This document shows, piece after piece, positions 1 to 34,638 of a stretch of 34,638 bases of DNA; position 1 is the stretch's first letter; every line of letters begins with the position of its first letter. The DNA comes from Bacteroidota bacterium (GTDB lineage: Bacteria; Bacteroidota; Bacteroidia; Bacteroidales; Bacteroidaceae): the NCBI GenBank assembly GCA_023458215.1, contig JAEXAJ010000099.1, forward strand, positions 1 to 34,638. The letters are read 5' to 3'. A program made the position numbers and the translations under genes. Under the pieces are notes generated by a model. That model saw only the letters and a list, made by a program, of their open reading frames with translations, did no database searches and was not told the DNA's origin.

Positions 1-1376
1 ACACAGCCTTGCTGCGTTGTTGGTGGACTTTGCAGGAGCAACCCACCGATGAGATGAAGAATGCCTGGAACGATGCCTGGTGCACCGAGATCAACCACAT
101 TGCATGGACTACCAATAAAGTAGAACCCATCGAAGGTGTGTATCAACGTTGCATGTATATCGTTGCCTTGGTCAACGAATTTCTGAAGAACATACCGAAC
201 GCCCCGGCCGAAGTGGACAAAGTGAGCTATACCGCCCAAGCGCGTTTCAACCGTGCTTTTGCTTACTACGTACTGATGGATATGTTCGCATTGCCGCCGT
301 TCATTACCGAAGCCAATTATTCCATTGAGCCCGCTCCCTTGTCAAGAGAAGAACTGTTCAACTGGATAGAGAAGGAATTGAACGAAGTGAAATCCAGTCT
401 GCCCGCTCCACGCTCCAAGTATGGCATTGCAGACCAGGCAGTAGCCAATGCCCTGCTGGCACGTATGTATCTCAATGCCGAAGTCTACACGGGCAAAGCA
501 CGTTATACCGATTGTGTAAACGCTTGCAACGAGGTTATCAAAGCCGGATACCAACTGGCCGACAACTATGCCGACTTGTTCAGAGCCGACAATGGCGAGA
601 ATCAAGATACAAGAAAGGAAATCATCTACCCTATTATCTTCGACGGAGAAACCGTTCAGTCATGGGGTATGGCCGCCATCATCATCGGTGCACGCGGAAA
701 AGAGGACAAAGAAGTGTTGCTTGCTCATAGTGGAGTAGATCAAGGCTGGTCGGGATTCCGTGGCACCAGCAATTTAGTGAAACTTTTCGACTACAAGAAC
801 AATGAAGCACCCAAGGCTTCCGAGATTTTGGACAAGCGCGGTATCTTCGAGGACAAAGGACGTTCCATCAACATCACTACAACTGTAGCAGGTACATTCG
901 AGACCGAGGGTTGGAGTGTGTATAAGTTCAGCAACCTGGGCAGCGACGGTACACCGGGTAAGAATACCTTGTGGGTAGATACCGACTTCCCCATGTTCCG
1001 CCTGGGAGATATCTACCTGATGTATGCCGAAGCTGTGGCACGTGGTGGAGAAGGCAGTAAAAGCACCGCCGTGGGATACATCAACGAATTGCGTAAACGT
1101 GCTTACGGCGACGAACTTCACAAGGTTTCTGAAAGCTGGTTGACTGAGAACAGCTTCCGTAACCTGCTGGACGAACGCGGTCGCGAGATGTATTGGGAAG
1201 GTGTACGCCGTACAGACTTGGTGCGCTTCGGCCTGCTGATTTCTTCTACCTATACCTGGGACTTTAAAGGAGGTATCAGCACGGGTGTAGGAGTAAACAA
1301 GCGATACAACGTGTACCCCATCCCCGTGACCGACCTGACGGTAAACGGAAACTTACAACAAAATGAAGGTTATTAA
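1..1376 (+). CDS. SusD-family outer-membrane glycan-binding lipoprotein (5' partial)
   Basis: This is the C-terminal ~457 codons of a SusD/RagB homologue; the reading frame is open to the window edge, so the signal peptide and lipobox are missing. SusD proteins sit on the cell surface, bind glycan and cap the SusC TonB-dependent transporter. Visible marks are an early LQEQPTDE segment, TPR-like helices (ARFNRAFAYYVLMDMFALPPF, and ANALLARMYLNAEVYTG), the LMYAEA...INELRKRA block, EMYWEGVRRTDLVRFG, and the ending YPIPVTDL...NLQQNEGY. The pattern resembles SusD of the starch system, including the TDE and WDFKGG segments, more than the divergent SusD at 9909-11699. The next gene is SusE-like, which supports a Sus-type locus, probably for an alpha-glucan; that substrate is an inference. 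The matching susC should lie just upstream of the window. Confidence 0.95.
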   Translation, partial: TALLRCWWTLQEQPTDEMKNAWNDAWCTEINHIAWTTNKVEPIEGVYQRCMYIVALVNEFLKNIPNAPAEVDKVSYTAQARFNRAFAYYVLMDMFALPPFITEANYSIEPAPLSREELFNWIEKELNEVKSSLPAPRSKYGIADQAVANALLARMYLNAEVYTGKARYTDCVNACNEVIKAGYQLADNYADLFRADNGENQDTRKEIIYPIIFDGETVQSWGMAAIIIGARGKEDKEVLLAHSGVDQGWSGFRGTSNLVKLFDYKNNEAPKASEILDKRGIFEDKGRSINITTTVAGTFETEGWSVYKFSNLGSDGTPGKNTLWVDTDFPMFRLGDIYLMYAEAVARGGEGSKSTAVGYINELRKRAYGDELHKVSESWLTENSFRNLLDERGREMYWEGVRRTDLVRFGLLISSTYTWDFKGGISTGVGVNKRYNVYPIPVTDLTVNGNLQQNEGY

Positions 1377-1392
1377 TCAAAAGCGAATCATC

Positions 1393-2502
1393 ATGAAACT
1401 CATAAAAAGCATATCAGCTTCTATCTTTGCCCTACTGCTCTGCACGGCTTGCGAAAGCGACCTTGACAAGATATCCTATACGCCGGAAGACGCTACCCCG
1501 TCTGTTTTGTCACCGCTGAACGACCAGTATGTACTCCAATCGAAGGATGCTGCCAAAGAAGCATTCACCATCAGCTGGACAAAGCCCGAAATGGGATATC
1601 AGGCAAGCGTCATCAATTCATTGGAAATGGATGTGAAGGGCAAAAACTTCACCAACAATAAAGTAGTACTGGCTTCATCCAAAACAGATGTGTCTTACAG
1701 CATTACTGTTAGTGATTTGAACAGCAAAATCATCTCTCTGCTGAAGAAATACGAAATGGAAGTTGAGCCTGTGGCAGTAGAGATTCGCGTTTCTTCTTCC
1801 ATCTCGGCAGCTGCCGATACGCTGTACTCCAACGTGATATCAACTACGATCACTCCCTATCAAGGCGAACCGGAATATCCGTCCATCGCCCTGCGCGGCG
1901 ATTACAATGGTTGGGACTTCGCCAAGAGTCAAAAGGTTTATTCGGTGGATTCTGATAATAAATACGCCGCTATGGTTTACTTTGACGGTAAAGCAAAGAA
2001 TGGCTGGAAGCTCTGCGGAAGCGATGACTGGAGCACCGACAACTGGGGAGCACCCGAAGGCATGACCGCCGAGCAGTCTCCCGTAACCCTTGTATCCGGA
2101 AACGGTGGAGACATCAAAGCATACGCCAAGAACAGTTATTACCTGGAATTCAACAACTCTACCGGCGAACTGAAAGTGTCTAAAGCATACACTTCCTGGG
2201 GCATTGTAGGAGATTACAATAGCTGGGGAAGCGGCGATACAGTCATGACACTGGCTACCGAAACCGATGAAAACAACAAGTTCCAGTATTACCTGACAGC
2301 TACCGTTAACATGGCAGCAGACAGCAAATGGAAAATACGTCCCGATGAAAAATGGGAGAATGACATAGCCCCGGGCGCTGTAGAAGGCGAGTTTGAAGAT
2401 GCAGGCGACGGCAACTTTAAAGTATCCTCAGCAGGCAGCTACACCATCAAGTGGTACTTCAACAAAGTAAAACAGAAGGTGGTTGTTACTAAGAATAACT
2501 GA
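1393..2502 (+). CDS. SusE-like surface lipoprotein with two carbohydrate-binding modules
   Basis: A 369-residue protein starting at MKLIKSIS, with a lipoprotein signal ending in CTAC (Cys20 would be lipidated). Residues ~25-155 form an N-terminal SusE-type domain. Two C-terminal modules follow, each opening with the same motif: GDYNGWDF near 169 and GDYNSWGS near 273. These are typical of the SusE/SusF starch-binding modules, and the length is close to that of the known SusE (387 residues). The start is 16 bp after the SusD stop; an in-frame ATG at 1363 would overlap susD and place charged residues before the signal peptide, so 1393 is preferred. The role is surface glycan binding next to the SusCD transporter. 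The substrate is not proven, though the module type argues for an alpha-glucan. Confidence 0.88.
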   Translation: MKLIKSISASIFALLLCTACESDLDKISYTPEDATPSVLSPLNDQYVLQSKDAAKEAFTISWTKPEMGYQASVINSLEMDVKGKNFTNNKVVLASSKTDVSYSITVSDLNSKIISLLKKYEMEVEPVAVEIRVSSSISAAADTLYSNVISTTITPYQGEPEYPSIALRGDYNGWDFAKSQKVYSVDSDNKYAAMVYFDGKAKNGWKLCGSDDWSTDNWGAPEGMTAEQSPVTLVSGNGGDIKAYAKNSYYLEFNNSTGELKVSKAYTSWGIVGDYNSWGSGDTVMTLATETDENNKFQYYLTATVNMAADSKWKIRPDEKWENDIAPGAVEGEFEDAGDGNFKVSSAGSYTIKWYFNKVKQKVVVTKNN

Positions 2503-2526
2503 TAGCTAACTATTCTATACAATATC

Positions 2527-2565
2527 AAAGGTCTCTGCTTGGTAAATTATCAAGCAGAGACCTTT
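2527..2565. terminator. Perfect 15-bp inverted repeat, likely terminator
   Basis: AAAGGTCTCTGCTTG at 2527-2541 and its exact complement at 2551-2565 enclose a 9-nt loop. It lies 24 bp after the SusE-like stop and 90 bp beyond the 3' end of the convergent LamG-phosphoesterase gene. No long U-tract follows, but the arm ends in CCTTT, so it could end transcription in either direction. Confidence 0.75.
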
Positions 2566-2655
2566 CCACATCCATATCACAAACGGCCTTTCTCTATTTC
2601 AGAAATTAAATGCTTTCTAAAGGATAAAATATTATTGTATGTCGAACCATCATAA

Positions 2656-4113
2656 TCATTTTATTTTAAACGTAGTCATCAAAGCGGCATGGTCAGACGG
2701 GAAACGTACCCGATGCTCATCTATCATTTCAGAGTTGAGCACTTTCATGCCTTTACCTTTATAGTAAATAAAGTCTATACGATACTGCAATTCATTCTTG
2801 GCCATTGTGGACCAAGTGAGGCAGGGATATTTAATAACATCCGGATACAACTCCCGATAAGAGTCTTTAAATCCGGTGCTAAGCATGAGTTTGCTGGTAG
2901 GCCATTCTATCACATAACCTTTGTGTCCATTCAAGTTTTTAGTATTTTCGCCCCAATCCAGATGAGAATCACTATTGAAATCTCCGGAAACAATCAGCGG
3001 AACTTCATCTTGTTGCAGAAGAGGCTTCATGTTTCCAAGGATTGTTTGCAATTGCTTTGCCCGCATCTCCCATTCTCCTGCCAGGATGTTTTCTATGCTT
3101 TCATGATTAAGCAGTTGGTCATTGGTGATAGGCCGATAATCCAGCCACAGATTGATATAATTGATTGTTTGTGTACGACTGACTTGAAGACTTGCTCCAC
3201 TACAATTGAAAGAGTCGAACAGGTCATAAGTTTCTTTTATCGGATACTTGCTCATAATGGAAAGGTTGGAACTCCGCAGATAGAAGTAATACCCCAATGC
3301 ATCGGCAATGATCGCTCCCGAACCGTAAGTCTCTATCATACCTATGACATCTGCACCGGAATTCTTTATAACCTCAATAACTCTGTTAACTCCCACTTCC
3401 TGCCCAAGCTCGTGACCGCCATGATAAATATTAAAAGCCATTATCTTGATGTCAGAAACCGACCGGGCAAGTGATCCGTCCTGAAAGATTGCAGATGATC
3501 CACCGCATTCTCTTTGGATATCTTCTTCGTCGAGAACCTTGTCCGCGAAGTAAAAGTCCTTTATGAAACCATTAAAGGCATGCCATTGAGAGTCGTCTAT
3601 GCAGCCCAAGCGGAAAGGATTGTGCGTAGCCAGGTTGTTATTGCCATTGGTACAGTAGATAGCCACATTTTTACCATCATAATACATCCGCATTTCTTGT
3701 TTATCGGCATCATGTGTCAGGCCGATATAGTGCCATTTACCATCGTTGATAGGTTGCCGCCGGACGGTTGGTTTATACTCCCACGGATCATTCTTACCAT
3801 CCGAAAAGCCGACCATCCAGGAACCATTATCTTGAGTACCTATAATAAAGCCACGATCTCTAAGATCAAGTACTTTCTTATTTGTAACTAAAGCTTTTTC
3901 CCCTAACTGCTCAGCACCTGTTCTAACTCGTATAAAAACAGAGAAGGAACGGCTCACGTCTATAGAGTCGATTTGTTCTACTACTCTGCCATTACGTTCA
4001 TAAGCCTTCTCGCTCAAATCAAGCATATCACCAATCTGATGATAAAGCTTGACCTCTTTACTCCATACACACAAGGATATGGAGAGACAAATCAGTATGA
4101 TTAAATTTCTCAT
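2656..4113 (-). CDS. Exported LamG-like lectin domain fused to endonuclease/exonuclease/phosphatase-family phosphoesterase
   Basis: A 485-residue protein beginning with the signal peptide MRNLIILICLSISLCVW. Residues ~45-200 form a concanavalin-A/LamG-like sandwich (RSFSVFIRVRTG, NDGKWHYIGLTHD, YYDGKNVA). Residues ~222-485 form an EEP (DNase I-like) domain: KIMAFNIYHGG at 223, E261 as the metal ligand, GDFN at 377-380, DFIYY from 447, and SDHAA with D474/H475. All main catalytic positions are present. EEP enzymes cleave phosphomono- or phosphodiesters of nucleic acids, lipids or sugars; which applies here is unknown, but an exported enzyme in a PUL suggests phosphate removal from a glycan or lipid. 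It is the last gene of the PUL, 26 bp after the GH20 stop. An ATG at 4125 is a possible alternative start; upstream ATGs inside the GH20 gene are unlikely because they bury the signal peptide. Confidence 0.85.
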   Translation of the reverse strand: MRNLIILICLSISLCVWSKEVKLYHQIGDMLDLSEKAYERNGRVVEQIDSIDVSRSFSVFIRVRTGAEQLGEKALVTNKKVLDLRDRGFIIGTQDNGSWMVGFSDGKNDPWEYKPTVRRQPINDGKWHYIGLTHDADKQEMRMYYDGKNVAIYCTNGNNNLATHNPFRLGCIDDSQWHAFNGFIKDFYFADKVLDEEDIQRECGGSSAIFQDGSLARSVSDIKIMAFNIYHGGHELGQEVGVNRVIEVIKNSGADVIGMIETYGSGAIIADALGYYFYLRSSNLSIMSKYPIKETYDLFDSFNCSGASLQVSRTQTINYINLWLDYRPITNDQLLNHESIENILAGEWEMRAKQLQTILGNMKPLLQQDEVPLIVSGDFNSDSHLDWGENTKNLNGHKGYVIEWPTSKLMLSTGFKDSYRELYPDVIKYPCLTWSTMAKNELQYRIDFIYYKGKGMKVLNSEMIDEHRVRFPSDHAALMTTFKIK

Positions 4114-4139
4114 AAGTACTATCATTCTAAATTCTTCAA

Positions 4140-5756
4140 CTATTCTTCCGCATCCGAGGCAAATAGATATCCTTTGTCTGTCCAACGGGTTACAAAGTAA
4201 GGCAACGCATTTCTGAAACGGGTATAGTCTTTCCGGTTTTCCTGCGTCCAACCGGTTTCGGCATGAGCAGCCCAATAAGGATAAACCATTTTATACATAC
4301 TTCTTACCGTAGGAATCCATTCACCCCACATCTGGCAGCCCATTCCTATAATTCGGTTTCTCCATTGAACAGGAAAACCTTTCGGTATGGGAGAAAAGGA
4401 GTATGCTTTATCCAATGAAATGGGAGCAAACGTATATTCTAATCCAGATGTGATTTTATCATGATTGTAATTCAGGTAAGTGTATTCGTGGAAACTGTTT
4501 ACAATTTCATGCCCGCTTTCCGCTGCTTTCTGCAAGAGATCCAAATCGCCTGTCCAAAACTGTACAAGAGCATCCGGCGAGAGCTTCTGCTGCATATTAC
4601 CTTTCACCAAGTCGTGATAGTGGTGCAACTTGTCACCGGTGACGTCATTCCATCCCATCATTCGCCTTCCTTTAGATTGGAGATAAGTGCAGATGTGGTT
4701 GGTGAACCACACTTGCAGTTCGGTAGGAGAGCCGATTTGCTTCTCTTTCATAAACTGTTGCACCATCGGTGAGTTCTTCCATTGCTCATACTTCACCTCG
4801 TCGCCTCCGATATGGATAATCTTTGAAGGAAACAACTCGATTACCTCGTCAAGTACATCTTCTAGGAAACCCAAAACTTTTGGATCGGCTACATTAAACG
4901 CTTCAGACAACACCCCGAAAGCACAAGGCACTTTAATGGCATTACCTGAAGTACCCAACCATGGATAGGCGGCAATTGCTGCCGAAGCATGTCCCGGCAT
5001 TTCTATCTCAGGAATAATAGTAATGTGCCTGTCGGCGGCATAACGCACAATCTCTCTGATGTCATTTTGTGTGTAATAACCGGTTAGGGGGGTGCCGTCG
5101 TAGATGGTACTTTCGTACCAGTTCAGTTGTGTGGAGTCCCGTGTACCTCCTATCTCTGTCAGCTTGGGATATTTCTTTATTTCTATTCTCCATCCCTGGT
5201 CTTCGGTGAGATGCCAATGAAAGGTGTTCATTTTCAGCACTGCCATTTCATCCAACAGTTGCTTTACAACCTCCATACCTTTGAAGGCACGAGCGTCGTC
5301 CAGCATAAAGGCACGCCACCGGAAAGCAGGTTCGTCGTCGATGGTGAGATAACCGGCACAAAGCTTGTCATCCCGCATCTGCAATACCTGACGCAGGGTT
5401 TGTATGCCATAAAATATCCCTTGGGGAGAAGAAGCGGTAATCGTGACTCCTTCTTTAGCTATCTGTAACCGATAAGCCTCGGCATTTTTTAACTGAGGAG
5501 ATAGAAGCAAACGGATGTTAGCTCCCTTTTTAACGATGGTGCTGCTCAGACCGAAATCTTCTTTAAGCATACTTTCCAGATGCATCGCCTCGTTTTTCAA
5601 TCCTTTGTCAAATGAAAGGCGGCAACCTTCAAACTGATAGGTTCCGGGATGTGTGACTACCGAATTGGGATAAGGGATGATAGATAAGGGATTAGCTTGA
5701 ACAGCCAGACTAATCATAGTCAGCATCCAGGCTATAAATAGAGTTTTGTGTTTCAT
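4140..5756 (-). CDS. GH20 beta-N-acetylhexosaminidase
   Basis: A 538-residue exported enzyme with signal peptide MKHKTLFIAWMLTMISLAVQA. Residues ~22-140 form the GH20b lead domain; the barrel starts near FRWRAFMLDDAR at 146. Key blocks are FHWHLTEDQGWRIEIKKYP at 179, PEIEMPGHASAAIAAYPW at 249, and HIGGDE at 315-320, where D319-E320 is the catalytic pair of the substrate-assisted mechanism. GH20 enzymes remove terminal beta-GlcNAc or beta-GalNAc. The gene lies 3 bp after the GH78-like stop, so the two are almost certainly co-transcribed. It has a complete set of family motifs, unlike the divergent paralogue at 8271-9848. Periplasmic or surface location cannot be decided from the sequence. Confidence 0.95.
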   Translation of the reverse strand: MKHKTLFIAWMLTMISLAVQANPLSIIPYPNSVVTHPGTYQFEGCRLSFDKGLKNEAMHLESMLKEDFGLSSTIVKKGANIRLLLSPQLKNAEAYRLQIAKEGVTITASSPQGIFYGIQTLRQVLQMRDDKLCAGYLTIDDEPAFRWRAFMLDDARAFKGMEVVKQLLDEMAVLKMNTFHWHLTEDQGWRIEIKKYPKLTEIGGTRDSTQLNWYESTIYDGTPLTGYYTQNDIREIVRYAADRHITIIPEIEMPGHASAAIAAYPWLGTSGNAIKVPCAFGVLSEAFNVADPKVLGFLEDVLDEVIELFPSKIIHIGGDEVKYEQWKNSPMVQQFMKEKQIGSPTELQVWFTNHICTYLQSKGRRMMGWNDVTGDKLHHYHDLVKGNMQQKLSPDALVQFWTGDLDLLQKAAESGHEIVNSFHEYTYLNYNHDKITSGLEYTFAPISLDKAYSFSPIPKGFPVQWRNRIIGMGCQMWGEWIPTVRSMYKMVYPYWAAHAETGWTQENRKDYTRFRNALPYFVTRWTDKGYLFASDAEE

Positions 5757-5759
5757 GGG

Positions 5760-8075
5760 TTACTTTATTGTTACAAATTTCCAATTACCTCCTCCATTCA
5801 TTTTGAATGCAATGGAAGATGAATTTACTTTATCAGCAGCCAGTACAGTATTTGTACCGCGAGTTGTTAGTTTGCCTTTGGTCCATATAACCTCGTCATT
5901 CAACAAGATTGTTTTTGAGGTTGCAGGCAGGCAAATAATAGCTTTCATTCCATCCGGAGACGAAACATTCAGTGCAAATGTCTTGGAATCATCGGTAAAG
6001 GAAACTTGAATATTCCCTTTTACAGTGGGTACTAAAGTTTCAGCCTGCTTAATTCCCGCCGGTTGGGGGCATATCCTATATTCTTCATAACCGGGCGTTA
6101 CAGGAGAAATGCCGCATACATATTGTGACATAATAGTCAGGCCGCCTCCGCTCCATGCGTGATTGGTGGTTCCACCTCCGAAACCTCCGGGACCGATGCT
6201 CCAACCCTCGTACAGGGTCGAGCGTTCGGGGTCATCCACCATCTCGGCAAAACGTTTCTTCATTCTTTCGATGCCGTACTTGCCTTGCCCCATCCTGAAC
6301 AAGGCTTCAATCACATACTTTTCCATGTATGGGCTGGCGTGCTCACTACGTTTCAGTACATTCAGGATAGCCTGATATTTCTCTTTATCGGCAAGACCGG
6401 ACACTACAGCAAGTGCATGAATACGATCATCCGTCAGTAATTTATAGTCGGGATGACGATACTCTTTACCATTCCAGAATACCTTATTAAAAGCAACCTT
6501 AAGCTCTTTCATCTCCTGTGCCAATGCTTCAGCCTCATCGGTCAGTCCCAAAGCGAGAGCCATGTTGTGCTGTCCTTGCAGGGCGATGTAGTACCAGGCG
6601 TTGAAAAGCACCTTTATATCAATGTTTTCACCCCAATCTCCCCAAGTCCATTCTCCTGCACGGAATTTGATTGTGCCATCGGCATTCTTTTGCCATACGT
6701 TCATGTATTTCTTTACGCCGGGATAGAGGTCTTTTATTGTTTGCAGGTCACCCGTATTCAGATAATAATTCCAAAAACCGAAGTATCCGATGGATGCCAA
6801 CATTTGACCGGGCAGTTCGGTATGATAATTGGAAGAAGGAATAGGAGCATAAATCTCTCCTGTCGGTCGCTGCCAACCTATCAACTCGTACATGCCTTTC
6901 TTCATCAGCAAGTGGCTGCTTACGGAGAGTGCATAGAAAGCTTCGCCCGATTCATTCACTTCATCGCCCCACCATTGGGCACGTTCCCGGTCGGGACAGT
7001 CCATATAAGTATCGCGCATGGTGACGTATAGAGTCCGTTGGGATTTATCCCACATCTTATTCAAGAAAGCGTCATTACAATGAAAATAGCCCTCGAATTC
7101 AGTATTATAACCTGTTTCACGAAACTGAACCTTGCTAAGTTTTACATCTTTAGGATAAATGTAGTAAACGTTTTCTCCATTCATCCAACCTTTATTTTCA
7201 TAGTGTTGCGTGCCCTGTTTCGTAATATACTCGGCACGGACATTATAGGCACTGCCACCTTGATAATGATCGGTCAAGATGGTTATCAACCGACCCGAAT
7301 CTGCATTAACTTCCATATAGGGCATTACTTGCGCATTATAGGGCAAGCGGCAAACTAAGGTATCGCACTCGTCACCCTTGCGTATGGTTTGAGACACGTA
7401 ATCTTTCAGCCCGAAGTCTTTCCACATGGGTATTACACGGTGATGGAGTTTATTCCAAGGCGCATCACCTTCTTTGCCCACAACACGGGCAGCCGCCCAA
7501 TGCTTGCAGGAAGGATTGTTACCGGACTCCCACCCCGCTACATCCTGCCGGGCATCAAAACCGATGCTCGACTCCGGCAAACGGAAGTTGGGAATAGGCT
7601 TTAACGGCGTATAGTAAGACGGATGCATGGCAGACTTCCAAGTAGCATCACTCTTCAGGGTAAACTCATCAGCTTTACAATCGAAAAGTAAAGCTCCCGA
7701 ACCACTCGGGTTGTATGAAAAACCTTCTTTCCCGAAATACCACACAAGTGCAGACAATACATTATGACCGGATTTCAGATAAGGGGCTATATCAACCTCA
7801 TCGTAATAAGTGTCCCGTGGGTTAGGTCCACGTTTTACGGCTCCTTCCAGAACAACCAGTTTGCCGTTTATCCACAACCAATATTTGCTGTCGGCAGCAA
7901 TACGAGCGGATGCATGTGCCGGAACTACTTTTATATTAAACTCCTTTTGAAAACAAATCCATGAGTTGGTTGCATTCTGATTCTCGAACGCTGTTATCCA
8001 TTGGGGCGAGGAGTCTGCCTTTGTATACAAAGAGCAGATTAACAGAAATAAAATAAGACTTATCTTTTTCATCAT
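5760..8075 (-). CDS. GH78-like alpha-L-rhamnosidase
   Basis: A 771-residue protein with signal peptide MMKKISLILFLLICSLYTKA. The N-terminal part carries beta-sandwich features (WLWINGKLV at 66, TYYDEVDIAPYLKSGHNVL). The (alpha/alpha)6 domain begins near 325 and shows DCPDRERAQWWGD at 359-371, matching the GH78 signature D..R.E..W.GD, then GEWTWGDWGENID, TLYEGWS, and NHAWSGGG before a C-terminal beta-domain (PGYEEYRICPQP). GH78 enzymes release terminal alpha-L-rhamnose. The sequence is somewhat divergent from the best-studied members, so a related specificity is possible. It follows the 22-bp palindromic array and precedes a GH20 by 3 bp, so the array may split the PUL transcript into two parts. 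Confidence 0.85.
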   Translation of the reverse strand: MMKKISLILFLLICSLYTKADSSPQWITAFENQNATNSWICFQKEFNIKVVPAHASARIAADSKYWLWINGKLVVLEGAVKRGPNPRDTYYDEVDIAPYLKSGHNVLSALVWYFGKEGFSYNPSGSGALLFDCKADEFTLKSDATWKSAMHPSYYTPLKPIPNFRLPESSIGFDARQDVAGWESGNNPSCKHWAAARVVGKEGDAPWNKLHHRVIPMWKDFGLKDYVSQTIRKGDECDTLVCRLPYNAQVMPYMEVNADSGRLITILTDHYQGGSAYNVRAEYITKQGTQHYENKGWMNGENVYYIYPKDVKLSKVQFRETGYNTEFEGYFHCNDAFLNKMWDKSQRTLYVTMRDTYMDCPDRERAQWWGDEVNESGEAFYALSVSSHLLMKKGMYELIGWQRPTGEIYAPIPSSNYHTELPGQMLASIGYFGFWNYYLNTGDLQTIKDLYPGVKKYMNVWQKNADGTIKFRAGEWTWGDWGENIDIKVLFNAWYYIALQGQHNMALALGLTDEAEALAQEMKELKVAFNKVFWNGKEYRHPDYKLLTDDRIHALAVVSGLADKEKYQAILNVLKRSEHASPYMEKYVIEALFRMGQGKYGIERMKKRFAEMVDDPERSTLYEGWSIGPGGFGGGTTNHAWSGGGLTIMSQYVCGISPVTPGYEEYRICPQPAGIKQAETLVPTVKGNIQVSFTDDSKTFALNVSSPDGMKAIICLPATSKTILLNDEVIWTKGKLTTRGTNTVLAADKVNSSSIAFKMNGGGNWKFVTIK

Positions 8076-8156
8076 TTAGAAATTGTTATTAGTTATATAT
8101 TCAGCAAACAGTACTGATAATCAGCGTCAATATAGTTCCAGTTCATCCTCCTATGG

Positions 8157-8266
8157 TGGGAAACTATTCCCAATTAGCTGGGAATTAGTTCCCAGTAGCT
8201 TGGGAATCTACTCCCAACAGCTTGGGAACAAGTTACCAATAAGGTGGGAATAAACTCGACAACCAT
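8157..8266. repeat. Five-unit, exactly 22-bp tandem array of palindromes
   Basis: Five units start at 8157, 8179, 8201, 8223 and 8245, each opening with TGGGAA. Units 1 and 2 read TGGGAA-N4-TTCCCA-N6; unit 3 has CTCCCA, unit 4 TTACCA, and unit 5 has lost the second arm. Every unit is exactly 22 bp. Each arm can pair within its unit (4-nt loop) or with the next unit (6-nt loop). The array fills most of the gap between the GH20 stop at 8271 and the GH78-like start at 8075. It could act as clustered operators or as an RNA structure. Confidence 0.9.
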
Positions 8267-8270
8267 CCGC

Positions 8271-9848
8271 TTAATCTTTCAAGTTATATTCCTTTTCGCA
8301 AAGCTTTTGCTCTTTCCATTTTGAACATAGCTTTTCTAATCGTTTACTGAAATTATCGTAGTTCTTTCGCTTTTCGTTTGTCCAACCCAATTCTGCGTAT
8401 GCGGCAATCCTAGGAAAAATATGCTTGTAAGTTTGTTCGGGAGTGGCATTGAACTCAGACCAGGAAGCAGAAGAAATGCCTAAGACTTTAGTTCTCAGTT
8501 CGGATGGTAATTGTGCCGGAACCAGTTCTCTTTTATAAATCTGTGGAATAGAAGCATTGAAATAGGCAAAGTCAGAATGCGACTGTAGTACATGCTGTGA
8601 ATGTTCCAGGCAATACTTCAAGTCGTTGTAATCTCCTTGCCAATATTGGGCGATTGTACCTTCTGCCATATTAACTTTCATCTTGGACGGTTTATTGTAT
8701 TTGCCGATAATATCGCACCAGCCAATCATGTTCTTTCCCTTATTCTTCAAGTACCAGGATATTTGATTGAAGAACCAAATTTGCAGTTCATAATCTTCAG
8801 TAATCTTTAGACTTTTCTTCAGTTCTTGAACACTTTCAGAGTTTTTCCAATGGTCACCGAGGAACTCATCACCTCCTACATGAATATATTTTCCGGGAAA
8901 TAATGTGGATACCTCATCCAGAACATCATATATGAACTCCATAGAAGTATTCTTGGATGGATCAATCACTTCGTCCATTACACCTAAATTGCAAGCTACA
9001 CTTACTTTTTTACCTGTAGTCCCCAAGTAGGGATAGGATGCAATGGCGGCAGTGGTATGTGTCAGTATCTCTATTTCAGGAACAATTGTAATATGAAGCT
9101 TTCCCGCATAGTCTATAATCTCTTTGATATCCTCTTGGGTATAAAAACCTGAATGCGGCTTACCATCCCACTTATTATGTACCCACGGCCAATCGTACCC
9201 GCAATTTATCTGAGTTGAATCTCTTTTGGATCCAATCTCAGTGAGCAGAGGATATCTCTTAATCTCAATTCTCCATCCTTGGTCATCTGTTAAATGCCAA
9301 TGGAAAATGTTCAACTTTAATTTAGCCATTTCAGAAAGCAATGTCTTTACAGTTTCCTTTCCTTTGAAATAGCGTCCTTCGTCAAGCAGCACTCCCCGCC
9401 ATGCGTATTGGGGATAATCTAAGATTTCAACGCAAGGAATACTTGCTCCGGATGAATTCACTTCCATTAATTGATTCAATGTTTGAATAGCATAAAACGC
9501 TCCTTCCGGTGTCAATGCGCTAATTGCAACAGACTGCTTGTTGACGCTTAACGTATAACCTGTTCTATTCTCTACGGGTAACTTATCGACCAATAAGATC
9601 TTGATAGTTTTAGAGGATTTATCTGTTAAGGGAATATTGAAGCTCTCTTTTATAAAAGCTTTCAGATAAGTAACCTCATTGGAAAACATCCGGTCTGCTT
9701 CAATAGAAGTTTCGGATGTCAATTGGAAAAAGCCCGCTTTCTCTACTATAGAATAAGGCAATGGAGTAATAGCATATTTATGGGCGGAGAGCTGAGCTAC
9801 AAAAAAAAGAAAAAGCAACGTTATTTTGATAGTTCTATTCATATCCAT
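8271..9848 (-). CDS. GH20 beta-N-acetylhexosaminidase, divergent paralogue
   Basis: A 525-residue exported protein; the signal peptide runs from M1 (or M3 at 9842) through FLFFVAQLSA. It has the GH20b lead domain, then FHWHLTDDQGWRIEIKRYP at 182 and HVGGDE at 323-328, with catalytic D327-E328 intact. The usual E-I-(D/E)-M-P-G-H block is altered to EIEILTH near 258; the histidine is kept but MPG is replaced. A Trp-rich insertion, WPWVHNKWDGKPHSG, follows residue 219 and should lie near the substrate pocket. These changes suggest a linkage or aglycone preference different from that of the second GH20. It is the first enzyme gene after susD, separated from it by a 60-bp gap with a stem-loop. Substrate: terminal beta-HexNAc by family; the exact sugar is unknown. 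Confidence 0.93.
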   Translation of the reverse strand: MDMNRTIKITLLFLFFVAQLSAHKYAITPLPYSIVEKAGFFQLTSETSIEADRMFSNEVTYLKAFIKESFNIPLTDKSSKTIKILLVDKLPVENRTGYTLSVNKQSVAISALTPEGAFYAIQTLNQLMEVNSSGASIPCVEILDYPQYAWRGVLLDEGRYFKGKETVKTLLSEMAKLKLNIFHWHLTDDQGWRIEIKRYPLLTEIGSKRDSTQINCGYDWPWVHNKWDGKPHSGFYTQEDIKEIIDYAGKLHITIVPEIEILTHTTAAIASYPYLGTTGKKVSVACNLGVMDEVIDPSKNTSMEFIYDVLDEVSTLFPGKYIHVGGDEFLGDHWKNSESVQELKKSLKITEDYELQIWFFNQISWYLKNKGKNMIGWCDIIGKYNKPSKMKVNMAEGTIAQYWQGDYNDLKYCLEHSQHVLQSHSDFAYFNASIPQIYKRELVPAQLPSELRTKVLGISSASWSEFNATPEQTYKHIFPRIAAYAELGWTNEKRKNYDNFSKRLEKLCSKWKEQKLCEKEYNLKD

Positions 9849-9856
9849 TTCTTTGG

Positions 9857-9895
9857 TAGAAGGTCCGAGCTCATTCTATTTGTTCAGACCTTCTA
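9857..9895 (-). other. Stem-loop between susD and the first GH20 gene
   Basis: TAGAAGGTC at 9857-9865 is the exact complement of GACCTTCTA at 9887-9895, leaving a 21-nt loop. No U-tract follows on the transcribed strand, so it is more likely an RNA-processing, stability or partial-termination element than a full terminator. Such structures after susCD can raise susCD levels over the downstream enzyme genes. Confidence 0.6.
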
Positions 9896-9908
9896 AATAT
9901 TATAGTTA

Positions 9909-11699
9909 TTACCAGAAAACGGTTTGTGTCAGATTCTCATTTATCGTAAATTGTGATTTCGGAATCGGGAAGTAATAATACTTCGGTTCTTCAAATTTGC
10001 GCGTTGCCGAGTTCACTTCAGTTGATGCCATAATATAACCGTGATCTTTTTCAGAAAGACAAATGGCGGTTTGGGAACCGGACTTCTCTTTCATGTAATA
10101 GAATACATATTTACTGCGATCAGACTCCGGTACCGTGTTTGTAGCTTCGCTTTCAAATACACCTACATCAGCAATGCCGTCTCCGGTAAAGTCATGTAAT
10201 CCAAATTTATCAATGTAGACTCCTTGCTGTATTTCTTCAAAAAGCTTGCCGGCTTTCCATCTCATTAAATCATCATACCGAAGATATTCACAAGCAAACT
10301 CAATTCTACGTTCCCTCCGAATTTCAAGGAGAATATTCTTTTGAGCACCTGTTACATTCGGATACTGTTTCTCTAAATTTTTGTTTAGTTCTAAAGAAGA
10401 TAATTGAATAGCAGGCATATCTACTCTGCTCCTTACCAAATTGATTGTTGCATCCAAATCAGCTTGCGTTAATATTCCCAATTCCGCTTTGGCTTCGGCA
10501 TAGATAAAAAGGATTTCGGCATATCGCATGATTGGAATATCATTATATGAACGGATCCAATCCATTTGATCGGCTGTTTTAGCTACAAACTTGGTTTGAG
10601 GATATCCGCCCAAATACAAATTTGGAACAAAAGGCTTATTCTCTCCCGGACGAATATAGCCTGGATACATGAATGTTTGCTTATAACGAGGATCCCTATT
10701 CTTAAAAGTTTCAGTCATCGACATCTTCTCATAACCGGGAACTGAAGTGAAAGGTATTGCTTTACCATTTTCTATATATTCATAGTTCTCCATTAAACTA
10801 CGACTCAAACTGCTAACATAGCTAAATACCCTTCGGGATGCATCGTGCTTTATGTTTTGCTTATCATCGAAGTCTTTGAATATAATGATTTCAGGACTTG
10901 TAGCTAAGTTATCACTCGTGAATAGATTCTCATAAGCTTGGTCTGCACCTCCGGTTTTGTCAATAGAAAACAGTTGACTTTCCATTACTTTTTCACAAGC
11001 CTTGATCGCTTTTTCATAGTAAACGTTAGCAGTGTTTTCCATTTTTAACTCATCGTGGTATTTCCTGAAAGAAGCCTCGTGCAAAGCTATTCTTGCCAGC
11101 AGACTGTAAGCATACCATTTACTAATTACCGTTTTATTTTTCATATCCGTAGATATGTTGTTGGCTGCATAGTCTAAGTCCGCAAAAACAGAATCGACAA
11201 CAAGCTCACGACTGTCTTTTTTCTTGTACAGCAAATCGATATCCGTATCTTTAATTGAAACGGAATACCAAGGAACTTCATTGTAGCGTTTAACCATATC
11301 ATAATACCATTGTGCACGCATCAAACGGGCAATCCCGATGTAATTATTGATATTGCTGGCATTCCCCTCAGTCTTATATACATTTTCAAGTAAGACATTG
11401 TATCTGCGCAGCTTCTTCCACTGATCCCATCCCTCTACAGAGGCAGTAGTAATACCACCATGCATCATATTCACGATTTCCGTTGGTTCTGAATAAATGG
11501 AAGCATTATCAGTTGCATAATCTAAATAGTAGTAAGGCAAATCATTATAGAATGTATTAGTGTATAATTCTAAGTCCTTTTCTGTTTTAAAGTAAGTTTT
11601 ATCAGACAGATCTGTATCCGGATATCTTTCTAAAAAAGAGTCATTGCAACTCGTTAGGAGTAATCCGAATAATAAGCATGCATATTTATTTACTTTCAT
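9909..11699 (-). CDS. SusD-family outer-membrane glycan-binding lipoprotein
   Basis: A 596-residue lipoprotein; the signal ends in LLTSC with Cys18 lipidated. The N-terminus CNDSFLERYPDTDLSDKTYFKTEKDLE is characteristic of the RagB/SusD family. It continues with helices (IARLMRAQWYYDMVKRYNEVPW), the MRYAEILFIYAEAKAELG block near 390, IRRERRIEFACEYLRYDDLMRWKAG, and the closing FPIPKSQFTINENLTQ. It would bind the target glycan at the surface and form the lid over its SusC partner, whose gene ends 12 bp upstream. It is divergent from the SusD at 1-1376, which fits a different substrate. It is slightly longer than many SusDs, with an extra segment near 510-560 (DKFGLHDFTGDGIADVG) that resembles a calcium-binding-type DxDG loop. 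Confidence 0.96.
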   Translation of the reverse strand: MKVNKYACLLFGLLLTSCNDSFLERYPDTDLSDKTYFKTEKDLELYTNTFYNDLPYYYLDYATDNASIYSEPTEIVNMMHGGITTASVEGWDQWKKLRRYNVLLENVYKTEGNASNINNYIGIARLMRAQWYYDMVKRYNEVPWYSVSIKDTDIDLLYKKKDSRELVVDSVFADLDYAANNISTDMKNKTVISKWYAYSLLARIALHEASFRKYHDELKMENTANVYYEKAIKACEKVMESQLFSIDKTGGADQAYENLFTSDNLATSPEIIIFKDFDDKQNIKHDASRRVFSYVSSLSRSLMENYEYIENGKAIPFTSVPGYEKMSMTETFKNRDPRYKQTFMYPGYIRPGENKPFVPNLYLGGYPQTKFVAKTADQMDWIRSYNDIPIMRYAEILFIYAEAKAELGILTQADLDATINLVRSRVDMPAIQLSSLELNKNLEKQYPNVTGAQKNILLEIRRERRIEFACEYLRYDDLMRWKAGKLFEEIQQGVYIDKFGLHDFTGDGIADVGVFESEATNTVPESDRSKYVFYYMKEKSGSQTAICLSEKDHGYIMASTEVNSATRKFEEPKYYYFPIPKSQFTINENLTQTVFW

Positions 11700-11711
11700 A
11701 GCTCTTTATTT

Positions 11712-14700
11712 TTAAAATGATAAGTTTAAACCAAATGAAAAGATTCTCTGCATAGGATGGCTTGTGCCCAAGATTTCCGGGTCATAATTCTTTGATAGTT
11801 TAGTGAACTCAAAGATATTATCGCCAGTCAGATAGAATCTTACTCTTTCTAATCGAGCTTTCAAAGTCAACTCTTTTGGCAAAGTATATCCAATTGTTAT
11901 ATTCTTGATACGCAAGTAAGAAGCATCTTGCAAATAGCGAGTTTGGTTGATAGCAATATCCTTTCCTCCTTCTGCAATATACGACTTTAGTCTTGGGAAG
12001 TATGCATTCGTATTCTCTGGCGTCCAGTGATCTAAATTGTTTTCAAGTACGTTTGCCCAAGGAGCTCTATAAATACCAAAGAAGTAATTGCTCTCGGGAT
12101 ACCAGTCTTTTTTACCAACTCCCTGTAATAAAATCCTTAGGTCAAAGCCATTCCAGTCTGCCGAAAAATCGGCTCCATAGTTATAACGATCAGCAGTATT
12201 TCCAATCACTGTATAGTCGCCCGAATCATTTACAGTCCAAGAACCACTATTAATTTTCTTATCGCCATTCAGATCTTTATATTTCAAGTCTCCGGGTTGA
12301 ATAGGTCTATCACCGGGATAAGCAGTTACATCCCATTGATCTGCATGACTGTCAATGTCGGCTTGGTCAATAAAGAAACCTTCTGTTACTAGTCCCCAAA
12401 TATTGCCTATTTCTTGTCCTGCACAATAGTCGTTCAGATTACCTGTCGGGTTATCGAATTTCGTAATGTAAGAACGACTATCAGACAAAATAAATCTGGC
12501 ACTGTAATTAAAGGGCTTACCTTGCAGAGTAAAAGCATCTCTCCAACCCAAAGACACTTCCCAGCCTTCGGTTTTCATATCGGCAGCGTTTATTTTGGGT
12601 TCGGATGTACCTAATACATTAGGTAATGTCTTTCCTTTGGTCAACATATCTTTGGTATCTCTACGGTAAATATCACCCGAGAAGGTTAACCTGTTGGCTA
12701 AGAAATTCAAGTCGAGCCCTAAGTTTTGGGTGTAAACTTTCTCCCAAGTCAATGCACTGGATACCAATCCACTTGGATCAACGCCCATAGGTTTACTCCC
12801 ATTGAGGAGTAATTGTTGTTCACCGGATCCCATGCTGGCAATATATTCATAGTAGCCTACATCTTGATTACCCAATGCTCCATAAGAGACTCTTAATTTA
12901 GCATGACTCAACCAACTTTGTGTAGCTTCCATAAATTTCTCTTGGGTAATGATCCAAGCGGCAGATACAGAAGGGAAGAAACCGAAACGGTCATTCTTGG
13001 GGAATCTAGAAGAACCATCGTAACGTCCATTAGTTTCCAAAATGTACTTATTGTTGAACATATAGTTCAAACGGAAAAATCCACTGCGGGTTGCCCATTC
13101 GTAATTTTCTTCCCTGACACGTGCAGCACCGGTGGCTAACTCTACGCTAGGAAGTGTGGAGCTAATCAGTTCTTCACGTTCACCTCTCATATATTTATGA
13201 CTATTGTATTCTTGATTAAATCCAACCAAAGCAGTCAAACTATGTTTACCGAAAGACTTATTAAAATCCAAATAGGCATTTAAGCTAATGTATTGTTCTC
13301 TTTCTTTCTCAAGCTTTGCTATATCCACCCATCCGAGTGACTCTTCGCCAAGATTAGGACCCTGTTTATAAGGAATGTTCATATCAGTGTCCCATTGATC
13401 GGTTTCTTTATTTCCTAAACGGGCAGTTGCATCGGCTTTCACTGAAAGAATATTTTTAATCAAAGACATATCCAGTGTAAATTGCGATTGAAGATTCAAC
13501 TCTGTTGTAGTGGCTTGCCCTTCGGACAAAGAACCAATGAGTTCAGCTCCTTCTTTAGTCCATGAGCCATCAGGGTTTTTAACAGTCATCAATGTATTGG
13601 TATTATTGATACGTTTAAATAGCCAAGAAGAGAAAGTACTCGGCCTTTTATAAGTGTAATATAAGGCAGAAGTGTTATTACCGAAAGTCAACCAGTCAGC
13701 TACTTTAAAATCTACTTTTGTTCGTAGATTGTAACGATCCATAATGTCCTTGTTGATTTTCAAAAGACCTCTTTCTTGCATATATTCCATACCGACATAG
13801 TAGGATGCTTTATCGGTAGCACCAGATAAACTAAGATTATGAGAATGAGTAATACCCGTTTCATCATAAATTTCAGAGAACCAATCTGTATTACCCAAGT
13901 AAGTGTAATATTCAGGATTGCTGAAACTGGGAATCACATTGGGTTTGCTGGGATCTTTCTTCATCTCTTCGATATATTTCAAGTCTTCATCAGAATAGAG
14001 ATCATACCAAGGTTTGCCCATTTCTTTCTTGTAACTGGCTTGAATATAAGGATCCTTCACTATTTTGGGCATGCGTCCCAGTTTGCGCAAACTAATTGAG
14101 TTGTTAAACTCAACTCTAATCTTCTCACTTTTAATTCCTTTCTTTGTGGTAACCAAAATGACACCGTAGGCAGCTTTTGCTCCATAAATAGCGGCCGAAG
14201 AGGCATCCTTCAATACCGAAATATTCTCAATATCCGAGCTGTTCATTCTACTAAAAATGGAAGCATCAGTAGGAATACCATCTATTACAATAAGGGGGCT
14301 CCCTCCATTGATAGAAGTTTCACCACGTACATTGAATTCAGGAACAGAGTTGGCTTGACCGTCACCAATAGAGATATTCAAGTTGGGCACAATTCCTTGC
14401 AACATAGTCCCGATACTGTTAGTAGCTCTATTGGCCAACACTTTTCCACCTACAGCTTCTACGGCTCCACTTAAATTTACTTTTTTTTGTGTTCCATAGC
14501 CTACTACAACTACTTCATCAAGCGATTCTGCATCAGTAATCATTGTGATGTTAATACGATTGCGACTACCTATTGTCAGCTCTTGCTTCTTCATGCCGAT
14601 ATAGGTAATCACTAGAACTGTTTTATCATCAATGTTACCCGCAATCATATAATTGCCATCTACATCAGTGATAGTACCGTTATTAGTACCTTTTACCGAA

Positions 14701-15158
14701 ACACTGACGCCAATCAACGGTTCTCCTGTTTCATCTATAATTTTGCCAGTCACAGTCTTTGTCTGTTGGACAACAGCTGTTTTATCTATCGCTTTATTTG
14801 AAAGAACAATATGTGTCCCTTCCATCGTATAATGCACATCGGTATCTTTAAACAGATCATCCAAAACTTTAGATACCGGAGTTTCTTTCACTTTAACTGA
14901 AGCTTTTTGCTGAGTATCTACATGAGAGTTGATAATAAACAGATAATCTGTCTGATTCTCTATTTCATTCAGTATTACTTCTAAGGTACTATTACTCTTT
15001 GACAAGGTAATTCTGGCATTCTGCGAATGCGTATTTCCTGCATATAAGCTGAATACAGACACAAAAGTCAGGAACAGTGTGATTTTCATAATCTTAAAAA
15101 TACGGTTAGTTCGTAATTTTTGGGGATATAAAGTGCCCCACAAAGAAATTTTATTCAT
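11712..15158 (-). CDS. SusC-family TonB-dependent glycan transporter with STN signalling domain
   Basis: A 1148-residue outer-membrane receptor. An extended signal region (MKITLFLTFVSVFSLYA from residue 24) leads into an STN domain at ~48-122, then a carboxypeptidase-D-like regulatory domain (VTGKIIDETGEPLIGVSVSV from 136). The TonB-box/plug region follows (DEVVVVGYGTQKKVNLSGAV at 214) and then the beta-barrel, ending in the typical SFGLNLSF with terminal Phe. It imports oligosaccharides using TonB energy. The STN domain is what transducing receptors use to contact FecR-type anti-sigma factors, and the fecR and sigma genes lie directly upstream, so this protein is probably both transporter and sensor. 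Start 15158 keeps the YPQKLRT leader seen in many Bacteroides STN-SusC proteins; an internal ATG at residue 24 is the alternative. The leader overlaps a putative antisense RNA. Confidence 0.96.
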   Translation of the reverse strand: MNKISLWGTLYPQKLRTNRIFKIMKITLFLTFVSVFSLYAGNTHSQNARITLSKSNSTLEVILNEIENQTDYLFIINSHVDTQQKASVKVKETPVSKVLDDLFKDTDVHYTMEGTHIVLSNKAIDKTAVVQQTKTVTGKIIDETGEPLIGVSVSVKGTNNGTITDVDGNYMIAGNIDDKTVLVITYIGMKKQELTIGSRNRINITMITDAESLDEVVVVGYGTQKKVNLSGAVEAVGGKVLANRATNSIGTMLQGIVPNLNISIGDGQANSVPEFNVRGETSINGGSPLIVIDGIPTDASIFSRMNSSDIENISVLKDASSAAIYGAKAAYGVILVTTKKGIKSEKIRVEFNNSISLRKLGRMPKIVKDPYIQASYKKEMGKPWYDLYSDEDLKYIEEMKKDPSKPNVIPSFSNPEYYTYLGNTDWFSEIYDETGITHSHNLSLSGATDKASYYVGMEYMQERGLLKINKDIMDRYNLRTKVDFKVADWLTFGNNTSALYYTYKRPSTFSSWLFKRINNTNTLMTVKNPDGSWTKEGAELIGSLSEGQATTTELNLQSQFTLDMSLIKNILSVKADATARLGNKETDQWDTDMNIPYKQGPNLGEESLGWVDIAKLEKEREQYISLNAYLDFNKSFGKHSLTALVGFNQEYNSHKYMRGEREELISSTLPSVELATGAARVREENYEWATRSGFFRLNYMFNNKYILETNGRYDGSSRFPKNDRFGFFPSVSAAWIITQEKFMEATQSWLSHAKLRVSYGALGNQDVGYYEYIASMGSGEQQLLLNGSKPMGVDPSGLVSSALTWEKVYTQNLGLDLNFLANRLTFSGDIYRRDTKDMLTKGKTLPNVLGTSEPKINAADMKTEGWEVSLGWRDAFTLQGKPFNYSARFILSDSRSYITKFDNPTGNLNDYCAGQEIGNIWGLVTEGFFIDQADIDSHADQWDVTAYPGDRPIQPGDLKYKDLNGDKKINSGSWTVNDSGDYTVIGNTADRYNYGADFSADWNGFDLRILLQGVGKKDWYPESNYFFGIYRAPWANVLENNLDHWTPENTNAYFPRLKSYIAEGGKDIAINQTRYLQDASYLRIKNITIGYTLPKELTLKARLERVRFYLTGDNIFEFTKLSKNYDPEILGTSHPMQRIFSFGLNLSF

Positions 15159-15165
15159 ATCTTTG
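15158..15165 (+). promoter_or_regulatory. Bacteroides -7 box on the strand opposite susC
   Basis: TATCTTTG matches the Bacteroides housekeeping -7 consensus TAnnTTTG exactly. It points away from susC and would start an RNA near 15170-15174. No TTTG is seen at the usual -33 distance, so only half of the promoter is supported. On the other strand it covers the susC start codon and its upstream CAAAG. Confidence 0.5.
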
Positions 15166-15171
15166 TAATGC

Positions 15172-15253
15172 TTTAATAATTAATACGGTTATTAGATAAT
15201 TGTGTTAATGGAGAGTGCTGACACGCGACCAAACTTGTCAGCATTCTTTTTTT
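15172..15253 (+). ncRNA. Putative cis-antisense small RNA against the susC leader
   Basis: An ~80-nt RNA is predicted between a perfect -7 box (15158-15165, + strand) and an intrinsic terminator (15213-15253, + strand). No + strand protein gene is nearby, so the terminator needs another transcript to serve. The RNA would be fully complementary to the susC mRNA leader just upstream of its start codon. Antisense RNAs at this position repress susC homologues in Bacteroides PULs with sigma/anti-sigma control (the DonS type in B. fragilis). The 5' end is estimated from the -7 box and could shift by several bases. Confidence 0.55.
15213..15253 (+). terminator. Intrinsic terminator on the + strand in the susC leader
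   Basis: The core TGCTGACA (15216-15223) pairs with TGTCAGCA (15236-15243), extended by three further pairs including one G-U; the loop is 12 nt. It is followed on the + strand by TTCTTTTTTT. On the - strand the run lies before the stem, so the terminator is directional and does not serve fecR or susC. Confidence 0.75.
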
Positions 15254-15299
15254 ATTAACTAAGAGTGTGTATTTTCATCAGTATTTTATCATAGGCAAT

Positions 15300-16232
15300 C
15301 TATTTTATGTGAATAATCTGGTTATCTTCATCTCTACTAAACTGAAAGTTCACATCCTTTTGCAGGACTCTTAATGCATAAAGCACTCCGTCCGACTGGC
15401 GAAACTTACCGGTACAACGATAATTAGCAACCGAACTGTTCTCTATGCTTATTTCAACTCCATAATACTTTTCGAGCTTCTTTACGATATTCGGAAACGA
15501 TTCATCTTTAAAACAAATCAAACCTTCACGCCATCGGTACAAACTAAGATCTTCAATCGGAGCAATGTGCATCTTTCCATTCTTAAGGTAAACCATTTGA
15601 TTAGGGTGAAGCTTATATTGCGTATCTCCTCTCGTCACTTTAACCGAACCTTCCATGAGTGCGGTAGCAAAGATGTTGTCTTCGGAGTAGGCTTCAACAT
15701 TGAACTTAGTACCCAGTACCTCTATATTACCTTTAGCGGTTTCTACAATGAATGGTTTATGTGCATCTTTTGCCACTTCAAAATAAGCTTCTCCATCTAA
15801 TTTTACTTTCCTATCGTCTCCTGCAAACGAACCAGGATATTCAATCCGGGTACGTGAGTTGAGCCACACCACCGTTCCATCTGATAATTCCAGACTGATT
15901 CTTTGCCCGGCTGGAACCATAATTTTCTGCATAGCCAACATTTGCTGTTTGCTTGAGGATTGCTGATAGAAAACAGTAATTCCTACGGTTATAGCAATTA
16001 CCGCCGCTATTTCTATCAGCTTCCTGAACCAACCACCTTTGAAAACTAAAAGTTTATCTGAACGAGAATTGTCGTCCTCTTCCGTCAAAAGGGTCATCGC
16101 ATCAAACATTTTTCTTTCTTTGAAAAAGGCCTGATAATTTTCGGGCGACGCTTCCATCCATTGCCGGATTTGCATTTCCTCTTGCAAAGAGGCTCTGCCT
16201 TCAAAAAAACGAACTAACAAATCTTTATCCAT
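15300..16232 (-). CDS. FecR-family anti-sigma factor
   Basis: A 310-residue inner-membrane regulator. The N-terminal ~65 residues (MDKDLLVRFFEGRASLQEEMQI) form the cytoplasmic sigma-binding part. A single membrane segment lies at ~70-89 (LIEIAAVIAITVGITVFY), followed by a periplasmic FecR domain at ~105-200 (VPAGQRISLELSDGTVVWLNS, GEAYFEVAKD, GTKFNVEAY). The C-terminal domain at ~245-310 (SFPNIVKKLEKYYGVEIS) is STN-like. It should hold the adjacent sigma factor inactive until the STN domain of SusC signals glycan binding. It lies between sigma (93 bp upstream) and susC (141 bp downstream). A small imperfect hairpin, GCGGGAAT/ATTCCGC at 16248-16270, sits just before its start and might affect translation; that is a guess. 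Confidence 0.94.
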   Translation of the reverse strand: MDKDLLVRFFEGRASLQEEMQIRQWMEASPENYQAFFKERKMFDAMTLLTEEDDNSRSDKLLVFKGGWFRKLIEIAAVIAITVGITVFYQQSSSKQQMLAMQKIMVPAGQRISLELSDGTVVWLNSRTRIEYPGSFAGDDRKVKLDGEAYFEVAKDAHKPFIVETAKGNIEVLGTKFNVEAYSEDNIFATALMEGSVKVTRGDTQYKLHPNQMVYLKNGKMHIAPIEDLSLYRWREGLICFKDESFPNIVKKLEKYYGVEISIENSSVANYRCTGKFRQSDGVLYALRVLQKDVNFQFSRDEDNQIIHIK

Positions 16233-16325
16233 AGTCTAAATTCCATTGCGGGAATAGTTTTTCATTCCGCCTACATATATAAGGCAGATAACTAAAATGT
16301 ATCCCTAGTAAAAAGAATGTTTTTT

Positions 16326-16883
16326 TTAATAAAAGAATAAATAGAGGAAAACAGGCAAGTAATCTTTCAGCCCTACACGCAGTTCTTTCAGAGCTTTTGA
16401 TACATGAAACTCAACTCCTTTTGTCGTAATATCAAGTTTTTCGGCTATTTCCTTATGAGACAAGTTTTGCATTCTGCTCATTATGAATATTTCGCGTGTA
16501 CGTTCGGGCAATTTCGCTAATGTATTCTTTACGATTTCCTGTGCTTCTGCTACAAACAATTCGTAAGGCTCACAAGCCTCTAAGGTAGCAATACGTGTAT
16601 TCAGTTCCCACTGGGCATGGGATATCATGTTGTCAATAACTTCTTCGTGCAGACTTTGGTGTTGCAGGTAATTCAGGCATTTGTGCTTGATGACGGTTAG
16701 CACATAGGCGGGTACATTCACCTCCTCCCCTAGCTTATGCCGATTCTCCCAATAGTAGATGAGAGAATCAATTACATAATCTTCCGCAATGGCAGAATCA
16801 CGTACATATGTTTGGGCAAAACGAACAAATCTCCCTTTATAGGTAGTGAACAGTTCATTAAAGGCTGTCAGTTCTGAAGCCAT
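16326..16883 (-). CDS. ECF-type RNA polymerase sigma factor (PUL regulator)
   Basis: A 185-residue sigma-70-family protein of the extracytoplasmic-function type. Region 2 lies at ~12-75 (FAQTYVRDSAIAEDYVIDSLIYYWE, the core-binding helix). Region 4 lies at ~130-178, with LPERTREIFIMSRMQNLSHKEIAEKLDITTKGVEFHVSKALKELR as the helix-turn-helix. Region 3 is absent, as in ECF factors. The hydrophobic tail VFLYLFFY is common in Bacteroides PUL sigma factors. It would direct transcription of the susC promoter when released by FecR, whose gene follows. In characterised Bacteroides such pairs often control host- or microbe-derived glycan PULs, though not exclusively. Only ~40 bp separate it from the flotillin terminator, so its promoter must be short or overlap that stem. 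Confidence 0.95.
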   Translation of the reverse strand: MASELTAFNELFTTYKGRFVRFAQTYVRDSAIAEDYVIDSLIYYWENRHKLGEEVNVPAYVLTVIKHKCLNYLQHQSLHEEVIDNMISHAQWELNTRIATLEACEPYELFVAEAQEIVKNTLAKLPERTREIFIMSRMQNLSHKEIAEKLDITTKGVEFHVSKALKELRVGLKDYLPVFLYLFFY

Positions 16884-16922
16884 GATTCAATCAGATATTT
16901 TTTGAGGTTAACATAAAAATAG

Positions 16923-16950
16923 AAACTGCCTAAGGCTTCTCAGGCAGTTT
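16923..16950. terminator. Terminator after the flotillin gene
   Basis: AAACTGCCT at 16923-16931 is the exact complement of AGGCAGTTT at 16942-16950, with a 10-nt loop. On the - strand TTTCTATTTTTA follows, suiting the flotillin transcript. On the + strand TTTTCTTTTTT follows, so it could work both ways. It isolates the flotillin operon from the sigma gene. Confidence 0.8.
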
Positions 16951-16969
16951 TCTTTTTTATAGCCAATGA

Positions 16970-18604
16970 TTATTTCTTCTTCGGTTCCGGAGCCTCTTCC
17001 GTCTTTTCTTCCGGATGAATAATATTCTTCACCGTCTCTCCGATAGGCAACTTATCGAGTACTCCGAGACTCGGAGCAACCGTTTTCACCAATGAACTCA
17101 GGAAGTTGCTTGTACCACCGTTACCACCGTCGAATACAGTGATGTTTCCTAAGTTGATATGTTCGAATGCCTTCACTTGTTCGCCGGCAATCTCCTTCCA
17201 CTGGTCTACCATCTTGTATTGGATGGCGATGGCAGGATTCGATTCGGCGGCTCTCACCATGGCTTCGAAACCTTCGGCTTCGGCCAGCAACGATTTCTTC
17301 TTACCATCAGCTTCAGCCTCCAACTTCATGCGGATAGCTTGCGCCTCTGCCTGGGCTTGGGCAAGCATTGCCTTTGCACGTGCCTCGGCTTCACGGGTTA
17401 TTTTCTCGGCAACGGCATCCGCCTGCAGAACGGCTTCCTGCTTGGCTATCTCTGCCGGCACAATCTTTTCGGCTTTCAAAGAAGATTCTACTTTGCGGGC
17501 TTTAGCTTCTTCCACTTCTTTTTGGGCTATTTCGCGGGCCGTTTGCACCGATGCTTCCGAACGGGCGGCAGCTTCACCGGATTGCTTATCGGCAGTAGCC
17601 TGCGTCACGGCAAGTTCTGCATTAGACTGAGCAATGGCTTTCTGAGCTTCGTTTCGTCCGATGGCCGCTTTCTTGGCAGCTTCGGCCTGTTTGATTTCCA
17701 TATCGGAGTTCAGTTCGGCAATGCGGCTTTCTTTTTCGGTGTTGGCTTGTTCAATGCGGATGTTCTTCTCGGCTTCGGCCTTGGCAACCTGCGATTCCTT
17801 CTCGGCATTGGCAACGGCTACTTGCGAGATACGGTCTTTGTCGGCATTGGCTACCGAGATCTCTTGCAGTTTCTTGGTCTCGGCAATGGCGATGTCCTGG
17901 TCTTTGCGGGTTTCGGCAACCTTTGTTTCGCGTTCTTTGATCTGAGTGGCAATCTTAATAGCACCCAGTTTCTCCTGTTCCTCAATATTAGCCTGAGCCT
18001 CGTTTTGCGCTTTACTCTCGGCTTCCTTACCCAAGTTGACGATATAATTGGCAGCATCACGGATATCACTGATATTGATATTCATCAGATAGAGACCGAA
18101 CTTGCGCAGTTCCGTATCGATATTGTCTTTTACTTTGGACAAGAACTTATCACGGTCGGAGTTCAACTCTTCAATCGTCATATCAGCAATAACCAGACGC
18201 ATCTGACCATAAACTACATCGGTAATCAAGTTTTGTTTGTCGTCCATCGTCAATCCCAGCATACGTTCGGCAGCATTCTGCATGACCTCGGGATCGGTAC
18301 TGATAGCTACTGTAATCGTTGTCGGAACATCCACACGGATATTCTGTGCAGACAAAGCACCGGTCAGCTTACAATCTATCTGCATGGGCTTCATGGACAA
18401 GAACTCATATCCTTGGATAATGGGCCAAACAAACGCAGCGCCACCATGATATAACTTGGCTGATTTCTTATCGCCTCCTGTCTTACCATATACTACCAAA
18501 ACCTCGTCACTCTTACACTTGCGATAACGCGAAAGTATACCGATAAAAGTGAGCAGAACGACCGCAATCAGTATGGCGGCCATAATCATCATTTCTTGTG
18601 TCAT
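16970..18604 (-). CDS. Flotillin-like SPFH/band-7 membrane protein
   Basis: A 544-residue protein with one N-terminal membrane helix (MMIMAAILIAVVLLTFIGIL, ~5-24), an SPFH/band-7 domain at ~30-205 (VPTTITVAISTDPEVMQNAAERML, RKFGLYLMNINISDI), and a long Ala/Glu/Lys-rich coiled coil at ~205-470 with repeated AxxEAEA-type patterns. The C-terminus has a Gly-rich stretch and a charged tail EEAPEPKKK. Flotillins form ring-like scaffolds in the inner membrane and organise membrane microdomains and fluidity. The NfeD-like gene is 24 bp upstream, matching the YuaF-YuaG pair of Bacillus. The coiled-coil part produces long open frames on the opposite strand, which are not genes. The cellular role in Bacteroides is not established by the sequence. 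Confidence 0.93.
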   Translation of the reverse strand: MTQEMMIMAAILIAVVLLTFIGILSRYRKCKSDEVLVVYGKTGGDKKSAKLYHGGAAFVWPIIQGYEFLSMKPMQIDCKLTGALSAQNIRVDVPTTITVAISTDPEVMQNAAERMLGLTMDDKQNLITDVVYGQMRLVIADMTIEELNSDRDKFLSKVKDNIDTELRKFGLYLMNINISDIRDAANYIVNLGKEAESKAQNEAQANIEEQEKLGAIKIATQIKERETKVAETRKDQDIAIAETKKLQEISVANADKDRISQVAVANAEKESQVAKAEAEKNIRIEQANTEKESRIAELNSDMEIKQAEAAKKAAIGRNEAQKAIAQSNAELAVTQATADKQSGEAAARSEASVQTAREIAQKEVEEAKARKVESSLKAEKIVPAEIAKQEAVLQADAVAEKITREAEARAKAMLAQAQAEAQAIRMKLEAEADGKKKSLLAEAEGFEAMVRAAESNPAIAIQYKMVDQWKEIAGEQVKAFEHINLGNITVFDGGNGGTSNFLSSLVKTVAPSLGVLDKLPIGETVKNIIHPEEKTEEAPEPKKK

Positions 18605-18628
18605 AAATTTGTGTATTTAATTCTGTTT

Positions 18629-19126
18629 CTATTGTATATACAATGCTCCATCCCGATAGGCAGTGATAATCGTCTTATCCCCGGTCTGATAGGTCTTCTT
18701 AGTCTCGGACACGACATCAGCTTCGCGCATAGCACCGTCTTTCCTTATTTGCACGGTAAATTTGCCGTCTCCCTGCCCGAAGTAAATGGTACAATCACGT
18801 CCCACAAGCTGGTCCGACTTTTCCGAACGAGTCACTTGTTGTAACTGATAGGCTTTTTTATAAAGAAACCACACGGCAAACACAAAGAACAAACCAATCA
18901 GAATAGCAATGACATAACTTTGGATATCAGCATTGCCAATAAGATACATATACCAGCCAAAGCCGATACCGAAATGAGTAAGCCCCTTAAAAGAGACAAC
19001 ACTGCTAAGGTCGGCATCTACATCCACATCCGCGTCGATATCTCCGAAAAAGATAGAAAGGATAAACTGTATCACAAAAATTCCAGTCGTGACCAGTGCA
19101 ATGATAAGGAAAATATGAGTGCTCAT
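18629..19126 (-). CDS. NfeD/YuaF-like membrane protein, partner of flotillin
   Basis: A 165-residue membrane protein starting MSTHIFLIIALV; a TTG two codons earlier is less likely. Membrane helices lie near 4-27 and 74-95, with a further hydrophobic stretch around 50-64. They are separated by an acidic loop, GDIDADVDVDADLSS. Residues ~105-165 form a small beta-domain of the NfeD OB-fold type (LVGRDCTIYFGQGDGKFTVQIRKDGAMREADVV). NfeD-like proteins are usually encoded beside a flotillin or stomatin, as here, and are thought to help its assembly or function. A near-consensus Bacteroides promoter lies 47 bp upstream. The repeated D-x-D acidic loop is unusual and could bind cations. Confidence 0.85.
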   Translation of the reverse strand: MSTHIFLIIALVTTGIFVIQFILSIFFGDIDADVDVDADLSSVVSFKGLTHFGIGFGWYMYLIGNADIQSYVIAILIGLFFVFAVWFLYKKAYQLQQVTRSEKSDQLVGRDCTIYFGQGDGKFTVQIRKDGAMREADVVSETKKTYQTGDKTIITAYRDGALYIQ

Positions 19127-19172
19127 AGGCAAATTGAAGTAGTGTCCTTACACTATATATTAGATATATTAA

Positions 19173-19203
19173 CAAATATAGATATTTGAGTAATGCAGGC
19201 AAA
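19173..19203 (-). promoter_or_regulatory. Consensus Bacteroides promoter for the NfeD-flotillin operon
   Basis: Read on the - strand, TTTG (19203-19200) is followed by 19 bp and then TATATTTG (19180-19173). This matches TTTG-N19-TAnnTTTG without a mismatch. Transcription would start near 19168, giving a leader of about 40 nt to the ATG at 19126. Confidence 0.8.
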
Positions 19204-19357
19204 GCAACAATCTCTATTTAACAATTTTTTCGTAGTTTGCCTGCTACAGATAACACCTGATTACGGCACGTCACCATACTTTTTCACTTACCTAAGAAAA
19301 TATATCATCGATACTAAGAAAACTTTTCTCAATCGCAAGAAAAACTATATATTAAAA

Positions 19358-19441
19358 CTTGAAATTTATATTTCAAGCCTTGGTATATAGAAATCAAAGC
19401 CTGAAATCTATATTTCAAGCCTTGAAATATAGATTTACTAG
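19358..19441. repeat. Cluster of AT-rich palindromes
   Basis: CTTGAAAT-N4-ATTTCAAG occupies 19358-19377. A degenerate copy follows at 19380-19400. Then comes a 33-bp palindrome at 19404-19436: AAATCTATATTTCAAG, one central base, and its exact 16-bp complement. The units are ~20-22 bp apart, as in the 8157-8266 array, but the sequence is different. The function is unknown. Confidence 0.85.
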
Positions 19442-19636
19442 TATAGCAGAAACCTTTTGAAAGCATAAAAGGAAAGTTTCCTTAGCACCAACGAAAAGTA
19501 TGAGTACCTTCGATTGATTAATAGTAACTTCGGAAGGAGCAACCATAATCTTTTATAAAACTAAGATATAATAATCATTAAATATTAACGAACCTTTCAA
19601 CTTCTTTCAAACTTATGCGTTATCTATGCACCCCCG

Positions 19637-20068
19637 ATGAAACAACTTAATTGTATAATCCTGCTTTTGCTCCTCAGCGTGGGTCTGATTATGGTCTCCC
19701 ATGAGGAACAGCCAAATTCTCAAGTAAGTGAGAATCTGACAGGAAGTACTATCGAGTATGTCCTATCAAGTTGTTCATTAAAAGCCTCAACAGAAGAATC
19801 TTCTCCCATCTCCAACCACTCATACGCTAATGATGACACCGGTAGTAGTTGGAACCGAAATGCACTGTGCCCCAATAGTGTTTATACGAATAACAATGCC
19901 TCATCTAAATTCCTGAAACTCAAATTGTATCTACCGGCAGGTCAGCTACATCGCTTTAATTACAGCCAGCTACTTGCCAAACAAAACTTAATACGCTCAT
20001 ACAGTCCCAGTGCTATCCGCTATTCGTATGGATATTACATCTATGCGTTAGCACACATCCTGATTTAG
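19637..20068 (+). CDS. Small exported protein of unknown function
   Basis: A 143-residue protein that I do not recognise. It begins with a clear export signal, MKQLNCIILLLLLSVGLIMVS, and has no lipobox. The mature part is rich in Ser, Asn and Tyr, has two cysteines in the middle region (SSCSLKAS and NALCPNS), and ends in an aromatic-hydrophobic segment (RYSYGYYIYALAHILI). It may be a small periplasmic or envelope protein. It lies 106 bp before the OadG-like membrane gene on the same strand, so a functional link is possible but not shown. A weak -7-like element lies very close to its start, and no other promoter is evident. Confidence 0.6.
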   Translation: MKQLNCIILLLLLSVGLIMVSHEEQPNSQVSENLTGSTIEYVLSSCSLKASTEESSPISNHSYANDDTGSSWNRNALCPNSVYTNNNASSKFLKLKLYLPAGQLHRFNYSQLLAKQNLIRSYSPSAIRYSYGYYIYALAHILI

Positions 20069-20101
20069 CCGCTATACAGTCACTTATTTATCAAACTACC
20101 T

Positions 20102-20133
20102 ATTGTCGGAGGTATGCTATCAGCATGTCTTTG
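20102..20133 (+). promoter_or_regulatory. Possible promoter for the OadG-like/OadB-like pair
   Basis: ATTG (20102-20105), 20 bp, then TGTCTTTG (20126-20133), which is one base off TAnnTTTG. Start near 20138; the ATG at 20175 would follow a ~37-nt leader. It lies inside the frame that would begin at a TTG at 20103 and therefore argues for the later start. Confidence 0.4.
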
Positions 20134-20174
20134 GCTCATCTATCGTTTATTACAATCATTTTAAAGCTATTACT

Positions 20175-20615
20175 ATGGGTAATTTATTATTGTCCACAAT
20201 CGAAATGATGGGACTTACCTTCGCTATCGGCTTCTTCGTGGCATTCGTTATCAAACTGATTGCCGTGGCTGCCGATTCGCTTGACTTTTACAGTTCACAC
20301 CAGAAAGAACTGCTACGCTTGCGACGCTTGAAAAAACTACGCCAAAAGGTGGCAGTGATGATGGGAGAAGACCCTCATGGTTATGAAGACTTCGCCAACG
20401 AACAGCGCGGAGACTACAGCCGAGGTATTGACCGGGAATCTGATAATACACATGGTTATTACCATGGAGTAAGCATCGGAGCATCCAAGAAAACATTGAT
20501 AGATCACTACTATCCCGAAGATATACACACCATGTTCCTGAATCATGCGGAAGAGGTGAAAAGAAACCAAAACAAAGAACGCTCCGAGAAGAAGGGCAAA
20601 CAAGAAAATAAATAA
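20175..20615 (+). CDS. Single-helix membrane protein, candidate gamma-like partner of the decarboxylase beta subunit
   Basis: A 146-residue protein starting MGNLLLSTIEMMGLTFAIGF, with one membrane helix at ~9-34 followed by a charged cytoplasmic tail (HQKELLRLRRLKKLRQKVAVMM) ending in a Lys/Glu-rich stretch. Topology and size are like OadG, the small anchoring subunit of Na+-translocating decarboxylases, but I see no convincing OadG sequence signature. It lies 11 bp before the beta-subunit gene and is surely co-transcribed with it. The start at 20175 is chosen because an earlier TTG (20103) adds a soluble segment in front of the helix and overlaps the likely promoter. The function by sequence alone is open; by context, assembly or stabilisation of the beta subunit. 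Confidence 0.75.
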   Translation: MGNLLLSTIEMMGLTFAIGFFVAFVIKLIAVAADSLDFYSSHQKELLRLRRLKKLRQKVAVMMGEDPHGYEDFANEQRGDYSRGIDRESDNTHGYYHGVSIGASKKTLIDHYYPEDIHTMFLNHAEEVKRNQNKERSEKKGKQENK

Positions 20616-20626
20616 GAAGAAACAGT

Positions 20627-21841
20627 ATGGAAAATATAGATTTCGCGAGTTTGTTCCAAGGATTCGGAACGATGATGGAGAGCGGCTGGTTACTCGCTTC
20701 AGCACGTATGTTTTTGGTCGCTTTAGGACTTTTGCTAGTGTACTTGGGATGGAAAGGCGTTCTCGAACCTATGGTAATGATTCCTATGGGACTTGGGATG
20801 GTCGCTATCAACTGTGGTACACTTTTAATGCCCGACGGCACACTGGGTAATCTCTTCCTCGATCCGATGCTCGAGGATACCGATGCCTTGATGACGACTA
20901 TGCAGATAGACTTCCTGCAACCGGTCTATACGCTGACCTTTAGTAACGGATTGATTGCATGCTTTGTATTTATGGGTATCGGCACGTTGCTCGACGTAGG
21001 TTTCTTATTGCAGAAACCGTTTGCCAGTATCTTCCTTGCGCTGTGCGCCGAACTGGGTACGTTTGTAACTGTTCCTATTGCTGCTGCCCTAGGTCTGACA
21101 TTGAAAGAAAGTGCTTCTGTAGCAATGGTGGGTGGTGCTGATGGTCCGATGGTGCTTTTCACCTCACTGGCTTTGGCTAAACATCTGTTTGTACCTATCA
21201 CGGTAGTGGCTTACCTCTATTTAGGATTAACTTATGGTGGCTATCCTTATTTGGTGAAGTTGATGGTTCCGAAACGTCTGCGCGCTATTAAGATGACACA
21301 GAAGAAACCGGTAAAGAATTATGATGCAAAAGTAAAATTGGCTTTCTCGGCTATATTGTGTGCTGTATTGTGTTTCTTGTTCCCGGTAGCCTCACCACTG
21401 TTCTTCTCTCTTTTCTTGGGCGTAGCTGTTCGTGAATCGGGTATGAAGCATATTTATGATTTCGTTAGCGGTCCGTTGTTGTATGGTTCTACATTTATGC
21501 TGGGTTTGTTGTTGGGTGTACTTTGCGACGCACATCTGCTGCTCGATCCTAAAATTCTGAAACTGTTGTTACTGGGTATGACGGCGTTGTTGTTCTCCGG
21601 TATCGGTGGTATTTTGGGAGGATATATCATGTACTTCATAAAGAAAGGCAATTACAATCCGGTGATCGGTATAGCGGCAGTCAGTTGTGTACCTACCACG
21701 GCTAAAGTGGCACAGAAGATTGTAAGCAAGGATAATCCCAACTCGTTTATTTTGGGAGATGCATTGGGCGCTAATATCTCGGGAGTAATAACTTCGGCTA
21801 TTATCACGGGTATTTATATCACTATAATCCCTTATCTGTAA
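20627..21841 (+). CDS. Na+-translocating decarboxylase beta subunit (OadB/MmdB/GcdB family)
   Basis: A 404-residue polytopic membrane protein, near the usual family length. It carries the two conserved blocks of the beta subunit: VGGADGP at 168-174, with D172 corresponding to the essential aspartate of the sodium site, and GANISGVITS at 381-390 near the C-terminus, holding the conserved Asn (N383) and Ser residues. The beta subunit couples decarboxylation of a carboxybiotin carrier to Na+ export. Normally an alpha carboxyltransferase and a biotin protein are encoded nearby; neither is within the window, so they must be elsewhere or this copy serves another complex. Oxaloacetate, methylmalonyl-CoA and glutaconyl-CoA enzymes share this subunit type, so the substrate cannot be named. 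Confidence 0.92.
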   Translation: MENIDFASLFQGFGTMMESGWLLASARMFLVALGLLLVYLGWKGVLEPMVMIPMGLGMVAINCGTLLMPDGTLGNLFLDPMLEDTDALMTTMQIDFLQPVYTLTFSNGLIACFVFMGIGTLLDVGFLLQKPFASIFLALCAELGTFVTVPIAAALGLTLKESASVAMVGGADGPMVLFTSLALAKHLFVPITVVAYLYLGLTYGGYPYLVKLMVPKRLRAIKMTQKKPVKNYDAKVKLAFSAILCAVLCFLFPVASPLFFSLFLGVAVRESGMKHIYDFVSGPLLYGSTFMLGLLLGVLCDAHLLLDPKILKLLLLGMTALLFSGIGGILGGYIMYFIKKGNYNPVIGIAAVSCVPTTAKVAQKIVSKDNPNSFILGDALGANISGVITSAIITGIYITIIPYL

Positions 21842-21863
21842 ATTATAGTAGGTTCAGGACACA

Positions 21864-21900
21864 GAAAGAGGCTGCCGCAAAATAAACGACAACCTCTTTC
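21864..21900. terminator. Terminator between convergent genes
   Basis: GAAAGAGG (21864-21871) pairs with CCTCTTTC (21893-21900), and further pairs TG/CA and CG/CG extend the stem across single mismatches, leaving a ~9-nt loop. It lies 22 bp past the decarboxylase stop and 57 bp before the 3' end of the convergent carboxylesterase gene. Confidence 0.75.
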
Positions 21901-21957
21901 ACCTACCTGACTAAGAAAACTCTCTCCGTTTTTTCTCTCTCTACTATTGATTTTCTT

Positions 21958-23358
21958 TTATTCTACATCTAACATTTGTATATGACTATTATTTCCCGTA
22001 CAAGGCTCCCACACAGGTAAATCTTTCCCGTTCGGATTGCCTGTTTTGGCAAAGTTTGTCCAATAGGTTACCATACGTTCGCTCAGTTCATAGTCTCCCT
22101 TTTCCATTGGACGCCAGCAATTGCCCAATGTACCAAATACATACCACAACTCCGAAGAATGAAAAGCACCTTTCATGTTACCCAAACCTCCGGATTTAGG
22201 ATCATCAGGCATATCTTCGCCGGGCAAATCACGGCTAAAGCAATATACATAAGCCGGCTTTCTTCCTTGCTTCTCCAACAACAGGCTCCAATCTATTGCA
22301 GCTTTCTTCATTACTTCAGGTGCGATATCTTCTGATACATAGCCAATCATATAAGGAATATTCAATGCTTTCCCTGCCATTGCCACATCATTAGGAGTCA
22401 TTTCAAGTAGCTGTCCATCGATAACCGGTCCATAAGGAAGCCCCATAAAACGTTGTTGCTTTTTCATATAGTCCGCCAAAATCTTCGGAAATGTATCAGC
22501 CAGGCAAGCACGCATCTGTTTTAATGTAGTGAAACCTGCGGCATCCCACATTGCTTGCCCTTCAACCTCAGCCTCAGCTCTTGCTTTAGCTCCCATAATA
22601 CCGCCCAAACCTCCACCACTCTGAATGATAGCACGTTGAATCAATCCTTCAGTTAAGGGTGATGAGATCAAAGCTTGTACACTACCGGCTCCGGCACTTT
22701 GCCCAAACACGGTTATATTCTCCGGATCTCCTCCGAAGGACTCTATATTCTTCTTCACCCAATGCAATGCTGCCAATTGGTCAAACAAGCCATAGTTACC
22801 ACTCCCTTTACCACCGTTTTCAGCGTTCAGCAATGGATGAGACAAGAAGCCGCACATACCCAGGCGATAGTTGATAGTAACCAGAATAACATTCTTTTTC
22901 GCATAGGCATCACCACCAAACTCAATCTCATAGCCATAACCATTCATAAAAGCACCGCCGTGTATCCATAACATAACAGGTAGCTTTGCATCCTTCTTTC
23001 CGGAAGCCGGAGTCCATACGTTCAGGTAGAGGCAGTCTTCACTCTTTTCCGGTTCACCGGCCTGGAAAAATTCTTTCCAATAGAAAGAGCCTTCATTCTG
23101 CCCGCTTTGCAAAGAAGCCGGTCCGAACGAATCACATAAACGCACTCCCTGCCAAGGCAGCACGGGTTGAGGGTGCCTCCAACGCAAATCACCAACAGGC
23201 GGCGCTGCATAGGGGATTCCTTTATAAACAGTAACCCCCTCTGTTCCACTGGGCACACCCGCTATTTGCCCTCCTTCTACATTCAATACCGTATTTTGTG
23301 CAGAACTGGTTGCCAGGATCAAAAACAAACTAAAAACGGATAGTAAACTTCTCCTCAT
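21958..23358 (-). CDS. Exported type-B carboxylesterase
   Basis: A 466-residue alpha/beta-hydrolase with signal peptide MRRSLLSVFSLFLILATSSA. Family marks: YKGIPYAAPPVGDLRW at 45, SEDCLYLNVWTP at 106, the oxyanion-hole WIHGGAF at 131, and the nucleophile elbow GQSAGAG with S221. The likely catalytic His is in GAFHSSELWYVFG near the C-terminus. It is somewhat short for the family (about 500-550 residues) but looks complete, ending after the HIQMLDVE strand. Type-B esterases split carboxylic esters; in a glycan operon the natural target would be acyl groups on sugars. It is last in the four-gene operon, 36 bp after the GH3. It is a paralogue of the first gene (26948-28585) but not a recent duplicate. 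Confidence 0.93.
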   Translation of the reverse strand: MRRSLLSVFSLFLILATSSAQNTVLNVEGGQIAGVPSGTEGVTVYKGIPYAAPPVGDLRWRHPQPVLPWQGVRLCDSFGPASLQSGQNEGSFYWKEFFQAGEPEKSEDCLYLNVWTPASGKKDAKLPVMLWIHGGAFMNGYGYEIEFGGDAYAKKNVILVTINYRLGMCGFLSHPLLNAENGGKGSGNYGLFDQLAALHWVKKNIESFGGDPENITVFGQSAGAGSVQALISSPLTEGLIQRAIIQSGGGLGGIMGAKARAEAEVEGQAMWDAAGFTTLKQMRACLADTFPKILADYMKKQQRFMGLPYGPVIDGQLLEMTPNDVAMAGKALNIPYMIGYVSEDIAPEVMKKAAIDWSLLLEKQGRKPAYVYCFSRDLPGEDMPDDPKSGGLGNMKGAFHSSELWYVFGTLGNCWRPMEKGDYELSERMVTYWTNFAKTGNPNGKDLPVWEPCTGNNSHIQMLDVE

Positions 23359-23394
23359 TATATATTCATTTTTGTGTATTGCTTCTATTCGAAA

Positions 23395-25743
23395 TCACTT
23401 CTTTACAAACCCCTTTATAGCAAATTGAGGTTTCATTGCATTGTGTACCTTTTGTCTTTGCACCTTAGCAATCTTTTGATTAACCGTACATTTCACATCA
23501 GCCGAAGAAGTGGCAACCATCCATTGGTATTCGCCTTTAGCCAGTTCCCATGAACTTAATTTCTCATTGAAGGAAGACATATCCATTACATTCCACTTCA
23601 AAGTCAATACCTGACTTTCGCCCGGTTGAAGTAAGTTGGTCTTAGCAAATGCTTTCAGTTCTTTGGCAGGTTTATCAAGCCCCCCTTTCGGAGCACTTAC
23701 ATAAAGTTGCACAGCTTCCCGGCCGGCAAGTTTACCTGTATTCTTAACATTTACCTTGACCTCGCAAATATCACCATTTATACCCGAGCTCTCAATCTCA
23801 TAGTCAAATGTTGTATAGCTCAACCCGAATCCAAAAGGATATGACACTTCCTTGCCGAATGTATCAAAATAACGGTAACCTACATAAACGCCTTCTTCAT
23901 AATTAGTAAAATCTACATTCTTCAACAACTCTTTCGGCTTTTCCTCTTTTTCTTTGGATTTGAAATTCATGCCACTGCCCATAGCAAATGAGGGCATTTT
24001 GAACTCATAATCAAAAGGGAAATTAGCATCAGAAGGAGCGTCACCATACTTCACTGCAAAAGTCATAGGAAGTTTACCCGAAGGATTCACCTTTCCCGTC
24101 AGGACATCAGCGATACAATTTCCCACTTCTTGCCCCGGCTGGAAAGCACAGATTACAGCATCAACCAATCCCTTCCAAGAAGCAGTCTCAATGGGACTAC
24201 AGATATTCAACACGATAACAACTTTCTTGTTAGCTGCATGATAAGCGTCAGCTACTTGCTTAATAAGCGCAGCTTCATTTCCTTTCAAATAAAATTCTTC
24301 TACCCGGCGGTCAGCAGCTTCGCCGCTGGTACGTCCCAAAGTTAAAACAGCAAAATCATTCTCCTTTACTTGAGCAGCCATTTCTTCAGCGGAAGGTAAA
24401 AATTCATCCGCACGTAATGGAGGGGTTAACGAGAAAGGAGGCTTCCCATTAGGATAGAGTCTTTTCTGCTCATCAGCCAAATGTTTTTTGTATTGCTTTA
24501 TCAAATTACCATCGACTACATAGCCTGCATTACGCATACCTTCTACCATAGAAACAGCATAATAACCCACTCCGGTACTGCCGAAACCCATACCGGCAGG
24601 AACGATATCATAAGAAGTTGTTCCGTAAAGAGCAACCTTCTTTACATCAGAAGCAATGGGAAGCGCTCCTTTATTATCCAGCAAAACAATGCCTTCCGCA
24701 CCGATCTTACGATCTACTTGGGCATGTGCCTTCAAATCGGTCTCACCGGCATATTTATAACCGGCAAAGCTATGACTTTTAACAACGAATTCTAGTACTC
24801 GCTTCACGTTACGATCTAAAATAACCTCATCCAAGGTACCTTCTTTTACAGCTTCCAAAATAGCTTTGTACTGACGTTCTTGTCCCGGTTGCAGCATATC
24901 ATTTCCTGCAATCATAGATGCCACGGCATCTTTACCGGCATTCCAGTCGGACATAACCACACCTTTAAATCCCCATTCGTCACGTAAGATATCTTCAGTC
25001 AGTTCTTTATCTTCGCTCGTGTATTTTCCGTTCACTTTATTATAGGCAGTCATAATGCTCCACGGCTGCGATTCTTTCACAGCTATTTCGAAGCCTTTCA
25101 GATAGAGTTCACGCAAAGGGCGCTCCGTCAATCGGGAGTCATTATTATTACGATTGGTTTCCTGATTGTTCACAGCAAAATGTTTTAAGCAGGTTCCTGT
25201 TCCTTGGCTCTGAATACCATTAATATAAGCCGCCGCAATCTTACCGACAACAACAGGATCTTCTGAATAGTACTCATGGTTACGTCCACAAAGTACGTTA
25301 CGCATCAGATTTACTCCCGGTGCTAATAGCACATCCAAACCGTAGTCTTTGACTTCCTCTCCTAACGCCTTACCAATCTGGAAAGCAGCATCCGGATCAA
25401 AAGTTGCAGCTACCGTAGTACTGGACGGAAACTCCGTAGCATAATAAAACCGACTATCAAAATCACGTTTAGGAGCAAGCACCAATCGATGAGGACCATC
25501 GGCCAAGTATGCAGAAGGGATACCTAAACGAGGGATGTCATACGTACGCCCTGCTGTTCCCGGAAACTTCACGTCTCCTCCCATAGACATGCCACAGCCA
25601 ATGACCATGTGCACTTTTTCTTCTAAAGTCATGGCTTTAACCACTTCATCAACATTCGATTTACTCAAGGTCACTTGTTGTGCACTGAGATAAGTATGGC
25701 TACACAAAATAGCCATACCTAATAATTGAATACATTTCTTCAT
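23395..25743 (-). CDS. GH3 exo-beta-glycosidase
   Basis: A 782-residue exported protein starting MKKCIQLLGMAILCSHTYLSA; an ATG eight codons upstream adds charged residues before the signal peptide and is not preferred. The domain order is GH3 N-terminal barrel (~33-330), GH3 C-terminal sandwich (~350-600) and fibronectin-III-like domain (~670-740). Substrate-binding residues are seen in ADGPHR (81) and in KHFAVNNQE (187). The nucleophile is D266 in VVMSDWNAG. The acid/base residue is less conserved in GH3; the LGRTSGEAADR loop is a candidate site. GH3 enzymes release terminal beta-glucose, xylose or related sugars; the exact one is not readable here. Flanked by esterase genes 36 bp on each side. 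Confidence 0.94.
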   Translation of the reverse strand: MKKCIQLLGMAILCSHTYLSAQQVTLSKSNVDEVVKAMTLEEKVHMVIGCGMSMGGDVKFPGTAGRTYDIPRLGIPSAYLADGPHRLVLAPKRDFDSRFYYATEFPSSTTVAATFDPDAAFQIGKALGEEVKDYGLDVLLAPGVNLMRNVLCGRNHEYYSEDPVVVGKIAAAYINGIQSQGTGTCLKHFAVNNQETNRNNNDSRLTERPLRELYLKGFEIAVKESQPWSIMTAYNKVNGKYTSEDKELTEDILRDEWGFKGVVMSDWNAGKDAVASMIAGNDMLQPGQERQYKAILEAVKEGTLDEVILDRNVKRVLEFVVKSHSFAGYKYAGETDLKAHAQVDRKIGAEGIVLLDNKGALPIASDVKKVALYGTTSYDIVPAGMGFGSTGVGYYAVSMVEGMRNAGYVVDGNLIKQYKKHLADEQKRLYPNGKPPFSLTPPLRADEFLPSAEEMAAQVKENDFAVLTLGRTSGEAADRRVEEFYLKGNEAALIKQVADAYHAANKKVVIVLNICSPIETASWKGLVDAVICAFQPGQEVGNCIADVLTGKVNPSGKLPMTFAVKYGDAPSDANFPFDYEFKMPSFAMGSGMNFKSKEKEEKPKELLKNVDFTNYEEGVYVGYRYFDTFGKEVSYPFGFGLSYTTFDYEIESSGINGDICEVKVNVKNTGKLAGREAVQLYVSAPKGGLDKPAKELKAFAKTNLLQPGESQVLTLKWNVMDMSSFNEKLSSWELAKGEYQWMVATSSADVKCTVNQKIAKVQRQKVHNAMKPQFAIKGFVKK

Positions 25744-25779
25744 ATCTCTATTTAAAATTAATAACAAAAAGGAATTATT

Positions 25780-26895
25780 CTATTTGAATAGTTGTTGTGT
25801 TAGATTATAAAGGTCATTCCGCCATGTGTACCAAGTATGTCCTCCGGGTGATTCGCTGTATTTGTATTTAATACCGGCTGCATCAAATAGTTTCAGCATC
25901 TCTTTGCAATTATTGTAAGCTATATCTTCGGGACCACCCTGAGTAAAAGCCAGCATACGTACGGTTTGATTGAAGTCTGAAGCTATTTTCTTTAAATAAG
26001 CTCCTTTTTCAGCATACAATTCTTTTTGGTCAGCAAACCAGCCTGAACTCAGTACCCATAAATAACCAAATTTGTGATAATAGCTCAAACCTGCCTCCAG
26101 GGTTTCAAGTCCACCCATTGAAAGACCTGCCAATGCCCGATGGTCTTTATCCGTCAAGACACGATAATTATCTTCGATAAATGGAATAATATCAGTCATC
26201 AAGTCATTAATAAAAATAGGAACTTCACCTTCTAAACTTTCCGTGTGAATAGTTCTGTTAGGCATAACTACGACCATCGGTTGTATTTTGCCTTCAGCCA
26301 TAAGATTATCGAGTATTGCTCCGGCACACCCCACCGTAGGCCAAGAAATATCCGTATCACCACCACCATGTATCAGATAGAGTACCGGCAATCTTTCGGT
26401 TGATTTCTCATATCCGGCAGGCGTCCACACATGTAACCGGCGATTCGTTTTTAATGTTTGAGAATAATAATAACGTTGAGCAATGCCACCATGTGGTACA
26501 TTCTTCATTGCAAAGAACTCATCACCTGTAGGTTCTACCTTCAGTAGTGCAGATATTTCAGAAGCATCAGGAGCTACAGGATCATAAACTTTCATGCCAT
26601 CCACCATGAAGTTATAACGATAAGCTCCCTCTTTCAATGCAGGAAGTTTGACCGACCATACTCCCGCATCAGACTTCGTAACATCAGGACGTTTACCCCA
26701 AGGCATCAAATCTCCCGTAACCATCACATTTTTAGCATCAGGAGCATAAATACTCAATACCACTTCTCCACCGGGAAGTATCCGGGTGGACTGCAATGTA
26801 TCATTGGGAGTCGGTTTCCTTTGCCATTGGGCAAAAGAAGGACAAACACAACTCAAACAAAGCATAGACACAGCAATTTTTTGATAGGTTTTCAT
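25780..26895 (-). CDS. CE1-type esterase with N-terminal CBM48-like domain
   Basis: A 371-residue exported protein; the signal peptide ends at CVCPSFA. Residues ~40-125 form an immunoglobulin-like CBM48/E-set domain (VVLSIYAPDAKNVMVTGDLMPWG, AYRYNFMVDG). Residues ~140-371 form an esterase-D/CE1 alpha/beta-hydrolase with LPVLYLIHGGG at 169, nucleophile S259 in GLSMGG, and His353 in GGHTW. This arrangement is that of Bacteroidota feruloyl/acetyl-xylan-type esterases. Hence it probably removes ferulate or another acyl group from a plant polysaccharide; the exact acyl group is inferred. It is second in the operon, 52 bp after the first esterase. Confidence 0.92.
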   Translation of the reverse strand: MKTYQKIAVSMLCLSCVCPSFAQWQRKPTPNDTLQSTRILPGGEVVLSIYAPDAKNVMVTGDLMPWGKRPDVTKSDAGVWSVKLPALKEGAYRYNFMVDGMKVYDPVAPDASEISALLKVEPTGDEFFAMKNVPHGGIAQRYYYSQTLKTNRRLHVWTPAGYEKSTERLPVLYLIHGGGDTDISWPTVGCAGAILDNLMAEGKIQPMVVVMPNRTIHTESLEGEVPIFINDLMTDIIPFIEDNYRVLTDKDHRALAGLSMGGLETLEAGLSYYHKFGYLWVLSSGWFADQKELYAEKGAYLKKIASDFNQTVRMLAFTQGGPEDIAYNNCKEMLKLFDAAGIKYKYSESPGGHTWYTWRNDLYNLTQQLFK

Positions 26896-26947
26896 AGTCT
26901 CTTCAATAATAAAATGATTAATCTATTATGTTAACTCAGATACGTTA

Positions 26948-28585
26948 TTATTTCAAGGTTTCACGTGCTTCCTTATCGGGATCGTAAACTACCTCACAAA
27001 TGTCATTCAACATCATCGTAGCACCTTTTTCGGAAGAATAAGCCGGCCATTCCGGCAAACCTTCACAATTCGGATTTCCTGTACGCATAAAACTCAATAG
27101 AGCCTTGGACATCTTATCCGAAAGTGCACGCGGACGTTTACCACCACCTGTATGCGTCAGCATCTCATCTGTATTTTTCAACCAAAAGCTAATATCAAGG
27201 CAATGAAAAGCACGCATACGCCCATCAAAAAGAGGTGGCTCCCAACCAAACCATGCTAAGAAGACCGGTGCCTCCTGCTTAGCTTTGGAATTGGCAGCAG
27301 CTATCACTTTGTCACGTGAACTCATAATCAAGCCAAGCAATTCAATCGGTTTTTTATTTGGAAAGGCTTTCTGATAAGCCGAAACAATCTTTTCAGCGTT
27401 ATCACCTTTCAACTCCTTCAGCATATTTACCAATTGTTCCCGATCCATCTTTTCCATTTCGGAATTGTTACGACTCATCGAGAATTCACAAGTCGTTGTA
27501 CAGAACAGCATCGGAATTTCATTGGAAGGAGAATGTTTATCAGAATAAAAAGTATCCATGGGTATATGAAATCCATCTCCTACAGGACCAAATGCTCCAC
27601 GCATCATTCCACTACCGCCACGATCTTTATCAAATTTAGCAGCTGCGCGGTTTGCCAAGTCTATATAATCGAGCCAGGGCATTTCTTGCAACTTTTCTAT
27701 TTCAGTAGGTTGCAAACCGGCTTCTTTCAAGATGTATTTGCCTAATGTCGCACTATAGTCATTATTTATAGCAGTAGTAATATTCCCGCTCAAAGCTACT
27801 CCTTTATGAATCAATCCTTTAGTTTCTGCCATAGCAATCAAAGTACACACTTTAGCTCCACCTCCCGATTGTCCCATAATAGTTACGTTATCCGGATCGC
27901 CCCCAAAGTTTTCAATATTATTGTGTACCCAACGTAACGCAGCTACCATATCCAAAACACCTACATTCCCGGACTCTAAGAACTTTTTGTTGCCTGTTGC
28001 AGAAAAATCACTAAAACCGATAGGGCCTAAACGATGATTCAAAGAAACAAAGACTATATCTCCCAAACGAGTTATATTTTCTCCATTATAGCTATCTTGC
28101 TCAATGCCGTTACCATTAGTAAAGCCTCCTCCATGAAGCCATACAAGTACCGGTCTTTTTTTATTATCCGCCAAAGCTTTTGTCCAAACATTCAACATCA
28201 AGCAATCTTCACTTACATCATAATAGTTCCAATGATCTGTGAACGTGCTATAATCATTGCGATATTTACCTGCTGTAACCTGAGGAGCAGAATCCCCCCA
28301 AAATACGGCAGGTCGTATTCCTTCCCAAACTTTCGGCGCTTTTGGAGGCATGAATCTATTTTCACCACTAGTACTTGCCCCATAGGGAATACCACAGAAT
28401 GTATAAACACCTCTTAATACATATCCTCTAACCTTTCCGTACTGAGTTTGGGCAATAGCAATAGAATCGCCAATAAGAAGCTGCTGCTCATCTTCATGGT
28501 CACAGTTCTTCTCAGTCTTAGAGGAACAAGAAGAAAATCCCCATAAAAGAGTTCCCAAACAAAGGGAAACAACAATTTTATTCAT
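26948..28585 (-). CDS. Type-B carboxylesterase lipoprotein
   Basis: A 545-residue alpha/beta-hydrolase. The signal MNKIVVSLCLGTLLWGFSSC fits a lipoprotein, with Cys20 lipidated. Family marks are FCGIPYGAS at 63, SEDCLMLNVWT at 125, the oxyanion-hole WLHGGGF at 149, the nucleophile S240 in GQSGGG, and AFHCLDISFWL with the probable catalytic His. It differs from the usual GESAG elbow by having Gly after Ser, which is known in the family. Start 28585 is chosen; 28600 is equally possible. A start at 28735 is unlikely because a -7 box at 28627-28634 lies inside it. It is the first gene of the esterase/GH3 operon and divergent from the HTCS regulator. Confidence 0.9.
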   Translation of the reverse strand: MNKIVVSLCLGTLLWGFSSCSSKTEKNCDHEDEQQLLIGDSIAIAQTQYGKVRGYVLRGVYTFCGIPYGASTSGENRFMPPKAPKVWEGIRPAVFWGDSAPQVTAGKYRNDYSTFTDHWNYYDVSEDCLMLNVWTKALADNKKRPVLVWLHGGGFTNGNGIEQDSYNGENITRLGDIVFVSLNHRLGPIGFSDFSATGNKKFLESGNVGVLDMVAALRWVHNNIENFGGDPDNVTIMGQSGGGAKVCTLIAMAETKGLIHKGVALSGNITTAINNDYSATLGKYILKEAGLQPTEIEKLQEMPWLDYIDLANRAAAKFDKDRGGSGMMRGAFGPVGDGFHIPMDTFYSDKHSPSNEIPMLFCTTTCEFSMSRNNSEMEKMDREQLVNMLKELKGDNAEKIVSAYQKAFPNKKPIELLGLIMSSRDKVIAAANSKAKQEAPVFLAWFGWEPPLFDGRMRAFHCLDISFWLKNTDEMLTHTGGGKRPRALSDKMSKALLSFMRTGNPNCEGLPEWPAYSSEKGATMMLNDICEVVYDPDKEARETLK

Positions 28586-28626
28586 ACTTAATTTATTCAT
28601 CTTTATATTCCAATGTTTTTGTCTGA

Positions 28627-28634
28627 CAAAGTTA
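28627..28634 (-). promoter_or_regulatory. -7 box for the esterase/GH3 operon
   Basis: On the - strand TAACTTTG matches TAnnTTTG exactly. The start would be near 28622, giving a leader of 22-37 nt to the ATGs at 28600 and 28585. No clear -33 TTTG is present, which would fit activation by the adjacent HTCS regulator. Confidence 0.55.
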
Positions 28635-28719
28635 TGGTTAGAACAATAAACTCGATTATCACCATCTATATACTGCTTATCACAATCATTATATGAGGTT
28701 GTCTTTATCTTCATTTTAG

Positions 28720-28748
28720 TTTGCATTATCTTCAAATTCCTACTTTAT
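28720..28748 (+). promoter_or_regulatory. Possible promoter of the HTCS gene
   Basis: TTTG (28720-28723), a 17-bp gap, then TACTTTAT (28741-28748), which matches five of the six fixed bases of the -7 consensus TAnnTTTG only if shifted by one base. A start near 28754 would leave a ~87-nt leader. The rest of the 28586-28840 divergent region shows no gene. Confidence 0.3.
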
Positions 28749-28840
28749 GTCGATTCGAAGGACACTTTTAGCTTCATCATCTTGCATTATATCTCTTTTC
28801 TGCATAACTTGCACCATAGAAAAAACACAGCTAATATCTA

Positions 28841-31800
28841 ATGAATATGAAAAGTCTTTGGACTCTTATAATCTATGTATATCTTTTATTCATTGCAGAA
28901 GCAACATACGCGCAAATGCAATACCCATTGACCGATCATATTTCGAGTTATTATATCACTTCTTTTGCCGAAGATGCCCAAGGTTACATCTGGATTGGAA
29001 CCAATCATGGGTTAAATAGATACAGCGGTTCTAACTATGCCATCCATTATTCCCAAAAAGATTCCACATCACTTAACAACGATAACATATCCACTTTGCT
29101 GCTAGACTCGGACAATAATCTATGGATCTCAACAGAATGCGGACTTTGCGTTTGGAAGAATGGTAGTTTCAGACACCCGCAAAATAGTGGATTCAACATT
29201 ATTACACGGGTTCTTGAACTTGATAAAAAGTATGTTATCATTTCAGACCGGCAAGGCATTGCCAAGATAGACAAAGCCACGTTTCAAGAAGAAGCCCGTT
29301 TCTCCAAACCCGGCATGAGTCTTATAAGACCTATAGTTATCTCAAACGCAAATCAGATATGGGTCACCAATGCAACCAAAGACGCCACCATGATATATAT
29401 ACTAAATGACAATCTGAAAATGCTTCAAACACTATCTTATAAGGAAGGGATTCATATTGAAAATATAACAAAAGATAATGAAGGGTATATATGGGTAACT
29501 ACCAACAAAGGACTTTTCTGCTATGATGCAGAATCCCTACAACAAATAACTCTTGCTCCCCAATTACAACAATTCTGCCAACAAGGAAAAATATATTTTT
29601 TGGTACCATACAAAACCGAATCACTTCTCATTGGTATAGCCAATAAAGGAATGTTTTGCTATAACAAGCAAACACAAGTCATATCCTCTCTCAACAATCA
29701 AGAGAAACTGAAAGAGCAGTCTTATATCTGTTTTGTCGATTCGCATCATAACATCTGGCTATCCGATAAAAACACCGGAATATTATTCTATCCTGATAAA
29801 ATTCTTCATGAAACCATCCTATCGGTACAAGATTATCTATCCGACCCTTTCATTAAAAATCTCAGCATAGACCAGGAAAACTATCTTTGGATAAGAACTT
29901 CTCAAGATATCGCTTGCTACGATATATTGAACGATCAGACTATCTTCCATACTTCGATGGATAAACCATACGGTCATTTATTCATTGATTCCAAGAATAA
30001 TTTATGGACTATCAGCAATTACACCCAACTAAAGCAGTATTCTATCTCAAAAGGTAAGCCAACCCTCAAAAGAAGCATTCCTTTCCAAGGAAATATATTC
30101 TCGGTGTGCGAAGATAAGAATGGAAGAATATGGGTAACACTCACTGATAAGTTTGCCATCATTGACTCTACTGGAAATATTACGTACAAGCATGCTCCTG
30201 ATGGAATATATTTTTCCTCACTATATACGGTATTCCCATCCAAAAAGATGTTTTTATATACTATTTCTAACGGTATTTATGAGTTTGGAGACGATCAACA
30301 GTTCATTCCGATTGATATACCTTTATCCAGCCCTAATTGCATTCATATAGATCAGCATAATGCCTACTGGATAGGGACATACAACACCGGATTAGTTCAT
30401 TACGATCCCAAAACACGAGATATACAACAATACGACAATTCCTCCGGCTTAATAGATAACAATATGAAGTCTATCATCGAAGATCAGGAAGGAAATATTT
30501 GGTTCAGTACTTCTACGCATATCACCAAATATGATATACAAACAAATTCATTCTCTTATGTCTATGACAATCATTTCAGTAATGGTAAACTCTATGCTAT
30601 CAATTGCGCTACAACGGCTCCGGACGGTACACTGTATTTCGGAGGTTCCGGTGGCATTACTAAAATACATCCGCACAAACAAGACAAAGAAATAGAAGAT
30701 ATTCCTCTAAATTTTGACGTTGTTCTTGTAAACGGGAAAGTATACCCGGATGTAAAAGATAACATAACATTGAATTACAAGGAGAACATGTTAACATTTT
30801 GGTATTCAGGATTAAACTTCGAGTCTGGCACTTCCTTGAACTACGCCTATCAATTGGAAGGCTTTGATAAAGAGTGGATTGATGCCGGTAATAACAAAAG
30901 AGTAGCCTATTCAAACTTGCCAAGTGGGAAATACACCTTTAGGATTAAGGTTAGAAAACTGAATGGAGAATGGAGTAAAGATGAATTGAAGTTGAACATA
31001 CAGATAAAACCTGCACCTTGGGCTTCTCCTCTTGCTATTGTATTTTACTGGTTTACCGCAATTAGCATTTTATGCTTAACCATTTGGCTAATCATCCGTT
31101 GGAGAGTACAAAAAGAAAGGCTTTACCTATCGGAACGGCAAAAAGAGTTAAACCAGGAGCATATAGACTTTGTCACCAACATTTCTCATGAATTCAGAAC
31201 CCCTCTTGCTCTTATATATGCTCCACTGAAACAATTGATTCACAACAACAATTCTGATGAAGCTGACCATAAACTACTAAGCATAATCCAACGGAACACA
31301 GACCGTTTGATGCAATTAGCAGAACAAATTCTAAATACCGGCAAAAGCGAGAAAGAAGAGAAGCAGTTACAGGTATTGTACTGTGATTTATCCACTTTCT
31401 TACGTATAACAGCTGACAATTTTAGATTTATTGCCCATGAGAAGAACATTGTTATAGAAACACATGGTACTGATATACCGATTCACGGCTATTGCGATAT
31501 CGAAAAAGTGGAAAAGATTGTTTGTAACCTTATTAATAATGCTATTAAATATACTCCCGAGCAAGGGAAAATAGATATAACCCTCCAAATAAACGAGAAA
31601 GAGGTTCAAATTGAGGTTAAAGATACAGGTATTGGCATTCCTGTTGAAAAACAAGCACAAATATTCAAACGCTTCGAACGTTTGGACATTAATAAGAAGA
31701 AGCCTGAAATTAGAGGTTCAGGTATAGGACTACACTATGCCCAATATCTGGCACATCTGCATAAAGGGAATATATCTTATGCCACCAATACTCCTTGCGG

Positions 31801-32686
31801 AAGTTGTTTCATGGTAAACATACCATTCGGCAAAGAAGCCTACACGGCGGGAGAACAAGCTCCGGAAGGCAGTTACCCCCTGTTTTTAAATTCGGTAATG
31901 AATGAAACAACCACTGACAATACTCCAAAAGCAAATACACTACTGATTGTAGAAGATAACCCGGATGTACGTAACTATCTTCAAGGACTTCTATCTCCCG
32001 ACTATAATATTATGGTGGCTCAAGATGGTGAAGAAGCTCTAGAACGCCTTTCACTGAGCATACCTGATCTGATTATCAGTGATGTAGTAATGCCCCGGAA
32101 GAACGGATATGAATTATGTACCGCCATCAAAGCAAATGCTGATTATGGACATCTTCCAATTATCCTTCTGACTGCCAAAAGTGATATCAGCAGTAACATC
32201 AAAGGTTTGGATTGCGGCGCCGATTCTTACGTAAATAAACCATTCGATCCATTCCATCTGAAAGCCGTCATAGAAAACCTGATTACGAATCGGAGAAGAT
32301 TACAACAGATTGTATTAAATCTGACTTCCACTAATATAGAAGATGAAAAGTCACAGGAGGCTTTGATTGATAAGCATGACCGCTCCTTCCTTGAAAATCT
32401 GCACAAACAGATAGACCAACATCTTAGCGATGAAGAATTCAACATCAATACAATGGCGAAAGAAATGGGAGTCAGTTATAGCAGTTTGTATGCCAAGATC
32501 AAAACGTTAACCGGGCAAACCCCTCAAACCTTTTTTATTACTTATCGAATGAATATCGCCATGGAATTACTGAAAACGAAGCAATATACTATTAGCGAAG
32601 TCTGCTACAAAGTAGGCGCTTCCTCCCTAGCCAATTTCTCACGCAGCTTTAAAAGACAGTTTGGAGTTCCCCCAAGTGCTATATAA
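28841..32686 (+). CDS. Hybrid two-component system regulator (HTCS)
   Basis: A 1281-residue one-protein sensor-regulator. After a signal peptide (LWTLIIYVYLLFIAEATYA), residues ~25-650 form two periplasmic beta-propellers with repeated W-I/V-G/S-T motifs (GYIWIGTNHGLNRYSG, NNLWISTECGLCVW, GNIWFSTSTHITKYD). A Y_Y_Y domain lies at ~660-725 (YQLEGFDKEWID) and one membrane helix at ~730-752. The HisKA domain has H783 in ISHEFRTPLAL, and the ATPase domain has NLINNAIKYTPE, DTGIGIP and GSGIGL. The receiver (LLIVEDNPD) carries phospho-acceptor D1081 in ISDVVMPRKNG. The AraC-type helix-turn-helix closes the protein. HTCSs bind oligosaccharides in the periplasm and activate adjacent PUL genes; the divergent esterase/GH3 operon is the likely target. 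The protein ends soon after the last HTH helix (PPSAI), a few residues shorter than many relatives. Confidence 0.97.
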   Translation: MNMKSLWTLIIYVYLLFIAEATYAQMQYPLTDHISSYYITSFAEDAQGYIWIGTNHGLNRYSGSNYAIHYSQKDSTSLNNDNISTLLLDSDNNLWISTECGLCVWKNGSFRHPQNSGFNIITRVLELDKKYVIISDRQGIAKIDKATFQEEARFSKPGMSLIRPIVISNANQIWVTNATKDATMIYILNDNLKMLQTLSYKEGIHIENITKDNEGYIWVTTNKGLFCYDAESLQQITLAPQLQQFCQQGKIYFLVPYKTESLLIGIANKGMFCYNKQTQVISSLNNQEKLKEQSYICFVDSHHNIWLSDKNTGILFYPDKILHETILSVQDYLSDPFIKNLSIDQENYLWIRTSQDIACYDILNDQTIFHTSMDKPYGHLFIDSKNNLWTISNYTQLKQYSISKGKPTLKRSIPFQGNIFSVCEDKNGRIWVTLTDKFAIIDSTGNITYKHAPDGIYFSSLYTVFPSKKMFLYTISNGIYEFGDDQQFIPIDIPLSSPNCIHIDQHNAYWIGTYNTGLVHYDPKTRDIQQYDNSSGLIDNNMKSIIEDQEGNIWFSTSTHITKYDIQTNSFSYVYDNHFSNGKLYAINCATTAPDGTLYFGGSGGITKIHPHKQDKEIEDIPLNFDVVLVNGKVYPDVKDNITLNYKENMLTFWYSGLNFESGTSLNYAYQLEGFDKEWIDAGNNKRVAYSNLPSGKYTFRIKVRKLNGEWSKDELKLNIQIKPAPWASPLAIVFYWFTAISILCLTIWLIIRWRVQKERLYLSERQKELNQEHIDFVTNISHEFRTPLALIYAPLKQLIHNNNSDEADHKLLSIIQRNTDRLMQLAEQILNTGKSEKEEKQLQVLYCDLSTFLRITADNFRFIAHEKNIVIETHGTDIPIHGYCDIEKVEKIVCNLINNAIKYTPEQGKIDITLQINEKEVQIEVKDTGIGIPVEKQAQIFKRFERLDINKKKPEIRGSGIGLHYAQYLAHLHKGNISYATNTPCGSCFMVNIPFGKEAYTAGEQAPEGSYPLFLNSVMNETTTDNTPKANTLLIVEDNPDVRNYLQGLLSPDYNIMVAQDGEEALERLSLSIPDLIISDVVMPRKNGYELCTAIKANADYGHLPIILLTAKSDISSNIKGLDCGADSYVNKPFDPFHLKAVIENLITNRRRLQQIVLNLTSTNIEDEKSQEALIDKHDRSFLENLHKQIDQHLSDEEFNINTMAKEMGVSYSSLYAKIKTLTGQTPQTFFITYRMNIAMELLKTKQYTISEVCYKVGASSLANFSRSFKRQFGVPPSAI

Positions 32687-32703
32687 TCCATCTCATCGGT
32701 ACA

Positions 32704-32732
32704 TTGCATTTCCGATAAAACCTTTACCTTTG
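32704..32732 (+). promoter_or_regulatory. Promoter of the M50-like/VanX-like pair
   Basis: TTG (32704-32706), 18 bp, then TACCTTTG (32725-32732), a perfect -7 box. Transcription would begin near 32738, about 12 nt before the ATG at 32751. It separates this pair from the HTCS gene, whose stop is at 32686. Confidence 0.65.
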
Positions 32733-32750
32733 TCGGCTAAAGAATACAAT

Positions 32751-33902
32751 ATGAAGAAAGCAATCAAATTAATAGTATCTACGGCATTAGGAGCATGCCT
32801 TGGGTTCATGGCTGTATGGATAGGGATTTTCCTATTTACGGATGTGTCTTTCAGCACTTTGGGGGATAAGTTTGTCAGCATAAAACTCGGAGAGTTAACA
32901 GGCATTTTCCTGATGGTTTTAATATTCATGTTTTTGTCCTTTTTCCTGCAAGTTATCATCCATGAAGGCGGACATCTTGTCTGCGGGCTTGCTACAGGAT
33001 ATCGTTTTGTTTCATTCCGTATTCTCAACTTCACCCTGATACGGCAGGACGGTAAATTCCGCATCAAGCGTTTCGGCATTGCCGGCACAGGAGGTCAATG
33101 CCTACTCACGCCTCCCGACAAACCCCTACAATACATTCCGTGTGTACTTTATAATCTGGGTGGCATAATAACCAATCTACTGACCGCAGTCATAGCTATA
33201 CTTCTCCTTCTGATAGTGGACGATATGCCCCACCCTTTGAAATTATTTCTCCTCCTTTTCTGCATCATCGGCATATTTCTAGGCCTGATAAGCGGTATTC
33301 CCATGAAAATGGGTGGTATCGGCAATGATGCAGATAACATGCGCCTGCTGTTGAAAGACCGGAGAAGCAAACAGGCATTAGTTACCCAGCTACGTGTTAA
33401 CGCATTGGTGCAAGAAGGCATGCGTGCAAAAGACATGCCCGAAGAATGGTTCCACCAAGAAGGAGCAATCTATTATAAGGACGCCTTACAAACTTCCGTA
33501 CACCTTATGTCCATATCCCGACTGGAAGATCTAGGGGAATGGGACCGTGCATACAGTGCACTGGAAGAAGCCATGAAACATAAGGACGAGATCATAGGGC
33601 TTTTTGTAAAAGAGATAACCTGTGAATTGCTGTATATAGCACTCATATCTGGCAAAAGCGAACAAGTAGAAGAATTATATACCGATGAAATAGCACTCTA
33701 CATCAAGCAATATAGCAAAGTAATGTCTTCCAAGCAACGGTTACTTTGTGCTCTCGCACTCTATCGGGATAAAGATGCAGCCAAAGCCAAGGAGATTTAC
33801 GAAACCCTCTGCCGCCAAAAGGACAAATACCTGATGCAGGGAGAAGTTATCATGGATATTAACTTCATGAAATCCATATTAAACGCTGAAAATGTGTTGT
33901 AA
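32751..33902 (+). CDS. M50-like membrane metallopeptidase
   Basis: A 383-residue polytopic membrane protein starting MKKAIKLIVSTALGACLGFM; the open frame before 32751 overlaps the HTCS gene and the promoter. The zinc motif HEGGH (71-75, form HExxH) sits in a membrane helix (FFLQVIIHEGGHLVCGLATG), as in site-2 proteases. Further helices lie at ~132-156 (NLGGIITNLLTAVIAILLLL) and ~164-183. A GNDADNM segment (191-197) is a candidate for the third metal-ligand site. The C-terminal ~180 residues are soluble and helical and may form TPR-like repeats (WDRAYSALEEAMKHKDE, KAKEIYETLCRQKDKY). This combination suggests a regulated intramembrane protease, with the substrate unknown. The stop overlaps the next gene by 11 bp, so the two are translationally coupled. 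Confidence 0.85.
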   Translation: MKKAIKLIVSTALGACLGFMAVWIGIFLFTDVSFSTLGDKFVSIKLGELTGIFLMVLIFMFLSFFLQVIIHEGGHLVCGLATGYRFVSFRILNFTLIRQDGKFRIKRFGIAGTGGQCLLTPPDKPLQYIPCVLYNLGGIITNLLTAVIAILLLLIVDDMPHPLKLFLLLFCIIGIFLGLISGIPMKMGGIGNDADNMRLLLKDRRSKQALVTQLRVNALVQEGMRAKDMPEEWFHQEGAIYYKDALQTSVHLMSISRLEDLGEWDRAYSALEEAMKHKDEIIGLFVKEITCELLYIALISGKSEQVEELYTDEIALYIKQYSKVMSSKQRLLCALALYRDKDAAKAKEIYETLCRQKDKYLMQGEVIMDINFMKSILNAENVL

Positions 33903-34638
33903 TATAAAGTTCAGCCTCTTTAGTCTTTATATTCTGTGCGTGCTATGCAGTTGCGGCAACAGGCAGAAAGAGTTTTCCCCGCATACTAATGCAACGGAAG
34001 ATTTTCTCTACTCTGATTCGGCAAAAAGCGAAAATAAAGTAGAAACCGCTCTAAAGCCTATTCCGGCCAAAAGCCATACAGCCCGATACTTGGATTCTCT
34101 TGGTTTCGTCAACATTGCCGAAGCAGATAGCAGCATTGCTATAGAATTAATGTACACCCATGCCGATAACTTTACAGGAGAAGTACTTTATGAAGATTTG
34201 CAAGAAGCTTATCTGCATCCCGATGCTATGGAGAGTCTTTCTAAAGCTCAACAGCTACTGAAAGAACAGCATCCCGGTTACAGCCTCATCGTTTACGACG
34301 CAGCACGCCCCATGTCTGTACAACAAAAGATGTGGAATGTAGTGAAAGGAACTTCAAAACAAATCTATGTTTCCAATCCTGCCCGTGGCGGTGGTCTGCA
34401 CAATTATGGATTGGCAATAGATATCAGCATCCTCGATGAACAAGGAATAGCTCTTCCCATGGGAACTCCTGTAGATTACTTAGGCAAAGAAGCCCATATT
34501 ACAGAAGAAGTCCAATTAGTAAAGAATGGGAAAATCAGTGAGCAGGAACGAGAAAACCGTTTATTACTGCGTCGGATAATGAAAGATGCCGGATTCCGTT
34601 CACTGCCGAGTGAGTGGTGGCACTTTAACCGGTACAGC
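33892..34638 (+). CDS. VanX-type D-Ala-D-Ala dipeptidase lipoprotein (3' partial)
   Basis: A frame of 249 codons that runs off the window end. It begins at ATG 33892 inside the M50-like gene (11-bp overlap). The N-terminus MCCNIKFSLFSLYILCVLCSC is a lipoprotein signal with Cys21 in a LCSC lipobox. The catalytic domain matches VanX/DdpX: R139 in DAARP, zinc ligands H170 and D177 in GGGLHNYGLAIDI, catalytic E241 and zinc ligand H244 in EWWHF. The spacings H-7-D and E-3-H equal those of VanX (H116/D123, E181/H184). It hydrolyses D-alanyl-D-alanine released from peptidoglycan. No vanH or vanA ligase is nearby, so a role in vancomycin resistance is not supported; envelope peptidoglycan recycling is more likely. 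Only a short C-terminal part should be missing. Confidence 0.92.
   Translation, partial: MCCNIKFSLFSLYILCVLCSCGNRQKEFSPHTNATEDFLYSDSAKSENKVETALKPIPAKSHTARYLDSLGFVNIAEADSSIAIELMYTHADNFTGEVLYEDLQEAYLHPDAMESLSKAQQLLKEQHPGYSLIVYDAARPMSVQQKMWNVVKGTSKQIYVSNPARGGGLHNYGLAIDISILDEQGIALPMGTPVDYLGKEAHITEEVQLVKNGKISEQERENRLLLRRIMKDAGFRSLPSEWWHFNRYS

Follow-up and report, generated by a model that had tools for sequence, protein, structure and literature searches.

Why should the leader of a susC gene hold an intrinsic terminator and an apparent promoter element that both point against the direction of the gene? The question is raised by the window, by which we mean the whole 34,638-nucleotide stretch of DNA analyzed here. 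An initial annotation of the window had proposed an ~80-nt plus-strand RNA complementary to the susC leader, and comparison with related loci supports this proposal: the stretch in question very probably encodes a cis-antisense RNA of ~82 nt, a predicted repressor of susC of the DonS kind. Glycan-uptake loci number in the dozens in gut Bacteroides, and it is only partly known how the ones controlled by ECF sigma factors stay off. The setting of an ECF sigma factor, FecR, and an STN-type SusC, also described in the annotation, was found again with Pfam for the sigma factor and FecR (Table 1). Beyond the minus-strand GH20 gene lie a rhamnosidase-type gene and then a second GH20 gene, which makes two GH20 genes and one rhamnosidase-type gene in the locus. 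The best-named relative of FecR is from Bacteroides rodentium (85% identity), which makes a Bacteroides the probable source of the window. A strong minus-strand terminator (positions 16923-16950) separates the flotillin-like gene from the ECF sigma gene.

Table 1. Features of the susC locus and of the predicted antisense RNA gene in its leader
Feature	Positions	Strand	Basis or remark
GH20 gene, same locus as susC	8271-9848	-	ORF + Pfam
susD gene	9909-11699	-	ORF + Pfam
susC, the predicted target (STN, CarbopepD_reg, plug, barrel; 1148 aa)	11712-15158	-	ORF + Pfam
Inverted repeat CAAAGA / TCTTTG around susC start codon	15141-15165	.	Side feature; minority of the family at most
-7 promoter element TATCTTTG (TANNTTTG) of the predicted antisense RNA	15158-15165	+	Exact match
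Predicted cis-antisense RNA, ~82 nt	15172-15253	+	Fold and covariance-model match; 5' end placed from the box, to within a few nt
5' hairpin, 14 pairs (3 G-U)	15179-15209; arms 15179-15192 and 15196-15209	+	Fold; helix 1 of the family
Intrinsic terminator	15210-15253; stem 15210-15223 with 15236-15249; seven-T run 15247-15253	+	Fold; helix 2 of the family
GCCTATG element and micro-ORF (ATG ATA AAA TAC TGA, 15292-15278)	15278-15296	-	Upstream of the antisense-covered region
FecR anti-sigma gene, 310 aa	15300-16232	-	ORF + Pfam
ECF sigma factor gene, 185 aa	16326-16883	-	ORF + Pfam

Within the window, the box TATCTTTG is present exactly where the annotation had placed it. It shares one base with the susC ATG (15158-15156, minus strand), its first base being opposite the A of ATG, and it matches the -7 element TANNTTTG(Y) of promoters of the housekeeping sigma factor (sigma-ABfr). 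There is no TTTG at -33 in the window, as the annotation had said. TANNTTTG occurs in the window at chance density (33 sites, 32.5 expected), so the case rests on comparison with other loci; its sense counterpart CAAANNTATG occurs 10 times, with 2.5 expected.

The terminator that the annotation had put at 15213-15253 is real, with a stem slightly larger than described. It can work only on the strand opposite susC, as claimed, for on the susC strand the hairpin is not followed by a T-run. There is no evident protein gene on the plus strand that would need it either: the nearest upstream plus-strand ORF listed (13839-14099, 86 aa) lies within susC in antisense. A generic terminator scan, which allows loops of up to 8 nt, did not list this terminator; the loop here exceeds that limit. 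Between box and terminator sits a 5' hairpin that is absent from the annotation. The predicted RNA folds with -29.2 kcal/mol on the plus strand (z -6.4, none of 200 shuffles equally good), compared with a z of only -2.6 for the opposite strand, because the G-U pairs of the plus strand turn into A-C on the other.

For the comparison, FecR homologues led to 80 named loci, and further loci were taken from 158 genomes of the genus of G001 (Bacteroides salyersiae, judged by the locus from which it was reached). Removal of 23 duplicates and of 3 leaders without a long downstream ORF from a total of 218 left 192 leaders; 2 of these, with gaps of >450 nt, were not folded, leaving 190 for the folding counts. 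These leaders, relatives within a single FecR subfamily, do not count as independent cases, and size was the criterion by which the long ORF following FecR was called susC, without a one-by-one check. Places at contig ends (G126:C92, G046:C45, G118:C56, G093:C41, and G081:C11) were left out.

The promoter box recurs in this set with the same geometry. CAAANNTATG (antisense TANNTTTG) is found at the susC start in 159 of the 192 distinct FecR-linked leaders, at the first ATG of the frame in 149 and at a later in-frame ATG in 10, and the exact box is missing in 33. The last base of TANNTTTG pairs with position -7 and its first base with the A of ATG. Eleven dinucleotides occupy the two free positions of the box, with no G in 156 of the 159, and the base after the box is T or C in 157. 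The pattern fits the TANNTTTGY promoter element (PMC12632263), and the same 156 of 159 obey at the free positions the stricter TAHHTTTG rule of Flavobacterium johnsoniae promoters (PMC6847099). Among mechanically called ORFs of the named loci and the window, only 3 of 343 other ORF starts carry the motif. The family alignment shows no conserved TTTG at -33, and the -33 motif is described as "much less evident" in F. johnsoniae promoters (PMC6847099). The annotation was right about the absence of the -33 box, which it had called the weak point; because the absence is family-wide, it is a smaller weakness than it looked.

Conservation of the terminator stem in related loci, on which the annotation had let its proposal depend, is evident: 160 of the 190 leaders have an antisense terminator hairpin at or below -12 kcal/mol, with 0.2 expected from dinucleotide shuffles, compared with none on the sense strand (1 at -10). 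No terminator of -10 or better was found in 28 of the 190. The distance from the end of the box to the end of the hairpin has a median of 82 nt (5 to 95% range, 76 to 100; n = 145 leaders with both). Box and terminator occur together (145 leaders with and 14 without a terminator among those with the box, 17 and 14 among those without it; Fisher P = 5e-6), and box, spacing, and terminator combined exceed chance by comparison with other loci. Both elements are present in 61 of 77 named loci, including 10 of 12 in Bacteroides, 9 of 12 in Parabacteroides, 12 of 12 in Proteiniphilum, 11 of 14 in Tannerellaceae MAGs, 3 of 5 in Tannerella, and 2 of 4 in Alistipes; in Dysgonomonas, the box is present in one of four loci and the terminator in all four.

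To which susC genes does the RNA belong? In genome G020, which we take to be that of B. fragilis NCTC 9343, 53 susC regions were considered, 2 of which were dropped for want of an ATG. The box occurs at 9 of its 15 FecR-linked susC genes and the terminator at 8, with 7 having both, whereas none of the 36 susC genes without FecR has either. With 20 regions from G001 added, the 73 regions were reduced to 56 FecR-free leaders by dropping FecR-linked, ATG-less, and early-start ones, and neither element was present at the first ATG of any of these 56. Since the elements are absent from all 56 FecR-free leaders and present in the majority of the FecR-linked ones, we conclude that the predicted antisense RNA is tied to FecR-linked susC genes, though not to every one.

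We then asked for covariation in an alignment, A2, of 60 RNAs less than 80% alike, drawn from 139 that have the box, the terminator, and the spacing. In the 5' hairpin (helix 1), 86.7% of cells are paired and 6 of 8 pairs show both-side changes; its sequence was not selected for folding, but its register had been fixed by eye on the window. The terminator (helix 2) is paired in 94.9% of cells, with both-side changes in 11 of 11 pairs, a statistic biased by the choice of terminators for folding. The whole structure does better than all 500 shuffles on four of five measures, the fifth being reached by 2 of 500, and also beats all slid versions of itself. In a second alignment, A3, comprising 37 of the 60 RNAs chosen by hand and leaving out the window, L001, L130, and 20 more divergent members, RNAalifold predicts both helices without the hand-made structure (94.8% pairing in helix 1, 92.8% in helix 2). 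As to the strand, G-U cells in the terminator number 86 when read antisense versus 7 when read sense. For the 5' part, unselected for folding, the antisense strand gives the better fold in 143 of 145 cases, and for the leader it does so in all 60. In three loci with longer leaders (L147, L197, and L149), the predicted antisense RNA has an extra hairpin ahead of the usual two.

A covariance search of related sigma-linked susC leaders, suggested in the annotation, recovers the site. Model R2, built from A3 and hence without the window, L001, and L130, has a single match in the window up to an E value of 10, at 15173-15250 on the plus strand (38 bits, E = 7.1e-5), and both helices covary. On 44 named loci outside the model, several of them close to loci inside it, R2 finds 36 antisense matches after FecR at E ≤0.1, with four further matches elsewhere or on the other strand. 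At this threshold, it misses L002, L018, L026, L051, L071, L074, L080, and also L001, the closest relative of the window among the loci compared. Over the 53 susC regions of G020, R2 has antisense matches in 8 FecR-linked ones and two sense-orientation matches (L251 and L272) in others. The L251 match (695-764, E = 0.0014) lies in sense ~250 nt upstream of a susC gene without a detected FecR. Model R1 marks 8 places in G020 at E ≤1, of which 7 are antisense between a FecR-like and a susC-like ORF and the eighth (E = 0.88) is beside unrelated ORFs. Genome-wide, R1 has matches in at least 10 of 295 genomes of the order (15 candidates scored per genome) and at least 5 of 395 genomes of the phylum (11 candidates scored per genome); these are lower bounds that say little on spread, as the B. 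salyersiae orthologue in G001 was missed though it is in the model.

Taken together, these comparisons argue that the antisense RNA gene at 15172-15253, as predicted from sequence, is real and conserved and that its anatomy is a fixed one, made up of the box, the spacing, two covarying hairpins, the strand, and the linkage to FecR and susC. What was a single guess has become a family with a covariance model.

Among known systems, the closest are the DonS-type RNAs, of which DonS itself was reportedly described by Cao et al. 2016. They belong to polysaccharide utilization loci (PULs) under ECF sigma/anti-sigma control, as in the window. They are antisense to a susC homologue, just as the window RNA lies opposite the susC 5' region, and the intrinsic terminator and the PUL setting are common to both. 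Plasmid-type cis-antisense RNAs such as CopA/CopT are like the window RNA in being short, structured, and fully complementary to the controlled leader. FopS and GibS (RF04319 and RF04182) are, like it, short Bacteroides RNAs, and FopS represses susC mRNAs near the start codon (PMC11697453), as is proposed here for the window RNA; unlike it, with its two hairpins, they are trans-encoded, share a 5' seed, and carry a single terminator hairpin. Published lengths of DonS-type RNAs are 78 to 128 nt (PMC7366714), a range that includes the ~82 nt between the predicted ends in the window. By position, length, terminator, and setting, and not by sequence, the window RNA is best filed with the DonS-type PUL-associated antisense RNAs.

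Expression is documented for DonS, from B. fragilis, and for related antisense RNAs in the same position, and DonS acts as a repressor of its locus (PMC7366714, PMC10994844, PMC11697453) by a mechanism stated to be unknown (PMC11697453). For B. thetaiotaomicron, first 10 (PMC7366714) and later 32 (PMC10994844) antisense RNAs associated with PULs have been annotated, and northern blots confirmed five and two of them, respectively. Expression of these RNAs correlates both negatively and positively with that of their PULs (PMC10994844), and because some pairs correlate positively, repression need not hold for every member of the family. The portions of this literature that we drew on contain no report of an overlap between -7 box and start codon, of a covarying two-hairpin fold, or of such an RNA in Parabacteroides, Dysgonomonas, Proteiniphilum, or Alistipes loci.

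How might the RNA act? The housekeeping sigma factor would start it from the -7 box, which overlaps the start codon of susC; the intrinsic terminator inside the susC leader would end it, giving an RNA fully complementary to the susC mRNA 5' leader from ~14 to 95 nt before the ATG. As long as FecR holds the ECF sigma factor, the antisense RNA would be made and would pair with stray susC leaders, and the pairing could block the start of susC translation or expose the duplex to cleavage. Once a glycan frees the sigma factor, sense polymerases would run over the antisense promoter; since this promoter lies within the susC start, strong sense transcription should silence it. Two overlapping, opposed transcription units would thus form an off/on switch. 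The prediction is precise, in that one and the same DNA should serve as antisense promoter and as start codon of the target, and this would make point-mutation tests of antisense control possible in any such locus.

Other readings of the leader have to be weighed against this one. The terminator might be a mere shield that keeps stray antisense transcription from susC out of fecR and the sigma gene, in which case the short RNA would be a by-product. For that purpose, the terminator alone would suffice, and 17 of the 31 leaders without an exact box do keep it; however, this would leave unexplained why a promoter box sits at the start codon, why the spacing is fixed at 82 nt, and why the first hairpin is conserved and covaries, which makes a shield improbable. 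We give still less credence to a sense element, by which CAAANNTATG would be a translation signal or part of a start-codon hairpin of the mRNA and the leader structure would act in susC mRNA. An inverted repeat does surround the ATG in the window, T at -1 is common at other susC starts too, and pairing around the start exceeds that in permutations (3.52 versus 3.22 pairs, 0 of 2,000; 0.003 outside the GA class), with relatedness not removed from this comparison. But this pairing signal is weak, and six pairs are possible in only 29% of 58 nonredundant starts, for which reason we rejected a sense hairpin around the ATG as a general explanation. A at -3, the favorable base for translation in this phylum (PMC6847099), is present in only 14%. 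The rarity of the motif at other ORF starts, the better antisense fold of all 60 leaders, and a terminator hairpin that has no T-run on the sense strand also speak against a sense element.

Least credible of all, to the point that we would be surprised by it, is a trans-acting small RNA of the FopS/GibS kind. FopS RNAs bind near susC start codons (PMC11697453), and weak Rfam matches to both families lie nearby, yet both candidates failed by a wide margin, FopS (RF04319) with 22.1 bits against a gathering score of 56 and GibS (RF04182) with 22.5 bits against 115. The FopS match, moreover, falls within susC, ahead of the promoter box, and resembles the opposite strand of a FopS target site more than it does a FopS gene. 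No Rfam family reaches its gathering score anywhere in the window, and permissive searches of it brought up only weak FopS/GibS and other matches. As an observation in its own right, the strand opposite the second susC ATG (15079-15110, plus strand) resembles the FopS 5' seed (Rfam consensus, below the cutoff), and susC may be a FopS target.

The sense leader holds a further conserved element, on the upstream side of the stretch that the antisense RNA covers. An exact GCCTATG occurs in 113 of the 190 FecR-linked leaders, a median of 28 nt upstream of the antisense terminator and ~120 nt before susC. In 99 nonredundant cases, the frame of its ATG stops after a mean of 3.1 codons, versus 15.2 and 14.2 codons in the other frames; a stop follows within 8 codons of the ATG in 97 of 99, defining micro-ORFs of 1 to 9 codons. 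We considered GCCTATG as the -10 element of a sense promoter, but the frame-specific stop codons favor translation instead. An A-rich stretch is present 16 to 11 nt before the ATG, and such a stretch also precedes start codons in this phylum (PMC6847099). The element shows no linkage to the antisense terminator (Fisher P = 0.26). One-base variants included, it is found in 8 of the 56 FecR-free susC leaders, compared with 1.07 expected, all eight from G020. Our literature search brought up no report of a GCCTATG micro-ORF, which is no proof that none exists.

Together with the antisense RNA, this element suggests, tentatively and as a reading that we would not yet favor, a three-part leader of FecR-controlled susC genes across Bacteroidales: a micro-ORF translated in a frame of its own (GCCTATG and up to 8 codons, ~120 nt before susC), a two-hairpin antisense RNA after it, and an antisense promoter merged with the start codon of susC. 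Transcription in sense and initiation in antisense would be mutually exclusive, and the ribosome on the micro-ORF would decide the access of the antisense RNA to the leader. If this were true, the micro-ORF would be a so far unnamed control element, present also at some FecR-free susC genes. The conserved micro-ORF adds a second, unexpected, and testable layer to the antisense RNA.

Two further features of the window concern gene starts. SusC has an extension of 23 codons (15087-15158, minus strand) ahead of another in-frame ATG (15089), at which the signal peptide appears to start, and this N-terminal extension is common to many relatives. At the start of the flotillin-like gene (18602-18611), CAAATTTATG (antisense TAAATTTG) is another possible antisense -7 box.
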